Of a DNA stretch of 64,000 nucleotides, positions 1 through 64,000 are shown in pieces (position 1 is the first letter of the stretch; each line of letters starts with the position of its first letter). This DNA comes from Neobacillus sp. OS1-2 (GTDB lineage Bacteria > Bacillota > Bacilli > Bacillales > Cytobacillaceae): assembly GCF_030915505.1 (NCBI RefSeq), contig NZ_CP133265.1, forward strand, positions 62,001-126,000, written 5' to 3'. Both the position numbers and the translations under genes were made by a program. The notes below the pieces were generated by a model. That model ran no database searches. It saw only the letters and a list, made by a program, of their open reading frames with translations, and had not been told where the DNA came from.

Positions 1-292
1 CATTTAAATATACTCGCGTACCGTCTTGGCTTGCGGCATTCTTGCTGACAGTCACGATTCCACCTAAATTCCCCTTTTCAATGGCATAGATGGCAGTGGC
101 AATTTTCGTAAGGCTTGCCGGGTACATTTTTTCATTGGCATTTTTAGCATAAAGAACAGCACCCGTGTCAGAATCTAACAGAACAGCCCCTTCACTTTTT
201 AAATCCAATTGGACTGGTTCAGCAGCACAGGTTTTTATTTGTGTGGTAAATAGGAAGAGCAAAATGATGGTACAGCTAACAAATTTTTTCAA
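1..292 (-). CDS. D-alanyl-D-alanine carboxypeptidase, 5' part (cut by window edge)
   Basis: Only the first 97 codons lie in the window. The protein starts with a signal peptide (two Lys, then a hydrophobic stretch ending near Cys-Ala-Ala). An LLDSDTGAVLYAKN segment follows, then the SLTK tetrad, the SxxK active-site motif of low-molecular-weight penicillin-binding proteins. Such enzymes trim the terminal D-Ala from peptidoglycan stem peptides outside the membrane. I chose the TTG at 292 because an AAGGGTG ribosome binding site lies about 8 bases upstream and no ATG is available before the signal peptide. The DacB, DacF and VanY-like subgroups cannot be separated without the rest of the protein. 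Confidence 0.8.
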   Translation of the reverse strand, partial: MKKFVSCTIILLFLFTTQIKTCAAEPVQLDLKSEGAVLLDSDTGAVLYAKNANEKMYPASLTKIATAIYAIEKGNLGGIVTVSKNAASQDGTRVYLN

Positions 293-365
293 TAAATAAA
301 CACCCTTACATTACAATTTATCCCTATTCGATTTTAACAGATTCTTCAAAAAAATAAAGAGAAAA

Positions 366-390
366 AACCGATAGGAATATCCTACCGGTT
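366..390 (-). terminator. Rho-independent terminator of mprF
   Basis: An 11-bp stem (one G-U pair in the minus-strand RNA) is followed by a T-run. It sits just after the mprF stop codon. Confidence 0.8.
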
Positions 391-395
391 AACTT

Positions 396-2936
396 TCATG
401 TCCTTTTTTTAGAAATTAATAATGTAATTTGGGCCATTATAAAGGGAAGAGACGATTTTCTTCTGTACGCTAAATATTTCGGCTCCCAACTATTTGTATA
501 TTTTTGCTTAAACTTTCTCAGGCCTTGGAAATGATAAATAAAATGGCCATGTAAGAAAATTTGCGCTGCTATTTTCTCACTTAAAAAGGAAAACCTTGAA
601 AGGCCCACATTCGAAAGTGGGGCCATCCCCATATTAAAGCGCTCATACCCTTGTCCCTTTGCCCAGTCAATTAACGAAAGAAACAGAAAATCGATGGTAC
701 CTGATGGTGCATCAGGTATCACTCTCATTAAATCAACAGATATCGTTTGATAATCATCATAAACATGCATGATGCTCATGAAACCAAGAATCCGCTTATT
801 CTCATCAGTGACAATAGCAATAGGTGCCTTATTTAAATAATGTTCGTCAAAGAATCCGAGCGAAAACGCCTTTTCTTTTCTACCTTGCAGCCATTCATTT
901 GAAACTCCCCTTAATTCTCCTAACAGTTCTGACGAAAAAGGAGGTTTTACTAATTCAAAGTGGAACTGATCACGACTGAATTTATTCTTTAGGGCTCTTA
1001 ATCCCTTCATTTTATTTCCAGAAAGTGTGAAGGTCTTCAAATCCACAAAGGCCTCTTCACCCAATTTAAAAAAGGCAAAGCCATGACCGTGTAAATATGG
1101 AAGCATCTCATCACTCACTTGATAAAAGACGGGGGTATAACCGTATAGGTCGGCAATTTCTTGAAATTCTTCGATTGCATTTGATAATTCCTTTTTCTCC
1201 CCAACCGGGTCGCCTAGGATAACTAATTTATCCGCGTATTTTTGGAACGGGATTAAAACATTTTTCCCGCTATTCCAGAAAATATATTTATCATGCAAAA
1301 AGATTAAATGGGATAACACTTTTCCTTTATATTTGGTAAAATGGCTCATTATTTCTTTTTCATGACCGATCGATCTTTCGAATTTCCACTTTTTTGGCAG
1401 GCTGATCAAATAGCCGGCAAACAAGATCAAAACTGCAATTACGAGGCCAATGCCTGCACTCTTGAACAAGTCTCGATAATCGACAATGACATATGGTATG
1501 AATTTTGTTGGGATCGTTAATTTTGCTATCGGCAAGTTTAAATATCCGATCAAAATATACATGGAAGTAAGGACCAAAATCACCGTCACATCGAAAATGG
1601 TTTTTCCCCATGTGAGGACATAGCTTTCTCGATAAAATTGCCCTTTTGATATTCTCAACAGCAACGCAACGATGATTAAAAAGATGGCCTCTTCATAGTC
1701 AATCCCTTTAAAAATGGAGAATAAAGCAGCCAGAATTAGCGCAAGCATGGTCAAATCATAGGTTCTTTTCACACTGTATTCAATGCCGCGTGATAAACCT
1801 AACAGTAAAAAACCAGCCGCTACCGAAAGTTGATGTGACACATTAATAATTGGAAAGGACAACAATTCCTGAGCAATTTTAAGCCTCGACATAATTCCCG
1901 GAACACTCGCCGATAACAGTAAAATCAACCCCGATAGAAATACGAGCATGGTTAAAATGACATGACTTAATCCTTGAACAATTGCTTTAGGAAGGTAATT
2001 CCAGGATTGGTTCCACCTTTGCCAGTAGAGTTTAACAAAAAAGATTAAGCTGACCAAAAATGGGATGAAATAGTAACCAATGCGATATAACAAAAGCAAG
2101 ACGAGAAATTTCTCTTCGGGCACGTGTAAATCCTGCATCCCCCAAATAAAGACTAAATCAAAAGAACCTAGCCCGCCGGGAATCATACTGATAATACCCG
2201 CACATGCGGCCACAACATATACCGGAAATAAATTTTCAAACGTGATTGAAATACCAAGGATCCTGCTTAAAACAAATATAGCTATAAAAACAGCGAACCA
2301 CTCAACAACGGAGACAATGACTAGCTTGATTGTTTCATTCGTGGTAATCAATGTCTGATTGTCCTTTTTTGACTTAATCATATGTATTACTAAGAAAACA
2401 GGTAAATACAAACCTACCCCTACAACGGCGAAATAAAGCCATTTGGTTTCCACAAACAGCGGAAAATTTCGATAGTGAATGGTAACAATCCAAGTAAGAA
2501 GAGAAATTCCCGTAAGGTAATAGAGTGACACAGAAGCAATTATCCCTAAAAGTCTCCGCTTGTCCTTTTCTAGCTTATGAAAAAAGTAGGTTCTTAGCAT
2601 GGCACCAATTAATCCGCCAAAACCGATTAAATTAGAAAAGGAATTAGCGATAAATGATTGTTCCAGCAGTTCTCTTCTTGAAACCTTTAACTTTAAAATC
2701 CTCACTAAGATGACATCATAAAGCAGCATCGGTAAAACAGCAGCAAAGGTAACGACCAGGATCAATAATAAACTCCAAATATTCAGTTGATTGATTTCAT
2801 TTTTGAGTAATTGACCATTTAAATTTCCGGTAAATTTTCTAATCTCAATAATAGCGAAAATTAATAATAATAATGGAAAGATAAATTTGGCCACTTTTAG
2901 AACCTTTTCTTTTTTAATCCCCAACAAGATTACCAC
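396..2936 (-). CDS. mprF: Phosphatidylglycerol lysyltransferase / flippase MprF
   Basis: An 846-residue protein with the full MprF layout. Residues about 15-520 hold a multi-spanning membrane domain (about 14 segments) that acts as flippase. Residues about 535-840 form the cytoplasmic DUF2156 (GNAT-fold) domain that transfers lysine from Lys-tRNA to phosphatidylglycerol. Lysyl-PG lowers the negative surface charge and protects against cationic peptides and daptomycin. The length is normal for MprF. The longest frame begins with GTG at 2936, but the AGGTGG ribosome binding site overlaps it. A TTG at 2924 or 2927 has better spacing and is probably the real start. It is a single-gene unit with its own terminator. 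Confidence 0.93.
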   Translation of the reverse strand: MVILLGIKKEKVLKVAKFIFPLLLLIFAIIEIRKFTGNLNGQLLKNEINQLNIWSLLLILVVTFAAVLPMLLYDVILVRILKLKVSRRELLEQSFIANSFSNLIGFGGLIGAMLRTYFFHKLEKDKRRLLGIIASVSLYYLTGISLLTWIVTIHYRNFPLFVETKWLYFAVVGVGLYLPVFLVIHMIKSKKDNQTLITTNETIKLVIVSVVEWFAVFIAIFVLSRILGISITFENLFPVYVVAACAGIISMIPGGLGSFDLVFIWGMQDLHVPEEKFLVLLLLYRIGYYFIPFLVSLIFFVKLYWQRWNQSWNYLPKAIVQGLSHVILTMLVFLSGLILLLSASVPGIMSRLKIAQELLSFPIINVSHQLSVAAGFLLLGLSRGIEYSVKRTYDLTMLALILAALFSIFKGIDYEEAIFLIIVALLLRISKGQFYRESYVLTWGKTIFDVTVILVLTSMYILIGYLNLPIAKLTIPTKFIPYVIVDYRDLFKSAGIGLVIAVLILFAGYLISLPKKWKFERSIGHEKEIMSHFTKYKGKVLSHLIFLHDKYIFWNSGKNVLIPFQKYADKLVILGDPVGEKKELSNAIEEFQEIADLYGYTPVFYQVSDEMLPYLHGHGFAFFKLGEEAFVDLKTFTLSGNKMKGLRALKNKFSRDQFHFELVKPPFSSELLGELRGVSNEWLQGRKEKAFSLGFFDEHYLNKAPIAIVTDENKRILGFMSIMHVYDDYQTISVDLMRVIPDAPSGTIDFLFLSLIDWAKGQGYERFNMGMAPLSNVGLSRFSFLSEKIAAQIFLHGHFIYHFQGLRKFKQKYTNSWEPKYLAYRRKSSLPFIMAQITLLISKKRT

Positions 2937-3187
2937 CTATTTTTTTCATTCCTGATTTTACTATAAACTCTTCGCCAGTAAAAACAAAGAAATATATTCC
3001 AACACGGCTTAGTTTAATTGTAGACAGTTTAGATAAGGTTCAACCATCTTTTGCGTAATCCCATTGCTTCTATAGAATATTTCGAAAAGAGTAACAAAGT
3101 AATAAAAGTTTTTTAAAAGAGACAAGTTTACTTACCTTCTATGCATAAGTATAAATAGGACAAATTATCGAGGGGGTTATTTTATAC

Positions 3188-3640
3188 ATGAAATTCTTAG
3201 TCTTAAAGAAAGAAACACTACTATTCGTTTTAGCTGTCGGCATCGTCATCGCCAGTATTTCCGCTTGGTTCATGTTAAAAGCAGGCGATACCACCGTATT
3301 TAATCAACAATCAGATAAAGAGATTCGCGAAATTCATATGGTGACTGGAGAATTCAAGACAACCACGAAGGATGGGCAAGAACTAGAATCCTACCGTTGG
3401 GACCCTAGCACCGTGTTTCTTGAAAAAGGGGAAAAAGTAAAGCTATTCATTAGTGGAATAAATGGTGAAAAGCATCCATTTTATATTGAAGGGACCAAGA
3501 TTAAAGGTACAGTGAAAAAGGGGGAGGAAACGACAGTTCCCCTTCAATTCGAGAAAGAGGGGACCTACCGCTTAATCTGTGAGGTCCATTCAGACAGGTC
3601 CCATAATGGGCCAATGATCGCCTATATTGTGGTTGATTAA
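3188..3640 (+). CDS. Membrane-anchored cupredoxin-like protein
   Basis: A 150-residue protein with one N-terminal membrane segment (about residues 11-31), then an extracytoplasmic beta-rich domain. Candidate type-1 copper ligands are His96, Cys131, His134 and Met143, in the order expected for a cupredoxin, although the spacing between the last two is wider than in plastocyanin. It may carry electrons or handle copper outside the membrane; no partner gene is adjacent. The start is supported by GAGGGGG about 8-10 bases upstream. The Cu-binding role is inferred from the ligand pattern. Confidence 0.72.
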   Translation: MKFLVLKKETLLFVLAVGIVIASISAWFMLKAGDTTVFNQQSDKEIREIHMVTGEFKTTTKDGQELESYRWDPSTVFLEKGEKVKLFISGINGEKHPFYIEGTKIKGTVKKGEETTVPLQFEKEGTYRLICEVHSDRSHNGPMIAYIVVD

Positions 3641-3672
3641 AAGCGGGTTGCCTCTTTCCTGCTTTTTTTTTT
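3640..3672 (+). terminator. Terminator after the cupredoxin gene
   Basis: An 8-bp stem (AAAGCGGG / CCTGCTTT) is followed by a run of nine T. The rest of the gap up to pflB (3673-3972) is AT-rich and holds the palindrome ATTGTTAACAAT at 3782-3793 and the FNR-type box listed separately. Confidence 0.7.
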
Positions 3673-3878
3673 ATCAAATGGCACCGTTTCATTTGTTTTC
3701 ACTATTAAAGCATTGATATTTTGAATTCTTCTTATATAACAGATTTTAATATCGTGTATATTTTTATAGTACAGTTTATTAATTGTTAACAATCAAGTTC
3801 ACAACTTCTTCAAATTTATCCGCAATAAACCCTCATTTTTCACTACTTCACAATATCTTAACAATTACTTCCTTTTTA

Positions 3879-3894
3879 TGTGAGACTTTTCACA
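3879..3894 (+). promoter_or_regulatory. FNR-type operator upstream of pflBA
   Basis: TGTGAGACTTTTCACA is a perfect TGTGA-N6-TCACA palindrome, the Bacillus Fnr/CRP-type box, 79 bases before the pflB start. AT-rich -10 candidates (TAAGAT at 3918, TATAAA at 3923) lie downstream, so the box sits about 43-48 bases upstream of likely start sites. That fits an activator. Fnr as the binding protein is inferred from the site and from the anaerobic role of PFL. Confidence 0.75.
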
Positions 3895-3972
3895 TTCACA
3901 CTGTTATACTCTAACTAAGATATAAATAACTAATCTGTTATATAATTTATCAAATTTAAGAGGTGGATAATC

Positions 3973-6198
3973 ATGGAACAATGGCAAGGATTTTCTAAAG
4001 GAACTTGGACAAGAGAAGTAAATGTACGCGAATTTATTTTGAAGAACTTTATTCCTTATGAGGGTGATGACTCCTTCTTAACTACAGCTACTGACGCAAC
4101 CAACAAACTATGGGAAAAGGTAATGGAGCTAACCACACAAGAACGTGAGAATGGCGGTGTCCTTGATATGGACACGGAAACCATTTCAACTATCACTTCA
4201 CATGGACCAGGATATCTTGATGAAGAACTTGAAAAAGTAGTGGGCGTGCAAACAGATAAACCTTTTAATCGATCAATGCAGCCCTTTGGTGGAATTCGTA
4301 TGGCAAAGGCAGCATGCGAAGCATACGGCTATGAATTAAATCCTGAAATTGAGAGATTCTTTACCGAGTTTCGTAAAACACATAATCAAGGTGTTTTTGA
4401 TGCCTATACAGACGAAATGCTAAAAGCCCGCAAAGCCGGAATCATTACCGGACTTCCTGATGCCTATGGACGAGGACGCATTATTGGTGATTACCGCCGT
4501 GTTGCTTTATATGGTGTTGATTTCTTAATGAAAGAAAAACAAAAAGATTATCAAAATACGAGCAACGTTATGACAGAAGATAACATTCGCTTACGTGAAG
4601 AGCTGTCCGAACAATATCGTGCATTGAAAGAACTGAAAGAACTTGCAAAAAGCTATGGATTTGATATTTCCCTCCCTGCCGAAACAGCTCAAGAAGCATT
4701 CCAATGGGTATACTTAGCATACTTGGCAGCCATCAAAGAGCAAAACGGTGCAGCGATGAGCCTTGGACGGGTATCTACATTCCTAGATATCTATATTGAA
4801 AGAGATTTACAGAATGGTAGATTAACAGAAGTGGAAGCACAGGAACTTGTGGACCATTTCGTTATGAAGCTGCGTCTTGTCAAATTTGCCCGTACACCAG
4901 ACTATAACGAATTATTTAGCGGTGATCCAACATGGGTAACGGAATCCATTGGCGGTATGGCGCTTGACGGACGTTCATTAGTTACGAAAAACTCATTCCG
5001 ATTCCTTCATACACTAGATAATTTAGGGCCTGCACCAGAGCCAAACTTAACAGTGTTATGGTCAACCCAACTGCCTGAGAACTTTAAGAAATATTGTGCA
5101 AAGATGTCCATCAAGACTAGCTCTATTCAATATGAAAACGACGAGATAATGCGTCCGGAATATGGTGATGACTACGGAATTGCCTGCTGTGTATCGGCGA
5201 TGGAAATCGGGAAACAAATGCAATTCTTTGGTGCCCGTGCAAACCTAGCTAAAGCAATGCTTTACGCTATAAACGGTGGTGTCGATGAAAAATTAAAAAT
5301 TCAAGTCGGGCCAAAATATCAGCCAATTACAGCAGAAGTATTAAATTACGATGAAGTCATGCAAAAATTTGATAAAATGATGGAATGGCTTGCAGGTCTA
5401 TATATAAACACCTTAAACATTATTCACTACATGCACGATAAATACAGCTACGAACGGATAGAAATGGCTTTACACGATACGGAGATTCTACGTACCATGG
5501 CAACCGGAATTGCCGGCTTAAGTGTTGTCGCTGACTCACTAAGTGCCATTAAATATGGTGAAGTAAAGGTCATTCGTGATGAAAACGGAATTGCTATAGA
5601 TTTCGAAGTAAATGGTGATTTCCCTAAATACGGAAACAACGATGATCGTGTTGACAGCATGGCGGTTGAAATTGTTGAAACCTTTATGAAAAAACTGCGC
5701 AAACACCAAACCTATCGTGATTCGGTGCATACATTGTCCATTTTAACTATCACTTCAAATGTGGTTTATGGTAAGAAAACTGGTAATACACCTGATGGAC
5801 GCCGTGCTGGTGAACCATTTGCACCGGGTGCAAACCCAATGCATGGCCGGGATACAAAAGGAACATTAGCTTCCTTGTCTTCTGTTGCAAAGCTTCCCTA
5901 CCGTTATGCAATGGACGGAATTTCAAATACTTTCTCCATCGTACCAAAGGCACTTGGAAAAGAAGAAGAAACCCAAATTCGCAACTTAGTTTCCATCTTG
6001 GACGGATATGCAATGAAAACAGGACACCATCTTAATGTAAACGTCTTTAATCGCGAAACACTAATGGACGCAATGGAACATCCGGAGCTCTACCCACAAT
6101 TAACAATTCGTGTGTCCGGATATGCGGTGAACTTTATTAAACTAACAAAAGAACAACAACTAGACGTCATTAATCGTACATTCCATGAATCACTATAA
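3973..6198 (+). CDS. pflB: Formate C-acetyltransferase (pyruvate formate-lyase)
   Basis: A 741-residue glycyl-radical enzyme that splits pyruvate with CoA into acetyl-CoA and formate during anaerobic growth. The catalytic pair Cys405-Cys406 (GIACCVSAM) and the C-terminal glycyl-radical loop RVSGYAV with Gly716 are both intact. Length is typical. The start has AAGAGGTGG 6-8 bases upstream. pflA follows 61 bases downstream. The FNR-type palindrome upstream indicates induction without oxygen. B. subtilis 168 lacks this enzyme, so it marks a species able to do mixed-acid fermentation. Confidence 0.97.
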
Positions 6199-6205
6199 AT
6201 ATTCT

Positions 6206-6231
6206 GGGGCTCCCCTATTTCGAGGAGCTCC
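6206..6231 (+). other. Hairpin between pflB and pflA
   Basis: An 8-bp stem (GGGGCTCC / GGAGCTCC, one G-U pair) with a 10-base loop lies between the two genes. It has no T-tract, so it is more likely an mRNA-stability or processing element that lowers pflA output than a terminator. Confidence 0.45.
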
Positions 6232-6259
6232 CGCCTTATAAATGAAAGGGGTCATCATC

Positions 6260-7000
6260 ATGAACGGAAATATTCATTCTATTGAAACATTAGGAACTGT
6301 CGACGGACCAGGAATTCGTTACGTAATTTTTACCCAAGGCTGCTTATTGCGCTGTCAATTTTGCCATAACGCAGATACATGGGAAATCGGCACGGGCAAG
6401 CAGATGACTGTTTCCGAAATCATGGATGATCTGATCAGCTATCTTCCTTTCATTCAGGCTTCTGGGGGAGGAATTACTGTTAGCGGTGGTGAGCCATTGC
6501 TGCAAATTCCTTTCCTAACGGAATTATTCAAAGAATGTAAAAGGCAAGGAATTCATACAACCATTGATTCTTCCGGTGGCTGCTTCTCCCATTCCAAACT
6601 TTTTATCGAGCAGCTGGAAAAACTTTTAACGGTTACTGATTTAGTCCTTCTTGATTTAAAGCATATAAATCGGAAAAAGCATGTTCAGCTGACAGGAATG
6701 GCGAATGACCACATCTTAGAATTCGCAAAATTTTTATCCGATCGAAACGTTCCTATTTGGGTTCGTCATGTATTGGTGCCAACCGTTACTGATGATCCGG
6801 AAGATCTCCAAAAACTTGGTGAGTTTATTGGTACACTTGAAAATGTGGAGAAGATAGAGATCCTTCCTTACCATAAACTAGGGGTATATAAATGGGAAGC
6901 CCTAGGACACGAGTATCCGTTAAAACATGTCGAGCCACCAACTGAAGAAAAGGTCAAGTATGCTTATCAAGCGATTACTGCCCATTGGAAAAGGCGTTAA
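6260..7000 (+). CDS. pflA: Pyruvate formate-lyase activating enzyme
   Basis: A radical-SAM enzyme that installs the glycyl radical on PflB. The CLLRCQFC motif (Cys28, Cys32, Cys35) binds the 4Fe-4S cluster and TVSGGEP is the SAM-binding GGE motif. The open frame reaches back to 6242, but AAAGGGG lies between that ATG and the one at 6260, so 6260 is the likely start, giving 246 residues, the usual length. It is co-transcribed with pflB and followed by a strong terminator. Confidence 0.95.
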   Translation: MNGNIHSIETLGTVDGPGIRYVIFTQGCLLRCQFCHNADTWEIGTGKQMTVSEIMDDLISYLPFIQASGGGITVSGGEPLLQIPFLTELFKECKRQGIHTTIDSSGGCFSHSKLFIEQLEKLLTVTDLVLLDLKHINRKKHVQLTGMANDHILEFAKFLSDRNVPIWVRHVLVPTVTDDPEDLQKLGEFIGTLENVEKIEILPYHKLGVYKWEALGHEYPLKHVEPPTEEKVKYAYQAITAHWKRR

Positions 7001-7010
7001 AGAAGAATTC

Positions 7011-7043
7011 AAACACCAATTCTTGAAGAATTGGTGTTTTCTT
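7011..7043 (+). terminator. Terminator of pflBA
   Basis: A 12-bp perfect stem (AAACACCAATTC / GAATTGGTGTTT) with a 5-base loop, followed by TTTTCTTTT. Confidence 0.9.
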
Positions 7044-7097
7044 TTCATTTAATAGAGCTAGGAAGTCATTCCCACTTAGTATTTTACACGGTTTAAA

Positions 7098-7126
7098 TTG
7101 ATTATTTGGCTGTTCTCGGCTATACT
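7098..7126 (+). promoter_or_regulatory. Sigma-A promoter of the mifM-like/yidC2 unit
   Basis: TTGATT (7098-7103), a 17-base spacer and TATACT (7121-7126). It lies 35 bases before the TTG start of the leader ORF. No separate promoter is visible between the leader ORF and yidC2. Confidence 0.7.
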
Positions 7127-7160
7127 CATATCATTGGTTTAAAAGAAGAGGTGATAATTT

Positions 7161-7451
7161 TTGTTTCAGTTACTTATTGACCACTCGGATATAAATACCC
7201 TGAATGCTCTTTACGTCAGTATTTACTTGGGATTAATACTCAAATTTTTATTGGCTTGGGGTGTCGAGTATTCCTTTTTGGGCAATACTTCCGATCCAAC
7301 AAACACAAAAATAATTCACCCATTGGTTTTTTACCGTAAAAAAAGCGGATTACATGGAAGTTTTATTCTGAAAAGAATTGTTAAATATATTCGTAGAAAA
7401 GAATGTACTCAAGATGATTCTGAAGAACCTATTTCCTTCCTTTTCACTTAA
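7161..7451 (+). CDS. mifM: MifM-like arrest-peptide leader of yidC2
   Basis: A 96-residue protein with a TTG start and an AAGAGGTG ribosome binding site. One hydrophobic segment (about residues 15-34) is followed by a basic stretch (RIVKYIRRK, 72-80) and an acidic cluster near the C-terminus (DDSEEP, 85-90). It lies 30 bases upstream of yidC2. Its last codons, 7431-7441, are complementary to the yidC2 ribosome binding site at 7472-7481. In B. subtilis, MifM has this layout and position: when membrane insertion by SpoIIIJ fails, MifM stalls near its C-terminal acidic residues and frees the yidC2 (yqjG) ribosome binding site. Order, topology, C-terminal features and RNA pairing all agree. Overall sequence similarity looks limited, as expected for arrest peptides. 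The stalling function is inferred. Confidence 0.75.
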   Translation: MFQLLIDHSDINTLNALYVSIYLGLILKFLLAWGVEYSFLGNTSDPTNTKIIHPLVFYRKKSGLHGSFILKRIVKYIRRKECTQDDSEEPISFLFT

Positions 7452-7481
7452 CCAATTTAGACAAACATTCTAGGAGGAAAT
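7431..7481 (+). promoter_or_regulatory. Stem sequestering the yidC2 ribosome binding site
   Basis: ATTTCCTTCCT at 7431-7441, inside the leader ORF (codons 91-94), can pair with AGGAGGAAAT at 7472-7481, which is the whole yidC2 ribosome binding site. Ten pairs form with one bulged T. A ribosome halted on the acidic codons 85-90 would cover the left arm and open the site. Confidence 0.72.
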
Positions 7482-8276
7482 ATGAAAACAAAACGATCAT
7501 CTATCTTACTTGCAGTCCTTTTAATCTTACCAACTATGCTATTATCAGCTTGTTCATCTAATGCACAAAGTGGAAATAGCCATGGATTTTTTCAAACTTA
7601 TTTTGTCCATCCTTTTTCGACCATTATTCATTCAACAGCTGAACTATTCAATGGAAACTATGGTTTAGCAATTATTCTGGTCACCCTGGTGATCAGGCTT
7701 ATCCTCATGCCGTTCATGTTAAAACAATACAAAAATCAAATGGCAATGAAGGAAAAAATGGATGTCTTAAAGCCAGAAATGGATGTTATTCAGAAGAAAA
7801 TGAAGACGGAAAAGGACGCTAAGAAAAAGCAAGAACTTCAAGCTGAAATGATGGGTTTGTATAAAAAACATGGTGTTAATCCATTGAATATGGGTTGCTT
7901 ACCACTTTTAATTCAAATGCCAATTTTAACCGCCTTTTATTATGCGATTCGTGGTTCAAAAGAAATTGCCGCCCATCAATTCTTATGGTTTAATTTGGGG
8001 CATCCTGATATCATTATCACAATTATCGCAGGGGTAGTTTACTACTTCCAGTTTAAAGTATCTCAAACCAATATGCCGACTGCACAGCAGCAGCAAATGA
8101 AAATCATGGGTCTAATGTCGCCATTAATGATTGTAATGTTTTCCTTTAGCGCTCCTGCGGCACTACCGCTTTATTGGGTTGTTGGTGGGCTATTCTTAAC
8201 TACCCAAACCTTTATTAGCCACAGACTTTATAAATCAACAAAGTCGATCGAATCGACACCAGTTAAACAAAAATAA
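7482..8276 (+). CDS. yidC2: Membrane protein insertase YidC2 (OxaA2/YqjG type)
   Basis: A 264-residue YidC/Oxa1 insertase. The N-terminal lipoprotein signal ends in the lipobox LSAC (Cys24). Five membrane segments follow, with the conserved groove arginine at Arg72 (VTLVIRLILMPF) and a charged cytoplasmic coiled-coil loop at about residues 85-130. It inserts and folds membrane proteins alone or with SecYEG. Its place behind a MifM-like leader identifies it as the inducible second paralogue rather than the SpoIIIJ copy near oriC. The AGGAGG ribosome binding site can be hidden in a stem with the leader ORF. A strong terminator follows. Confidence 0.93.
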   Translation: MKTKRSSILLAVLLILPTMLLSACSSNAQSGNSHGFFQTYFVHPFSTIIHSTAELFNGNYGLAIILVTLVIRLILMPFMLKQYKNQMAMKEKMDVLKPEMDVIQKKMKTEKDAKKKQELQAEMMGLYKKHGVNPLNMGCLPLLIQMPILTAFYYAIRGSKEIAAHQFLWFNLGHPDIIITIIAGVVYYFQFKVSQTNMPTAQQQQMKIMGLMSPLMIVMFSFSAPAALPLYWVVGGLFLTTQTFISHRLYKSTKSIESTPVKQK

Positions 8277-8286
8277 TCGATTTGAA

Positions 8287-8318
8287 AAAGAAGCATTTCT
8301 TATGAATGCTTCTTTTTT
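8287..8318 (+). terminator. Terminator of yidC2
   Basis: An 11-bp stem (AAAGAAGCATT / AATGCTTCTTT) runs into a T-tract. Confidence 0.88.
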
Positions 8319-8405
8319 TATTTCCAAAATGTTGGCAGGATAGTCCTTTGCAAAATTAGACATTCTATCTTTGTACAACTTGGATAAAAGGAGTGCTTAA
8401 ACCAC

Positions 8406-8999
8406 ATGAAAAAAAGTTTGTTTGTAATTGGATCCCTCGTATTTAGTCTTTATTTATCTGGTTGTGCAAGGAATGATGTAAATGATAATGTCGCCTACCG
8501 CAACCGAAATACAAATGAACCAACAAGGGTAAATTATAATACCCCGAATAATGGCGGCCCTGCGATTACGGGGGTTGATACAAGCAATCGGGACCTTGAT
8601 CGAACTCGAAACAACATTACTAATGTACGCCACGATAATCGAAATAATGTTGGAAACAATCAATCAAAAATAAGAATCGCGGATAAAGCAGCCGATAAAG
8701 TGACAAATTTGCCTGAGGTGGACCATGCGAATATTATTGTAACCGATAATAATGCCTATGTGGCAGCCAAGCTGGATCCATCCTCAAGGAATGAGCTGAC
8801 AACAGATATTGAAAATAAAATTTCTCGAGCTGTTAAATCGGTCGACGCCGATATCGACAATGTTTATATATCGGTTAATCCAGATTTCTATGATCGAATG
8901 AATCATTATGCCAGCGATATTCGAAATGGAAAACCAATCTCAGGTTTCGTAAATGAGTTTTCCGATACTATCAGAAGAGTGTTCCCGGATGCACGATAA
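8406..8999 (+). CDS. YhcN/YlaJ family sporulation lipoprotein
   Basis: A 197-residue lipoprotein: signal peptide with lipobox LSGC (Cys20), an Asn/Arg/Asp-rich low-complexity linker (about residues 22-92), then the conserved YhcN/YlaJ domain (about 93-197). Family members sit in the spore inner membrane or are made in the forespore. A CATTCTA at 8361-8367 resembles a sigma-G -10 element, but I see no convincing -35, so forespore control is only suggested. AAAGGAGTG supports the start. Confidence 0.85.
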   Translation: MKKSLFVIGSLVFSLYLSGCARNDVNDNVAYRNRNTNEPTRVNYNTPNNGGPAITGVDTSNRDLDRTRNNITNVRHDNRNNVGNNQSKIRIADKAADKVTNLPEVDHANIIVTDNNAYVAAKLDPSSRNELTTDIENKISRAVKSVDADIDNVYISVNPDFYDRMNHYASDIRNGKPISGFVNEFSDTIRRVFPDAR

Positions 9000-9013
9000 T
9001 GGTAGCGAAGTAA

Positions 9014-9046
9014 AAGGGACAGATTCTTAATAGGAATCTGTCCCTT
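9014..9046. terminator. Bidirectional terminator
   Basis: A 13-bp perfect inverted repeat (AAGGGACAGATTC / GAATCTGTCCCTT) with a 7-base loop lies between two convergent genes. The T-run is better on the minus strand, so it mainly ends the DUF6501 transcript. Confidence 0.65.
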
Positions 9047-9059
9047 AAAACCTTATGCA

Positions 9060-9263
9060 TTAAACATCCTGAAAATATTCCTTATAAAACCCACCGACTT
9101 TTCCGGTATTATCAATGATGTAGTAAAATTCTTCTGTTTCGTTTTTTACATCATAAATAGTACCGACAGTTAAGGCGTTATTTACCAGATATTTTTTTGC
9201 ATCGGTATGAACGCATTTTACTTTTCTAACTGTTTCTCGATCCCGCCACGTTAAATGAATCAT
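9060..9263 (-). CDS. DUF6501 family small protein
   Basis: A 67-residue soluble protein starting MIHLTWRDRE and ending GGFYKEYFQDV, which I recognise as the DUF6501 family of unknown function found across Bacillaceae. The open frame runs upstream to 9332, but a sigma-A promoter (TTGCAC-18-TATACT) lies inside that extension, so the ATG at 9263 is the start. It stands alone and ends at a hairpin. Confidence 0.75.
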   Translation of the reverse strand: MIHLTWRDRETVRKVKCVHTDAKKYLVNNALTVGTIYDVKNETEEFYYIIDNTGKVGGFYKEYFQDV

Positions 9264-9299
9264 TGCTGCCACCGTTCCTTTCAGTGTTGTCCATGTTCT

Positions 9300-9329
9300 A
9301 GTATAATCAATCCAGCAAGTGTTGTGCAA
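9300..9329 (-). promoter_or_regulatory. Sigma-A promoter of the DUF6501 gene
   Basis: On the minus strand: TTGCAC (9329-9324), an 18-base spacer and TATACT (9305-9300), 37 bases before the chosen ATG. Confidence 0.6.
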
Positions 9330-9360
9330 CAATATCCATCTTCAGAACTTGGGGTACCTC

Positions 9361-10998
9361 TTAATTTTTTACCATCTCAATCGCTTTTTCCCTAAGACGG
9401 AATTTTTGAATTTTTCCTGATGCCGTCATGGGATAGGCATCCGTGAATTCAATATAACGGGGAATCTTATGTTTGGAAATCTTACCCGAGCAAAATTCTC
9501 GTAGTTCTTCAGCAGTAGCCGCTTGTCCCTCTTTTAAAATAATCCAGGCCATTACTTCTTCCCCATATACTTTGTCTGGAATCCCAATAACCTGAATATC
9601 AAGAACCTTTGGATGGGAATATAAAAATTCTTCGATTTCTCGAGGATAAATATTTTCGCCGCCGCGAATGATCATATCTTTTAACCGCCCCGTAATTTTA
9701 CAATACCCGTTTTCATCCATTACAGCTAAATCGCCTGTATGCAGCCAACCTTCTGTATCAATCGCCTCATTTGTGGCGGTAATATTTTTATAATACCCTT
9801 TCATTACATGATATCCCCGTGTGCAAAGCTCGCCCTGAACAACGTATCCGATTTCTCTATTTGTTCCCGGTTCGACAACTTTCACTTCCACGTTCGGCAA
9901 TGCTTTTCCCACCGTTTCTACCCGTAACTCAATTGGATCATCGGTTCTTGTTTGCATAATAACCGGTGATGATTCTGTTTGACCATATGCGATGGTGATT
10001 TCAGTTACTCCCATTTTTTCGATGACTGCCTTCATGACCTCAATCGGACAGTTGGATCCTGCCATGATTCCCGTTCGTAATGTTGAAAGATCATATTTGT
10101 CAAAATCAGGAACATTTAATTCGGCAATAAACATGGTTGGAACTCCATGAAGCCCTGTACACTTTTCGTCTTGAACCGTTTGTAAAACTCTTCTTGGGCT
10201 GAATTCTTGAACAGGAACCATTGTCGCGCCGACAGAAACACATGCCATCGTTCCCAGGACACATCCAAAACAATGAAAAAAAGGAACCGGAATACAAAGC
10301 CTGTCAGCTACGGTCAGCTTCATACAACCAGCAATATTAAAGCCGTTGTTAACGATATTATTATGGGTGAGCATGACCCCTTTGGGGAACCCCGTTGTCC
10401 CCGAGGTGTACTGCATATTAATGACATCATCCGGTTCAAGAGAATCCATTCGCACATTTAATTCCGTATCTGAAATGGTTTCCCCAAGCTTAATGATATC
10501 TTCCCAGGAATAGGTTCCGGGATACCTTTTTTCACCTAGAACAATGACATTTTTTAGAAAAGGGAGCCTGCTGCTATTCAGCCTGCCTGGTTCTGAGGTT
10601 TTCAATTCCGGGACAATTTCATATACCATATCCATATAGGAAGCATCCTTCCAAGTATCCATTAAAACAATCGTTGTTGTATCAGATTGGTTTAAGAGGT
10701 ACTCAAGTTCAGCAGTTCGGTAGTTAGTGTTAACTGTGACGAGGACTGCACCCATTTTACCGGTCGCAAATTGTGTAACGAGCCATTCAGGAGTGTTAGT
10801 TGACCAAGCAGCAAGCTGTTCTCCCTTGTTTATTCCGAGCTTCATAAAACCTTTTGCGGCCCTTCGACAAATTTCATCAAATTCACGGTATGTCCATCTC
10901 AAATTTCGATCTGAATAAACCACTGCCACGTGTTCCGGATGTAATGTTGCTTTTTCTTCTACTAGTTTTCCGATGGTAACATTTAATAATGATGACAT
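9361..10998 (-). CDS. Acyl-CoA synthetase (AMP-binding, FadD/YngI-like)
   Basis: A 545-residue adenylate-forming enzyme. It carries the ATP-binding signature YTSGTTGFPKGVMLTH (about residues 192-207), AYGQTESSP, TGDLAVMDENGY and the C-terminal GRLKDMIIRGGENIYP hinge with the late catalytic Lys in SGKIQKF. It activates a carboxylic acid, probably a medium- or long-chain fatty acid or a short branched acid, to the CoA thioester. The exact substrate is not readable from sequence. The start has a GGGGGATGAAGG-type site. A cre-like box and a TTGAATATTCAA palindrome lie in its upstream region, so carbon and fatty-acid control is likely. Confidence 0.88.
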   Translation of the reverse strand: MSSLLNVTIGKLVEEKATLHPEHVAVVYSDRNLRWTYREFDEICRRAAKGFMKLGINKGEQLAAWSTNTPEWLVTQFATGKMGAVLVTVNTNYRTAELEYLLNQSDTTTIVLMDTWKDASYMDMVYEIVPELKTSEPGRLNSSRLPFLKNVIVLGEKRYPGTYSWEDIIKLGETISDTELNVRMDSLEPDDVINMQYTSGTTGFPKGVMLTHNNIVNNGFNIAGCMKLTVADRLCIPVPFFHCFGCVLGTMACVSVGATMVPVQEFSPRRVLQTVQDEKCTGLHGVPTMFIAELNVPDFDKYDLSTLRTGIMAGSNCPIEVMKAVIEKMGVTEITIAYGQTESSPVIMQTRTDDPIELRVETVGKALPNVEVKVVEPGTNREIGYVVQGELCTRGYHVMKGYYKNITATNEAIDTEGWLHTGDLAVMDENGYCKITGRLKDMIIRGGENIYPREIEEFLYSHPKVLDIQVIGIPDKVYGEEVMAWIILKEGQAATAEELREFCSGKISKHKIPRYIEFTDAYPMTASGKIQKFRLREKAIEMVKN

Positions 10999-11029
10999 CC
11001 TTCATCCCCCTAATGTTCCAAAATACCAT

Positions 11030-11043
11030 AAAAAGCGCTTACA
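11030..11043 (-). promoter_or_regulatory. cre-like (CcpA) site upstream of the acyl-CoA synthetase
   Basis: On the minus strand TGTAAGCGCTTTTT matches 12 of 14 positions of TGWAANCGNTNWCA. It lies about 32 bases upstream of the start codon, downstream of the probable promoter, a roadblock position for repression. Confidence 0.5.
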
Positions 11044-11064
11044 AAAATATGTTACCACATTTGG

Positions 11065-11188
11065 TTGAATATTCAATATTTTTAAAATACAACTTTATTC
11101 AGTAGATTGTGAACCTTTTTTTACAATTATCAAATAGTGGTTCTCAAAAGCTCAGAGACCTATTACAATAGTAAAAACTGAATATTCA
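11065..11188. promoter_or_regulatory. Two copies of the palindrome TGAATATTCA in a divergent promoter region
   Basis: TGAATATTCAAT occurs at 11066-11077 and again at 11179-11190. The first overlaps a possible -35 of the leftward acyl-CoA synthetase gene. The second lies just after the candidate -10 TACAAT of the rightward Sda-like gene. The duplicated palindrome suggests one dimeric repressor acting on both genes. The protein is unknown; TetR-type fatty-acid regulators use comparable sites. Confidence 0.5.
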
Positions 11189-11218
11189 ATCCACTTTTCT
11201 AAGGAGGGCATTCTTCAA

Positions 11219-11356
11219 TTGAAAATTATGAGTAACGAGCAGTTAGTTGTTTCGTACCGGGATGCATTAAAATCTGGAAAGGAAAAGGAATGGATCAAGA
11301 TTTTAAAAGATGAAATTCAACGTCGTGGATTAAGACCCTTTAAGAATCGCACGTAA
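11219..11356 (+). CDS. sda: Sda-like sporulation histidine kinase inhibitor
   Basis: A 45-residue protein. The TTG at 11219 lies 10 bases after AAGGAGGG; an in-frame ATG at 11228 is too far from it. The sequence SNEQLVVSYRDAL, then WIKILKDEIQRRGL, follows the two-helix hairpin pattern of Sda (S-x-E-x-L-x-x-S-Y-x-x-A, then I-x-x-L-x-x-E-I-x-R-R-x-L). Sda binds the dimerisation domain of sporulation kinases such as KinA and blocks sporulation when replication is perturbed. I saw no clear DnaA boxes in the upstream 200 bases, unlike the B. subtilis sda promoter. Family assignment is fairly secure; the role here is inferred. Confidence 0.72.
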   Translation: MKIMSNEQLVVSYRDALKSGKEKEWIKILKDEIQRRGLRPFKNRT

Positions 11357-11364
11357 TGTCAGCT

Positions 11365-11399
11365 AAAAACCGCTGAGAAAAGCTCAGCGGTTTTTCTTA
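11365..11399. terminator. Bidirectional terminator between sda and odhB
   Basis: A 13-bp perfect stem (AAAAACCGCTGAG / CTCAGCGGTTTTT) with a 5-base loop has T-runs on both strands and serves the two convergent genes. Confidence 0.9.
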
Positions 11400-11401
11400 T
11401 T

Positions 11402-12664
11402 TTATCCTTCTAGAAGTAAATTTTCTGGATCCTCCAGCAATTCTTTTATTTTACTTAAAAAGGTAACCGCTTCCTTTCCATCGACAATACGATGGTCATA
11501 CGAAAGGGCAACATACATCATTGGCCTGTTTTCCATCTTCTCTTTATCGATCGCCACAGGTCTGAGTTGAATTTTGTGCATCCCAAGGATGGCAACTTGG
11601 GGCCCATTTAGGATAGGAGTCGATAGTAATGAGCCGAATACCCCTCCGTTTGTAATAGTAAAGGTTCCCCCCTGTAAGTCCTTTAATGCTAACTTATTCG
11701 TTTTTGCCTTTTCAGCAAGCTGCATGATATCCAGCTCTATTTCGGCAAACGTTTTACGATCGGCGTCCCTTACCACTGGTACAACCAGTCCTTCTGCGGC
11801 AGCAACTGCAATGCCTATATCGTAGAATTTTTTTATCAGCAGATTATCACCTTGAATTTCAGCATTAATATAGGGAAATTTCTTTAATGCTGCCACTGCT
11901 GCTTTTGTAAAAAAGGACATAAATCCAAGCCTGACATCATGTTCTTCAAAAAATGTATCCTTTCTCCGTTTTCTAAGATCCATCACAGCGGTCAAATCAA
12001 TTTCATTAAAAGTTGTAAGCATTGCTGCTGTTTGCTGAACCTCGACAAGGCGCTTAGCAATCGTTTGCCTGCGTCTTGACATCTTTTCATAAATAATTGG
12101 TTTAGACTCATCTTGAATCTCAGGAGCTGTTTCCTTTTTAGCTATAGTTTGATGGTTATTTTTATCCTCTTGCTGAAAAGAAGTTACATCCTGCTTGCGG
12201 ATTCTTCCTAATGGATCCATTGCAGGAATTTCATTTAGATTTACTCCTTTTTCTCGAGCCAATCTTCGGGCTGCCGGAGAAGCGATTGGTCGTTGGTTAC
12301 TACTTTGATCTGCCTTTTGATTGCTTGCTATTTCTTTGGAATCAGCAATAGTTGCTATCGGTTCCATTTTGGTTGGTTCAGCCATTGATTCTGCTGGTAT
12401 TTTTCCATCCGCAGGTTCTGAACCTACGCTACTTTCAGCGATAACGGCAATCGTCTCCCCCACCTTTACACTATCACCCTCTGAAAACTTCTGCTCGGTA
12501 ATTACACCAGAAAAATCAGAAATGATCTCGATATTCACCTTATCGGTTTCTAATTCAACTAGGTATTCTCCCTGTTCCACAAGGTCCCCAACATTTTTAA
12601 GCCATTTAGCAATCGTCCCCTCTGAAATCGATTCTGCTAATTCAGGTACTTTTATTTCAGCCAT
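11402..12664 (-). CDS. odhB: 2-oxoglutarate dehydrogenase E2, dihydrolipoyl succinyltransferase
   Basis: A 420-residue E2 subunit. Residues 1-75 form the lipoyl domain with the lipoylated Lys in [11 protein letters not shown] linker and the peripheral subunit-binding domain ([14 protein letters not shown], about 127-140) follow, then the catalytic domain ending in [12 protein letters not shown] with the active-site His. It transfers the succinyl group to CoA in the TCA cycle. It overlaps the end of odhA by 8 bases, with the ribosome binding site inside odhA, which means translational coupling. Length is normal. Confidence 0.96.
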
Positions 12665-15523
12665 TATTTACTCCTCCTTGTTCATTCCGTGAAAGTGCTG
12701 CATGAAGAATTTTAGACTGACCGAGTTTATGAACATTTGGCTCCCCTTCAGCAGGGCTTGAACGGCGACGGCGGCCCACAAATTCTACTCTAATTCCATC
12801 ACGGGCAATTCCATTGAGTCGGGGTTCAACAAAATTCCAGGCACCCATATTCTTTGGCTCCTCCTGAACCCAGAAAATTTCTTTCAGATTTTTATATCGT
12901 CCAACTATTTCATGAATGATAGTTGTTGGAAATGGATAGATTTCCTCAAGCCTTAATACTTGAAGCCAGTCAAATTGACTATCATCTTTTACTTGTTCGG
13001 CAATATCGATTGCGATTTTACCTGAACAAAGGACAAGCCGTTCTATCTTCTCTTGATCCCTGTCGGTAGTGAATTGTTCCAATACAGGCTTAAATTCTCC
13101 TTCACTTAGTTCAATACCAGACGAGGATACCATTGGATTCCTTAAAAGGCTTTTCGGTGCCATGATAATTAGAGGGCGTACTTCCTTTTTCATCAGCATG
13201 GCTGCCTGACGTCTTAAAATATGAAAATATTGCGCAGCACTAGAAAGGTTGGCAATCGTCCAGTTTTTTTCAGCTGCTGACTGTAAAAATCTCTCCATTC
13301 TTCCACTGGAATGTTCTGGTCCTTGGCCTTCATAGCCATGTGGCAGTAATAGAACAAGACCGGACTTTTGCCCCCATTTTGCCATACCCGCTGCAATAAA
13401 CTGATCAAAAATAACTTGCGCAGCATTTGCGAAATCCCCGTATTGTGCTTCCCAAATAACAAGTGTATCGGGTGAAAATACTGAATACCCATATTCAAAG
13501 CCAACTACTGCTGCTTCTGTTAATGGACTATTATAAACGGCAAAGGAAGCTTTTCCATCAGAAAGTAGGTGGAGGGGTAAAAAAGCCTCCCGGTTTTGCT
13601 GTCATGAAGCACCAAATTACGTTGGGCAAAGGTCCCCCGCTCTGAGTCTTGCCCCGATAATCGGATCGGTGTCCCATCCGCTAAAATGGTTGCAAACGCA
13701 AGAGTCTCCGCTAATGCCCAGTCCACTTTTCCATTTTCATTCAGTGCATCAGCCCGTCTATTTAAGATTTTTTCTAGTTTGTTAAATACGTTAAAATCTT
13801 TTGGCCAATCAAGTAATTCTTTGTTTATTTTTTGTAGCTTTTCCAAAGGGACATTCGTGACAATTGATGCATCCTCATTCATGAAAACTGGTGGTTCCGG
13901 TACCTTTATTTCTCCGTCCTTAGAGATTTGTGAAACTTTCCGGAAAGCGGCTTCCAGTTTTTCATGAATTTCCTTTTCCATTCCCGCTACATCCTTTTCG
14001 CTGACCATACCTTCATTTTGTAGATTTTTTGTATATATTTCTTTAACAGTTGGATGACGCTGAATGAGCGTATACATTTGCGGGCTTGTAGTCATCGGCT
14101 CATCCATCTCATTATGACCATATCTACGGTATCCCACTAAATCTATGAGGAAATCTTTTTGAAAAACGGCACGATATTCTGCTGCTAAAAAGGCCGCTTT
14201 CATGCAAGCATCCGGATCATCTGCATTCACATGTATAATCGGAATTTCAAATCCCTTTGCCAAATCACTTGCATAACGTGTGGACCTGGAATCCACTGAT
14301 TCTGTTGTGAACCCTATCGTATTATTTGCGATAATGTGGATGGTGCCACCTGTCCGGTACCCCTTTAAGCGGCTTAAATTCAATGTTTCTGCTACAATTC
14401 CCTCACCAGGGAAGGCTGCATCCCCGTGTATTAGAATGGCAAGTGCTGATTTACTGTTTTCCATTGGATAACCTGGGGTATTTTTATCGTCTTGGGCTGC
14501 CCTTGTAAAACCTTCAACTACAGCCCCAACATACTCAAGATGGCTCGGATTATTCGCTAGGGATATCTTCTTCGCTTCTACTGCATTTTCTGCAGACAAC
14601 TGTCTATTTAAACCTAGATGATATTTGACATCCCCTGTCCAGCCAAAATTGATTCCAATTGATCCTTCTGATGGTACAAGTTCTTTATTGGGTGCATGCT
14701 GAAATTCCGCAAAAATCATTTCATAGGGTTTTCCAAGCACATGTGCAAGCACATTTAATCTGCCCCTATGTGCCATACCAATATTTAGGTATTCAGCACC
14801 GTTTGTAATGGCATCTGAAATTATTTCATCAAGGATGGGCACCATCACGTCAAGTCCTTCGATAGAAAAACGCTTTTGCCCGACAAACGTTTTATGGAGA
14901 AATCTTTCAAACTCTTCCACTTCATAAAGCCGTTTTAATGTTTTTATTCTTTTGTCCTTGGAAATACCTGGGCTCATTCTGCCATTCTCAATTTTTTCAA
15001 TTAGCCAATTTTTCTCTTCTACGGCATGAACATGGTCAAACTCATAGGCGATGGATTTAGTGTAAACATCCCTCAAAAATCGATATGCATCTAACCCTGT
15101 TGCCAAATCACTATTTGAACAAAGAATTTCCGCCGGAAGGGTGTTCAAGTCCTCCTCACTAAGTCCATAATTCCCAAGTTCGAAACGGGTTGGATCCGGT
15201 TTATGATTACCAAGCGGATAAATGTTGGCAGCTAGGTGACCGTAGGTTCGAATATTATCAGCCAGTTTTACAGCCGCTATTAATTTTCTCTGCTGTGTAG
15301 AATCAGACGTGATTGTTCGACCAAAATCTAAACCCTCTTTTGAAACAGTATTTGCGAAAATGGAAAAATCAGCTTCATTCATTTTCTCAAAAAGCACTCT
15401 CATTTCTTCTTCAACTGACAATGGTTCCTGTTTGTACCTTTCAAATTGATCAACCAGATAGCCAAGATTGGGACCTGAAAAATTATTCAGAAAGTCTCCT
15501 TTTTCTAAATACTTTCTATTCAT
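12657..15523 (-). pseudogene. odhA: 2-oxoglutarate dehydrogenase E1 with one frameshift
   Basis: Thiamine-diphosphate E1 subunit of the 2-oxoglutarate dehydrogenase complex. The ATG at 15523 has AGGGGG 8-10 bases upstream; the frame extends 19 codons further but without a ribosome binding site. The reading frame is family-like down to DSKTG near 13590, then breaks at a CCC triplet (13589-13591, plus strand). Adding one C gives an uninterrupted 955-residue protein reading [18 protein letters not shown] and on through [10 protein letters not shown] and [14 protein letters not shown] to odhB. The rest shows no damage, so either a sequencing undercall or a very fresh mutation explains it. The intact length fits OdhA (about 940 residues). 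Confidence 0.88.
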
Positions 15524-15618
15524 GTGTCGAACCCCCTTAAACCTTATGGTTCTGTTAACCATCTTTATTACTATTATCATTTCACAATAAAACGAACCTG
15601 AAATTGATATAAATCAAT

Positions 15619-15642
15619 AAAAAAAAAGACCTAAGAGGTCTT
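15619..15642 (-). terminator. Terminator of mnmH
   Basis: A 7-bp stem (AAGACCT / AGGTCTT) overlaps the mnmH stop codon and is followed by a long T-run on the minus strand. Confidence 0.8.
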
Positions 15643-16714
15643 AATGCTTATTTGTTATTAAACGTGGTTGGAAGGTTAACTCATCAAGTTTAGTGATAAT
15701 TTTTGCAGCTGCATCTATTGGATTTTCGGCATAAATATCAATAAATTCACCTTCATATTCTTGTCTTGCATGGTCATAGCGTGGGTCATAATAATGGTCA
15801 AGTAAAATCAGAATCATTTCCCGATAATTCTTTTCATGTAGTGTTTGCAAGAGATTTTTTCTTATTTCAACATCCTTCACTCGTTTTAATACCTTATCAA
15901 TACCCAAAGAAATTTTTTCGAAATACCAAGGTTCCTGTTCGTATGGCAATACATATTCAGAAACAAGCTGTGTAACTCTTTGCTCAAGTGATGAATGAAT
16001 ATAAATGTTAATCCCCTTAAATTTAACATCCATCAATTCTTCAGGCTGCACGGCTTTGCCAATTCGTTTGCTTTCTGCCTCAACAAGAAAATAATCACTA
16101 CCCTGGATTTCCTGAAGTCCCTTAAATAATAGAGAATCAAATATCTTTTGATTATGACCCTCCGAAAGGCCAATCGTCCCGAAAATAGACCCACGATGAC
16201 CTGCCATTTCCTCCAGGTCAAGGATAGGATAGCTCTTCTTTTCCAAGATCTTCAAAACCTCTGTTTTCCCAACCCCTGTCATCCCATGGAGGACAACCGC
16301 TTGATTAGGAATAATCGTGGGGATTTTTTCTAGGATATGGTGACGATATGCTTTATAACCACCAATTAACCTCCATGCGTAAATACCGGCAAATTCCAAG
16401 AAGGTAATCACTGCTTTACTGCGCATCCCGCCACGCCAACAATGGATCACTAATTCTCCCTCGGTATGATAGGATCTAATGGTCTTTAGAAGAGCAGGAA
16501 TTTTCGGCGAAACAAATTCCATCGCTTTCCACTTTGCCGCTGCCTGGCCTTCATGTTTGTAAATGGTTCCAACTACTTGACGTTCTTCATCAGAAAATAA
16601 AGGAACATTGATTGCACCGGGAATGGAGCCTTCCTTAAATTCAATTGGTGAACGGATATCAATGATCATCGATTCTTTCAAATTAAAAAGATCTTCAACG
16701 GTTATTTCCTTCAT
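15641..16714 (-). CDS. mnmH: tRNA 2-selenouridine synthase (MnmH/YbbB)
   Basis: A 357-residue protein with an N-terminal rhodanese domain, active Cys92 in HCWRGGMRSK, and a P-loop domain starting at HGMTGVGKTE (Lys150). MnmH replaces sulfur by selenium in the wobble base of certain tRNAs (2-thiouridine to 2-selenouridine, through a geranylated intermediate), using selenophosphate from SelD. Length and both motifs are standard. AGGGG lies upstream of the ATG. No selD or other selenium gene is in the window, so the selenium supply must be encoded elsewhere. It is transcribed alone, with its own terminator. Confidence 0.92.
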   Translation of the reverse strand: MKEITVEDLFNLKESMIIDIRSPIEFKEGSIPGAINVPLFSDEERQVVGTIYKHEGQAAAKWKAMEFVSPKIPALLKTIRSYHTEGELVIHCWRGGMRSKAVITFLEFAGIYAWRLIGGYKAYRHHILEKIPTIIPNQAVVLHGMTGVGKTEVLKILEKKSYPILDLEEMAGHRGSIFGTIGLSEGHNQKIFDSLLFKGLQEIQGSDYFLVEAESKRIGKAVQPEELMDVKFKGINIYIHSSLEQRVTQLVSEYVLPYEQEPWYFEKISLGIDKVLKRVKDVEIRKNLLQTLHEKNYREMILILLDHYYDPRYDHARQEYEGEFIDIYAENPIDAAAKIITKLDELTFQPRLITNKH

Positions 16715-16930
16715 TACACAACGCCCCTAGATAAAAATCATAATTAGATGGGTGAAAACATCTATAAAAACAAACAAAACTTCCACAACTGGAAGTTTCA
16801 TACAAAATTATGGCAACACAGACTATTACAAGCCAGTTTAGATAGTAAAAGTATATACACATTATAAAGGAGATAACCGTTCTTATCAAGAAATTGTCGA
16901 CCTTTGTCAGCAATTAACACTCTTTCCTTC

Positions 16931-17320
16931 TTATCGAAACGGTGTTCCCGTTAACTTTTCAACTGCACGACAAAATTGATCCCAATTAGCAGGAAAACAT
17001 TCAGTTCCTTCACTAGCATACATTTTTTCCTTCGTTTTCAATTTTACCGACCAGTATTTACCTTCCAGAATAATTCCTTCTTCTTTTCGGTAAGATGGCT
17101 TCCATTTCCTAATATTTAGGCTGTAAACTTCCCTTTTAAATTCCTCCAAATCGCCTGATTTTACTGTCTGGAGATCTGGTAGTGTCTGACAAACCCCTTT
17201 ATTTCTCCATTCTAAAGACACAAATGTATTTTTTTCAAAATTAACTCGAAGTAGATACGAAATTCCTCCGAATCCTTCAAGTGAGGCCATAATAGAAAGG
17301 ATTGATTCATAATCCCTCAT
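16931..17320 (-). CDS. Hypothetical protein, 129 residues
   Basis: I do not recognise this family. It is a soluble alpha/beta-looking protein with no signal peptide or membrane segment. It has charged, Trp-containing beta-like stretches (TFVSLEWRNKG, GKYWSVKLKTKEKMYA) and two separated Cys residues (after GV and in GTECFP). An AAGG lies just before the ATG. It lies between mnmH and the trp operon, on the same strand, but behind the trp terminator, so it is probably a unit of its own. Codon use looks like that of its neighbours. Confidence 0.6.
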   Translation of the reverse strand: MRDYESILSIMASLEGFGGISYLLRVNFEKNTFVSLEWRNKGVCQTLPDLQTVKSGDLEEFKREVYSLNIRKWKPSYRKEEGIILEGKYWSVKLKTKEKMYASEGTECFPANWDQFCRAVEKLTGTPFR

Positions 17321-17410
17321 AATCCTTCATCCTTATTTACCATAATAATTTTTTTGTCATGTATTCAAGCAAATTATAGTAAAGATAGACATTTTCCGCT
17401 GTAACAAATG

Positions 17411-17467
17411 ATACTGTAAGTAAAAAAGCCCACTTCATGGTGAAGTAGACTTTTTTACTTACAGTAT
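17411..17467 (-). terminator. Terminator of the trp operon
   Basis: A roughly 26-bp inverted repeat spans the trpA stop codon (17459-17461). Its two imperfect positions form G-U pairs only in the minus-strand RNA. The inner stem is flanked by A6/T6 runs. Confidence 0.85.
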
Positions 17468-18244
17468 TTTTGTTTCCCGTTTGAAACATGACATTAATTC
17501 TTCCATTTCACTAAGATCATTTTGTGCAAACAAATCAACAATTCTACTGCCAACAATAACTCCATCACAGTACGTTGTTAATTCAGCAATTTGATCCTTT
17601 GTTGATATCCCAAATCCTGCCATTACCGGTATGGTGCTTACCTCTTTTACGGTCTTCAAAAATTGCAGTAATTCAGCATCATATTCATTTCTCGCCCCAG
17701 TAATTCCCTTAACGGTAACTGTATATAAAAATCCTTTGCCTTTACTTGAAATTGTTTTTATCCGCTCAAGTGGCGTTGTAAGGGTAACTAAGCGAATTAG
17801 TTCAATATTTGCCTCCTCAAGCTGGGGTGCTATGATCTCTTCTTCCTCAATGGGGAGGTCGGGAATAATACAACCATCTACACCGGCGATTCGGATATCG
17901 CGAACAAATTCCTCTATTCCGTAAGCGTAAATTGGATTTACATACGTCATTAAGAGAATGGGAATGGTAATGACTTCCCTTGCCTTTTGTAATTCTGCAA
18001 TGATCCCCTTTAAGGTGGTACCGTTTTGAAGGGCTCTAAGTCCCGCTTGTTGAATGGTTGGACCATCCGCAACTGGATCAGAAAAAGGAACTCCAACCTC
18101 TATTGCGCTCGCACCGAAATGTTCAAGTAATGTCAACCTATTTATTAAACTATCTAGCCCTCCATCCCCTGCCATTATGTAAGGAATAAATGCCTTGTTG
18201 TTATGGGCTTGTAATTTTGAAAATGATTGTTCAATTCGGTACAT
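17459..18244 (-). CDS. trpA: Tryptophan synthase alpha chain
   Basis: A TIM-barrel subunit that cleaves indole-3-glycerol phosphate to indole, which is channelled to TrpB. The signature [17 protein letters not shown] (catalytic Glu in the strand before it) and the phosphate loops GFGIS and VIVGSRIV are present. The frame reaches 18262, but AAGGGGG lies 8 bases before the ATG at 18244, giving 261 residues. The start overlaps trpB by 14 bases. It is the last gene of the operon. Confidence 0.95.
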
Positions 18245-19445
18245 GATCATTTCCCCCTTCAATCCTTGATTTCACAGTATCTACATCCTTATCGCCACGG
18301 CCGGAGAGGCATACAACAATGTTTTGCGTTTCGTTCAATTCAGCCGCTAGCTTAACACTAAAGGCAACAGCATGGGCACTTTCAAGTGCAGGTATAATTC
18401 CCTCAAGCTTTGATAAAAGTTGAAAGGCCTCCAGTGCTTCTTGATCTGTAATAGAATAATAGTCTGCCCTCCCACTATCCTTTAAGTAGCTGTGTTCAGG
18501 ACCTACCCCGGGATAATCAAGGCCGGCAGATATAGAATGGGCTTCTTGAATCTGACCATCATTGGTTTGCAATAAATACATTAAGGAACCATGTAAAACA
18601 CCTGGTTTACCTTTTGTTAACGAGGCCGCATGAAAATCGGTTTCAACACCGGCACCCGCCGCTTCAACCCCATATAAACGGACTGACGTATCTTCAATAA
18701 ATGGGTAAAACATCCCCATTGCATTACTTCCGCCCCCTATACAGGCAACAACAGCATCAGGAAGACAGCCTTCCCGCTTTAGAAATTGTTCTCTTGTTTC
18801 CTTGCCAATGACACTTTGAAAATCTCTTACCATCACGGGAAAAGGGTGAGGACCCATGACAGATCCTAAAAGATAGTGGGTGTCATCCACATTGGCTACC
18901 CAGTATCTCAGCGCTTCGTTGACGGCGTCCTTTAATGTAGCACTACCGGAGGTTACTCCAACCACCTTTGCTCCCAACAATTCCATGCGAAAGACGTTTA
19001 ATGCCTGTCTTTTTATGTCCTCTTCCCCCATAAAAATAATACAATCCAGGTTTAACAAGGCACAAACAGTCGCCGTCGCCACACCATGCTGACCGGCACC
19101 TGTTTCGGCTACAATCCTTCGCTTTCCCATCCGAACTGCTAGTAACGCCTGACCAATGGCATTGTTGATTTTATGGGCTCCTGTATGATTCAGATCTTCT
19201 CTTTTAAGAAAAATATTGGCACCACCAGCATGTCTGGTTAGATTTTCTGCAAAATATAGTGGTGTCTCTCTCCCGACATATTCTTTTAATAATCGATCTA
19301 TCTCAGCTTGAAAGCCCGGTTCCTTCTTAGCCATTTCATATGCTTCATTAAGCTCAATAACGGCTTTCATCAAGGTTTCCGGTACAAATCTTCCTCCATA
19401 AATACCGAAATGTCCTCTTTCATTTGGTAATGTATATGTGCTCAT
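18231..19445 (-). CDS. trpB: Tryptophan synthase beta chain
   Basis: A PLP enzyme that condenses indole with serine. The PLP lysine lies in [12 protein letters not shown] and the phosphate loop is GGGSNAMG. Of two ATG codons six bases apart I chose 19445, which has 8-base spacing from GGGGGG, giving 404 residues. It overlaps trpF upstream and trpA downstream, indicating coupled translation and the usual 1:1 TrpA:TrpB complex. Confidence 0.96.
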
Positions 19446-20061
19446 TTTCATTTCCCCCCAAATTTTTCACTTTGGTAATAAATTCTTTTATCTTTACAAG
19501 GTCCTTTACTCCATCAGATTCAACTCCGGAGCTTACGTCCACCATTGCCGGTTTTACAATGTTGATGGCCTGTTCCACATTGTTCAAATGTAAACCACCA
19601 GCAAGAATGACCCTTTTCTCCCTTAAAATTGCTGCGTTTACCTCATTCCAATCAAACGCTGTCCCATTTCCACCCCGGTATTTTTCTTTTGGGCCATCCA
19701 ACAATATATACTCCGCCGGAAATTGGCTAATTTCTGCTAGCCCCTCATTCCCATCAAAGCTTATTGCCTTTATTACAGGTAATGAAAGCAATTGGCAAAA
19801 TGAGGCGGGTTCATCACCATGCAATTGGATATGTGTTAACCCGACGACCGAGGCAATTCGTTCGACTTCTTCGTGTGTTTCATTTACAAATACACCAACC
19901 TTATACACATCATTTGGTAAAGCGGAAACAATTTCTGTTGCTTTTTCTATTGAAACCCTTCGCTTACTGTCAGCAAATACAAAACCAATGGCATCGGCAC
20001 CATACTCAGCTGTGGCAAGTGCTGTTTTGACATCCGTTATGCCGCAAATTTTCACTTTCAT
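19420..20061 (-). CDS. trpF: Phosphoribosylanthranilate isomerase
   Basis: A 213-residue TIM-barrel enzyme that converts phosphoribosylanthranilate to Cd[11 protein letters not shown] at the start carries the catalytic Cys in [14 protein letters not shown] and the C-terminal [14 protein letters not shown] phosphate site are clear. It overlaps the end of trpC by 4 bases (ATGA type) and runs 26 bases into trpB. TrpF is a separate gene here and not fused to TrpC. Confidence 0.95.
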
Positions 20062-20849
20062 TCGTTTATCCCCTGTTGAAGGGGTAGACGAAGATCTAGG
20101 AAGGCATTTTTGACATCCCTACTTGTCATCAATGCTTCCCCAACTAAAATTCCATTCGCGCCGGCATTTCTAACCCGCTCTGCATCCTCTTGGCAATGAA
20201 TGCCGCTCTCACTTATAAGGAAGGCACCAGATTTTTTTACCTCAAGTGCCAATGTTTCAGTAACTTCAAGTGAAACATGGAAGGTTTTTAAATCCCGATT
20301 ATTGACCCCAATCAGCCTTGCACTTGTATGAAGTACCTTTTCTAATTCTTCCTGATTATGAACTTCTACCAAAACCTCCAAGTCCTTTGACCTCGCATAT
20401 TGATATAACTCGTTCAGTCGGTTTTCATCCAAGGCGGCTGCTATTAATAAAATCAAATCAGCACCATTTGCAGCAGCTACATTAATTTGCAACGGGTCGA
20501 TGATAAAATCTTTGCAAAGTATGGGAAGATCAACCGTTTCACGAACTCGCTGCAAATCAGAAAATGACCCTTTAAAAAAACTTTGATCAGTTAGCACAGA
20601 AATGGCAGTTGCCCCAGATTCCTCATACATCGCTGCCTGCTGGACAGGATCAATTCCATTATTGATGAGTCCCTTTGATGGTGATGCCCGTTTAAATTCA
20701 GCGATAATCGACAATTCATTTGCTTCATTCAGCTTGTGAATAAGGGACCTTTTTGGAAATTCGATTTGCGGAATCCTGTGTACAGCTTCTTGAAGAAGCA
20801 GGACCTCTTTCTTCTTCTGTTCAATAATTCGGTCAAGAATAGTCACCAT
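20058..20849 (-). CDS. trpC: Indole-3-glycerol phosphate synthase
   Basis: A 263-residue TIM-barrel enzyme that closes the indole ring from CdRP. The family signature IAEFKRASPSKG (catalytic Lys) is at about residues 51-62, followed by LCKDFIID (Lys) and ISESGI. The ATG follows the trpD stop directly with no gap, and GGAGG lies within trpD. Normal length. Confidence 0.95.
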   Translation of the reverse strand: MVTILDRIIEQKKKEVLLLQEAVHRIPQIEFPKRSLIHKLNEANELSIIAEFKRASPSKGLINNGIDPVQQAAMYEESGATAISVLTDQSFFKGSFSDLQRVRETVDLPILCKDFIIDPLQINVAAANGADLILLIAAALDENRLNELYQYARSKDLEVLVEVHNQEELEKVLHTSARLIGVNNRDLKTFHVSLEVTETLALEVKKSGAFLISESGIHCQEDAERVRNAGANGILVGEALMTSRDVKNAFLDLRLPLQQGINE

Positions 20850-21875
20850 TTAAATTGCCTCCCTCCTGTTTGCTCGTGATTTATCAATGAGCGCAGTTAA
20901 TTTTTCATATGCTGCACCCGTGTCAATCATCTCTTTTGCTAATTCAATTCCGGCTTTCATCGTTTCCGCTTTCCCAGCGGTAAAAATTCCAATTCCCGCG
21001 TTGAGTAAAACAGTATCCAATTGGGCTCCTTTTTCCCCTTTTAAAACTCTGACTAGGATCTCAGCATTTTCTTTTGAATCCCCCCCCTTTATACAACTGT
21101 TATCATATCGAGTAAGATTCATTTCTTCAGGGAAAAAAGAATGATTGTTAATGCATCCATCCTCCAAAAGCGAAAAGTGATTCTCTCCTTGTAGTGAGGC
21201 TTCGTCCATATAACCGGCACCATTAATGACTACTGCCCGTTTACGGCCAAGCTTCTGAAGCACTTCAGCAAATATATTCAATAAATCCCTTCGGTAAACA
21301 CCAAGCAATTGATAGTCTAAATCAATTGGATTTGTAAGCGGTCCGATAAAATTAAAGATAGTCGGAATTTTTAATTGTTTCCTTACTGACATCACTTTTT
21401 TCAATTTGGGATGGACATGCGGAGCAAATAGAAATGCCACACCGATTTCCTCAAGGATTTCTTCTGTTTGTTCTGCAGATAAATTAAAATTTACCCCCAA
21501 GTGCTCTAGTACATCAGCGCTCCCCGTTTTACTTGATATACTCCTATTCCCATGCTTTGCTACAGGAATACCAGCCGCGGCAATGACAAAGGCAGAAGTG
21601 GTACTGACATTAAAACTTGAAGAACCGTCTCCTCCAGTCCCGCAATTATCAAGAACATTCGGAAATTTACGGGTAAATGTTAACGTATGATCCTTTAATG
21701 CCCTCACAATCCCGGCAATTTCTTCGACGGTTTCACCCTTTGATTTTAGGCCCATTAAAAAGGCTGCAATTTCCGATTCGGAAACTTCTTCCCCCAAGAT
21801 AAAATCGAAGGCTTCTTTCATTTGATTTTCTGAAAACGATTGTTTTTCAGCTAATTGGAGTAAATAATTTCTCAT
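20850..21875 (-). CDS. trpD: Anthranilate phosphoribosyltransferase
   Basis: A 341-residue enzyme that joins anthranilate to PRPP. The PRPP-binding motif DNCGTGGDGSSSFNVS (about residues 77-92) and KHGNRSISSKTGSADVLE are both present. It overlaps trpG by 29 bases. In this operon it is separate from the glutaminase and not a TrpGD fusion. Confidence 0.95.
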   Translation of the reverse strand: MRNYLLQLAEKQSFSENQMKEAFDFILGEEVSESEIAAFLMGLKSKGETVEEIAGIVRALKDHTLTFTRKFPNVLDNCGTGGDGSSSFNVSTTSAFVIAAAGIPVAKHGNRSISSKTGSADVLEHLGVNFNLSAEQTEEILEEIGVAFLFAPHVHPKLKKVMSVRKQLKIPTIFNFIGPLTNPIDLDYQLLGVYRRDLLNIFAEVLQKLGRKRAVVINGAGYMDEASLQGENHFSLLEDGCINNHSFFPEEMNLTRYDNSCIKGGDSKENAEILVRVLKGEKGAQLDTVLLNAGIGIFTAGKAETMKAGIELAKEMIDTGAAYEKLTALIDKSRANRREAI

Positions 21876-22458
21876 TTGTCCTCTCCCCTTCTATTTCAAG
21901 TAAAAAGTTAGCAATCATTGCCTTACCTAATGGTGTTCCAATGGATTCAGGATGAAATTGCAGACCATAAACAGGAAATTGCTGATGTTTGATCGCCATC
22001 ACTTCATTGTCATCACTTGAAATCGCAATAACCTCTAATTGTGCAGCAATATGGCTTTTATCAATAGATAAGGAATGATAGCGCATGACCTCTAACGGCG
22101 ATTCCATATTAGCAAAAATCCCACTGCTGCCATGTGATATGGAGGATGTTTTCCCGTGCATAATAGAATGGGCCCTGCCTACTACACTGCCGAATGCAGC
22201 ACCAATAGCCTGATGACCCAGGCATATTCCTAAAATAGGAATTTCCTGATAGAAAGTTTGAACCACTTCCATACAAATTCCTGCAGCTTCCGGCCTTCCT
22301 GGACCTGGTGATAAAATAATCGCTTTTGGTTTCATTTCTCTGATTTGCTCGATAGACAGTTGATTATTTCGATATACAGCAGTTTTTTCTCCTAATTCAC
22401 CTAAGTACTGATAAAGATTAAATGTAAACGAATCAAAATTATCGATTAGCAAGATCAT
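21847..22458 (-). CDS. trpG: Anthranilate synthase glutaminase component (TrpG/PabA)
   Basis: A 203-residue class-I glutamine amidotransferase. The catalytic triad Cys is in LGICLGHQ and the His-x-Glu in QFHPES. It supplies ammonia to TrpE. It lies inside the trp operon, overlapping trpE by 4 bases. In B. subtilis the single amphibolic trpG/pabA copy sits in the folate operon instead, so here it may be trp-dedicated. Whether it also serves PabB is open. Confidence 0.93.
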   Translation of the reverse strand: MILLIDNFDSFTFNLYQYLGELGEKTAVYRNNQLSIEQIREMKPKAIILSPGPGRPEAAGICMEVVQTFYQEIPILGICLGHQAIGAAFGSVVGRAHSIMHGKTSSISHGSSGIFANMESPLEVMRYHSLSIDKSHIAAQLEVIAISSDDNEVMAIKHQQFPVYGLQFHPESIGTPLGKAMIANFLLEIEGERTNEKLFTPIS

Positions 22459-23843
22459 TGCTCACCCTCCAAAAAGGTTTTTAACTTATTGACGGTTTCC
22501 TCATACTCTGACTCAGGATTGGAATCGTAGACAATTCCTGCACCTGCTTGGATACTAGCTGTTCCATCCTTAATAATCATTGTTCGAATCGCAAGGGCAA
22601 AATCGATATTTCCGCTCGCCGATACATAGCCAATTGCTCCTGAATAGAGACCCCGTTTTGACTTCTCCAGGGCATTGATAATTTCCATCGCCCTTACCTT
22701 TGGTGCACCTGAAACTGTTCCTGCCGGAAGGCATGCGGCAAGGGCATCAATGGCTGTCTTATCCGGCAGGAGCTCACCACTTACCTCTGACACAAGATGC
22801 ATGACATGTCGGAATTTTTCCACCGCCATATACTTTTCAATTTGAACCGTTCCGAATTCGCAAACTTTTCCGAGATCATTCCTGCCAAGATCAACCAGCA
22901 TCCGATGCTCTGCCAGTTCTTTTTCATCAGTTACTAATTCCTGTTCAATCAGCAGATCCTCGATCCTTGACTCCCCTCTCCGCTTTGTCCCGGCAATCGG
23001 ATTTGAAATAACTATTCTCCCTATTGTCTTTAGTAAACTTTCCGGAGAAGAACCGATAACGGTATAGTCGCCAAAATCAATATAAAACATATAAGGGGTT
23101 GGATTATGACTTCGGTGTTTTCGATACAAGGATAATGGTGTTCCTTCAAACGATGACTTCATTCGTCTTGATAGCACCACTTGAAATATATCCCCAGCTA
23201 AAATATGTTCCTTTGCGACTTCAACCTGATTAATAAAGGTTTCTTTTTCCGTATCTGAATGAAAACCTGCAAAACGAACGGGCTCATCTTCATGATAATA
23301 AATGGGTTGTTTTAACTCCTCGATCCTTTTCGTTAGGCGGTTTGCAATCACTTCTTCTGTGCTTGTTTCTGTCAGCGGCAGCCCGCAAAGCATGATTTTC
23401 TCTTCAAGGTGATCAAATACAATTACTTCCTCATAAAACATTAAGTGTAGATCTGGCATGTCTAACCCGTTTGGATATTCCTCACCAATGATTTCGTAGG
23501 ATCTAATAATGTCATAGCCAACATACCCTACAGCACCGCCTACAAATGGAAAGGCATTCTCTTCAAAAGCCCTTGGCGGTAAAAGCTCCTTTAATACCTC
23601 CAACGGGTTTCCCTTCAATACACTTTTCTTACCATCTCGATTGACAATTTCATTCCGATCACCTCGTGAAATGAGTTCAAAGGCAGGGTTTGCCCCGATA
23701 AACGAATAGCGCCCAGAGTCATTGTATTTATGAGAACTTTCCAATAAGAATTTTTTGTTTCCGCTTATCTTTTGCAAAATAGAAATTGGCGTTAATGTAT
23801 CACCTTTAATTTCTCGGATAAAAAAACCGTTTACTGTTTTCAT
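22455..23843 (-). CDS. trpE: Anthranilate synthase component I
   Basis: A 462-residue chorismate-utilising enzyme making anthranilate, the first committed step. The N-terminal domain carries the tryptophan feedback site region (LLESSHKYNDSGRYSF). The catalytic domain contains NPIAGTKRRG, DEKELAEHRMLVDLGRNDLG and CLPAGTVSGAPKVRAME. The ATG has AGGAG upstream. It is first in the operon, directly behind the T-box terminator. Confidence 0.95.
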   Translation of the reverse strand: MKTVNGFFIREIKGDTLTPISILQKISGNKKFLLESSHKYNDSGRYSFIGANPAFELISRGDRNEIVNRDGKKSVLKGNPLEVLKELLPPRAFEENAFPFVGGAVGYVGYDIIRSYEIIGEEYPNGLDMPDLHLMFYEEVIVFDHLEEKIMLCGLPLTETSTEEVIANRLTKRIEELKQPIYYHEDEPVRFAGFHSDTEKETFINQVEVAKEHILAGDIFQVVLSRRMKSSFEGTPLSLYRKHRSHNPTPYMFYIDFGDYTVIGSSPESLLKTIGRIVISNPIAGTKRRGESRIEDLLIEQELVTDEKELAEHRMLVDLGRNDLGKVCEFGTVQIEKYMAVEKFRHVMHLVSEVSGELLPDKTAIDALAACLPAGTVSGAPKVRAMEIINALEKSKRGLYSGAIGYVSASGNIDFALAIRTMIIKDGTASIQAGAGIVYDSNPESEYEETVNKLKTFLEGEQ

Positions 23844-24166
23844 GTCCCAACTCCTCTCAAAGTAAAAAAAAAATCGTCCTCTATATGCGTAAATAATTTA
23901 CGCATATAGAGGACGATTCTATTGACCGTGGTGCCACCTCAAATTTGAAACAGAAAAAATCTGCTTCCTCTTTCGGATACAGAAACATTTTGTTCGATAT
24001 CCTATCCTTTTAACGGTGGAACTCCGTGCATCCCTACTCCTTGTTCAAGATGCCTCTCGCAAGTCCATTCCACAAATCTTATCTTATCGGTTCCCACCTG
24101 CCCCGACTCTCTGGAAAGAATCAAATATGTGTACTCCTCTTGCTCAACGATTTACTATGATTATTT
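23844..24166 (-). promoter_or_regulatory. T-box riboswitch (tryptophan specifier) leading the trp operon
   Basis: On the minus strand the leader contains a stem I region. Its specifier loop reads GAATGGACTT, with the codon TGG for Trp at 24067-24065. The conserved T-box sequence GGTGGCACCACGG is at 23938-23926. It is followed by a perfect 22-bp terminator stem (arms 23897-23918 and 23872-23893, 3-base loop) and a T-run. Uncharged tRNA-Trp should pair with the specifier and the T-box bulge and block the terminator. B. subtilis controls trp by TRAP instead. Confidence 0.93.
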
Positions 24167-24172
24167 TTTATC

Positions 24173-24201
24173 ATGTTAATATACATTCTAACCTCTGTCA
24201 A
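24173..24201 (-). promoter_or_regulatory. Sigma-A promoter of the trp operon
   Basis: On the minus strand: a consensus TTGACA (24201-24196), a 17-base spacer and TAACAT (24178-24173). It predicts transcription start near 24166, just before the T-box leader. Confidence 0.8.
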
Positions 24202-24333
24202 GGAATTATTTTTTGAATTTTCACAAACCCACTTCTTTGACTTCCAAATAAAGGATTTACATTTCATTGTTTTTTAAATCTAAATTAGTGAATATTAACA
24301 GTAGCAAATAAATGAAGGCAGGCTAGACTATTC

Positions 24334-25611
24334 ATGGAACATATTGAACAATTAAGCCAAAATCCACGTACTGCAAAAAAGAAGCAGTCTACAGCTGGAC
24401 AAAAGCGATCCAATGAGGTATCTAAGCAAAAGTGGGCAATTGTCTCACTGTCTTCCATTCCATTGGTTATGACGTTAGGAAATTCAATGCTGATACCTGT
24501 GTTACCATCAATGGAAAAAAAATTATCGATCTCCTCTTTTCAATCCAGCATGATCATTACCGTTTATTCCATTGTTGCCATTTTTTTAATTCCAGTTGCC
24601 GGTTATTTGTCCGATCATATTGGAAGAAAAAAAGTCATTATTCCCAGCTTAATTATCGCGGGTATTGGCGGACTGGTTTCTGGTTTCGCGTCATGGAAAT
24701 TAGAGGATGCCTATTGGCTTATTTTAGCCGGCAGGGCTTTACAGGGGGTAGGTGCTGCTGGGGCGGCGCCAATTGTTATGCCGCTGGTCGGAGACATGTT
24801 TAAAAATGATGATGATGTTAGCACCTGCCTAGGTCTGATTGAAACATCCAATACCTTTGGGAAAGTACTAAGTCCGATCTTAGGTGCATTTTTAGCAGGT
24901 TTTATCTGGTTTTTACCCTTTTTCTCCTTTCCAATCTTTTGTGCAATTTCCGTTATCATGATGATTTTTCTCGTCAAGTGTCCAAAAACAGATGAAAAGA
25001 AAATCCCCTTTAAAGAGTTTTTTATCAATGTAAAAAAAACTTTTACGGAAAAGGGACGTTGGCTTTATGCCATCTTTTTTATTGGCGGCATCTTGATGCT
25101 GATTCTATTTGGAATTTTATTTTACCTCTCAGAAGTTTTCGAAAGTGAATACGGAATAAAAGATGTTAAAAAGGGGTTATTTTTAGCATTACCATTAGGA
25201 GCACTTTGTTTATCATCCTTTATTAGCGGAAAAATAATTAAGAAAAATAAAGTACTCATGAAATGGTTAACCTTTGGCGGAATAGTCGCAGCAGCATTAT
25301 CCATTGCTGCTCTATGGTTTTCGATTAAGCTCTGGTATATGATTACCATGTTTCTGATCAGCGGAGTAGGAATTGGTTTAGGCCTTCCATGTTTGGATGC
25401 CTTAATCACTGAAGGCGTCGAGAAGAAAGAACGGGGCACCATTACATCGATTTACAATTCAATGAGATTTATCGGAGTCGCAGCAGGTCCTCCGATTATT
25501 GCTGTGTTAATGAAATATGCGAATCATTGGATATTTATATTATTGAGCAGTCTGAGCGTTACCGCTGCCATTGTGGCTCTGATATCAATTAAGCCGAAAG
25601 CGGAGGCATAG
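24334..25611 (+). CDS. MFS transporter (multidrug-efflux type)
   Basis: A 425-residue protein with a charged cytoplasmic N-terminus (about 35 residues) and 12 predicted membrane segments. It has the MFS motif A-like loop GYLSDHIGRKKVI between segments 2 and 3 and motif C-like glycines (GVGAAGAAPIVMPLVGD). It is closest in feel to the ACDE-type drug/proton antiporters of Bacillus; the substrate cannot be read from sequence. It is divergent from the trp operon. A weak GAAGGCAGG site precedes the ATG by 11 bases. Confidence 0.8.
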   Translation: MEHIEQLSQNPRTAKKKQSTAGQKRSNEVSKQKWAIVSLSSIPLVMTLGNSMLIPVLPSMEKKLSISSFQSSMIITVYSIVAIFLIPVAGYLSDHIGRKKVIIPSLIIAGIGGLVSGFASWKLEDAYWLILAGRALQGVGAAGAAPIVMPLVGDMFKNDDDVSTCLGLIETSNTFGKVLSPILGAFLAGFIWFLPFFSFPIFCAISVIMMIFLVKCPKTDEKKIPFKEFFINVKKTFTEKGRWLYAIFFIGGILMLILFGILFYLSEVFESEYGIKDVKKGLFLALPLGALCLSSFISGKIIKKNKVLMKWLTFGGIVAAALSIAALWFSIKLWYMITMFLISGVGIGLGLPCLDALITEGVEKKERGTITSIYNSMRFIGVAAGPPIIAVLMKYANHWIFILLSSLSVTAAIVALISIKPKAEA

Positions 25612-25613
25612 CA

Positions 25614-25644
25614 AAAGTGCTGAGGTAAACTTCCTCAGCACTTT
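25614..25644. terminator. Bidirectional terminator between the MFS gene and fruA
   Basis: A 12-bp perfect stem (AAAGTGCTGAGG / CCTCAGCACTTT) with a 7-base loop lies between convergent genes. Confidence 0.75.
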
Positions 25645-25656
25645 GTTTGTCTGCTA

Positions 25657-27525
25657 TTATACAGATTTTACAGGTTTCTTTAGGAACCCAATTAATAATG
25701 CAGAAACGACTGAACCAATGAGTATTGCCAAAGCATACAGCAAGGCACCACCTTCAACCAATGGAACCACAAAGATTCCACCATGCGGTGCTCGGAGGCC
25801 TATACCGAATGCCATGGACAGTGCCCCTGCAATCGCAGAACCGACCATTACAGATGGAATGACACGCAGTGGATCCGCTGCAGCAAATGGAATGGCGCCT
25901 TCTGTTATGAATGATAATCCCATAACATAACACGCTTTTCCAGCATCTTTATCTTGCTCGTTAAACTTATTTTTAAAAACCGTTGTCGCAATAGCAATGG
26001 CTAGCGGCGGCACCATTCCTGCTGCCATAATAGCTGCCATTGGCCCATATACACCACTTGCTAGCAATCCTGTTCCAAACACATAGGCCGCCTTGTTAAT
26101 GGGTCCACCCATATCAAAGGACATCATAAGTCCCAGAACAATACCTAATAAAACCGCATTACCCGTTCCAAGTCCTGTTAACCAATCAGCTATTTCCTTG
26201 TTGATCCAGGCCACCGGATTGTTAACAACGTAATGCATCAAAAATCCTGTAATGGCAATACCTAATAAAGGATATATTAAAATACTTTTAATTCCTTCAA
26301 GTGAACGTGGAAGTCCGGCAAACAATTTCTTCAACAATAATACCATATAACCTGCCAAGAAACCGGCAATCAACCCACCAAGGAAGCCAGCACCTCCACT
26401 GGCAGCCATCATCCCCCCTACCATACCGGGAGCGAAACCAGGACGGTCGGCAATACTTAGGGCGATAAATCCGGCAAGAACAGGGACAATAAGGGCGAAT
26501 GCATTGTCACCGCCAATGGCCTTGATAACTGCTGCAATTGGATTATAGGATGGATCGTCCGGATTTGCTGAGTTATAGCCAAACATAAAGCTAATCGCGA
26601 TTAAAATACCGCCACCTACTACAAACGGCAGCATATTTGAAACACCGTTCATTAGGTGCTTGTAAAAGCCTTTACGAGGACTCTTTTGGTCAGGATCATC
26701 CGTGCTTTTAGCTCCATTTCCCTGATAAACAGGAGCGTCTTGCTTTAACGCCTTGTCGATCAATTGCTCAGGTCGTCGAATTCCATCTGCAACTGGTGCT
26801 TGAATGACATGTTTACCCTTGAAACGTTCCATTTCCACACTTATATCTGCAGCAACAATGACAGCTGCTGCGTGTTCAATTTCATCCTTCGTAAGAATAT
26901 TTTTAGCACCGCCAGAACCGTTGGTTTCAACTTTTATGGTAACACCCATCTCTTTTGCTTTCGCTTTAAGTGAATCTGCGGCCATATATGTGTGAGCAAT
27001 TCCTGTAGGACAACCTGTCACCGCCACAACTGTCTGAGTGTTATTTTTTGTAGCAGGTGCTTCCTCCTCGTCTTTGTCAAACCGATTTATCGTATTCATA
27101 ACTTCTTCAGCCGTAGTTGCCATTAATAGCTCGTATCGCACTTCCACTTTCATCAATAATCCCGAAAGACGCGCTAAAGCTTCTAAGTGGGTATTATTTG
27201 CACCATCTGGGGCCGCAATCATAAAGAACAGGTGGGCAGGCCTGCCGTCTAATGACTCATAGTTTACTCCTTCGGACGATTTCCCAAAAACAATGGCTGC
27301 TTCCTTTACAGCCTTCGTTTTCGCATGAGGAATAGCAATCCCGTCACCGATTCCTGTCGTGCTTTGTTCTTCACGCTTTACTATAGCCGCTTTAAAATCC
27401 GTCGGATCCGAAATTTTATCTGCCTTTAGTAAGACCTCCACTAGCTGATCAATTGTACTTTCTTTTTCGTTGCCTTTAATATTTAGTAAAATTGTATTTT
27501 CCGATAATAATTCTGTAATTTTCAT
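25657..27525 (-). CDS. fruA: PTS fructose transporter subunit IIABC
   Basis: A 622-residue phosphotransferase permease. Order: IIA domain (1-150, phospho-His67 in GIAIPHAK), IIB domain (165-265, phospho-Cys172 in VTGCPTGIAHTYMA) and IIC membrane domain (about 290-620). It imports fructose as fructose 1-phosphate, the substrate of FruK. It is last in fruR-fruK-fruA, 13 bases after fruK. Length and domain order match B. subtilis FruA. Confidence 0.96.
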   Translation of the reverse strand: MKITELLSENTILLNIKGNEKESTIDQLVEVLLKADKISDPTDFKAAIVKREEQSTTGIGDGIAIPHAKTKAVKEAAIVFGKSSEGVNYESLDGRPAHLFFMIAAPDGANNTHLEALARLSGLLMKVEVRYELLMATTAEEVMNTINRFDKDEEEAPATKNNTQTVVAVTGCPTGIAHTYMAADSLKAKAKEMGVTIKVETNGSGGAKNILTKDEIEHAAAVIVAADISVEMERFKGKHVIQAPVADGIRRPEQLIDKALKQDAPVYQGNGAKSTDDPDQKSPRKGFYKHLMNGVSNMLPFVVGGGILIAISFMFGYNSANPDDPSYNPIAAVIKAIGGDNAFALIVPVLAGFIALSIADRPGFAPGMVGGMMAASGGAGFLGGLIAGFLAGYMVLLLKKLFAGLPRSLEGIKSILIYPLLGIAITGFLMHYVVNNPVAWINKEIADWLTGLGTGNAVLLGIVLGLMMSFDMGGPINKAAYVFGTGLLASGVYGPMAAIMAAGMVPPLAIAIATTVFKNKFNEQDKDAGKACYVMGLSFITEGAIPFAAADPLRVIPSVMVGSAIAGALSMAFGIGLRAPHGGIFVVPLVEGGALLYALAILIGSVVSALLIGFLKKPVKSV

Positions 27526-27538
27526 CGCCTTGTCTCCC

Positions 27539-28453
27539 TTAAAATAATTCCTTAATATGAACCTCCGGCAGGAGCTCCTCTACTTTTTCCTTGGTACAAA
27601 GACCAAGTGAGAAGGCAGTTGCACTTCCTGAAGCAACGCTGTAGCGGAAGGCTTCTTCAATATTTTTTGTTTTTTCATATACAGCCAAGAATCCCGCCAC
27701 CATAGAATCACCCGCACCGACTGAGTTTTTAACCTTACCCATTGGCACCGTTGCCATGAAGGAATTGTTTTTGTTTATTAAAACGGCCCCTTTGTCAGCG
27801 AGTGAGACAATAACATTTTGGGCACCCATGGTGATCAGATTTTTACCATAGGGGATTGCTTCCACTGCACTTGAAATCGATGTTTCAAAAAGCTCCCCTA
27901 GCTCATGATGATTGGGTTTGATTAAAAACGGCCCGTATGGAAGGACGTTTTTAAGCAGCTCTCCTTCAGCGTCGACGACAAATTTCACTCCATTTTCTTG
28001 GCAAATTTTCACTAAGTCTTCATAGGTTGTTTCCGGCAATGTTGAAGGAATACTTCCTGCAAGAACCAGTAAATCCTCTGAATCTAGTCTCTGAATTTTT
28101 TCTTTTAAACGTGTGAAATTTTGTTCAGTTATTTGGGGACCAACTGCGTTTATTTCTGACTCTTGACCCGTTTTTAATTTTATATTTATCCGAGTATCTT
28201 CCTCGACTTGAACGAACTCTGTATCAATCCGTTCATTTTGTAAGAATTGTTCCACATAAGTTCCCGTAAAACCGCCTACAAAGCCAAGTGCCTTACTTTT
28301 TGCCGCAAATTGATTTAACACCCTTGAGACGTTAATTCCTTTACCCCCAGGAAACTTGGTTTCATTTATCGTTCGATTTAACTCACCTAGTTGAAAGCTC
28401 TCCAACTGGACTATATAGTCAACAGAAGGATTAAGCGTTAATGTATAAATCAT
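27539..28453 (-). CDS. fruK: 1-phosphofructokinase
   Basis: A 304-residue PfkB-family kinase that makes fructose 1,6-bisphosphate from fructose 1-phosphate. The N-terminal signature GGKGINVSRVL and the C-terminal VGAGDSMVAGFLA, with the catalytic Asp, are present. It overlaps fruR by 4 bases and precedes fruA, so it is the middle gene of the fructose operon. Confidence 0.95.
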   Translation of the reverse strand: MIYTLTLNPSVDYIVQLESFQLGELNRTINETKFPGGKGINVSRVLNQFAAKSKALGFVGGFTGTYVEQFLQNERIDTEFVQVEEDTRINIKLKTGQESEINAVGPQITEQNFTRLKEKIQRLDSEDLLVLAGSIPSTLPETTYEDLVKICQENGVKFVVDAEGELLKNVLPYGPFLIKPNHHELGELFETSISSAVEAIPYGKNLITMGAQNVIVSLADKGAVLINKNNSFMATVPMGKVKNSVGAGDSMVAGFLAVYEKTKNIEEAFRYSVASGSATAFSLGLCTKEKVEELLPEVHIKELF

Positions 28454-29202
28454 GATGTCACTACCTTTATTGAAGTTCGATTTAAGTATTGCTTCTCTGT
28501 TTCTTCATCTAAATCGTTTGTAATGATGGATACCTCGTGGATATCGGCAATTTTCGCAAAAGAAATTTCTGCGAATTTCGTGTTATCTGCTAACACAAAG
28601 GCTTCTCTTGTTAAAGATATCGCCTTTTGCTTGACCAGCGCTTCCTCTTGATCGGGAGTAGTGAAACCAAACTGCGGATGAATTCCGTTTACTCCGATAA
28701 AGCATTTATCAAAGCGGTAAAGATCTAGGCTTGCTAATGCACCACGCCCGATAATGGCATTTGTTTTCAACTTGGTTAACCCGCCAATTAGATAGGTTGT
28801 GATCCCTTTATTCACCAACGGGGATATATGCATGATCCCATTGGTAACGACGACAATATCCTTTAAAGGTAAGTACTCAATCATTTCAACCACAGTTGAA
28901 CCGGCATCAAGATAAATACAATCTCCCGCTTCCACTAAACTCGCAGCATATTTGGCAATCCGTCGTTTTTCTTGAAGGTTTTTGGATGATTTTTCAATCA
29001 TGCTTGGCTCTTGTAACTTCCCTTGCAATCTTTGAGCGCCGCCGTGGATTCTTTTTAGGAATTTTTGTTCTTCTAATTGTGATAAATCCCTTCTAATCGT
29101 TGATTCTGAGCAATTAGTCAGCTCCATGATTTCCTGGATTTTCACGATATTTTTATCTTTTAATAATTGTAGAATGATTCGATGACGTTCAGGAGTTAAC
29201 AA
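28450..29202 (-). CDS. fruR: DeoR-family repressor of the fructose operon
   Basis: A 250-residue regulator with an N-terminal helix-turn-helix (TPERHRIILQLLKDKN to CSESTIRRDLSQLEE, about residues 2-45), then the DeoR effector domain (YLDAGSTVVEMIEYL, and a GVNGIHPQFGFTTPD loop that binds sugar phosphate). It is expected to repress fruRKA until fructose 1-phosphate appears. It is first gene of the operon and overlaps fruK. Confidence 0.92.
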   Translation of the reverse strand: MLTPERHRIILQLLKDKNIVKIQEIMELTNCSESTIRRDLSQLEEQKFLKRIHGGAQRLQGKLQEPSMIEKSSKNLQEKRRIAKYAASLVEAGDCIYLDAGSTVVEMIEYLPLKDIVVVTNGIMHISPLVNKGITTYLIGGLTKLKTNAIIGRGALASLDLYRFDKCFIGVNGIHPQFGFTTPDQEEALVKQKAISLTREAFVLADNTKFAEISFAKIADIHEVSIITNDLDEETEKQYLNRTSIKVVTS

Positions 29203-29236
29203 GTCATCACCGCCTTAGTTTGTTATTCATGTGTTT

Positions 29237-29265
29237 ATTATACTGAAACCGATTGCAGGAATCAA
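29237..29265 (-). promoter_or_regulatory. Sigma-A promoter of fruRKA with an internal cre site
   Basis: On the minus strand: TTGATT (29265-29260), a 17-base spacer and TATAAT (29242-29237). Between them TGAAACCGATTGCA (plus strand, 29244-29257) matches 13 of 14 cre positions. CcpA bound there would block RNA polymerase, as expected for a sugar operon. Confidence 0.75.
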
Positions 29266-29345
29266 TCAATTTCTTTCAAAATCATTCATTTTGTAACTGT
29301 TTTTGATGGATTTATTTTTTTCTTTTACTCTATTCATTATTATGT

Positions 29346-29351
29346 TATAAT
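29346..29351 (+). promoter_or_regulatory. Extended -10 promoter for the tRNA pair
   Basis: TGTTATAAT (an extended -10) lies 23 bases before tRNA-Gly, with only a weak -35 (TTTTAC or TTTACT) upstream. Confidence 0.6.
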
Positions 29352-29374
29352 AGTCGATGTTCAAGTCATATCTT

Positions 29375-29448
29375 GCGGGTGTGGTTTAATGGTAGAATTT
29401 CAGCTTCCCAAGCTGACGGCGGGGGTTCGATTCCCCTCACCCGCTCCA
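29375..29448 (+). tRNA. tRNA-Gly (anticodon CCC)
   Basis: A full cloverleaf: acceptor GCGGGTG / CACCCGC, a D-loop with GGTTTAATGGTAGA, anticodon loop TTCCCAA on a 5-bp stem, and T-arm GGGGG-TTCGATT-CCCCT. The CCA end is encoded. It reads GGG codons. Confidence 0.95.
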
Positions 29449-29457
29449 AAAAGACGT

Positions 29458-29546
29458 GGAGAAGTACCCAAGTGGTTATAAGGGGGCGCACTCGAAATGC
29501 GTTAGGACGGGCGACCGTCGCGTGAGTTCGAATCTCATCTTCTCCT
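29458..29546 (+). tRNA. tRNA-Ser (anticodon CGA)
   Basis: Class-II tRNA: acceptor GGAGAAG / CTTCTCC, anticodon loop CTCGAAA, a long variable arm (GGACGGGCGACCGTC) and T-arm GTGAG-TTCGAAT-CTCAT. No CCA is encoded, and the discriminator position is T and not the usual G. It reads UCG codons. Confidence 0.93.
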
Positions 29547-29570
29547 TACTTAATCTTTCAATAAAACATC

Positions 29571-29602
29571 AAAAAAACGCTAGAGTTTTCTAGCGTTTTT
29601 TT
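29571..29602 (+). terminator. Terminator of the tRNA pair
   Basis: A 14-bp stem (A7-CGCTAGA / TCTAGCG-T7) with a 4-base loop. Confidence 0.9.
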
Positions 29603-29624
29603 GCTTTCCCTTATTGATAAGGGC

Positions 29625-30515
29625 TTAACCATCCAGGATCCCTGCCTGTACAAAAATAGCATTTTTCCCTTTCCTGCTTAAAGGAAAAAAAAGTTGCCCA
29701 CATGCTCGACATTTCTTTTTATGAAAATTTTCAACTAGTTTACTATTTTCTTGAAAATCCACTTGTATTTGAATAGCATGTTCAGGACAAATATCCCGAC
29801 AATCGGTACAGTTTACGCACTTTTCATTATTAATACGCAGAAAAGAATCGCCTGCATTAAAAACCTTTTGTGAGCAAAAAGCAAAACATACCTGGCAAAG
29901 TGTACATTTGTTATAATCAATCTCCACTTTAAAGAATTGAAAATCCGGATAATAATTTGTAATCATCCATTCCTCTGCATCCAGCTTCCATTTGGCCGGT
30001 GCCATGTTTCTTGCAACATTCTTCATTTCCTTTTTCAATGAGGTAAAAAACGCTCTTCTTGAAAGCATTTGTTCCTTATTTTTTTGCTTAACACAAATTG
30101 GATCATCGCCAAGAATTTTCAGTTTCCGATTGACTTCATTTAGAACAGATTCCCACTTTTGATTAAGGGAGTTCTCTGCAATAGTAATCGAATGGATTTT
30201 TCTTTTTTTATAAATCAGCAGTTCTTTTACAGAAGGAGTGTAGTCTTCATTATAAATTAGACTGCACTTGTCAAATTCCCTTGATAAAGGGATTCCTTCG
30301 ATAGCTGATAATGGGCAGGAAATCAAGCATTCCCCACATGAAGTACAGCGTTCCCTATTTACTTTAATGGTTTGTTCTTGAATGGTTAAAGCTTCAAACT
30401 TGCATTCTTCGATACAAGTTGTACATGTTGAGCGAAGATGTCTCTTTCTCGAGCATTTGTTTGATATTTTTAAATCAATATGCAAGCTTTCAAGCCAATT
30501 AACAAGTAAAGACAT
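29625..30515 (-). CDS. Polyferredoxin-like 4Fe-4S protein of the Mo-reductase operon
   Basis: A 296-residue cytoplasmic protein rich in Cys. It has one ferredoxin-like CxxC...C pair near residues 31-38, a CTSCGECLISCP cluster (about 57-68), a middle SRRAFF segment, then CTLCQVCFAFC and CVNCTDCRDICP clusters (about 205-245). It ends with CRACG, half of a zinc ribbon. One extra A in the A5 run (T5 at 29662-29666, plus strand) would restore KKCYFCTGRDPGWLSP and end at 29611 (301 residues), completing the second Cys pair. So the true C-terminus is probably longer. It likely passes electrons to or from the reductase encoded just upstream. A GGAG site lies 8 bases before the ATG. Confidence 0.75.
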   Translation of the reverse strand: MSLLVNWLESLHIDLKISNKCSRKRHLRSTCTTCIEECKFEALTIQEQTIKVNRERCTSCGECLISCPLSAIEGIPLSREFDKCSLIYNEDYTPSVKELLIYKKRKIHSITIAENSLNQKWESVLNEVNRKLKILGDDPICVKQKNKEQMLSRRAFFTSLKKEMKNVARNMAPAKWKLDAEEWMITNYYPDFQFFKVEIDYNKCTLCQVCFAFCSQKVFNAGDSFLRINNEKCVNCTDCRDICPEHAIQIQVDFQENSKLVENFHKKKCRACGQLFFPLSRKGKNAIFVQAGILDG

Positions 30516-30539
30516 ATGACCAGCTCCAAACTATGTCAA

Positions 30540-31124
30540 CTACTGGATCATTTTTGCATCTCTATGCGGTGTTATCACAATGTTTGGATGTGTAAGCGAA
30601 TCACTTGGCATCCCTTTTATTTGGCTGACATTCCCATACTTTTTCCGCAGCTCTCTTATTGGACCGTATTCTATTGCCCTCATCGGACACGTTGACACAC
30701 ATACAGGTTCCTCGCCCTTTTCTTGGAGGTCGATACAAAAATCACATTTATCAGATTTAAATACCTTTTTATTATATTGCGGCGCCCCGTAGGGACACGC
30801 CTTTACACATAATTGTGTTCCTTGACATACTTCTTGATCTATTGTTACCACGCCATTATCTTTATCTTTACTTATTGCCCCAACTGGACAGCTTTGTGTA
30901 CATTTAGGCTGTGCGCAATGATTGCAAGCAATAGAAAAGTAAAATGCTTTTACATTTTGGACTATTCCGCTTGACGGCTGCTGGATGAAGTTCCCTTCCT
31001 CAAAGGAATATACTCTGCGAAAATTTATACCTACATGGAGATTATTTTTATCCTTACATGACACACTGCAGGCCTTACAGCCAGTGCAAAGACTTTGATT
31101 TATATAAAATCCTAACTGGACCAA
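30540..31124 (-). CDS. DmsB-type four-cluster iron-sulfur subunit
   Basis: A 194-residue electron-transfer subunit with four Cys-rich motifs in the DmsB arrangement: CTGCKACSVSC (about 13-23), CNHCAQPKCTQSCP, CQGTQLCVKACP and CDFCIDLQ with CVSTCP. It carries electrons between a quinol or ferredoxin donor and the molybdenum subunit. AAGGAG overlaps the GTG at 31133, so the TTG at 31124 (8-base spacing) is the better start. It begins 12 bases after the catalytic gene. Confidence 0.9.
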   Translation of the reverse strand: MVQLGFYINQSLCTGCKACSVSCKDKNNLHVGINFRRVYSFEEGNFIQQPSSGIVQNVKAFYFSIACNHCAQPKCTQSCPVGAISKDKDNGVVTIDQEVCQGTQLCVKACPYGAPQYNKKVFKSDKCDFCIDLQEKGEEPVCVSTCPMRAIEYGPIRELRKKYGNVSQIKGMPSDSLTHPNIVITPHRDAKMIQ

Positions 31125-31136
31125 CTGTCTCACTCC

Positions 31137-33529
31137 TTACGCTTTTTTTACTTCAACAAGGTTTGTTAATTGCGGATTGGCCTTTGCGAGAGGTGTTGGC
31201 CGCTGTGATGTCAGTACATTAATTGATCCACGCTGATCCAGTCCCGCTTTATCTGGAGTATACCAGGCCCCCTGGGGAATCCCAACAACTCCAGGAATAA
31301 TACGCGGTGTTACCTTAACAAAGATATTGAGTGAACCACGATCATTCATGACCTGAACTCGATCTCCATCGCTAATTCCCCGTTTTTCTGCATCTTTAGG
31401 ATTTATCCATATTTCTTGCTTTGCTACTTCCTCAAGCCACGGCTGATTATCATAGGTGGAGTGACATCTCCGCTTATAATGCCAGCTAATTAACTGTAAG
31501 GGGAACTTTTCATTTAATGGGTCTTCCGGCCCCTCCCATGATGGAATATATTTCGCTATCGCAGGAATTTCATCGTGCCTATTCATATCCCATAATGCTT
31601 TTGAAAACAATTCGATTTTTCCAGATGGGGTTTCAAACGGATGGTTCTGAAGATCATCAATTTGCTCTTTAAAGCCGACAAGTGGTGCATCAAATTTAAA
31701 ATGATATACTCCCATCTTTCGAAACTCTTCAAAGGTAGGGAAGTTGGGATCAAGCTCTTTTTTCGTACGCTCCACACTTTCCCTAACCAAATCAAGGGTT
31801 GTTTTCCCCTCCGTGAATTTCTCCTTCACCCCTAATTTCCCTGCCAATTCTGCAAAGACATCATATTCATCGCGGCATTCATAAAGCGGATCAATTGTTT
31901 TGTCACCAAAAACCACATAATCACCAAAACACCATGGGACACCTATATCATAGCGTTCAAAAAACGTTGTCCCTGGTAGTAAAATATCAGCAAACTTTGC
32001 ACTAGGCGTCATAAAAAGATCACTGACCACAATAAATTCAACCTTACTCTCATCCTCAAGCAGCTTAATTGTTTTATTAATATCCGAATGCTGATTAATC
32101 AGCATGTTACCTGCCATATTAAAAATACATTTAATGTTGGTCGATAATTTATCCGTTCCTTGTAAACCATCTTCTACTGTCATTTCAGTCCCTTGTTCCA
32201 CTGCCTTTGTCCAAAGGAAACATGGAATGGAGGCCTTAATTGGATTATCATATGAAAAAGGATAAACAATATCTGAACGGCTCCAATAACCCGTTCCCGC
32301 TGCCCAGCCGCCAAGCTTGCCAACATTACCTGTCAAACAGGCAAGCTGTGCCCCACCGCGCATGAATTGCTCCCCATATGCCTGCCGTTGTGCTGCCCAG
32401 CCTTGTATCAGCGCTGCTGGTTTTGCCTTTGCATATTCTCTGGCAATTTCACGAATTTTCTCAGCCGGAACACGGCAAATCTTTTCAGCCCATTCAGGCG
32501 TTTTTACTACCCCATCTTTCTCACCAAGTAAATAGCTTTTAATTGACTCTTCCTTTAAAACTCCTTTAGGTAAATGATTTCCGTCGAATCCTATACAGTA
32601 TTGATCAAGGAATGCCTGGTCATGTAAGTTCTCCGTAACGATTACATAGCCCATTGCATCCATCATTGCATTATCTGTTGTCGGTAGAATGGGGATCCAT
32701 TCATCGGCAAAAGCAATCGCCGTATCTGTATATCGCGGGTCAATCACAATGATTTTTGCCCCATTTTTCTTTGCTTGCATTAAATATTCGCGGTAGGGCG
32801 TTGAAAAAATCATTTCTGACGGATTTTGACCCCACAAAATGATATATTTCGAGTGTAAGAGGGAATCAAAGCTGCTTCCAGAGTTATTCGTCCCGTATGT
32901 ATATGGTGTTGCGACATTTCCCGCCCCGGAGCTGTAATCATTCCGATAATTTAAATAACCACCTGTCAGGGCTAATAATTTCCTTGCTGCGTTTTTACCT
33001 CCATGAAGCCCCCAGCTTTGCCCTGAAGCATAGTTAACATATCTTGACTCTGGACCATATTGTTCACCAATCCGCTTTACTTCGGCCGCAATGGTGTCAA
33101 TCGCCTCATCCCACGAAATTTGTTTAAATTTTCCTTCCCCCGTTTACCAACACGTTTCATCGGATATTTCAGACGGTCGGGGTGGTATAGCAAACTTCGA
33201 TAGTTTCGCCCTCTCACACAGGCTCGTAACGGAGGCGTTGATATGTCCCCACCTTCCTGTGTGTCGGTGCTCACCCTAATAACGACACCATCTTTCACAT
33301 GTGCTTTGATGACACAGCGTCCCCCGCAATTATTAATGCTGCAGGTTGAAATAATTTTCTCCTTTTCTTTGGCATTCACTGCCTTTGTTCCCTCTTTCCG
33401 TTCAACAAGCATTTTTGTCCCAATTCCTCCGGCAATAACGGGAATCCCAATTGCCCCAGACCATTTCAAAAAGGTCCTCCGCTGCATTTTATTTGTTAAC
33501 AAGTTCTTTAAACGATTTTCTTCAGACAT
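31137..33529 (-). pseudogene. DMSO-reductase-family molybdopterin oxidoreductase with one frameshift
   Basis: Catalytic subunit of a Mo-bisMGD enzyme. From the ATG at 33529 (AGGGGG, 9-base spacing) the protein has a Tat signal (RRTFLK, residues 17-22) and a 4Fe-4S motif with Cys63, Cys68, Cys72 and Cys104. The frame breaks after KRVGKRG at a C5 run (33137-33141, plus strand). One added C gives GEGKFKQISWDEAIDTIAAE and an open frame of 797 residues to 31137, including NDYSSGAGN (probable Mo-ligand Ser region), ILWGQNPSEM and the C-terminal dinucleotide-binding domain. The electron acceptor (DMSO, another S- or N-oxide, or a chalcogen oxyanion) cannot be read from the sequence. The Tat signal places it outside the membrane. 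Confidence 0.88.
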
Positions 33530-34187
33530 GAATAATCGCCCCCTCAACTTCCAATAAAAATGTTTTATCAAAGCATACAAAGTCTACGAGCACCATGGCG
33601 GTTCCTAAATATAATCGACTAGTTGTATTCTCAATGACCTTTGCACAAAAAAACGGAATCCAAACAGTTAGATGTTTTTCTAAAAAAAAGATTTGGCTAG
33701 AGATTAATTCAAGAATTTTTTTAGGATTTGTTTCTTGCAAACTTAGATTCGCAAGAAACATCATAAATTCCAATTCTAGTAACAAGTGGTCATCTGGTTC
33801 ATTATTTTCTTTTACATATCGAAGACCAAATTGATGATATTGCTCTCTGATTTCATACATCCATTCTTCAAATAACAGTTGCTCCTTACTCCTGTAGTAC
33901 GATTCCCAAGGAGGCGCAGCTAGTGGACCGGGTCCAACGAAGAGCCGTTGATATTCCTCATTCTCATTGTTAATCTGCTCAACTGAGAGGCCGTCAAAAA
34001 AGTGACAAAGAATTTTTCCACCCTCATGATCCTCTGCTAAACCCTGAAAAATAGCTTTATCACGAATTTCTTCTAACAACTTATTCGTTGGCTGCTGAAA
34101 TAACAAATAAAGCAGCTGATAAAACTTTTGCCGTGCTAAAAAAAATGGCTGTAGTTGTTTATGCAAAGGCTCTGACATTGAAGTCAT
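33522..34187 (-). CDS. TorD/DmsD-family molybdoenzyme chaperone
   Basis: A 221-residue all-helical protein with the family motifs EYQRLFVGPGPLAAPPWESYY (given here in parts: EYQRLF, then PWESYY; about residues 77-97) and EPDDHLLLELEFM (about 128-140). These chaperones bind the Tat signal of the catalytic subunit and help cofactor insertion before export. It is the first gene of the operon and overlaps the catalytic gene by 8 bases. AAAGGAG supports the ATG at 34187. A Rex-type operator lies 18 bases upstream. Confidence 0.88.
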   Translation of the reverse strand: MTSMSEPLHKQLQPFFLARQKFYQLLYLLFQQPTNKLLEEIRDKAIFQGLAEDHEGGKILCHFFDGLSVEQINNENEEYQRLFVGPGPLAAPPWESYYRSKEQLLFEEWMYEIREQYHQFGLRYVKENNEPDDHLLLELEFMMFLANLSLQETNPKKILELISSQIFFLEKHLTVWIPFFCAKVIENTTSRLYLGTAMVLVDFVCFDKTFLLEVEGAIIHV

Positions 34188-34204
34188 GTTTTTTCACTCC
34201 TTTT

Positions 34205-34222
34205 TTGTGAAATATTTCACAA
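34205..34222 (-). promoter_or_regulatory. Rex/FNR-type operator at the head of the Mo-reductase operon
   Basis: TTGTGAAATATTTCACAA is a perfect 18-bp palindrome. It fits the Rex consensus TTGTGAA-N4-TTCACAA and also the FNR core TGTGA-N6-TCACA. It lies between the promoter region and the ribosome binding site, only 17 bases before the ATG. That favours a repressor (Rex, released by high NADH) over an activator. Confidence 0.72.
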
Positions 34223-34429
34223 TATTAACGTCGATTTACACTTCCTTTTTCATTTACAAATTTTCTATATTTTTATCTTACCTCAATCTTCCATACTTGG
34301 AATCAGTTTGTGCAATTATTCACATATCGTTCAAAATCAGCAAAATGACTGCAGGCAGATGAATTTACCTTCTTATTAAAGAAATGTGTATAATAAGGAG
34401 GTCTAATTAAACCGTAAAGGATGATACTC

Positions 34430-34714
34430 TTGAATATTACTGGCCACGAAGTGGAAAAACTTGAAGACCCATTTGGATTATTACCGGGTGATCGCTATGA
34501 ATTTTTCCTTGAACTTGACGTTGATATGGAAGATGAACTTTATTCTGATAAAGGAATTGGTTTGAAAGTAATTTATGTCAGTGAGGAAACGGGGGACAAA
34601 ATCACTAGTTATTACTTTTATGAACGAGGCAGCGAAACGGTTCTTGATTTTGCTCTTGAAGAGGATGAGGAAGAACTGGTCCTTACTTATTGCCAGCAGC
34701 ATCGTGTTGAATAA
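34430..34714 (+). CDS. DUF6509 family protein
   Basis: A 94-residue acidic protein (NITGHEVEKLEDPFGLLPGDRY at the N-terminus, in parts; EEDEEELVLTYC near the end), which I recognise as DUF6509, function unknown. The in-frame ATG at 34421 directly abuts AAAGG. The TTG at 34430 has 9-base spacing and gives the family start MNITGHEV. A TATAAT at 34390 is a likely -10. Confidence 0.72.
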   Translation: MNITGHEVEKLEDPFGLLPGDRYEFFLELDVDMEDELYSDKGIGLKVIYVSEETGDKITSYYFYERGSETVLDFALEEDEEELVLTYCQQHRVE

Positions 34715-34743
34715 AAAAATACAGGGAGAGTAGTCTCCCTGTA
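34712..34743 (-). terminator. Terminator of the YdjO-like gene
   Basis: A 10-bp stem (TACAGGGAGA / TCTCCCTGTA) with a 4-base loop, followed on the minus strand by seven T. It lies between convergent genes. Confidence 0.8.
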
Positions 34744-34749
34744 TAATCA

Positions 34750-34953
34750 TTACATAAAATTCTTACTATGATTATGGATAACTTGTAGTTCTTTTGTTGT
34801 TTGGCTCATTTCACTTTTGCAAATGGGACAAAGCGGCAGTTCACTACTTTTAAAATTATCACGAACCCAGCATTTACAATTCTCTGAAGTGCATACCCAG
34901 ATTTTTGTTTCTTCTAATTTGATTTCTTCTTCATTTTTTCTACCAAACGCCAA
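34750..34953 (-). CDS. Cold-inducible YdjO-like zinc-ribbon protein
   Basis: A 67-residue protein with two CxxC-like pairs (WVCTSENCKCWVRDNF and PLCPICKSEM) as in B. subtilis YdjO, a cold-induced protein of unknown function. The frame opens with GTG at 34962, but that codon overlaps the AAGGAG site. The TTG at 34953 with 8-base spacing gives MAFGRKNEEE. It lies next to a cold-shock protein gene on the same strand, but behind that gene's terminator. Confidence 0.75.
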   Translation of the reverse strand: MAFGRKNEEEIKLEETKIWVCTSENCKCWVRDNFKSSELPLCPICKSEMSQTTKELQVIHNHSKNFM

Positions 34954-35040
34954 AACGATCACTCCTTTTAATTAGTTATGACTGTTTTTGAACCTATGTT
35001 TGATTAGTTATGAAACTATTATTCTAGAACATATATAGAT

Positions 35041-35076
35041 AAAAAGGTGATGCCTTCATCGTCTGCATCACCCTTT
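35041..35076 (-). terminator. Terminator of csp
   Basis: A 12-bp stem with one bulge (GGGTGATGC / GCATCACC core) and flanking A/T runs lies just after the csp stop codon. Confidence 0.82.
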
Positions 35077-35088
35077 TATGTTAAGGAA

Positions 35089-35289
35089 TTAAACTGCTTG
35101 TACGTTTGCTGCTTGTGGTCCACGAGCGCCTTCAACGATTTCGAAAGAAACAGATTGACCTTCTTCTAATGTTTTAAAGCCTTCTGATTGAATAGCTGAG
35201 AAGTGAACAAATACGTCTTGACCGCCGTCAGCTTCAATAAATCCAAAACCTTTTTCTGCATTAAACCATTTTACTTTACCGTTTTTCAT
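35089..35289 (-). CDS. csp: Cold-shock protein (CspB/C/D family)
   Basis: A 66-residue OB-fold RNA chaperone with both nucleic-acid motifs, KGFGFIEA (RNP-1, about residues 13-20) and VFVHFSAI (RNP-2, about 26-33). It binds single-stranded RNA and keeps mRNA open at low temperature. The transcript has a leader of about 150 bases, typical of cold-regulated csp genes. Which B. subtilis paralogue it matches cannot be decided. Confidence 0.95.
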
Positions 35290-35449
35290 GGAATCTTACC
35301 CCCAAAATTTGTTCACTTTAAGTTACTCGTACAATAAAATAATAAAAAAGACGTACTTACACGTTTGGGGTAATAGACATTCCCCACATATTCGTGCAGT
35401 TACGGCTAGTTACTTCCAAAAATATTAACGAACATTAAAGCGTAACTTA

Positions 35450-35478
35450 AGTTTATCGTGTTTCTCTTGATTTGTCAA
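35450..35478 (-). promoter_or_regulatory. Sigma-A promoter and long 5' leader of csp
   Basis: On the minus strand: TTGACA (35478-35473), a 17-base spacer and TAAACT (35455-35450). The predicted start near 35443 gives a 5' UTR of about 153 bases. The UTR has a GGGGAAT...ATTACCCC hairpin around 35368-35390. Confidence 0.75.
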
Positions 35479-35518
35479 TGTAATTTCTAAAACTAGGAAA
35501 TACTGAAAATATATTGTA

Positions 35519-36481
35519 TTAATATTTACGAGAATTACCTTGCATAAATATTTCAATAAAGTTGGCTGTAAATTTCGTTATATCCGCTTCCATGCCTATA
35601 TAATCGATGGTTTTTGCAGGCTCTTGATCTGGCTTGGGGCGAAAATCAGCGATACTTTTTCCTTTGGCATTCCCAAATTCCTCTACCCTTACCCGACGAG
35701 GTATATACTTAACCAGTAATGGGTCCGTTAAAGCCATTAGCGGAACTACATCGTGCATGGGTGCGCCTTGAATCCCAGGGACATTTTTTTGGTATGCCTT
35801 ATAATAATAATCAAAAGCTGGTTTTATTAAAGGTTTAAATGAAGTTGGACTATTTTCGCTAAGAAAGTTAATGAGATCCGGTGAAATGATCGCTTTATTC
35901 GTAATATTAAGTGGATGTAAGTAAATATTGTGTGCTTTTTCCATGACCGTATTTGCAGCAATAGGGTCTACATAAAAGTTTGCCTCCGCTTCGGCAGTAA
36001 TATTCCCGGGCACCAAAAATGCCCCGCCCATGATATAAAAAGCTGTAACATCCTGTAAGGCATTATTTCCATATAAGATAAACATTAAGGCTAACTCTGT
36101 TAATCGACCAACAGAAACAATCACCAAATTCCCTTTATATTGTTTAACAATTTCAAGGATTTTGTTGAAATCATAGACGTTTGAATTTTTAATTGTTTCA
36201 GGTGGTTTAATCGGACCTAATCCTTCCTTTCCATGAATTTCCGGATAATATTGAATCGGTTCACCTAATAGAGGACCGGCTGCTCCAGCAATAATGGGGA
36301 TGTCCTCTCTATTACCTAATGTTACCAGATAAGCTGTATTCTTTACGGACTTTTCTTTTGGGGTGTTTCCATAACCACTAACAATACCAACTATATTTAT
36401 TTGAGGATGGAGTAAAGCGTACATTATAGCAAATGAATCATCTATACCCGGATCAGCAATCAGGAGTACATTATAAACCAT
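35519..36481 (-). CDS. Nucleoside hydrolase (IUNH family)
   Basis: A 320-residue nucleoside N-ribohydrolase. The N-terminal Ca-binding motif DPGIDDSFA (about residues 10-18) is intact, as are the loops GAAGPLLGE and YIMGGAFLVPGNITAEAEANF (in parts). It cleaves nucleosides to base and ribose. Specificity (purine, pyrimidine or nicotinamide riboside) is not evident. It stands alone, with a TACCTCC-type ribosome binding site upstream. Confidence 0.88.
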   Translation of the reverse strand: MVYNVLLIADPGIDDSFAIMYALLHPQINIVGIVSGYGNTPKEKSVKNTAYLVTLGNREDIPIIAGAAGPLLGEPIQYYPEIHGKEGLGPIKPPETIKNSNVYDFNKILEIVKQYKGNLVIVSVGRLTELALMFILYGNNALQDVTAFYIMGGAFLVPGNITAEAEANFYVDPIAANTVMEKAHNIYLHPLNITNKAIISPDLINFLSENSPTSFKPLIKPAFDYYYKAYQKNVPGIQGAPMHDVVPLMALTDPLLVKYIPRRVRVEEFGNAKGKSIADFRPKPDQEPAKTIDYIGMEADITKFTANFIEIFMQGNSRKY

Positions 36482-36562
36482 ATTTTTACCTCCATTTTAC
36501 TTTTAATTAGCCCTTTTTAAAATTATGATAAATCAATACTTGAAAGAACATGAACCAAAAGG

Positions 36563-36595
36563 AAAAACCGATTCGGAGGCCTCGAATCGGTTTTT
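36563..36595. terminator. Terminator after ku
   Basis: A 13-bp perfect stem (AAAAACCGATTCG / CGAATCGGTTTTT) with a 7-base loop and T-runs on both strands. It ends ku on the minus strand. Confidence 0.85.
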
Positions 36596-36612
36596 TGGCA
36601 TTTTGTATTCCA

Positions 36613-37443
36613 TCATGCTTCTTTCTTCATTTTTGTGGCTGCCTTTTTCCTTGGTGCTGAAGCTTTTTTAGGTTTAGTCCGGTCAATTGATGCCTGCAAG
36701 GCAGCCATTAAATCAGTGACATTTGAAGCAGGTTCCTTTGTTGCAGCTGTAACGGTTTCTTTGCCACTGCGTTTGGATTCAATGAGTTCAAGAAGGGCTG
36801 TTCGATATTCATCCGTATATTTTTCCGGTTCAAAAGTGGTTGTTAACTGATCGATCAATAATATTGCGGTGTCTAATTCCCTTTTCGTTACTTTATCCTC
36901 TGAAGGAACATTAGGGACATCTCCAGCTTTTCGAACCTCATCAGGAAAATGTATCGTTTCCATGACCAATGTATTTTCGTACACTCGAATAACTGCCATC
37001 TGTTCCTTTGAACGAATAATAATTTTGGCAAGACCAACCTTTTGTGATTCTTCAAGTGCCTTGCGTAATAGGGAATAAGCTTTTCCGCCGCCCTCATTCG
37101 GTGACATATAATAACTACGATCAAAATAAATCGGATCAATCTCTTCTATTTTGACAAAATCGATAATTTCTACGGCCTTTTCTTCATTTTCCTTTCTCAG
37201 CTTTTCTAAATCATCGTTATCAAGCACAACAAATTTTCCTTTTGTGTATTCATATGCCTTTACAATTTCTTCTGGTTTTACCTCTTCTCCACAAACAGAG
37301 CAAGTTTTTTCATACTTGATGGGTGCATGGCATTTATTATGCAGGGTCCTAAGTTTTATATCTTTATCTTCTGTCGCCGTGTGAAGCTTAATGGGGATGT
37401 TCACAAGCCCGAAACTAATACTTCCTTTCCACATCGTATGCAT
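36613..37443 (-). CDS. ku: Non-homologous end joining protein Ku
   Basis: A 276-residue bacterial Ku. MWKGSISFGLVNIPIKL at the N-terminus is the family signature and the core ring-forming domain spans about 1-235. A Lys/Ala-rich tail (about 240-276) is typical for DNA binding and LigD contact. Ku caps broken DNA ends. It is divergent from ligD with 127 bases between. In B. subtilis both are made in the forespore and protect spore DNA; I could not identify a clear sigma-G site here. Confidence 0.95.
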   Translation of the reverse strand: MHTMWKGSISFGLVNIPIKLHTATEDKDIKLRTLHNKCHAPIKYEKTCSVCGEEVKPEEIVKAYEYTKGKFVVLDNDDLEKLRKENEEKAVEIIDFVKIEEIDPIYFDRSYYMSPNEGGGKAYSLLRKALEESQKVGLAKIIIRSKEQMAVIRVYENTLVMETIHFPDEVRKAGDVPNVPSEDKVTKRELDTAILLIDQLTTTFEPEKYTDEYRTALLELIESKRSGKETVTAATKEPASNVTDLMAALQASIDRTKPKKASAPRKKAATKMKKEA

Positions 37444-37570
37444 AGGGATTCTCCATTCTTTTTTCTTTATTTTGTGGCGTAAGATTCGGTTACATGCCTA
37501 AAAAGAAATGGAAAAGGATGAAGTCATCACCAATGAAGCACAATAAAGAAAAAAGGAAGGAAAAAAGTTA

Positions 37571-39409
37571 ATGAAGCCGATGCTGCCAAGTTTAACCTTT
37601 GATTTGCCTATTAGGCCCGATTGGCTGTATGAGGTTAAATATGATGGGTTTAGGGCCCTTTTAGAGTGGAATTCAAAAGGAATCACATTAACAAGCAGAA
37701 ACGGAAAAGAACTATTTCCTCAGTTCCCTGAAATCAAGGAGTTTTTATTCCGGTATGAGGAAAAATTCAAACCATTTTTACCACTACAGCTTGATGGAGA
37801 ACTAGTGTCTCTCGAAAACACACACAAAGCGAATTTCTCCGCTACCCAAGTGCGAGGAAGATTAAAATCCGAAAAGAAAATTTACCAGCAAGCAACCCGC
37901 TCACCTTGTCGGCTGATGGTTTTTGATTTACTTATGTTAAAAGGGAAGCCACTCCATTCTATTGCCTTCCATAAACGAAAGGCCCAACTGGGAAAATTAT
38001 TTCAAACCATTGGATTTCATTTAGACCCTGATCCGTACAATGACCAGCTGCTCCAATATGTAACGGCGCACGAAGATTTTCACAGCCTCTGGGAAAAGGT
38101 GGTTTTATATGATGGGGAAGGCATTATTGCTAAATCAAAAAATAGCCTTTGGGAGGAAGGGAAACGATCGTTACTATGGCTAAAGTACAAGAATTGGAAA
38201 TATGTCAGCAGCTTCATTATTTCCTTCGAGAAAACAAATGGCTATTTTCACGTGGGAGTCTATAAGGATAAAGGCATCTTACCAATAGGTCAAGTCCTTT
38301 TCGGTTTTAAACCTGAAGAGAAGGATGCATTAAAGAAAACAATTAAACAGAATAGGGTGAGAGAGGATGATCAATTTATTTATGTGGAGCCTGCCATTTG
38401 CCTCGAAGTGAAATATTTGGAGCTCTTTGATAATCAATTGCGGGAGCCCCATTTTGACCGCTTTCGCTTTGATATGGAGCCTGCTGAATGTACTTATGAC
38501 CGCTTTATGTTTGCGCAAAAAAACTTGCCTTCAGATTTGGAAATTACCCATCCCGATAAACCATTGTGGGAAAAGCTTCCTATCCAGAAAGCAGATTATA
38601 TCCTGTACTTACGAGAAATTTCTCCCTATATGCTTCCTTTTTTAACCAATCGATTATTAACGGTTATTCGCTATCCACATGGAATGTTTGGGGAAGCCTT
38701 TTATCAAAAAAACTGTCCCGACTATGCACCGGGATTTGTTCAAACACACCCATCTGAAGGAATAGATTATATTCTATGCAATAATTTGAAGACCCTGGTT
38801 TGGCTCGGGAATCAGCTGGCAATTGAATTCCATGTCCCATTTCAAACTATTAATAGTAAGGGACCAAGCGAAATTGTTTTTGATTTAGACCCACCCTCAA
38901 AGGATGCCTTTCAATTAGCTGTGAAGGCGGCACTTTTAATAAAGGAAGTCCTTGACCAATTAAATCTAATTGGATTCATCAAAACTTCCGGTAATAAAGG
39001 CTTGCAAATTTACCTCCCACTCCCGGAAAATGTTTTTTCCTACGATGATACAAGGCTATTTACCAGCTTTATTGCCGAATATTTACTATCTAAAGATCCC
39101 GATTCTTTTACGATAGAACGAATGAAAAAAAATCGCGGAAACAGGTTATATGTTGATTATGTCCAACACAGTGAAGGAAAAACGATTGTCGCCCCATACT
39201 CAATGAGGGGAAATGAACATGGCGGTGTTGCCACCCCGCTTTATTGGGAAGAAGTGAATGAAAAGTTGGAGTCCGTTTCCTTTACAATGGAAAACGCCCT
39301 CAAACGAATTCGCAGTCAGGGTGATCCATTTCGGAATTATTTTCAAACGAAACAAATTCAAGCATTTGCACCCGTTCTTGAAATTTTGAAACAAGGTAAA
39401 AAAGGATAA
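37571..39409 (+). CDS. ligD: ATP-dependent DNA ligase D (ligase-polymerase)
   Basis: A 612-residue NHEJ enzyme in the Bacillus arrangement: ligase domain first (about 1-300), with adenylated Lys23 in EVKYDGFRA and motif DGEG (about residue 180), then the LigD-type primase/polymerase domain (about 320-600) with RYPHGMFGEAFYQKN, the metal-binding DLDPPS and SGNKGLQIYLPL. There is no phosphoesterase domain, as in B. subtilis LigD. It fills and seals ends held by Ku. GGAAGG lies about 10 bases before the ATG. Confidence 0.95.
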   Translation: MKPMLPSLTFDLPIRPDWLYEVKYDGFRALLEWNSKGITLTSRNGKELFPQFPEIKEFLFRYEEKFKPFLPLQLDGELVSLENTHKANFSATQVRGRLKSEKKIYQQATRSPCRLMVFDLLMLKGKPLHSIAFHKRKAQLGKLFQTIGFHLDPDPYNDQLLQYVTAHEDFHSLWEKVVLYDGEGIIAKSKNSLWEEGKRSLLWLKYKNWKYVSSFIISFEKTNGYFHVGVYKDKGILPIGQVLFGFKPEEKDALKKTIKQNRVREDDQFIYVEPAICLEVKYLELFDNQLREPHFDRFRFDMEPAECTYDRFMFAQKNLPSDLEITHPDKPLWEKLPIQKADYILYLREISPYMLPFLTNRLLTVIRYPHGMFGEAFYQKNCPDYAPGFVQTHPSEGIDYILCNNLKTLVWLGNQLAIEFHVPFQTINSKGPSEIVFDLDPPSKDAFQLAVKAALLIKEVLDQLNLIGFIKTSGNKGLQIYLPLPENVFSYDDTRLFTSFIAEYLLSKDPDSFTIERMKKNRGNRLYVDYVQHSEGKTIVAPYSMRGNEHGGVATPLYWEEVNEKLESVSFTMENALKRIRSQGDPFRNYFQTKQIQAFAPVLEILKQGKKG

Positions 39410-39428
39410 GGCAAGCGCCTTATCCTTT
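39400..39428. terminator. Shared bidirectional terminator of ligD and dapF
   Basis: A 13-bp perfect stem (AAAAGGATAAGGC / GCCTTATCCTTTT) with a 4-base loop overlaps the ends of both convergent genes. Confidence 0.85.
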
Positions 39429-40403
39429 TATTGTTTTTTCGATAAATTGCTGTGACTCTGTTTGCAGCAGCTCATATGTTTGCTGCTCAGTAAAATCATT
39501 TTTCGATGCTAACCTAACTACTTCCTCATCCAGGTCAACTACAATGGATGCTTTATATAAATAGGTAGCATTTCCAATTAGATCTATTGAGTAGGTTCCC
39601 TCGTATTTATGGACAACACACTGAACCCTGCCGCCATTATTATACACATCCGTTACCTGCTCAAATTCATTGAGTCCTGATAAACAGGTAACTAGTGAGG
39701 AAGCTGACATGGCGGTACCACAAGCATTTGTAAAACCTACACCACGTTCATAGGTTCTAACATAAATTGACCCTGGCTGCAGCGATTTTACAAAGCTTAC
39801 ATTTACACCGTCCGGAAATAACTGATTAGGGCCGTTTACTTTTTCACTGAGTTGTTGTTGGATTTCAATTCGCAGCTGATCACTTTCAACAATCGCAATT
39901 AAATGCGGATTGGGAACGGCAAGTGCGGTAAATCTTAATTCCTCAGACAATTCTGCTATTCTTTCATTAAAAAGCGTTGGTTTATGTAAATTTAATGGTA
40001 ACGCCTTTAATTCAAATAGTACCGGTGAAATTTCCACTTGATACGTATGGACATCTGGGGCGAGGTCTTGCTGCTTGCTAACCTTTAAATTCGCTTTCAT
40101 GGTTTCAATTACTGCTTCATTTAGCCCTTGCTGTTCACAAACATATCTTGCTACAAGGCGGAGTCCGTTTCCACACATCGAAGCCTCTGAGCCGTCTGCG
40201 TTAAATACACGCATTCTTCCATCGGCATGATCGCTCTTCATGACAAAGAGAATCCCATCAGCACCTAAATTAGACTGACGATTGCATAACAACCGAGCGA
40301 GGTTTGCTCGTTCACCTTCCGAAAAAGAATAACCGTTCGTCATTTCATCAATGATTAGAAAATCATTTCCCGACCCATGACCTTTAATTAAGTCGATTTG
40401 CAC
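39420..40403 (-). CDS. dapF: Diaminopimelate epimerase
   Basis: Converts LL- to meso-diaminopimelate for lysine and peptidoglycan. The two catalytic cysteines are Cys77 (ASMCGNGLR) and Cys228 (TNACGTAMSASS). At 327 residues it is about 40 longer than most DapF proteins. The extra part is a C-terminal, Glu/Gln-rich tail after residue 290 that looks helical. This longer form occurs in some Bacillaceae. It stands alone. Confidence 0.93.
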   Translation of the reverse strand: MQIDLIKGHGSGNDFLIIDEMTNGYSFSEGERANLARLLCNRQSNLGADGILFVMKSDHADGRMRVFNADGSEASMCGNGLRLVARYVCEQQGLNEAVIETMKANLKVSKQQDLAPDVHTYQVEISPVLFELKALPLNLHKPTLFNERIAELSEELRFTALAVPNPHLIAIVESDQLRIEIQQQLSEKVNGPNQLFPDGVNVSFVKSLQPGSIYVRTYERGVGFTNACGTAMSASSLVTCLSGLNEFEQVTDVYNNGGRVQCVVHKYEGTYSIDLIGNATYLYKASIVVDLDEEVVRLASKNDFTEQQTYELLQTESQQFIEKTIKG

Positions 40404-40476
40404 AGTAAAACCCCCACCATTTCGTTTTATTTATCATCATATCAAACATTGGTTTAGAGGGGAACTATCCAAATCG

Positions 40477-41262
40477 CTATCTTTCTATAAAATATTCGTT
40501 TATGAGTAATGACATTCGGAGGAGTTTCTCCTCCCCTGAAAGAGCCTCATTAAATGACAATACTGGTGTATTGGGTTCCGGAAACAATGAACTCCATTCC
40601 AAAGGCATCCAACCCCTTCGGAGTCGTCCTACCTGCTGATGACCAATATCCATTACTTGCTCATCCATAAAAACAGAGGATCCTTCAATTGCACCAACAT
40701 ATCTTCCTAATTCATTGAACAATTCCTTTTGATATTTTCTCCAACCTAGACGCTTTTTTTCAAAGCTGCCCAAAAAACGTCTGTTTCGACCGAACACATC
40801 AATCTTACTAGATTTTCTTCCTTTCACATTAAAAAATCCGAGGACTTCTTGATCAGAATTGTAAAGGGCAAATGTTCTTGAAGGTTTTAACCGTTCCCAA
40901 CCGTTTCCACGGTGTTTTTTTACCATCCCTGCCAAATGGCCGTCTGGAAAATAGAGGTGTATGCGTGAGAATTGGGTGTTCCTAAACAACACCAAAAGAT
41001 GGCTTGCTTCAAATATCGACCGATCGATCCTTCCAGATAAAACGAGGCTTCTACTTATTTCTAGCGATTGTCTCATTCTAAAAAGGTAGAGTTGAAAACT
41101 GATAATACTATACAGGATAAATGGAATCGTACATAGCATGATCTCCCTATGCCTTATAATAGAAAGATTTAAAACAATAATTAGGATTGTTGGAACCAGT
41201 GCAGCAATACCACCATTTAAGTTCAAATTAGCTATATCCCGGTAATATTTATTTATTTTCAT
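40477..41262 (-). CDS. Membrane-anchored protein of unknown function
   Basis: I do not recognise the family. The 261-residue protein has two N-terminal membrane segments (about residues 18-34 and 38-58), then a cytoplasmic basic domain with repeated beta-strand-like units (KIDVFGRNRRFLGSF, DIGHQQVGRLRRGWMP). The pattern faintly resembles scramblase/LURP-type barrels that report ligand-linked conformations, but I cannot support that by motif. It is monocistronic, between dapF and a patatin gene. AAGGAGTTTT lies before the ATG. Confidence 0.6.
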   Translation of the reverse strand: MKINKYYRDIANLNLNGGIAALVPTILIIVLNLSIIRHREIMLCTIPFILYSIISFQLYLFRMRQSLEISRSLVLSGRIDRSIFEASHLLVLFRNTQFSRIHLYFPDGHLAGMVKKHRGNGWERLKPSRTFALYNSDQEVLGFFNVKGRKSSKIDVFGRNRRFLGSFEKKRLGWRKYQKELFNELGRYVGAIEGSSVFMDEQVMDIGHQQVGRLRRGWMPLEWSSLFPEPNTPVLSFNEALSGEEKLLRMSLLINEYFIER

Positions 41263-41343
41263 CGATAAAACTCCTTATCAATTCCTCTACACTTAGTTTA
41301 TTTACTAGTATTCAAAAAAATGATAGAAGTTTTTTGTGGCCAA

Positions 41344-41371
41344 AAAAAGAGAAGAGTATTGGAAACTCTTC
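41344..41371 (-). terminator. Terminator of the patatin-like gene
   Basis: A 7-bp stem (GAAGAGT / ACTCTTC) is followed by TCTTTTTTT on the minus strand. Confidence 0.7.
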
Positions 41372-41373
41372 GC

Positions 41374-42228
41374 TTAGGTATTGATATAGTTTAGAATTGA
41401 CGTCATCGACTTTTTAGCATCTTCATAGCCTTGATTGTATAGGTCTTCTAGCCTTTTTGGGTTTCTCTCCATTCTTCCAACCTTTAACGGTTGTGTCGGG
41501 CGAATGATAAGTGCATTTCCTGCTCGCTCTTCATCTTCCAAATAGGCAACTGTTTCATTATATTTTTGGTACCTTTTCTGAAGAGCCTGTTGCAACCCTT
41601 TATATTCTGGGTACTTCCGGTTCACAAGAAATTGAAACTTAGAAGGTTTTTTCAAATATCCTGCATTCCTCGTTAAAATGACGATATTTTTCTTATAACC
41701 ATCCTCTTGCGCCTTTTTGATGGGAATCGGATCACTAATACCGCCATCTAATAACACCTTGTCTTTAAAGCGGATTTCCGGCGCAATAAACGGCAAGGAA
41801 CTTGATGCCCGTAAAACAGTAAGCAGCTCCTGATCATAATCTTGCTTTTTATAATAAGTAGGCTCTCCTGTCAGGCAATCTGTTGTCCCAACGACAAATT
41901 CTGATGGACTATCATAAAACACATCATAATGGTATGGAACATGCTTATTAGGAATTTCATCAAAAATAAAATCCATCCCAAAAAATTGCCGATTTTTCAA
42001 ATAGTTTTTCCACGAAATATATCTGGGATCTGAGGCATATTCAATTGTAACCGTTTTATTACGCCCTTTTTGTCTCGATAAATACGAAGCAGCATTACAG
42101 GCACCCGCAGAAACCCCAATTACATATGGGAAAAATAAATCCTCTTCCAAAAAATATTCAAGGATTCCTGCAGTATACACACCGCGCATCCCGCCGCCTT
42201 CTAAAACCAAACCGACTTGATCTATCAA
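41374..42228 (-). CDS. Patatin-like phospholipase (RssA/YjjU group)
   Basis: A 284-residue serine lipid hydrolase. It has the oxyanion loop EGGGMRGVYTAG (about 10-21), the nucleophile elbow GVSAG (Ser about 40) and the catalytic Asp in DGGISDP (about 162-168). All three catalytic elements are intact. Its substrate is unknown; such proteins act on acyl esters in membranes or on storage lipids. It stands alone, with its own terminator. Confidence 0.88.
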   Translation of the reverse strand: MIDQVGLVLEGGGMRGVYTAGILEYFLEEDLFFPYVIGVSAGACNAASYLSRQKGRNKTVTIEYASDPRYISWKNYLKNRQFFGMDFIFDEIPNKHVPYHYDVFYDSPSEFVVGTTDCLTGEPTYYKKQDYDQELLTVLRASSSLPFIAPEIRFKDKVLLDGGISDPIPIKKAQEDGYKKNIVILTRNAGYLKKPSKFQFLVNRKYPEYKGLQQALQKRYQKYNETVAYLEDEERAGNALIIRPTQPLKVGRMERNPKRLEDLYNQGYEDAKKSMTSILNYINT

Positions 42229-42321
42229 ACTGCCTCATCCTTTCGATCTCAACCAATGCAAAAATATAATAATAGCTATTATAAGATACCCTTAATCGTT
42301 TCGCAAAGCGAAAGGTCTTCC

Positions 42322-43101
42322 TTATGAGGCTAACTCCTTTTTCTTGAAAATAAATACACTCAATGATAGCAATAGTAGAATGACACCTGCCGCTATTAAA
42401 CTAGCTGGTAAGGTACCGTCTGGAATACCGCTATTTACCAGTATTTCATTCGCATAGGCGGTTAACTGCGCAGGGCTCCATTCAAACACATTGGAAAGGG
42501 AGCTGCTTACTAAACTTAATACAATGACAACTGCTAATGAACAAAATCCTGCCATCCCCGGTGCCAAGAGTGATGCACTAAAAAACAGTGTGATCGTCAC
42601 TATCACTGAAAACCATAGCCCGTAAAAAAAATACGACTGGAAAAAGTCCGCTGCTGGAATCCAATCAAATAAAATACCTGTGTAGTACCATGTTGAAAGG
42701 GATCCGATTAGGAAAGAAAACCAGAGTAATAAAAGACTTCCCACCCATTTTGCCGTGACATAAAAACCATAGGATACAGGTTTTACAAGAATCATCGCAG
42801 CCACACCGCTTTTCCTTTCGGCAGCAATAATTCCCATTGTGGAAAGAACAATGATTAGCACCCCTAGGGTAGTATATTGTCCAAGTCCTTGAGCTAACAC
42901 TTCACCGGCGGATGGCGTGGGAATCTTTATCACCGCACCTTCAGGCAAATTACCAACCGAATCCAGAATTTGCGGCAAGTAATACGATGAAATTGGCTGT
43001 TGTACACCAATTAAAATAAAGGTGATTGGCACCCAAATCCATTTGAAATTTCTCCACATTTCCACCATCTCTTTTTGCAACAATGTCATCCACTGGCTCA
43101 T
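42322..43101 (-). CDS. ABC transporter permease (YxlG-like)
   Basis: A 259-residue membrane protein of the ABC-2 type with six predicted segments and an ERKSGVAAMILVKP loop typical of this subfamily, after which the segments resume. It overlaps the ATPase gene by 4 bases. Together with the PLDc_N-like small protein upstream it reproduces the yxlE-yxlF-yxlG order of the B. subtilis sigY operon, but no sigma factor gene is next to it. The substrate is unknown; bacteriocin immunity or export is possible. Confidence 0.85.
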   Translation of the reverse strand: MSQWMTLLQKEMVEMWRNFKWIWVPITFILIGVQQPISSYYLPQILDSVGNLPEGAVIKIPTPSAGEVLAQGLGQYTTLGVLIIVLSTMGIIAAERKSGVAAMILVKPVSYGFYVTAKWVGSLLLLWFSFLIGSLSTWYYTGILFDWIPAADFFQSYFFYGLWFSVIVTITLFFSASLLAPGMAGFCSLAVVIVLSLVSSSLSNVFEWSPAQLTAYANEILVNSGIPDGTLPASLIAAGVILLLLSLSVFIFKKKELAS

Positions 43102-44006
43102 TTTCCCACCACCTTCATAAACACATCTTCGAGGGTCATACTACTAATCTCAAATTTCTCAAGCGGCAGGTTTTGCTCTGAAATCCGCTTTAGGAATGAC
43201 TGCCTTGCTAAAGCGATATCCTTAACTAAAATACTAAGGCGATTTCCATCCTTCAGTAAGGAATTGGTTAGTTCATGGGTTGAGAAGAACGGAATAAACG
43301 CATCCGGTTTTCCCCTAAAGTACAAATCAATTTTAGCCTGCTGATGCCGTTCCCGTAGATCGATCATGGACCCCGATTCAACGATTTCACCATTATGTAG
43401 GAACAGAATTTCATCACAAACCTCTTCGGCGTCACTTAAAATATGAGTCGAAAATAAAATGGTTGTTTCCTTCTTTAACCCTTCAAGTAGATCCAACACT
43501 TCTCTTCTGCCAATCGGATCCAAAGCCGATACTGGTTCATCAAGCATAATTAATTGCGGACGATGAATCAATGCTTGTGCAATCCCAAGCCTCTGCTTCA
43601 TCCCACCGGAATATTTAGCTACTTTACGATTTTTCGCTTCCATAATCCCAACAAGATCCAACAACTCCATAGATCTATCCTTTGCTTCCTTGGCGTTTAA
43701 TCCCGCTAATTTGCCAACATAGGATAGAAATTCAAGTCCCGACATCCATTCGTAGAATACAGGAAATTGGGGAAGGTAACCAATTAATTCACGGATATCT
43801 TCCCCTTTTCTGGCATCGGTAAAGATAATCCTTCCACTCGCCGGATTCATGAGTCCTGAGAGCATTCTAAGAATGGTCGTTTTGCCAGCACCATTTGGAC
43901 CTAATAAAGCAATACATTTCCCTTTATCTAAGGTGAAATTAAGTCCTTTAATGACTGCCGTCCCTTGAAAACTCTTTTTTAATTCTTTAATTTGAATAAG
44001 GGACAT
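43098..44006 (-). CDS. ABC transporter ATP-binding protein (YxlF-like)
   Basis: A 302-residue ATPase with Walker A GPNGAGKTT (about 35-43), signature YSGGMKQR, Walker B LIMLDEPVSALDP and the switch His in STHI. The C-terminal part (about 220-300) is the usual extension of this ABC-2 group. It energises the permease encoded just downstream. Its start touches the stop of the small membrane gene upstream, so the three genes form one operon. Confidence 0.92.
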   Translation of the reverse strand: MSLIQIKELKKSFQGTAVIKGLNFTLDKGKCIALLGPNGAGKTTILRMLSGLMNPASGRIIFTDARKGEDIRELIGYLPQFPVFYEWMSGLEFLSYVGKLAGLNAKEAKDRSMELLDLVGIMEAKNRKVAKYSGGMKQRLGIAQALIHRPQLIMLDEPVSALDPIGRREVLDLLEGLKKETTILFSTHILSDAEEVCDEILFLHNGEIVESGSMIDLRERHQQAKIDLYFRGKPDAFIPFFSTHELTNSLLKDGNRLSILVKDIALARQSFLKRISEQNLPLEKFEISSMTLEDVFMKVVGK

Positions 44007-44203
44007 CAGTGACTTCTCCTTCCAATCACAAAATAAAGGATAGGTCCAATAATATTAATGAATAAAATAATAAGTGCCCATAACCACTTTGGTCCATTAG
44101 TTTTCTCTATTTTGACAAGATCAATCATGGCAACAATTAATAAAATAAGCTGGATAATGAGAATGGGCGCAATAATAGGTATATAACTTGCTAAAGAATC
44201 CAT
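44006..44203 (-). CDS. PLDc_N domain small membrane protein (YxlE-like)
   Basis: A 65-residue protein with two membrane segments (about 10-30 and 42-60) and the PLDc_N pattern KWLWALIILFINIIGPILYF. B. subtilis YxlE has the same size and place, and is described as a negative regulator of sigma-Y activity. The frame extends to 44266, but AGGGGG lies 9 bases before the ATG at 44203. It is first in the operon with the ABC genes. Confidence 0.78.
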   Translation of the reverse strand: MDSLASYIPIIAPILIIQLILLIVAMIDLVKIEKTNGPKWLWALIILFINIIGPILYFVIGRRSH

Positions 44204-44265
44204 CTCTAAATTCCCCCTTGGTTTGTTTTTACATTCATATGACGTACGAAGGAGAAAAACGTTCA

Positions 44266-44293
44266 AAAACCCGGCAAATATTTTTTGCCGGGT
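44266..44293 (-). terminator. Terminator of the DUF4870 gene
   Basis: An 11-bp stem (AACCCGGCAAA / TTTGCCGGGTT) is followed by T's on the minus strand. Confidence 0.8.
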
Positions 44294-44307
44294 TCAAATG
44301 TGTTTTT

Positions 44308-44637
44308 TTATTTTATAATCCTAAAAATCCACGGAAATTGATATTCATTACCCTCGTAAGCTTTAACGGCTGCCATTAGGCTAAAAATTAGTGCTGCAAT
44401 CCCAAGTGCCCACAATAGAAAAATTCCAATAATAACGATGGTTAAGATACCAGCTACCACTGAATAGATGAGATAAGAAATAAAGAAGTTAAAATATTCC
44501 TTTCCATGATAATCAATAAACGAGGACTCTTCCTTTTTTAATAACCAAATAATTAGCGGCGCAATAATAGGGAAAAATATACTTAACACATAAATACCGG
44601 CGGCCAGCAACCTATCTTCACTCTTCACCATTTTCAT
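44308..44637 (-). CDS. DUF4870 domain membrane protein
   Basis: A 109-residue protein with three membrane segments and the DUF4870 pattern (IAPLIIWLLKKEES, then DYHGKEYFNFFISYLIY). This family is common in Firmicutes and has no assigned function. It stands just upstream of the YxlEFG-like cluster but is separated from it by a strong terminator. A GGAG site lies upstream of the ATG. Confidence 0.83.
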   Translation of the reverse strand: MKMVKSEDRLLAAGIYVLSIFFPIIAPLIIWLLKKEESSFIDYHGKEYFNFFISYLIYSVVAGILTIVIIGIFLLWALGIAALIFSLMAAVKAYEGNEYQFPWIFRIIK

Positions 44638-44819
44638 TTCCTCCAGTGGAAAAAAATTTCCTTACCCTATTATTTACGCAGTGTCCCTATAAAGGTTTCA
44701 TACTATCCAATAAATTAAGCAAAATAATTAATTATGACCAGATTTTCCGCTAGTCCCTTAGGCACAACCGTTGCAAAATTAGATAAAATATTATTAACAA
44801 CATACAGAAAGGTTTTATT

Positions 44820-45947
44820 ATGACAAAAATTCTTTTAAAAAATGCCTATCTTTTTCCGGTTACATCCGGACCGATGAAAAATGCTGATGTGCTAATTGAA
44901 GATGACAAAATAAAAAAAATAGGAAGAAATCTTTCCACGGATTTAACAGTTAAAAGCATCGATTGTGGGGGATTGTTCCTTTTTCCAGGCTTTATCGATG
45001 TTCACACCCATTTAGGACTTTATGATGAAGGGACCGGTTGGGCTGGAAATGATGCCAACGAAACAGCAGAAGCCCTCACCCCCCATATTCGAGCTATTGA
45101 TGGTGTTTATCCATTGGATCCAGCCTTCACTGATGCTGTTAAAAGCGGAATCACCACTGTTCACGTTATGCCAGGCAGTGCCAACGTAATCGGTGGAACG
45201 ACCTCCGTTATTAAAACAACTGGAAAAAATATCAAAAAGATGATTATCCAAGAGGTGGCTGGATTAAAAATTGCCTTAGGTGAAAATCCAAAAAGAATCC
45301 ATAGTAGCGGTAATAGTAATTCGATTACCAGAATGGGTATTATGGGAATGCTTAGAGAGGCCTTCTATCAAGCTATCCATGCTGATAATCCCGAGCAACT
45401 TAGAATTATACCGATAATAATGGCCTTGAGAAGAGAAATCCCAGTTAGAATTCATGCCCACCGTGCCGATGATATCATTTCTGCTCTTAGATTCGCAGCA
45501 GAATTTAATCTTGACCTACGGATTGAACATTGCACCGAAGGGCATTTAATTTCCAGTGAGTTAGCCGGAATGGACTTGAAGGTTTCCGTTGGACCTACCC
45601 TGACCAGAAGATCCAAAGTCGAATTAAAAAATAAGACATGGAAAACCTATCAGGAATTGACAAATCACGGTGTCGAAGTGTCGATTACAACAGATCATCC
45701 TTATACACCGATTCAATACCTAAATATTTGTGCCGGGATTGCTGTCAGGGAAGGATTAACGGAGCAAAAAGCCTTAGAAGGAATCACGATTCTTCCAGCA
45801 AGAAACCTAAGAATTGACCAAAAGGTTGGAAGTATCGAAGAAGGAAAAGATGCAGATTTAGTGCTTTGGAGCCATCATCCTTTCCATTATTTAGCTAAGC
45901 CAAAATGGACGATGATTAACGGCGAAATCGTCTATATGGAAGCGTAG
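44820..45947 (+). CDS. Amidohydrolase family protein (imidazolonepropionase-like)
   Basis: A 375-residue metal-dependent hydrolase. The metal motif FIDVHTHLG (about 60-68) is followed by the later ligands RIHAHRADD (about 213-221), IEHCTE (about 238-243) and the catalytic TTDHP Asp (about 297-301). The small beta-sandwich made of both termini is complete. It acts on a C-N bond in an amide or cyclic substrate which I cannot name. AGAAAGG precedes the ATG. It is monocistronic and lies just before a structured RNA region. Confidence 0.85.
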   Translation: MTKILLKNAYLFPVTSGPMKNADVLIEDDKIKKIGRNLSTDLTVKSIDCGGLFLFPGFIDVHTHLGLYDEGTGWAGNDANETAEALTPHIRAIDGVYPLDPAFTDAVKSGITTVHVMPGSANVIGGTTSVIKTTGKNIKKMIIQEVAGLKIALGENPKRIHSSGNSNSITRMGIMGMLREAFYQAIHADNPEQLRIIPIIMALRREIPVRIHAHRADDIISALRFAAEFNLDLRIEHCTEGHLISSELAGMDLKVSVGPTLTRRSKVELKNKTWKTYQELTNHGVEVSITTDHPYTPIQYLNICAGIAVREGLTEQKALEGITILPARNLRIDQKVGSIEEGKDADLVLWSHHPFHYLAKPKWTMINGEIVYMEA

Positions 45948-46100
45948 AAATTTGCTGAAATTTGGTAAAAAATATTATCGAAAAATCAACAAAAAACCTA
46001 TTTATTTTTTTCGTTTTTTCTTGTATCATACTCTAGATGAAACTGTTTTAGACCTGAAAAAACTTGGGGGTTTAACAACATAATTTATTAACAAAAAAAT

Positions 46101-46219
46101 GAAATAGGGAAGGCAATTGGTGCGCCACCAGTTTTTACTGGTTCTAGTGGGTTCGATTCCCACCCCGAAATTTTTTTACGTAACTTTATAAAAAATTTCG
46201 AGGGTGGGCCGCTTCTTTA
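46101..46219 (+). ncRNA. tRNA-like structured leader of the GNAT gene
   Basis: A good T-arm (46147-46163: GTGGG-TTCGATT-CCCAC), an anticodon-like hairpin (46127-46142: ACCAG, six-base loop, CTGGT) and a D-arm-like GGC...GCC with AATTGGT in its loop (46112-46126) lie in tRNA order. The acceptor pairing is poor (three GC pairs), so this is not a working tRNA. The 3' half of the T-arm can instead pair with 46202-46208 as part of a nearly perfect 20-bp hairpin (46159-46178 with 46189-46208). The two folds exclude each other, which suggests a switch or a pseudo-tRNA. The rest of the 45948-46255 gap is AT-rich, with possible promoter elements around 46020-46035. Confidence 0.5.
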
Positions 46220-46255
46220 GACATGGGATCGGTATGCCCTAATGGAGGGATATTC

Positions 46256-46816
46256 ATGCTGAAGAAACGTGATCTTCATGACAGCCACACATTGTACGAA
46301 TTAATGACACACCCTGATGTCTTCCCTTTTGTACGTCAGAAAGCTGATTCTTATGAAGAATTCATATTTATTACAAAACAAACCATTGAAGCGGAAGAGC
46401 GCGGTGAACTAATTTCACGGACAATTCTTGATGAATGGGGTACTCCAATCGGTACGATTAATTTGTATGATATTGAAGACAACGCCGGTTTTTTAGGAAC
46501 ATGGCTGGGGAAATCATATCATGGAAAAGGCTATAACAGCCCTGCAAAAGATGCCTTTTTTCAGGAGTTATTTTACGAAACGGGGATTGAAACAGTTTTT
46601 ATGCGGATTCGAAAAGTAAATATTCGCTCCATTAAAGCTGCGGAAAAACTTCCATATGTTGTGAAAGCCAATGAGACAAGAAAATCAATCTATGAGCAAT
46701 TGAATGCAAATGGTGAGATCTACGATTTATATGAAATCCCAAAGGATTTATACACTTTCCATTTGTTACGGAATGGCTCACCGCAAACAGATTCTTCGCA
46801 ATTATTAGAAGCATAG
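46256..46816 (+). CDS. GNAT family N-acetyltransferase (RimJ/RimL-like)
   Basis: A 186-residue acetyltransferase. The acetyl-CoA fold is seen in the beta-strand pair IGTINLYDI and GFLGTWLGKSYHGKGYN (about residues 70-98), then the helix and VFMRIRKVNIRSIKAAEKL typical of ribosomal-protein/aminoglycoside-type GNATs. The substrate is unknown. The frame reaches 46223, but GGAGGG lies 6 bases before the ATG at 46256. Its mRNA leader is the tRNA-like element, which hints at RNA-level control. Confidence 0.82.
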   Translation: MLKKRDLHDSHTLYELMTHPDVFPFVRQKADSYEEFIFITKQTIEAEERGELISRTILDEWGTPIGTINLYDIEDNAGFLGTWLGKSYHGKGYNSPAKDAFFQELFYETGIETVFMRIRKVNIRSIKAAEKLPYVVKANETRKSIYEQLNANGEIYDLYEIPKDLYTFHLLRNGSPQTDSSQLLEA

Positions 46817-46882
46817 AAAAGCCGAAGAGCGCTGGTGCTAGACGTATCTCAAGGCTGAAACGTATTCATTTCGGAAGGAATA

Positions 46883-46915
46883 AAAAGCAATCGGCTTATG
46901 CCGATTGCTTTTATA
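46883..46915 (+). terminator. Terminator of the GNAT gene
   Basis: A 13-bp perfect stem (AAAAGCAATCGGC / GCCGATTGCTTTT) with a TTAT loop. The 60 bases before it are GC-richer and resemble degenerate Bacillus intergenic repeats. Confidence 0.85.
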
Positions 46916-46940
46916 TATATATTTTAGAAGATAATTCCAG

Positions 46941-47099
46941 CTATTCCAATACATTTTGTTCAATTGTTTCATTTACATCACTAAGACCCATTTGGAGCAA
47001 AAAATCGTCCAGTTCCTCATTTGTTAATGTTTCAAAGCGGCCATCATGAAAAAAAACTTGGGTTTGGTTAGGATTGATCCTGTTCATGTTAAAACTCAT
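46941..47099 (-). CDS. Small hypothetical protein, 52 residues
   Basis: An acidic soluble protein, MSFNMNRINPNQTQ to the C-terminal TIEQNVLE, with no known domain. AAAGGAG lies 7 bases before the ATG at 47099; the upstream extension of the open frame has no ribosome binding site. It stands alone between convergent GNAT and SDR genes. I do not recognise it. Confidence 0.6.
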   Translation of the reverse strand: MSFNMNRINPNQTQVFFHDGRFETLTNEELDDFLLQMGLSDVNETIEQNVLE

Positions 47100-47186
47100 A
47101 TCTTTGCTCCTTTCATAGATGATTATTTCTATTATCCACAAAAGGAACAGATTTCATTCCTGAATATCGAATAGTTTGAAAAGTGA

Positions 47187-47954
47187 TTAAAGCGAAATTC
47201 TTACTCCCTTTCCGAGCACATCCACTCCTCCAGTGACAGGAATAATACTCCCTGTAATAAAATCAGATTTTTCGTCCGCAAGAAAAGCAATGACTCGTGC
47301 AATGTCTTCTCCCGTCCCCTGCCTTTTTCCGGCGTTTTTCCCGATCGACTCACCGATATCTTTTTCCTTCCACTCATTGGTTATATCACCGGGACAGACC
47401 ATGTTTGCCGTTATCCCATTCTCCGCTTCTTCCATAGCAATGGTTCGTGTTAGTGAAGCGAGACCGGTTTTCGCTGCTGCGAAGGCTGATCGGTAGATCC
47501 ATCCTGGTGCCGTTTCAACCCGGTCATACCCAAGTGTAATAATTCTGCCCCAATTTTGGCTTCGCATAACAGGAATGATTTGTTTTGACAAATGGAAAAC
47601 GGCTGATAAATTTCCTTGAATTAAATAGTTCCATTCTTCAAACGTATAGTCTGTTAAACGTTTCCTTTCGTGTATGTAGGGACCGGCATTATGAACCAAA
47701 ACATCCACGGTTGGATACGAGGAGAGGGTCTGATTCACAATCCGAATACAATCTTCCTTGTTAGCCACATCGCCCTGAACAGTGCCATTTTTTGTACCAA
47801 AGCATTCATTTAATTCCTTAGCTAACAAAACCGCTTCTTCTTCGCTATTTCGATAGTTAATCATCAGCTGATATCCATTTTCCGCAAGTTTTATTGCGGT
47901 TTTTCTGCCTATACCTGAAGCTCCTCCTGTAATCAAGGCCGTTTTCTTGTTCAC
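47187..47954 (-). CDS. SDR family oxidoreductase with an altered active site
   Basis: A 255-residue Rossmann protein. The cofactor motif TGGASGIG (about residues 9-16), VHNAGP and the C-terminal ITGSIIPVTGG are all typical of classical short-chain dehydrogenases. The catalytic YxxxK motif reads FAAAK: the Tyr is Phe (codon TTC), and no Ser stands at the usual catalytic-Ser strand (RIITLGYDRVE). A Tyr four residues earlier (WIYRSAF) could take over. It may be a reductase with another mechanism, or a non-catalytic binder. Monocistronic. Confidence 0.85.
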   Translation of the reverse strand: MNKKTALITGGASGIGRKTAIKLAENGYQLMINYRNSEEEAVLLAKELNECFGTKNGTVQGDVANKEDCIRIVNQTLSSYPTVDVLVHNAGPYIHERKRLTDYTFEEWNYLIQGNLSAVFHLSKQIIPVMRSQNWGRIITLGYDRVETAPGWIYRSAFAAAKTGLASLTRTIAMEEAENGITANMVCPGDITNEWKEKDIGESIGKNAGKRQGTGEDIARVIAFLADEKSDFITGSIIPVTGGVDVLGKGVRISL

Positions 47955-48127
47955 AAATTATTACCTCTCTACTTTTAAATTCGTCTCTTTACTATATGTT
48001 AAAAAGAAATGTTTATATATGCAAATTTTAAATAAAGCGTATGAAAAGAAAAATGCTCAAAAGTAGTTATCGGAAGTTTTAATAACGGATGGGCAAGAGC
48101 TTGCATAGAATGGGGTAATCAATAAAA

Positions 48128-48172
48128 AAAGCGCAAGCGCCCTGGTCAGCGGCGTATGACCTGGAGCGCTCC
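48128..48172. repeat. Bacillus-type intergenic hairpin repeat
   Basis: AGCGC...GGTCA-(8-base loop)-TGACC...GCGCT forms a GC-rich imperfect palindrome in otherwise AT-rich DNA. Such AAGCGCAAGCGCC-type elements are, to my knowledge, dispersed in many Bacillaceae genomes. The remaining gap (47955-48230) shows nothing else clear. Confidence 0.5.
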
Positions 48173-48230
48173 AAATTTCTCAAAGTAGAATGATATAAAT
48201 TCTGATAATTATAAAAAAGGATGTGACAGG

Positions 48231-48482
48231 ATGCAGACTGTAATCAATATCTTTAGCCTTAAAATTAACAGTGTCTCCAACAACGGGTCTGTCAACATCG
48301 GTGAAGCCCTTCATAATGCTCATACAGCTAATTCAAAATCCCAAGGTGAAAATTCATCTTATGGTGATTTTGCACCCCCAACTGCTGCCATGGAAAACGT
48401 CTTTATTGATCCGGATGTCAACGATATGGGCGATATCGCAAACCCATCAAACGTATATACCAATCCGATTTTAAAGGAATGA
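48231..48482 (+). CDS. GerPA/GerPF-family spore germination protein
   Basis: An 83-residue protein: VINIFSLKINSVSNNGSVNIGEALHN at the N-terminus (quoted in part: VNIFSL-like start, then NNGSVNIG), then HTANSKSQG and DPDVNDMGDIANPS. This is the GerPA/GerPF pattern, small beta-proteins of the spore coat needed for nutrient germinants to pass the coat. AAAGGA lies 9 bases before the ATG. It is the first gene of a five-gene group on the plus strand with gaps of 7 to 74 bases. Mother-cell expression is inferred; I found no clear sigma-K promoter. Confidence 0.8.
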   Translation: MQTVINIFSLKINSVSNNGSVNIGEALHNAHTANSKSQGENSSYGDFAPPTAAMENVFIDPDVNDMGDIANPSNVYTNPILKE

Positions 48483-48489
48483 AAATGAA

Positions 48490-48732
48490 ATGCCTTATCA
48501 AATTAACATTTTTAACATAAAAGCGAACGGCGTAAATAATAATGCCAATATTGATTTCGGGCAAGTCATTCAAAACAGTCACACCGCCAATCAAAAGTGG
48601 GTTGGAACGAACATGGCATTTGGTGATTTATCACCTACTGGAGCGGTTTCTGTCAATGGATTTGGAGATCCTGATGTCAGTGACCAGGCCCAAATTGCTA
48701 ACCCGGCGATCCCGATTTCAAATCAATTTTAG
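48490..48732 (+). CDS. GerPA/GerPF-family spore germination protein, second copy
   Basis: An 80-residue paralogue of the preceding gene (INIFNIKANGVNNNANIDFG, then HTANQKWVGTN and GDPDVSDQAQIANPA). It starts 7 bases after it, with a GAATGAAAATGAA-type weak ribosome binding site. Tandem duplication of GerPA/F-like genes is also seen in classical gerP operons, but this group lacks the rest of gerPABCDEF. Confidence 0.82.
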   Translation: MPYQINIFNIKANGVNNNANIDFGQVIQNSHTANQKWVGTNMAFGDLSPTGAVSVNGFGDPDVSDQAQIANPAIPISNQF

Positions 48733-48752
48733 GTCAGAAAGGATGATTAATT

Positions 48753-49229
48753 ATGTTCCCTTGGAATATGTTTCCTTTTAATAAGGATATGAAGGATAGT
48801 ATGCAAAAAATGAAGCCAGAAGAAATTGATAAATATGTTCAGGATATAATTGGCAAAGTTATGCCCGGAAACATGAGAGGAATGATGAATCCACAGGAAA
48901 TGTTTAGCGGTTTCCAATCCTCAGTATCCCAGACACAGCCGGCAACAGGCGTGTTAAATTCGACCGCTTTCGAAACGCATGATTTTGTATTCGTTAGAAT
49001 TCCAATAAAAGAAGAAGAATGGATCAAACAAATCCGTATTTATCATACATCGAACCAACTAATCGTGGAACATATCCCGAAGCAAGAAGATAAAAATATT
49101 ATTACCCTGCCTGCGATTGTTAAAAAGAAAGGTGCCACAGCAAACTTTAAAGATGGGATGCTTGAAGTCAAAATCCCTAAAAATGTGGATATGCAGTTTT
49201 CACAAATTGACGTGACAGAAATTATGTAA
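48753..49229 (+). CDS. Hsp20-like protein of the spore cluster
   Basis: A 158-residue protein. The first 75 residues are Met/Pro-rich (PWNMFPFNKDMKDSMQKM, NMRGMMNPQEMF) and probably disordered or helical. The C-terminal 80 residues form an alpha-crystallin-like beta sandwich: DFVFVRIPIKEEEW, LIVEHIP, GATANFKDGMLEVKIPK. The sandwich lacks the usual C-terminal IxI motif. It may act as a coat-assembly chaperone or a coat protein. It is between GerP-like genes and a second Hsp20 gene, all on one strand. Confidence 0.72.
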   Translation: MFPWNMFPFNKDMKDSMQKMKPEEIDKYVQDIIGKVMPGNMRGMMNPQEMFSGFQSSVSQTQPATGVLNSTAFETHDFVFVRIPIKEEEWIKQIRIYHTSNQLIVEHIPKQEDKNIITLPAIVKKKGATANFKDGMLEVKIPKNVDMQFSQIDVTEIM

Positions 49230-49303
49230 ACGTCATTTTTTTTGCATGTTTCTCCTCCTTGAAAATATGATGAAAATAGGGATTCACATAAGGGGTGGAT
49301 TTA

Positions 49304-49783
49304 ATGGAAATAGATAAACTGAAAAAATGGCTTGACGTAGCCCAGCAATTTAAATCGGATCAATTTTGGAATCAAATTTTTGATGAAAAGATAAATAGTA
49401 CTACTTCAGGAAATCAATTCTCCCAAAATCCCCTAAATACTGTTAGAGAACTTTTCCCAAAATGTGATTTATATGAATCGGATCAAGAACTTGTGGTGGA
49501 AGCGGAAATTCCCGGATTGACAAAGGAAGATTTGCACATCACCATTCAACAGCAGCTTTTGACCATTGCCGGCGAATTTAAATCCTTAAACCAGAATCAA
49601 AAATATTATCTTAAAGAACGCGCCAATCGACAGTTTAAAAAAGAATTAACCCTTCCCTATCCGATTTTAATGAATAAAGTAAAATCAGAAATTCGCCATG
49701 GCGTCTTATATATCGTTATGCCCTTTTATCGAGACGATTTGGAAAATATCCCAATCGCGTTCGATCAAACCAATTCCGAATAG
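49304..49783 (+). CDS. Hsp20/alpha-crystallin family protein (CotM/CotP-like)
   Basis: A 159-residue small heat-shock-type protein. The alpha-crystallin domain spans about residues 55-150: YESDQELVVEAEIPGLTKED, LTIAGEF, then FKKELTLPYPI and VKSEIRHGVLYIVMP. Spore-coat Hsp20 proteins such as CotM have this size. The frame opens with GTG at 49295, but AAGGGG lies 8 bases before the ATG at 49304. It is the fourth gene of the spore cluster, 74 bases after the third. Confidence 0.8.
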   Translation: MEIDKLKKWLDVAQQFKSDQFWNQIFDEKINSTTSGNQFSQNPLNTVRELFPKCDLYESDQELVVEAEIPGLTKEDLHITIQQQLLTIAGEFKSLNQNQKYYLKERANRQFKKELTLPYPILMNKVKSEIRHGVLYIVMPFYRDDLENIPIAFDQTNSE

Positions 49784-49792
49784 AGGGTTTCT

Positions 49793-50179
49793 ATGCGATT
49801 TTTCTTTCGCTTTTTCACTTCAAGTAAAACATTAACGAAGAAAATATCGGATTTGGAGAGGAAAGTTTCTGATTTAGAAGCCAACATGAATGAGGTAAAA
49901 GCGGAAACAAAGACTGTCCCAAACAATCTTTCAGAAGCACAAACAAAGGAAAGCTCTCCCACAATTCAAATTGAGCATCTCCAGGTTGATAAAATCGTAA
50001 TTGAACATTTGGATTATGCTAATAACTTTGGTCAATTAGGGATAAAAGAATTATCAGGAAAATTAAATATTGGTTCCACTTACGAGGGAGATATTTCGGA
50101 TATCATCAATGAAAAAGTCAAAGAAAAACTTGGGAAAGAAGCGGCAAAGGTGAATTTCAGAGCAAAAAAAGAGCCCTAA
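49793..50179 (+). CDS. GerPC-like coiled-coil spore protein (short)
   Basis: A 128-residue protein with an N-terminal coiled coil (about 12-45, KISDLERKVSDLEANMNEV), an IEHLQVDKIVIEHLDY strand pair and the GerPC-type motif FGQLGIKELSGKLNIG (about 80-95). It is much shorter than GerPC (about 200 residues): the C-terminal part is missing or never present. It starts 9 bases after the Hsp20 gene and closes the cluster, with a terminator behind it. Relation to GerPC rests on the motif and context. Confidence 0.7.
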   Translation: MRFFFRFFTSSKTLTKKISDLERKVSDLEANMNEVKAETKTVPNNLSEAQTKESSPTIQIEHLQVDKIVIEHLDYANNFGQLGIKELSGKLNIGSTYEGDISDIINEKVKEKLGKEAAKVNFRAKKEP

Positions 50180-50184
50180 AAAGG

Positions 50185-50214
50185 AAAGACAGCCGCTTCG
50201 GCTGTCTTTTTATG
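50185..50214 (+). terminator. Terminator of the GerP/Hsp20 cluster
   Basis: An 11-bp stem (AAAGACAGCCG / CGGCTGTCTTT) with a 3-base loop and T-run, just after the GerPC-like gene. Confidence 0.88.
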
Positions 50215-50252
50215 TAGCCATTTTAATGTCCCTCGGTTGATTGTTCATGGCC

Positions 50253-50717
50253 CTAATCCTGTTGATCATCCATCTTCATATCATCCATTGACCCTTGTGC
50301 TTTAGGGTCTTCAGGATCGCTCGGTGTCCCAACAATAAATTCCTTCTTCGGCATATTATGCATATCTCTTGCCGTTACATGGGAAATAAAATAATACGTT
50401 CCTTCTTGCGCAAATGATTTCTCAAGACGGTATACCCCATTTTCGGCATGTTTTATTTCCACCTTTTCGTGGTGTTCATCTTTTGCCCGCCAAATCTCAA
50501 AGACCACTGCATCAGCATCATTTACGTTTTCCTTTCCCTGCGTAACCTTCGCTTCAAAGGTAATAGGTTTATTTAATTCTCCCTTCTCCGGATTAATGGA
50601 CAAGTCCACATCTATCATTTCAGGTGGTTTTACCGCATTTTCTTTTTGCTGCTGACTGCAGGAAACAGCAATGCTCAAAAAAAGAACGGTTATAAAAATG
50701 GACAAAAGCTTCTTCAT
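50253..50717 (-). CDS. FixH/YtkA-like lipoprotein
   Basis: A 154-residue lipoprotein: signal peptide with lipobox AVSC (Cys20), a YtkA/FixH-like beta-sandwich domain (about 35-130: FEAKVTQGKENV, VFEIWRAKDEHHEKVE, GTYYFISHVTARDMHN), then a Met/Asp-rich acidic tail (MDDMKMDDQQD) that could bind metal. It acts on the outer face of the membrane. ATG 50717 has 8-base spacing from AGGGGAG; the ATG two codons earlier is too close. It is in an operon with the small gene upstream. Confidence 0.8.
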   Translation of the reverse strand: MKKLLSIFITVLFLSIAVSCSQQQKENAVKPPEMIDVDLSINPEKGELNKPITFEAKVTQGKENVNDADAVVFEIWRAKDEHHEKVEIKHAENGVYRLEKSFAQEGTYYFISHVTARDMHNMPKKEFIVGTPSDPEDPKAQGSMDDMKMDDQQD

Positions 50718-50729
50718 CGTCATTCTCCC

Positions 50730-51008
50730 CTAACTAATTTCTTCCATCACTTCAATATGCATTTCAATTAATTTTCCCTTCGAATCAAGAGAGATCTGTG
50801 ATGCCATAACCCTCTTTACTGCTGAATAATATTTTTCATATTTGTCTTTTCGGATTCTAGGATGGGAGTTTTCATCTAACAATTCCCGTTTGATTGCCTC
50901 GATTAATGTCTCTTCACTTGTTTGATCCCTTGTTGGTAATGACCTATTGTTCCATATCGAGCGGTATTCTTCTAATAAAAACTGATATTTCTCTTTTTCC
51001 TTTTCCAA
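50730..51008 (-). CDS. Small helical hypothetical protein, 92 residues
   Basis: Highly charged and mostly helical (KEKEKYQFLLEEYRSIW, then LIEAIKRELLDEN and LIEMHIEVMEEIS), cytoplasmic, no known motif. GGGGGG lies before the ATG. It is 12 bases upstream of the FixH-like gene, so both are one transcript. I do not recognise the family. Confidence 0.6.
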   Translation of the reverse strand: MEKEKEKYQFLLEEYRSIWNNRSLPTRDQTSEETLIEAIKRELLDENSHPRIRKDKYEKYYSAVKRVMASQISLDSKGKLIEMHIEVMEEIS

Positions 51009-51103
51009 ACAAATCCCCCCTTTACTCTACATTAGCATTGTTACATATTTCCTGACATTATTGCAAAAAATAGAGGTTAACCATACCACGAAAGGAGAAA
51101 CCT

Positions 51104-51346
51104 ATGTCCACTCCATACAAATGCCCGAATTGCAAAACGAATCGCAGCCGGTTTAATATCATTCAGCAAGTATCACAATCTGTTAAGCTTGACCCCGTAT
51201 CAGGTGTCGTTGTTAGAGAGTATGGTGAAAATGAATTAGAACCCTTTCATCTTCCCTACAACGGACCGGATTATCGGATACAATGCGGTGCCTGCGGCTT
51301 AATCGAAGATGAACGGACCTTTATCAAATTTGGTGAGCAAGGATAA
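51104..51346 (+). CDS. Zinc-ribbon protein, 80 residues
   Basis: Two Cys pairs, CPNCKTN at residues 8-11 and CGACG near 62-65, form a zinc ribbon around a beta-rich middle ([19 protein letters not shown]). It is cytoplasmic. Related Bacillus proteins are sometimes labelled DNA alkylation repair without support. AAAGGAG lies before the ATG and a strong terminator follows. The function is unknown. Confidence 0.7.
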
Positions 51347-51349
51347 TTA

Positions 51350-51385
51350 CGCAAAAAACACCTTTAATCAAAGGTGTTTTTTGCG
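51350..51385. terminator. Bidirectional terminator
   Basis: A 16-bp perfect stem (CGCAAAAAACACCTTT / AAAGGTGTTTTTTGCG) with an AATC loop lies between convergent genes. Confidence 0.9.
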
Positions 51386-51387
51386 TA

Positions 51388-52209
51388 TTATGGCAGATGG
51401 TTTTCTTTTAAAAAATCCTCCGAATCAACCTTCCAAGGGTCAGTAGGTGAAAACCTAACCAAATGGATATCCCCGCTAAATGTTTGCCTGCCCCTATCTT
51501 CTATGTACCAGTCAACCACTGCAGGAACATCCAAACTAATTTCTTCTTTTAAATCTTCTGGGGGCAAAAGCTCTAATCGCGATAGTCTTACATTTTCAAC
51601 CTTTTGTAAAATGGGCTTCCATCTTACTTTTTGCAAAGAAGCTTGAGAGGTAATCCGGACATCCTGCTGCTTAAACCCGGCTACATAGGCATTAATCACC
51701 TCGTATGGGTTTGCCTTTCCAAGATAATCATCTAATTTACCTGAAGCCTTCAGAACCATGAGCATATGGGATAGATCCATGGAATTGGTACGGTGCGTTG
51801 TACTCCCATAGAAATGAATGCAGAAATGACCGGGAAAATTATTTTGCAGTGCGCCTCCACCATGTGGCATCCCATGCATGGATGCGGCAATCCAATTTTC
51901 TTTGTAAATGACAATAATGGCACGGCGTTTCCAGCTCCACTTTCCGCTGTATATCTTTTTCATCATTTTCGTATCTTTTGCTGTTAACGGTTGTACATCA
52001 GCATGATGACTTCCTGCTCGTCTCTGGACCTTGAATCGTTTCCCTGTTTCTACATCCATAACCGTGAATTTGGTGTATTTTGGTACTAGTTGATTCACTT
52101 CTTTCCAGTTCAGCATTTCTATTTTATAACTAATATCTGCTTTAGCCTGAACTCCTTGCCCATAAAGGAGGAAATGAATGAATACGATGAAACTAGCTGC
52201 CCTTTTCAT
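51388..52209 (-). CDS. Secreted protein of unknown function with an HG...GHFCIHF motif
   Basis: A 273-residue exported protein. A signal peptide (residues 1-22, cut after VQA) is followed by a beta-rich domain: KFTVMDVETGKRFKVQRRAG, then MHGMPHGGGALQNNFPGHFCIHFYGS (quoted in pieces: MHGMPHGGG, GHFCIHFYGS; about 115-140) and a C-terminal half with RLELLPPEDL. The His-Gly plus GHFCIHF arrangement recalls the catalytic His...Cys of L,D-transpeptidases, but spacing and surroundings differ. Cell-wall action is only a suggestion. Monocistronic. Confidence 0.68.
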   Translation of the reverse strand: MKRAASFIVFIHFLLYGQGVQAKADISYKIEMLNWKEVNQLVPKYTKFTVMDVETGKRFKVQRRAGSHHADVQPLTAKDTKMMKKIYSGKWSWKRRAIIVIYKENWIAASMHGMPHGGGALQNNFPGHFCIHFYGSTTHRTNSMDLSHMLMVLKASGKLDDYLGKANPYEVINAYVAGFKQQDVRITSQASLQKVRWKPILQKVENVRLSRLELLPPEDLKEEISLDVPAVVDWYIEDRGRQTFSGDIHLVRFSPTDPWKVDSEDFLKENHLP

Positions 52210-52278
52210 TTAAGACCCCCTTTTAATGTTTTTCGCTACATTAAAAGAGTTACCTGAAGGGGAAATGTTCATTCATTC

Positions 52279-53187
52279 CTAGCTATTTTTTTCGAGGTTG
52301 GCAAGTTGTTCCTGAATACCATTCCAATCGATATTTTCGCCAATAAAGACAAGATTTAACGGTAAATTCATCTCTTCCTTTAAATATAGCGGCATTCCAT
52401 ATGAAAATTGAAATAAAAACGGATGCTCTGAATAATCAAATTTTATATATCCTTTAATACGATAGATGGTATTAGGAAGCTCTCTTATAAATTCCTCAAA
52501 CATATTATGATTGATTGCCTTCTTAAATTGATATACAAAGGTTGTTAAATTCAAATCAATCTTTTGTGATTCTTTTTCAAAAGATACAGATAGATTTCTA
52601 AGCTGTCTAATCGAAACCTGTGAAAAATTCGTCAACAGGCATCTTGCTTTTGGATTTATTCCTTGGATTTCAAAGGTAATATGTGCCTGATCCATTTCCA
52701 TTAAATCATCCATGTTATTAATGATGATAAAGTCGGCATGCCGAACCTGCTCAAAGATCAATTGCTGCAGCTGAGGGCTTAATATTTTTCGCTCTTTCCA
52801 TCTTGTACCATCCACTGTTGTAATAATACCTTTTATGATTAGCTTATCGGCAAACAAAGGGGATAGGATCGCATCTAACACTTCTACGGGATGAGCTGCT
52901 CCAGTTGTTTCAATATAAATAACTTCTGGCTGCTCATCTAGTAATAAACCTTGTAGCTGTGCTTCAAGCTTGTCCTGGATCGAGCAGCAAATACAGCCGC
53001 CTAAAAGCTCTTTTAGTGCAACATCATCATTGACAGCATCAGAGTCAATCGAGACCTTCCCCAATTCATTCATCATGACTGCTACCCTTCTACCGGCATC
53101 TCGTTCGTCCTCAAGCAATCGTTTTAACAGTGTCGTTTTTCCGCTTCCTAAAAATCCTGACAAAATATATACTTCAGCTTTTTTCAT
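52279..53187 (-). CDS. CobW/YjiA-family GTPase (metal chaperone type)
   Basis: A 302-residue G3E GTPase. Walker A SGFLGSGKTTLL (about 10-21), the metal-binding motif GGCICCSI (about 64-71), switch region IETTGAAHPVEVL and the NNMDDL guanine-specificity loop are intact. The C-terminal CobW domain is short and has no His-rich tail. Such proteins load Zn or another metal into client enzymes. There is no metal-transport gene directly beside it and no visible Zur box, so the metal is open. Monocistronic. Confidence 0.88.
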   Translation of the reverse strand: MKKAEVYILSGFLGSGKTTLLKRLLEDERDAGRRVAVMMNELGKVSIDSDAVNDDVALKELLGGCICCSIQDKLEAQLQGLLLDEQPEVIYIETTGAAHPVEVLDAILSPLFADKLIIKGIITTVDGTRWKERKILSPQLQQLIFEQVRHADFIIINNMDDLMEMDQAHITFEIQGINPKARCLLTNFSQVSIRQLRNLSVSFEKESQKIDLNLTTFVYQFKKAINHNMFEEFIRELPNTIYRIKGYIKFDYSEHPFLFQFSYGMPLYLKEEMNLPLNLVFIGENIDWNGIQEQLANLEKNS

Positions 53188-53212
53188 CTTTTTCCCTTCA
53201 ATCTTTGATAAT

Positions 53213-53250
53213 TAAAAAAAGTTGACCCGACTCCTAATGGAATCGGGTTA
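53213..53250 (-). terminator. Terminator of ctpA
   Basis: A 12-bp imperfect stem (AACCCGATTCC / GGAGTCGGGT core, G-U pair on the minus strand) is followed by ACTTTTTTT. Confidence 0.78.
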
Positions 53251-53254
53251 TCAA

Positions 53255-54766
53255 TTATTTCATTCTTCCTTTTAATACTTCTACAGCCTTTTGTAGTTGG
53301 GTGTCGCTTGTTTTAATTTTTTCCCGTAAAAGATCCATTAGCTTCATCGTGGAATCACCTTTTAACACACCATCAGCAGCAAGGCCTTGCGCGGTTTGGA
53401 AGGCGATGACAGCTTCTTTTGTTTTTTCATCAAAGAATCCATCCTCACGTCCAGGGTCATATCCGACAGCTTTCAACATCTTCTGAGCTGTTTGAACTTC
53501 TGTAGATGAAATGGATAGGGCTAGCTCTTTATCCGGATTAATAATCGGTAATGACGCGAAATCTGGAAGGGTTACCTCAAAATCAGGCACGATTCCCTTT
53601 TTATGAATCCAATTCCCATTTGGTGTTAGCCATTTTGCAATTGTATATTTGAGGTTGGAGCCGTCTTTGAAATCAGCTGCGGTTTGCACCGTACCTTTTC
53701 CAAATGACTTCTCACCAACAAGTGGTACACCGGCAGATTCCTTTACAGCAGCAGCAAAAATTTCTGATGCGCTGGCACTCCCCTTATCAATTAGTACTAC
53801 TAACGGAAGCTCTGGGCTTCCTTCATTCTGTGAAGCGATCTCCTTCACTTTTCCATTTCGGTCTTGTTCTTTAACAATAACTTTTCCATTTGGTACGAAC
53901 ATGCTTGTTATACTTACGGCTTGGTCCAATAGCCCACCAGGATTTTGACGTAAATCTAAGACAACACCCTTCATACCCTTTTTCTGTAAATCATTTAGGG
54001 TTGTTACAAGTTCTTTTGTTGTATTGGTTGAAAAGCTTGTTATTTGAACTTTCGCAATCGAATCATCTACCATTTCCCCATAAACCGTTTCAATTGGAAT
54101 AGTATCACGAACAATCGGCACTGTCATTGTGGCATCTGTTCCAGGTCGTTGAATAGTTAATTCGACCTTTGTTCCTTTTTTCCCTCTTATTAACGTAACA
54201 GCTTGGGTTGAATTCATCCCCTGAATGCTTTTTCCATTTACCGTTACGACCACATCATTCGGTTTTAATCCGGCTTTTTCAGCAGGTGAGCCTTTAATCG
54301 GAGAGACAATTATAATATGTCCTTCCTTTTCTTGAATTTCGGCACCGATTCCTTCAAAAGAAGAAGAAATACTACTGTGGAAGCTTTTCGCTTCTTCATT
54401 GCTCATATAGTCGGAATATGGATCATCAAGTGACGTAACCATTCCATCAATCGCACCATTAATTAGCTTTTGCTGGTTTACATCCTTGTAGTATCCATTT
54501 TTCAAAGTATCAAATGCTTCATAAAGTTTATTAAATTCCGATCTTTGCGGTGCGACCGTAACAACCTTGTCCTTTCCAAATGCCAAGGCAAAGGTGGTAA
54601 TCCCTGCCGATAGAAAAACGAGCAAAAATAGCAGCATGATAAATGGAAACTTTTTCATTCTTATGTACCCGGATTTGTTATCTGTCATCTGCTCTTGCTC
54701 TACTTTACCTTCTTCAATCATCTTTTGTTCCTCATTATTTTCGTTCAAATCCTTCACCACTTTCAT
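53255..54766 (-). CDS. ctpA: S41 carboxy-terminal processing protease CtpA
   Basis: A 503-residue secreted protease anchored by one membrane segment (about 40-62). A PDZ domain (about 125-205, with IGAEIQEKEGH and GSPAEKAGLKPND) leads into the S41 domain with the Ser-Lys dyad in GSASASEIFAAAV and GEKSFGKGTVQ. A C-terminal peptidoglycan-binding domain (about 415-475, VQTAQKMLKAVGYDPG) follows. It lies near deoD as in B. subtilis, where ctpA has that place. The ribosome binding site is weak (GATGGTG directly before ATG), so a later start is possible. Confidence 0.92.
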   Translation of the reverse strand: MKVVKDLNENNEEQKMIEEGKVEQEQMTDNKSGYIRMKKFPFIMLLFLLVFLSAGITTFALAFGKDKVVTVAPQRSEFNKLYEAFDTLKNGYYKDVNQQKLINGAIDGMVTSLDDPYSDYMSNEEAKSFHSSISSSFEGIGAEIQEKEGHIIIVSPIKGSPAEKAGLKPNDVVVTVNGKSIQGMNSTQAVTLIRGKKGTKVELTIQRPGTDATMTVPIVRDTIPIETVYGEMVDDSIAKVQITSFSTNTTKELVTTLNDLQKKGMKGVVLDLRQNPGGLLDQAVSITSMFVPNGKVIVKEQDRNGKVKEIASQNEGSPELPLVVLIDKGSASASEIFAAAVKESAGVPLVGEKSFGKGTVQTAADFKDGSNLKYTIAKWLTPNGNWIHKKGIVPDFEVTLPDFASLPIINPDKELALSISSTEVQTAQKMLKAVGYDPGREDGFFDEKTKEAVIAFQTAQGLAADGVLKGDSTMKLMDLLREKIKTSDTQLQKAVEVLKGRMK

Positions 54767-54957
54767 TCACCATCAAAATATGAACTGGACATGTACCGTA
54801 ACAGCCTGAATGTTTTCATATTTTTTAAGAAGCTATTTTCAAATACTTTAAATTGTAAACCCTTAGTGATTAGAATAACATCTTTTTTATAAAATTAACA
54901 AAGAAAAGTTAATGAAAATAATGAGAATTGATGTAAAAACCCTTTTCAATGATAAAA

Positions 54958-54982
54958 GGTACCTCTCAAAAGAGATGTACCC
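54958..54982 (-). terminator. Terminator of copA
   Basis: A stem (GGTACATCTC / GAGAGGTACC with one mismatch) and TTTTATC lie after the copA stop on the minus strand. Confidence 0.7.
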
Positions 54983-54999
54983 GTCCGTTTTACGTTAAA

Positions 55000-57195
55000 T
55001 CATTTAAGTTTTACACGCTTTAATCGAAGTGAGTTTGTAACAACGGATACGGAACTAAAAGCCATGGCTGCACCTGCCACCCATGGAGCCAATAATCCAA
55101 GGGCAGCAATGGGAATTCCTGCAGAATTGTAAATAAGCGCCCAGAAAAGGTTTTGGCGGATATTTTGCATGGTTTTTTTACTTAGTGTGATCGCCTTTGG
55201 AATTAGCGTCAATTCACTACCAAGAATGGTAATATCAGCCGCTTCAATAGCCACATCTGTTCCGGTGCCCATGGCAATACCAATATCTGCTACCGCGAGT
55301 GCCGGTGCATCATTAATTCCATCCCCGATCATCGCCACTTTCAACCCTTTGCGTTGGAGTTGTTTCACTTGATTGGCCTTTTCCTCCGGGAGGACTTCCG
55401 CAATTACATGGTTGATTCCTACCTGCGCTGCGATTGCTTTTGCCGTACGTTCATTATCGCCGGTAAGCATGTAGACGTCGATATCCAATTCCATTAATTG
55501 CTGCACCGCAAGCTTCGCCAGTTTTTTAACCGTATCAGCAACAGCCACAATACCCATGATGGTAGAATTGATGGCAATGTACATAGCCGTTTTCCCTTCG
55601 GTTTCAAAGCGCATCAGGTCCTCTTCAAACCGCTTATAGGAAATTCCTTTTAACTTCATCAACTTCCTTGTCCCAACAACTATTTCATCATTACCTATTT
55701 TTGCTTCAATCCCGTAACCTGGAATAGCCTTGAATCTTTTTACCGGAAGGGTACTCGATCTTTTTTCCAACCCATACGTTACAATCGCTTCAGCGAGGGG
55801 GTGTTCCGATGATTTTTCAGCTGAAACTAAATATTGGAGAACTTTCTTTTTTTCCTGATAAGCAATAAAATCAGTAACGACTGGTTGTCCTTTTGTAATC
55901 GTTCCAGTTTTATCAAAAACAACAGCATTGAGTCTATGAGCCGTTTCTAAATGCTCTCCGCCTTTAAAAAGGATTCCCATTTCCGCCCCTTTTCCAGTAC
56001 CAACCATAATCGATGTTGGCGTTGCAAGTCCTAAAGAACACGGGCAGGCAATGACAAGGACCGCAATCGCCGTTTCTAAAGCTGCAGGGAAATCTCCTGG
56101 TTTAACAAAAAAATACCAAACCAAGAAAATCAATAATGATATGCCGACAACGACGGGGACAAAAAAACCAGAAATGGTATCCGCGAGCCGTTGAATGGGT
56201 GCTTTGCTCCCCTGAGCTTCCTCGACAATCTTGATAATTCCGGCGAGGGCCGTGTCCTTCCCAACCTTTGTTGCTTTCATTGTCAAGGTTCCATTCTTAT
56301 TCATCGTAGAACCAATTACCCGATCACCCACCGATTTTTCCACTGGGATGGACTCACCGGTAATCATCGACTCATCGACTGACGATTGTCCTAAAAGGAT
56401 TTCGCCATCCACTGGGATTTTTTCACCAGGCTTCACAAGTAACTGGTCTCCTGCCACCACATCTTCAATTTGGATTAGCCGTTCCTTTCCATCATGAATG
56501 ACCGTTGCCTCCTTTACTTGAAGGTTTAACAGTTCAGAAATAGCCCTTGTGGTTCTTCCTTTAGCCATTGTTTCAAATAATTTTCCTAAAAGGATTAAGG
56601 TAATGAGAACAGCACTTGTTTCAAAATAAAGATGCGGCATGTAATATGGATTTCCAATTGTTTTGATTCCCTCTGCAAGGCTATAGAAATAAGCGGCTGA
56701 AGTTCCTAATGCGACAAGGACATCCATATTCGCACTTTTATTTTTAAGGGCTTTATAGGCGCCTATGTAAAACGGGCCGCCAATATAAAACTGCACAGGG
56801 GTAGCTAAGAGCAATTGAAACCATGGGTTCATGAAAAAATGAGGCATTGGTAAACCGCTATCAAAAGGGAGATGAGTAAGCATTGTGTACAAAAGCGGGA
56901 GGGACAATAGGACGGAGAGGTAAAATTTCCTCCATTTCGCCTTTATCTCTTCCTCCTTTAATTGCTGTCTCGCTTCCCTTTCCACTTTCTCTTTGGCACC
57001 GTATCCGAGCTTTTCGATTCTTGCTACTATATCCCTGCTGGAAACGAGGTCATGATCATAGGAAATGGCCGCACTTTCCATGGCCAAATTCACATTTGCT
57101 TCGACGCCGTCCATTTTATTGAGTACCTTTTCAATTCTTGCTGAACATGCCGCACACGTCATCCCCGAAATATCCAATTTGAGCTGTTCCTTCAT
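55000..57195 (-). CDS. copA: Copper-translocating P-type ATPase
   Basis: A 731-residue P1B-type exporter for Cu(I). A single N-terminal metal-binding domain ([14 protein letters not shown], about residues 10-23) replaces the two found in B. subtilis CopA, which explains the shorter length. It has the membrane motif [11 protein letters not shown], phosphorylation site [18 protein letters not shown] and [14 protein letters not shown] 57195 has GAGGTG 6 bases upstream; the longer GTG frame does not. No copZ or csoR is next to it. Confidence 0.93.
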
Positions 57196-57284
57196 TTTTC
57201 TCACCTCTTAATGCTTTGCCCACGTATCATGTAATCGTCTTTAATAATTCTCCACGTGATCCCGAAGTTCCTTTCATTTTCAAA

Positions 57285-57317
57285 AAAGAAAAGCCCCTTC
57301 CGCGTTGGAAGAGGCTT
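57285..57317 (-). terminator. Terminator of deoD
   Basis: An 11-bp stem (AAGCCTCTTCC / GGAAGGGGCTT, one G-U pair) is followed by TTCTTTTTT on the minus strand. Confidence 0.85.
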
Positions 57318-57327
57318 GATAGTGAGA

Positions 57328-58032
57328 TTATTCCTTTATAGCCGCTTCTAATGCGACTTCAATCATATCATTAAAGGTTAATTGCCGTTCTTCAGCGGTA
57401 GTTTCCTCACCCGTTAAAATGTGATCACTAACGGTTAAGACGGAAAGGGCTTTTCGGCCAAATTTCGCCGCTAATGTATAAAGGGCGGTTGTTTCCATTT
57501 CAATCGCAAGAATTTGATATTTAGCCCATTTTTCAAGTTCTGCATTATCGTTATAGAAAGAATCGGCAGTAAAAATATTACCTACTTTTAAATTAAGCCC
57601 TTTAGCTACCCCTGCATCATAGGCCTTTCTGAGTAAATCAAAGTTGGCAGACGGGGCGAAATCTACATGTCCAAAAGTTAACCGGTTCATGTTAGAATCT
57701 GTTGAGCTAGTCATCGCCAAAATCACATCGCGGACTTTTACATCCTTTTGAATAGCCCCGCAAGTACCAACACGGATTAAATTCTGAACCTGATAGCTTT
57801 GCATTAACTCATTCACATAAATAGAGATAGAAGGAACACCCATTCCTGTCCCCTGAACAGAAATTCTTTTTCCTTTATAGGTTCCTGTATAGCCGAACAT
57901 ATTTCGAACCTCGTTATAACATGTCGCATCCTCTAAAAAAGTCTCTGCAATATATTTAGCTCGAAGTGGATCTCCGGGAAGTAATACTGTCTCCGCAATT
58001 TCATTTTCTCCTGCACCAATATGTACACTCAT
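57328..58032 (-). CDS. deoD: Purine nucleoside phosphorylase, DeoD type
   Basis: A 234-residue hexameric-type PNP that splits purine nucleosides with phosphate. [14 protein letters not shown] (phosphate loop), GTGMGVPS, FSxD-like [24 protein letters not shown] and TVSDHI (catalytic Asp) are all present. The frame reaches 58092, but GGAGG lies 7 bases before the ATG at 58032 and the family start is MSVHIGA. Neighbour of the yod genes as in B. subtilis. Confidence 0.96.
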
Positions 58033-58185
58033 AAATAAGCCTCCAGTCAATAGTAGTACTAAAATTAGTCTGTACCATAGACAATATAACATATTCGATT
58101 TTCAATGAAAATCGTTACACAGAATGGACATGTTTTTTCATAATTGAGGGAAGCTATTTCTAGACGTAAAAAGGAGGGATTATCG

Positions 58186-58314
58186 ATGGGTAAAAAACAC
58201 CGTGCTCGGATAAATGGACAAAAGAAAAATAATCACACCCCAGCCGAAGCTATTGAGGCAGAACACAATGCACATGCAAAAGAGCATAATGCAAACGGCG
58301 GACGTAAGAGCTAA
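58186..58314 (+). CDS. Small basic/His-rich protein, 42 residues
   Basis: MGKKHRARINGQKKNN at the start, then AEAIEAEHNAHAKEHN and a GGRKS end. It is hydrophilic and rich in Lys, His and Asn, without membrane or export signals. AAGGAGGG lies 7 bases before the ATG, and a very strong hairpin follows the stop. The composition recalls small spore or nucleoid proteins, but I do not recognise the family. Confidence 0.65.
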   Translation: MGKKHRARINGQKKNNHTPAEAIEAEHNAHAKEHNANGGRKS

Positions 58315-58359
58315 AACTTAAACTAAACCTAAGGAACCCCTTAGGTTTAGTTTAAGTTT
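58314..58359. terminator. 21-bp perfect hairpin between convergent genes
   Basis: Arms 58314-58334 and 58339-58359 pair perfectly around an AACC loop. No T-run follows on either strand, but the outer stem is A/T-rich. It probably ends both the small plus-strand gene and yodL. Confidence 0.7.
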
Positions 58360-58361
58360 GG

Positions 58362-58673
58362 CTAGCGAATAATGATTCGATTTATCGGAAACCAGCCGCC
58401 GGGTTTTAATTGATAATAATATTGCCCGCCGCGGCCTTCGTCAATAAAGATAATGTCACCGGTCGCAAGGAACCGCCCTTCATAATTTGTCGGAATTCTA
58501 TCTGTCACATTAAAAATGCTAAAGGTTTCCTGTAAACAATGTTCACGGTTGGTTGCGGGAATAGTGAAACGATAAACCTCTTTATACCCTTTTCGCTCGC
58601 GAAACCTTGGAGTTTGAAAGATCGTCACATCAAATTGACTACATGCTCGTTTTGTTAACATTTTGATCATCAT
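58362..58673 (-). CDS. yodL: YodL-like protein
   Basis: About 103 residues: VTIFQTPRFRERKGYKEVYRF (in parts), FNVTDRIPTNYEGRFLATGDIIFIDEGRGGQYYYQLKPGGW (key pieces TGDIIFIDEGRGGQYYYQ and LKPGGW). This matches the YodL domain. The order deoD-yodL-yozD-yodN-yozE-yokU-kamA agrees with B. subtilis. There, YodL is a sporulation-linked protein whose forced expression disturbs MreB. The second ATG (58670) has the best spacing from GGAGGT. Confidence 0.75.
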   Translation of the reverse strand: MMIKMLTKRACSQFDVTIFQTPRFRERKGYKEVYRFTIPATNREHCLQETFSIFNVTDRIPTNYEGRFLATGDIIFIDEGRGGQYYYQLKPGGWFPINRIIIR

Positions 58674-58940
58674 ATACCTCCAATTAATTAGAATTTATTG
58701 TCTATTCTAATAATTAGCTGTAGGTAATGTCGAATCCTCCATAGAAACTTAAATATTTTTGTCGAATTCATATTTTTTCTATTTTTGTTGCAAATACCTT
58801 GTTGAAAAATGACATCAGTTACTCCACCTAATAACCCTTAGGTTCGTATTCATATATACGAGGAAAATAACGGAAGGTTTCGCAATTTTAAATAAAATAA
58901 TTCTACTTTCCTATGTACCATTCAACAGCAGGCACAAGAA

Positions 58941-58961
58941 AAAGCGAGCAACAAATGCTCG
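58941..58961 (-). terminator. Terminator of yozD
   Basis: A 6-bp stem CGAGCA / TGCTCG with a 5-base loop is followed by CTTTTTCTT on the minus strand. The rest of the 58674-59021 gap is AT-rich and holds no gene I can support; yodM, which follows yodL in B. subtilis, is absent. Confidence 0.65.
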
Positions 58962-59021
58962 TCTTTCGTCCTCTATTATGAATGGAAGAGATTCATTCTC
59001 TCCGCAAAAATTTCTTGGTTA

Positions 59022-59192
59022 TTATTCCTCCGTCTCTTCGTCAATAATGCTCTTTTCAATTAAATATTCAAATGTGATGTTTGCAAGTTCTTCCAATTCT
59101 TCTTCGCTAGGAACGTATCCCCTTTTTACAAGCTCATGAAAGAAAAATTCGGCAATTTCCTCAGTATCAATGAATACTTCAATTTCTCTCAT
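59022..59192 (-). CDS. yozD: YozD family protein
   Basis: A 56-residue acidic protein: MREIEVFIDTEEIAEFFFHE (start), LVKRGYVPSEEELEELA, FEYLIEKSIIDEETEE (end). It matches YozD of B. subtilis in size and place. It is mainly helical and cytoplasmic; the function is unknown. AAGGGGGCGATGCT precedes the ATG. Confidence 0.82.
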   Translation of the reverse strand: MREIEVFIDTEEIAEFFFHELVKRGYVPSEEELEELANITFEYLIEKSIIDEETEE

Positions 59193-59380
59193 AGCATCGC
59201 CCCCTTTTTAGAGAATGTATGATGTACATGGCCTTTTCATGCTATTTACTTTGATTTCCATTTGCCACTTGGTTTAACCCCTACATATCCACATCGGGGG
59301 AATAATATAAATAAAAAAGAAACATGTCTTATTTGGATTGGACAAGCATAGGATGTAAAAAAACACTTTGAGGTGATCAA

Positions 59381-59545
59381 ATGTCGAACTTGCAATTAAA
59401 GTTAGAGGCGTTTATTAATGATGTTAACTGTGAGGATGGCCGCACCGTCAAAATCATGGAGCAGATAACGGATTCCATGTTTTTTTTGATTAAATGGGCC
59501 GCAATACCGTTTATTATCTATTTATTATTTGTCATATCAAGCTGA
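59381..59545 (+). CDS. Small membrane-anchored protein, 54 residues
   Basis: A 54-residue frame with TTTGAGGTG 6 bases upstream. The first 35 residues are polar (NLQLKLEAFINDVNCEDG, RTVKIMEQITDSM) and the last 18 are a membrane segment (LIKWAAIPFIIYLLFVIS). It lies between the divergent yozD gene and the convergent yodN gene. I do not recognise it. The ribosome binding site and clear N-polar/C-membrane pattern support it as real. Confidence 0.55.
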   Translation: MSNLQLKLEAFINDVNCEDGRTVKIMEQITDSMFFLIKWAAIPFIIYLLFVISS

Positions 59546-59548
59546 TAG

Positions 59549-60247
59549 CTAAACATGGCTTTTGCCATCGTTGCTTGCTAGACCTTCTAATTTTCTAAGA
59601 ATCACGCGCATGACCTGATAATATTCTTGATCCTGAAACATATCATATAAAATTCGATAATCATTATATATGTCTAATAAGTTATCGATTAATTCCTTTT
59701 TTTCCTTTTTCCGTTCGATTTCTTCTACTTCTGCTTTTCTGATCATGTTCTGCAATAATTTTGGATTTTTTTCTGTCTTTTCATTTTTGTTGACTAAGTA
59801 TAGAAGACCTAGCTTTTGAATAAAGGTGTCGGCATTCTCCGCATCAGCAACAAGCGTTAATTCCTCCTCACCCGCTTCAAGCCATTCCCCATCACTAACC
59901 CTTGAAAGTTCGTAAATGACATCTTCCCAGGCATCCTCTTTATAGCGCCAAATTTCAGTCCGAAAACCAACAACTTTAAATAAGTCAGCTCCATACCCAC
60001 TTACTTGAACTAAATCTCCGAAAAAGAACTTGTATTCAATATCAATCTGTTCTTGCTCCATAATGCTGCCATCATATTCTGAAAGTAATTGTAAGGCTTC
60101 TTCAATATATAGGCCTTCACTCTTGTTTACTTCATACACATATTTTCCTTCCAGCCATTTTACATCCGTGACCTTACCGACGGTACCATACATTGTAATC
60201 ACGACCGTATCACCAATCTGATACTTCGATTTTTTCCTTTTTGCCAT
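59549..60247 (-). CDS. yodN: YodN-like protein
   Basis: A 232-residue cytoplasmic protein: MAKRKKSKYQIGDTVVITMY (start), two SH3-like beta domains (about 1-60, GTVGKVTDVKWLEGKYVYEV; and about 75-130, FFFGDLVQVSGYGADLFKVV) and a helical charged C-terminus (about 165-232). The place between yozD and yozE identifies it as YodN; the function is unknown. The open frame runs to 60421, but the ribosome binding site is before the ATG at 60247. Confidence 0.75.
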   Translation of the reverse strand: MAKRKKSKYQIGDTVVITMYGTVGKVTDVKWLEGKYVYEVNKSEGLYIEEALQLLSEYDGSIMEQEQIDIEYKFFFGDLVQVSGYGADLFKVVGFRTEIWRYKEDAWEDVIYELSRVSDGEWLEAGEEELTLVADAENADTFIQKLGLLYLVNKNEKTEKNPKLLQNMIRKAEVEEIERKKEKKELIDNLLDIYNDYRILYDMFQDQEYYQVMRVILRKLEGLASNDGKSHV

Positions 60248-60380
60248 GTCCTCCCATCCCCTCAATTGGATTAGTCTAATCGTATATACAACAGTATATG
60301 CGTGGTACTCAATATCGCTAACGTGAATTAAAAAATGAAAAAATCGCCTCCCAATACGAGACGATTCCATTCTTTCATAA

Positions 60381-60602
60381 TTAACTTTCTGAGGCGATAT
60401 ATTGCTGCCAGGTTTCATCAAAAACAGTCATAGATTCTAAATAGGCACCATTTAGCTCCAAATAGGAACTTAGTTCATGGTAATCTTCTGCCGTTTTTGG
60501 AAAAGCATGATCCAAATAAGCATCGTTAGCAAACCTACTAATCGCATCCTTTGGCGCCGGATGTCTAAATTTCAATAAAAAATGATAAAATGATTTTCTC
60601 AT
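60381..60602 (-). CDS. yozE: YozE family protein (SAM-like fold)
   Basis: A 73-residue helical protein with the UPF0346/YozE signature: SFYHFLLKFRHPAPKDAISRFAND, quoted as SFYHFLL and PKDAISRFAND, then YHELSSYLEL. The family has a small helical fold and no established function. GAAGG lies about 10 bases before the ATG. It sits between yodN and yokU as in B. subtilis. Confidence 0.88.
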   Translation of the reverse strand: MRKSFYHFLLKFRHPAPKDAISRFANDAYLDHAFPKTAEDYHELSSYLELNGAYLESMTVFDETWQQYIASES

Positions 60603-60699
60603 CTATAAATGACCTTCTTTACAGGAATCAGTTTTTATAAGAAATACTATAACGGATTCAGACGCCATCGTCTATGTGCAATACTGGATAAAGTGAAAC

Positions 60700-60831
60700 T
60701 TCAATCATTGGGGGTTCTTTCCAACCACCAATGATTGTTAGTTGAACCAATCGGGCTTTTACGGGCAGTTGATCCCCCACATATCCTTTTTTATAACTCA
60801 AAGTCTTGAATTGGGGGTCTTACTGCCCGTT
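60700..60831. repeat. Structured element with two nested stem-loops (possible dispersed repeat)
   Basis: The first stem pairs 60702-60716 with 60723-60737 (15 bp, one mismatch). The second pairs ACGGGCAGT (60761-60769) with ACTGCCCGT (60822-60830), and inside it CCCCC with GGGGG (60774-60778, 60813-60817). There is no ORF. It looks like a mobile non-coding repeat (MITE-like) or a structured RNA between yozE and yokU. Confidence 0.5.
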
Positions 60832-60836
60832 AATGC

Positions 60837-60866
60837 GGAAAAAGCAGCCCAAATTTCGGGGCTGCT
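60837..60866 (-). terminator. Terminator of yokU/kamA
   Basis: An 8-bp stem (AGCAGCCC / GGGCTGCT) is followed by TTTTTCC on the minus strand. Confidence 0.8.
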
Positions 60867-60870
60867 AACA

Positions 60871-61155
60871 TTAGTTCGAAAAATCAAAATAATTCTTTTT
60901 CAATAATCTTCGGATTTTCATTAATTCCTCAAAGGTAATCACTTTTCCAATTTGCTTACAATCAATTAAATACAAATGGTTCTCAATCTCTTTGACAATG
61001 ACTTCGCTCTGATAAATCATATCGCAGTCAGAACAGTGATATGTGGGGGTTTCGGCAATTTCTATCGCTCTCGATCCGTCCGGTAATTCCCAGAAAACAG
61101 AGTTCGTGGTTTGCTCTACACCAGTGCTGTTGCACCATTCACATTCAATTTTCAT
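60871..61155 (-). CDS. yokU: YokU family zinc-finger protein
   Basis: A 94-residue protein with Cys pairs CEWCNSTG (residues 5-8) and CSDCDMIY (about 41-44), the HTH_XRE/MqsA-like zinc-finger head without the DNA-binding tail. It matches YokU, encoded directly downstream of kamA in related genomes. The gap to kamA is 13 bases, so it is co-transcribed with it, and it may be controlled by the same sigma-54 promoter. Confidence 0.87.
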   Translation of the reverse strand: MKIECEWCNSTGVEQTTNSVFWELPDGSRAIEIAETPTYHCSDCDMIYQSEVIVKEIENHLYLIDCKQIGKVITFEELMKIRRLLKKNYFDFSN

Positions 61156-61168
61156 CCTTCCTAACCCC

Positions 61169-62596
61169 CTATTCCGATACCGGCCCGGCAGTATTCATTT
61201 CTTGCACACCCTTATCCTTCTCAGTCAAGGCTTTAAATTTCTTTTCCTTTAATTCATCCCGCTTACTTCGTTTATCCTTTAACGAGGTGTGCAAAGGATC
61301 TTGATTGTAATTCTGACGGCGATTCAATCTTGTCAGGCCTTCCGGAACGAGATTAAAATGTTGATCGTTCATAATTCCGGCAATACCGGTCAGCGACCGT
61401 TTCTCTTCCATTTCCGGATATATCTCCTGAAAATACCCTTCTGCTCTGCCTGCCACATAGTTTTCAGGTTCCGGATAAGAAGTGATAACTCCTTCAAAAT
61501 TACGGAGAACGACTTTTTCCGGACTTTGGGAAATTAAATAATTGGGTTGCAGAGCAATTTTCCCGCCGCCTCCAGGGGCATCAACCACAAAGGTCGGAAC
61601 AGCATATCCGCTTGTATGTCCACGGAGTCCCTCAATAATTTCCAGTCCTTTCGATACAGGTGCCCGGAAATGACCAATTCCTTCTGACAGGTCACATTGA
61701 TAAATGTAGTAGGGGCGGACACGAATTTTGACAAGATCATGCATCAGCCTTTTCATAATCGGGACGCTGTCATTAATCCCTGCCAGGATAACCGATTGGT
61801 TCCCGACCGGAACGCCTGCGTTTGCAAGCATCTCACATGCCCTTTTTGAATCCTCGGTAATTTCGATAGAGGTATTAAAATGAGTATTTAACCATATAGG
61901 ATGGTATTTTTTTAAAATATTACAGAGGTTTTCGGTAATTCTCTGTGGAAAGACAACTGGTGCCCTCGTTCCTATCCGAATAATTTCCACATGATCAATT
62001 TCACGTAAATTCTTCAGTATATATTCTAAAATATTATCATTGATTAATAGCCCATCACCGCCAGAAATTAGCACATCGCGAACTTGTGGTGTCTGCCTAA
62101 TATAGGAAATGGCAGCATCCAGCTGTTTCTTCGGCACCCCCATCCCAATCTGCCCGGAAAAGCGTCTTCGTGTGCAATAGCGGCAATACATGGAACACTG
62201 ATTAGTTACAAGAAAGAGGACACGGTCAGGATAGCGGTGCGTCAGCCCTGGAACTGGAGAATCCTCATCCTCATACAAGGGATCTTCCAGGTCATATTTC
62301 GTTTTATAAATTTCCTTTGAAATCGGAACAGATTGCATCCTGATTGGACACCTTGAATCGTCAGGATTCATCAAGGAAGCATAATAGGGAGTAATATTTA
62401 AGGGAATGGTTTTCGTTGAAATCCTTACCCCCTCTTCTTCATCAGGAGTTAAGTTAATTACCTTTTTCAGATCATCTAATGTGCGGATCGTATTGGTTAA
62501 TTGCCAGAGCCAATCATTCCACTGTTCTTCGCTCACATCTTTCCAAAGCTCTATATCCTGCCAATGTCTTTTCGGTTTATATAAAAAATGTTTCAT
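61169..62596 (-). CDS. kamA: L-lysine 2,3-aminomutase
   Basis: A 475-residue radical-SAM/PLP enzyme that converts L-lysine to beta-lysine, the first step of lysine fermentation. The cluster motif CSMYCRYC (Cys134, Cys138, Cys141), LISGGDGLL and the PLP-lysine motif DAPGGGGK (about 338-345) are intact. The C-terminus is highly charged. AGGGGG lies 8-9 bases before the ATG. A consensus sigma-54 promoter stands 38 bases upstream, next to an activator gene. No kamDE or other lysine-pathway gene is in the window; these may lie beyond it. Confidence 0.95.
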   Translation of the reverse strand: MKHFLYKPKRHWQDIELWKDVSEEQWNDWLWQLTNTIRTLDDLKKVINLTPDEEEGVRISTKTIPLNITPYYASLMNPDDSRCPIRMQSVPISKEIYKTKYDLEDPLYEDEDSPVPGLTHRYPDRVLFLVTNQCSMYCRYCTRRRFSGQIGMGVPKKQLDAAISYIRQTPQVRDVLISGGDGLLINDNILEYILKNLREIDHVEIIRIGTRAPVVFPQRITENLCNILKKYHPIWLNTHFNTSIEITEDSKRACEMLANAGVPVGNQSVILAGINDSVPIMKRLMHDLVKIRVRPYYIYQCDLSEGIGHFRAPVSKGLEIIEGLRGHTSGYAVPTFVVDAPGGGGKIALQPNYLISQSPEKVVLRNFEGVITSYPEPENYVAGRAEGYFQEIYPEMEEKRSLTGIAGIMNDQHFNLVPEGLTRLNRRQNYNQDPLHTSLKDKRSKRDELKEKKFKALTEKDKGVQEMNTAGPVSE

Positions 62597-62633
62597 GATC
62601 TATTCCCCCTAATCTCGCTTTATATAGCTATCA

Positions 62634-62649
62634 TGCAAGATTCATGCCA
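62634..62649 (-). promoter_or_regulatory. Sigma-54 (-24/-12) promoter of kamA
   Basis: On the minus strand TGGCATG-AATC-TTGCA matches TGGCACG-N4-TTGCW with one change. It lies 38 bases before the kamA start, giving a transcription start near 62622. The adjacent upstream gene encodes a sigma-54 activator. Confidence 0.88.
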
Positions 62650-62713
62650 ATTACTCGAGAGGGCTTTAGAATGGGAATTAGCAAAAAAATCAAATTATTA
62701 TTAAAGAGTCCCA

Positions 62714-62741
62714 TAAAAAAAGCGCCGAAAACTCGGCGGCT
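62714..62741 (-). terminator. Terminator of the sigma-54 activator gene
   Basis: A stem GCCGCCGA / TCGGCGC with a 4-base loop and TTTTTTT on the minus strand overlaps the activator stop codon. Confidence 0.85.
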
Positions 62742-64000
62742 CATTCCTTCATTTTTTTTATTTTATATTGTAATGTCTGCCTTGGAATTTCTAAAAGCTT
62801 TGCTGCTTGGTTTATATTCCCATCGCTTTGTTCCAGCGCATCAGTAATCAACATCTTCTCTACTGCTTCAAGATTTTTTCTTAATGATAAGCCTTCTGGT
62901 TGTGTTGGATTCTTTCCTTTAGATTGGACCAGTTGCTGCCGTAACATGATCGGCAAATCCTCAAATCTTAGTTTTCGGACCTCACAAACATTCATCATAT
63001 ATTCCACTGTATGTTTAAGTTCCCTGACATTTCCCGGCCATTGATAGCTAACGAAGAAATGTTCAAGCTTCTTTTCCAACCCTTGAATATCTTTTTTTAG
63101 TTTTATATTAAGCTCGTGAATAAACTTATTCGTTAAATACAATATATCTTCTTGCCGTTCCCTTAATGGGAGGAGGGCGAAAGTAAATACATTTAAGCGA
63201 TAATAAAGGTCGGATCGCAGTTTCTGTTCCTTAAGTGCCATGCTTGGGTGTACATTCATGGCCGCGATCACACGGACATCAACGGAAATATTTTGCGAGC
63301 TGCCGACCCTTCGCACCATTCCATCCTCCAATACCCGTAATAGCTTTGCCTGCAGTTCGATTGGCATAGTATGTAATTCATCAAGAAACAGGGTACCACC
63401 ATCGGCAAGTTCAAATAGCCCTTTGCGCTCAATTGCCCCTGTATAGCTCCCTTTAGCGGTTCCAAAAAGGATACTTTCCAGTAAGGTTTCCGGGATGGCG
63501 GCACAGTTTTGAGCAATAAAGGCACCACTCGAACGGAGTGATTCATGATGAATTCCTTGGACAAATAATTCCTTCCCCGTTCCAGATTCGCCATAAACCA
63601 GAATTGGTGAATCCGATTTTGCCAGCTTCCTAGCTTCGTTTATCAAGCTGCTAAATTCAGGAGTTACCGTCATTAAATCGTTTAATGTATAGTTTACTTG
63701 CTTTGATGTCTTTTTCTTTCTGCTCTTATTGACGCCTTTTTGTAAATCCAATAACCTTTCTGCCAACAGCTTCATCCGCGAATAGTCTTTCGCAATTTCA
63801 ACCGCTCCAATAATATCTTCGCCCAGAAAGATTGGCAGTGTTGTATTAATGGTGTCAATTCTAGTCCCATGTAAATTCAGATAGACCTGTGTTTGATTGT
63901 AAATTGGCTTTCCTGTTTTAATTACCTTTAAAAGCGTACTAGACTCTTCTGTCAGGGAGGGGAATGCGTCAATTAAATGCTTCCCCTGGACTTCCTTCAC
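62741..64000 (-). CDS. Sigma-54-dependent transcriptional activator, 3' part (cut by window edge)
   Basis: The 419 residues in the window hold the end of a PAS-type sensor domain (about 1-80, TLPIFLGEDIIGAVEIAKDYS), the AAA+ domain (about 110-340) and a C-terminal Fis-type helix-turn-helix (NINQAAKLLEIPRQTLQYKI). Walker A is GESGTGKE and Walker B LFLDELH. The sigma-54 contact loop reads GSYTGA in place of the usual GAFTGA; the Tyr keeps the aromatic position. It belongs to the RocR-like group and very likely controls kamA, with lysine or a product as signal. The true start lies beyond 64000. Confidence 0.9.
   Translation of the reverse strand: MKEVQGKHLIDAFPSLTEESSTLLKVIKTGKPIYNQTQVYLNLHGTRIDTINTTLPIFLGEDIIGAVEIAKDYSRMKLLAERLLDLQKGVNKSRKKKTSKQVNYTLNDLMTVTPEFSSLINEARKLAKSDSPILVYGESGTGKELFVQGIHHESLRSSGAFIAQNCAAIPETLLESILFGTAKGSYTGAIERKGLFELADGGTLFLDELHTMPIELQAKLLRVLEDGMVRRVGSSQNISVDVRVIAAMNVHPSMALKEQKLRSDLYYRLNVFTFALLPLRERQEDILYLTNKFIHELNIKLKKDIQGLEKKLEHFFVSYQWPGNVRELKHTVEYMMNVCEVRKLRFEDLPIMLRQQLVQSKGKNPTQPEGLSLRKNLEAVEKMLITDALEQSDGNINQAAKLLEIPRQTLQYKIKKMKE

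Follow-up and report, generated by a model that had tools for sequence, protein, structure and literature searches.

A MifM homologue in front of yidC2 in Neobacillus, a probable self-stalling switch with a changed arrest motif

The locus lies in a window of 64,000 nucleotides, by which we mean the whole stretch of DNA analysed (positions 62,001 to 126,000 of contig NZ_CP133265.1, forward strand, from Neobacillus sp. OS1-2). A terminator-like hairpin divides a pflA-like gene from a unit made up of a short leader ORF and yidC2, and the stop codon of the leader is found 30 nt upstream of the yidC2 start (Table 1). A candidate promoter precedes the leader, in a region where the consensus scan finds four promoter-like sites against a mean of 5.2 in shuffled sequences, and therefore no excess. 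GAGGTGA or a close variant of it precedes the listed genus leaders. The genome (4.73 Mb, one contig) carries two YidC genes, and the other copy, 45% identical to yidC2, is flanked by ORFs that we recognised by eye and take to be rnpA and jag. The interval between rnpA and jag is the setting of spoIIIJ, and the other copy sits at a spoIIIJ-like place. The arrangement known for MifM, a small ORF directly 5' of the second yidC with the other yidC (spoIIIJ) elsewhere, is thus found here. The leader matches no family of Pfam or NCBIfam at E ≤ 1, and the one Rfam match is weak, on the opposite strand and under its cut-off.

The leader protein has a single hydrophobic segment (Kyte-Doolittle mean of 1.88 over 19 residues, the next best stretch reaching 0.36), and by hydropathy it shows another trait of MifM, one N-terminal membrane segment with a short N-terminal tail. 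Near its C terminus it carries an acidic cluster formed by D85, D86, S87, E88 and E89. The sequence-only reading of this locus had described a 96-codon leader with one membrane segment and an acidic C-terminal cluster, and all of these are present in the sequence. In the middle of the predicted membrane segment, K28 (codon 28, 7242-7244) is at least 90% conserved in 50 leaders and is possibly linked to YidC-dependent insertion.

Table 1. Features of the leader-yidC2 locus, in window coordinates
Feature	Position	Strand	Description and basis
pflA-like gene	6242-7000		Precedes the leader-yidC2 unit
Terminator-like hairpin 3' of the pflA-like gene	7011-7039	+	13-pair stem, then a T-rich tail
Candidate sigma-A promoter, TTGATT-17-TATACT	7098-7126	+	Consensus scan, 9/12 matches
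Leader Shine-Dalgarno (SD), AGAGGTGAT	7147-7155	+	Sequence; rated good
Leader ORF	7161-7451	+	96 aa, TTG start at 7161, TAA at 7449-7451; read from sequence
Predicted membrane segment, residues 17-35, with nearly invariant K28	7209-7265	+	Hydropathy, genus alignment A1
Arrest region, residues 69-91, equivalent to MifM residues 70-92, gapless	7365-7433	+	hhalign of A2 with A3, A3 against the MifM chain; column counts
Acidic cluster and proline, DDSEEP, codons 85-90	7413-7430	+	Sequence, alignment
Predicted stall, P-site codons 88-91, equivalent to MifM D89-S92	7422-7433	+	Inferred from alignment and published stall sites (PMC4423224)
5' arm of the sequestering stem (anti-SD arm), U7438 bulged	7430-7441	+	Folding, comparative pairing
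3' arm: yidC2 Shine-Dalgarno AGGAGG (7472-7477), spacer, A of the start codon	7472-7482	+	Sequence, fold
yidC2	7482-8276	+	Second YidC/Oxa1 insertase gene; 60KD_IMP, E 5e-46

Used as a query, the window leader finds matches in 59 of 60 genomes of the same genus (its own included) and in one further genome of the order, that is, in 60 of the 100 genomes searched; among named relatives the nearest record is Bacillus sp. MM2020_4, whose leader is 99% identical. In all 59 genus loci yidC lies directly 3' of the leader, at a gap of 8-36 nt. The leader start codon is TTG in 58 of them and GTG in one, a persistence that suggests selection for weak leader initiation. Among 397 genomes of the order, 20 are matched by a profile built from 50 genus leaders (A1) and 82 by a wider one built from 26 leaders (A2), the latter including G389 and G081 (L206, L207), where no credible leader is found at either place. 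At the level of the class, A2 matches in 10 of 398 genomes, some of them doubtful, and L135 from this search shows no credible leader. Some members escape the A2 profile: of 12 loci from genomes lacking a profile match, 8 carry a leader-like ORF before yidC2; the filter used finds no such ORF in the other four (L209, L217, L218 and L219).

In total 141 leaders were gathered, or 134 without seven duplicates (57 from the genus and 77 wider). For the tests of the stem, eight more brought the number to 142, and 14 of these were excluded for lack of the motif, of a yidC match or of an SD-backed start (L015, L148, L150, L166, L187, L193, L201, L202, L204, L208, L210, L213, L215 and L216), which leaves 128 (56 genus, 72 wider) in a sample that is biased to loci with a normal SD, since the filter requires one. 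A subset of 43 divergent leaders consists of L003 and 42 of the 72 wider ones, with mutual identity below 60% over at most 40 residues of the C-terminal part. In nine of the 72 wider loci (L132, L157, L163, L164, L169, L171, L175, L192 and L199) the leader ORF overruns the yidC2 start in another frame, with its stop 99-144 nt past the D86 codon, and there passing ribosomes could also block yidC2.

The sole genus genome of the 60 without a leader match (G033) keeps its yidC2. In this genome (L209, reverse complement, about 1450-1540) a promoter and SD resembling those of the leader are followed by TTG-Phe-Gln and then by the rest of YidC2. These three codons can be read as the first three of the leader or as YidC2 residues 36-38, and the leader and the YidC2 lipoprotein signal are both missing. 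An A1 search of G033 finds no leader elsewhere even at E 10. The arrangement, seen in one assembly, could be explained by a natural bypass of the control or by misassembly.

Compared with PDB sequences, the window protein gives nothing credible for MifM, and neither A1 nor A2 detects MifM among them at E ≤ 10. The link to MifM runs through intermediates. A profile of B. subtilis-type leaders from the same order (A3: L220, L133, L134, L203 and L197) matches the MifM chain 3j9w_AZ at E 2e-43, and hhalign aligns A2 with A3 without gaps over window residues 65-91 (probability 84, E 7e-6), which provides the alignment with MifM homologues that had been suggested as a check. The comparison of A1 with A3 is weak and suggestive at most (probability 4.9, E 0.008). 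Because of this, and because the direct PDB searches fail, it is through the intermediates alone that profile alignment identifies the leader as a MifM homologue and not merely as MifM-like. In the alignment R72, I73, K75, R78, R79 and K80 of the window leader correspond to W73, I74, K76, R79, M80 and N81 of MifM, and at the acidic end D85, D86, S87, E88, E89, P90 and I91 correspond to D86, E87, E88, D89, A90, G91 and S92. A register in which R72 I73 would equal MifM R69 I70 with a shorter spacer was dropped, as both the wider alignment and hhalign pair R72 I73 with W73 I74 gaplessly.

In B. subtilis MifM, R69, I70, W73, I74, M80, N81 and the DEED at 86-89 have been reported to be important, N81 to reach Arg66 of L4 and I74 to reach Phe85 of L22, and N81A to abolish the stall (PMC4423224). 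We counted the corresponding columns (MifM numbering) in 57 distinct genus leaders and in 42 divergent ones from outside it. Of the six single residues, four are replaced in Neobacillus, with R at position 69 in 0/57, R at 73 in 54/57, R or K at 80 in 56/57 and K at 81 in 55/57; in the window leader W73, M80 and N81 read R, R and K. These replacements lend support to the idea of an altered arrest motif. Position 88 is S or T in 47 of the 57 and position 91 is P in 55. The kept positions in the genus are 70 (I in 53/57), 74 (I or V in all 57) and 79 (R in all 57), together with the acidic ones, where D or E is found at 86 in 53, at 87 in 56 and at 89 in all 57. In window numbering, R78 and K80 are invariant in 50 aligned genus leaders, and D86, E88 and P90 are conserved in at least 90% of them. 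Among the divergent leaders, position 69 is R in 4/42, position 73 is W in 30/42, position 80 is R or K in 38/42 and M in 1/42, and position 81 is K or R in 32/42.

The basic pair is thus commoner and the M-N pair rarer in this sample, so that B. subtilis may be the outlier at 80/81. The window genome, G057 and the B. subtilis-type genome G199 share an identical uL22 loop, and three other genomes carry A for Q in it; all six loops contain Phe85 and Met90 (numbering of G199). Since the loop is the same, the difference lies in the peptide and not in that loop, which is the part of the tunnel that this comparison covers. Tentatively, at somewhat less than an even chance, we suggest that the B. 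subtilis arrest code is an exception in its family: most relatives in this sample, Neobacillus included, would place R/K-K at the tunnel constriction in place of M80-N81 against the same uL22 loop, and Neobacillus would add a proline at the G91 position, the arrest being rewired while the RNA switch is kept.

The yidC2 ribosome binding site can form a duplex with leader codons 90-94, and the minimum-energy fold of 7401-7500 (-12.2 kcal/mol) contains the stem of Table 1. The sequence-only reading had paired 7431-7441 with 7472-7481; this stem stands, with one more U-A pair, whereas the fold alone does not exceed chance (z -0.36, with 63 of 200 shuffles at least as stable). Single-sequence folding was rejected as evidence for the stem on this ground, and the evidence is carried by comparative tests and not by the window hairpin alone. 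When the arm is removed (7442-7520), a weak hairpin of -5.3 kcal/mol is left, which still pairs part of the SD. At two loci (L189 and L200) the SD region of yidC2 reads AGAAGGGTGA in place of AGGAGG, and the leader arm carries the matching TTCTATTTAA.

In the 43 divergent leaders, the duplex of each yidC2 start with its own arm has a mean energy of -16.3 kcal/mol, compared with -11.4 kcal/mol for foreign arms (Wilcoxon p 2.6e-8, a value that ignores remaining relatedness). In 12 of the 43 no foreign arm does as well as the own one, and the median share of equally good foreign arms is 5%; for the window leader this share is 24%. Masking the SD core weakens the preference: the own arm is then favoured at rank p ≤ 0.05 in 12/43 (median rank p 0.19; combined p 9e-7, again ignoring relatedness). 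Synonymous recodings, drawn for every species with the codon usage of six window genes, are beaten at p ≤ 0.05 in 45 of 55 genus loci (L061, which has an ambiguous base, being left out of the 56), in 54 of the 72 wider loci and in 34 of the 43 divergent leaders, and the window leader itself gives p = 0.045. Furthermore, the arm is placed just after the acidic motif. We scanned from as far as 240 nt 5' of the D86 codon down to the start region, and the 18-mer that best matches this region starts at +3 to +24 nt relative to that codon in 52/56 genus loci and 37/43 divergent leaders, and elsewhere in four and six, respectively; an earlier arm search began at +9 nt, so that its +9 offsets (27/72 wider loci) may be clipped, a limit from which the 18-mer scan is free.

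Codon choice within the arm is narrow in the 56 genus loci. Serine at codon 92 is TCC in 51/52, compared with 26/124 in the six window genes, and phenylalanine at codon 93 is TTC in 23/23, compared with 32/93. The arm is kept even where the amino acids are altered, as in L014 (IFLL), L035 (IFPPF) and L045 (FPSW). Together with the comparative tests, this argues that the RNA arm is most likely selected beyond the peptide. The stem over the yidC2 ribosome binding site, a further trait of MifM, is thus represented here by a predicted pairing and by its conservation.

The leading edge of a ribosome lies about 16 nt past the first base of its P-site codon. With this offset, a pause at codon 85 would bring the edge to about 7429 and leave the arm untouched, while stalls at codons 88-91 would bring it to about 7438-7447 and cover most or all of 7430-7441. 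B. subtilis MifM stalls at four sites, from D89 to S92 (PMC4423224), and from their equivalents in the alignment we infer a stall at codons 88-91 rather than 85-90. The earlier proposal that a pause on codons 85-90 opens the stem is accordingly retained as to the opening and shifted as to the codons, the first of which falls short of the arm.

In the scheme described for B. subtilis, insertion by YidC releases the stall, and failed insertion keeps yidC2 open (PMC6037786, PMC4423224, PMC13183943). By analogy, translation of the leader would begin at its TTG codon and present the N-terminal membrane segment of the peptide to the YidC machinery (SpoIIIJ, YidC2). With slow insertion, the ribosome would be stalled by the acidic C-terminal region at about codons 88-91, and the stalled ribosome would cover codons 90-94 and free the yidC2 ribosome binding site, allowing yidC2 to be translated. 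With prompt insertion, the pull would free the ribosome, the stem would reform and yidC2 would stay off. Stalling, release by force and induction of yidC2 are thus modelled on B. subtilis. An arrest leader of the MifM type before yidC2, as originally proposed, is supported by its position, the paralogue context, homology via intermediates and the conservation of the arm, and we consider it highly probable that the leader is the Neobacillus counterpart of MifM, acting as a self-stalling switch for yidC2.

Translational coupling without a true arrest could in principle produce a similar dependence, with ribosomes that pass or terminate near 7449 opening the stem and yidC2 simply following the translation of the leader. 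The short distance between the leader stop and the yidC2 start would suit such coupling, as would the nine wider loci in which the leader extends past that start. However, the arm keeps its place right after the acidic motif although the stop position drifts (the gap varies from 8 to 36 nt). The arrest region is also strongly conserved as a peptide, with the invariant and nearly invariant residues counted above, and so is the N-terminal half; we regard coupling as very unlikely. Conservation of the N-terminal half would also be expected if the leader were a small membrane protein with an independent role and its 3' end overlapped the control stem of yidC2 by chance. Such a protein is hard to reconcile with a leader that lies directly 5' of yidC in every one of the 59 genus loci and with last codons in which the RNA arm can persist despite changed amino acids (L014, L035, L045), and it seems to us extremely improbable.

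The replacement of the R69, W73, M80 and N81 equivalents could also mean that MifM has decayed in Neobacillus, with the stem kept and stalling lost. Against this, the replacements are themselves kept in the genus (at 73, 80 and 81 in 54, 56 and 55 of the 57 leaders), and basic residues at 80 and 81 recur in 38/42 and 32/42 divergent leaders. Conservation of the replaced positions makes a pattern unlike decay, which we hold to be very unlikely, and a MifM counterpart that stalls with a changed motif is the reading we prefer.

As the mechanism of MifM is already established in B. subtilis, the locus is not a new kind of regulator, and its value is as a comparison. It indicates that many genera retain the RNA switch, including the position of its anti-SD arm right after the acidic motif, but not the residues deemed essential in the model species. 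Which contacts MifM needs in order to stall thus becomes directly testable, using ribosomes that share the same uL22 loop. Our literature search found no paper treating both MifM and Neobacillus.

The window leader resembles B. subtilis MifM (YqzJ, 5' of yidC2/yqjG) in its length (96 compared with 95 aa), position, one N-terminal membrane segment, acidic cluster near residues 86-89 and stem over the yidC2 SD, and it keeps the equivalents of I70, I74 and R79 and the acidic residues at 86, 87 and 89. It differs in the exchanges of W73 to R, M80 to R/K and N81 to K, in having no R at 69, and in the S/T for E88 and the proline at the G91 position that predominate in genus leaders. Other arrest peptides are encoded 5' of yidC, namely CliM (uC_KYxIW) of Clostridia and ApcA of actinobacteria (PMC13183943). 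In that paper CliM is also given a stem over the translation start and is described as being without similarity to known arrest peptides. Its K-Y-x-I-W motif (PMC10987492) is absent from the window leader, which reads KYIRR, and the R-A-P-P / R-A-G-P motif of RAPP-type arrest peptides (PMC10987492) is absent from the leader translation. Fujiwara et al. (2024) report a MifM cluster of 572 sequences from 592 Firmicutes genomes, defined by a place 5' of yidC, an N-terminal localisation signal and negative charge between residues 70 and 100 (PMC10987492). By this definition the window leader would probably belong to the cluster, and the published list probably holds relatives of this leader.
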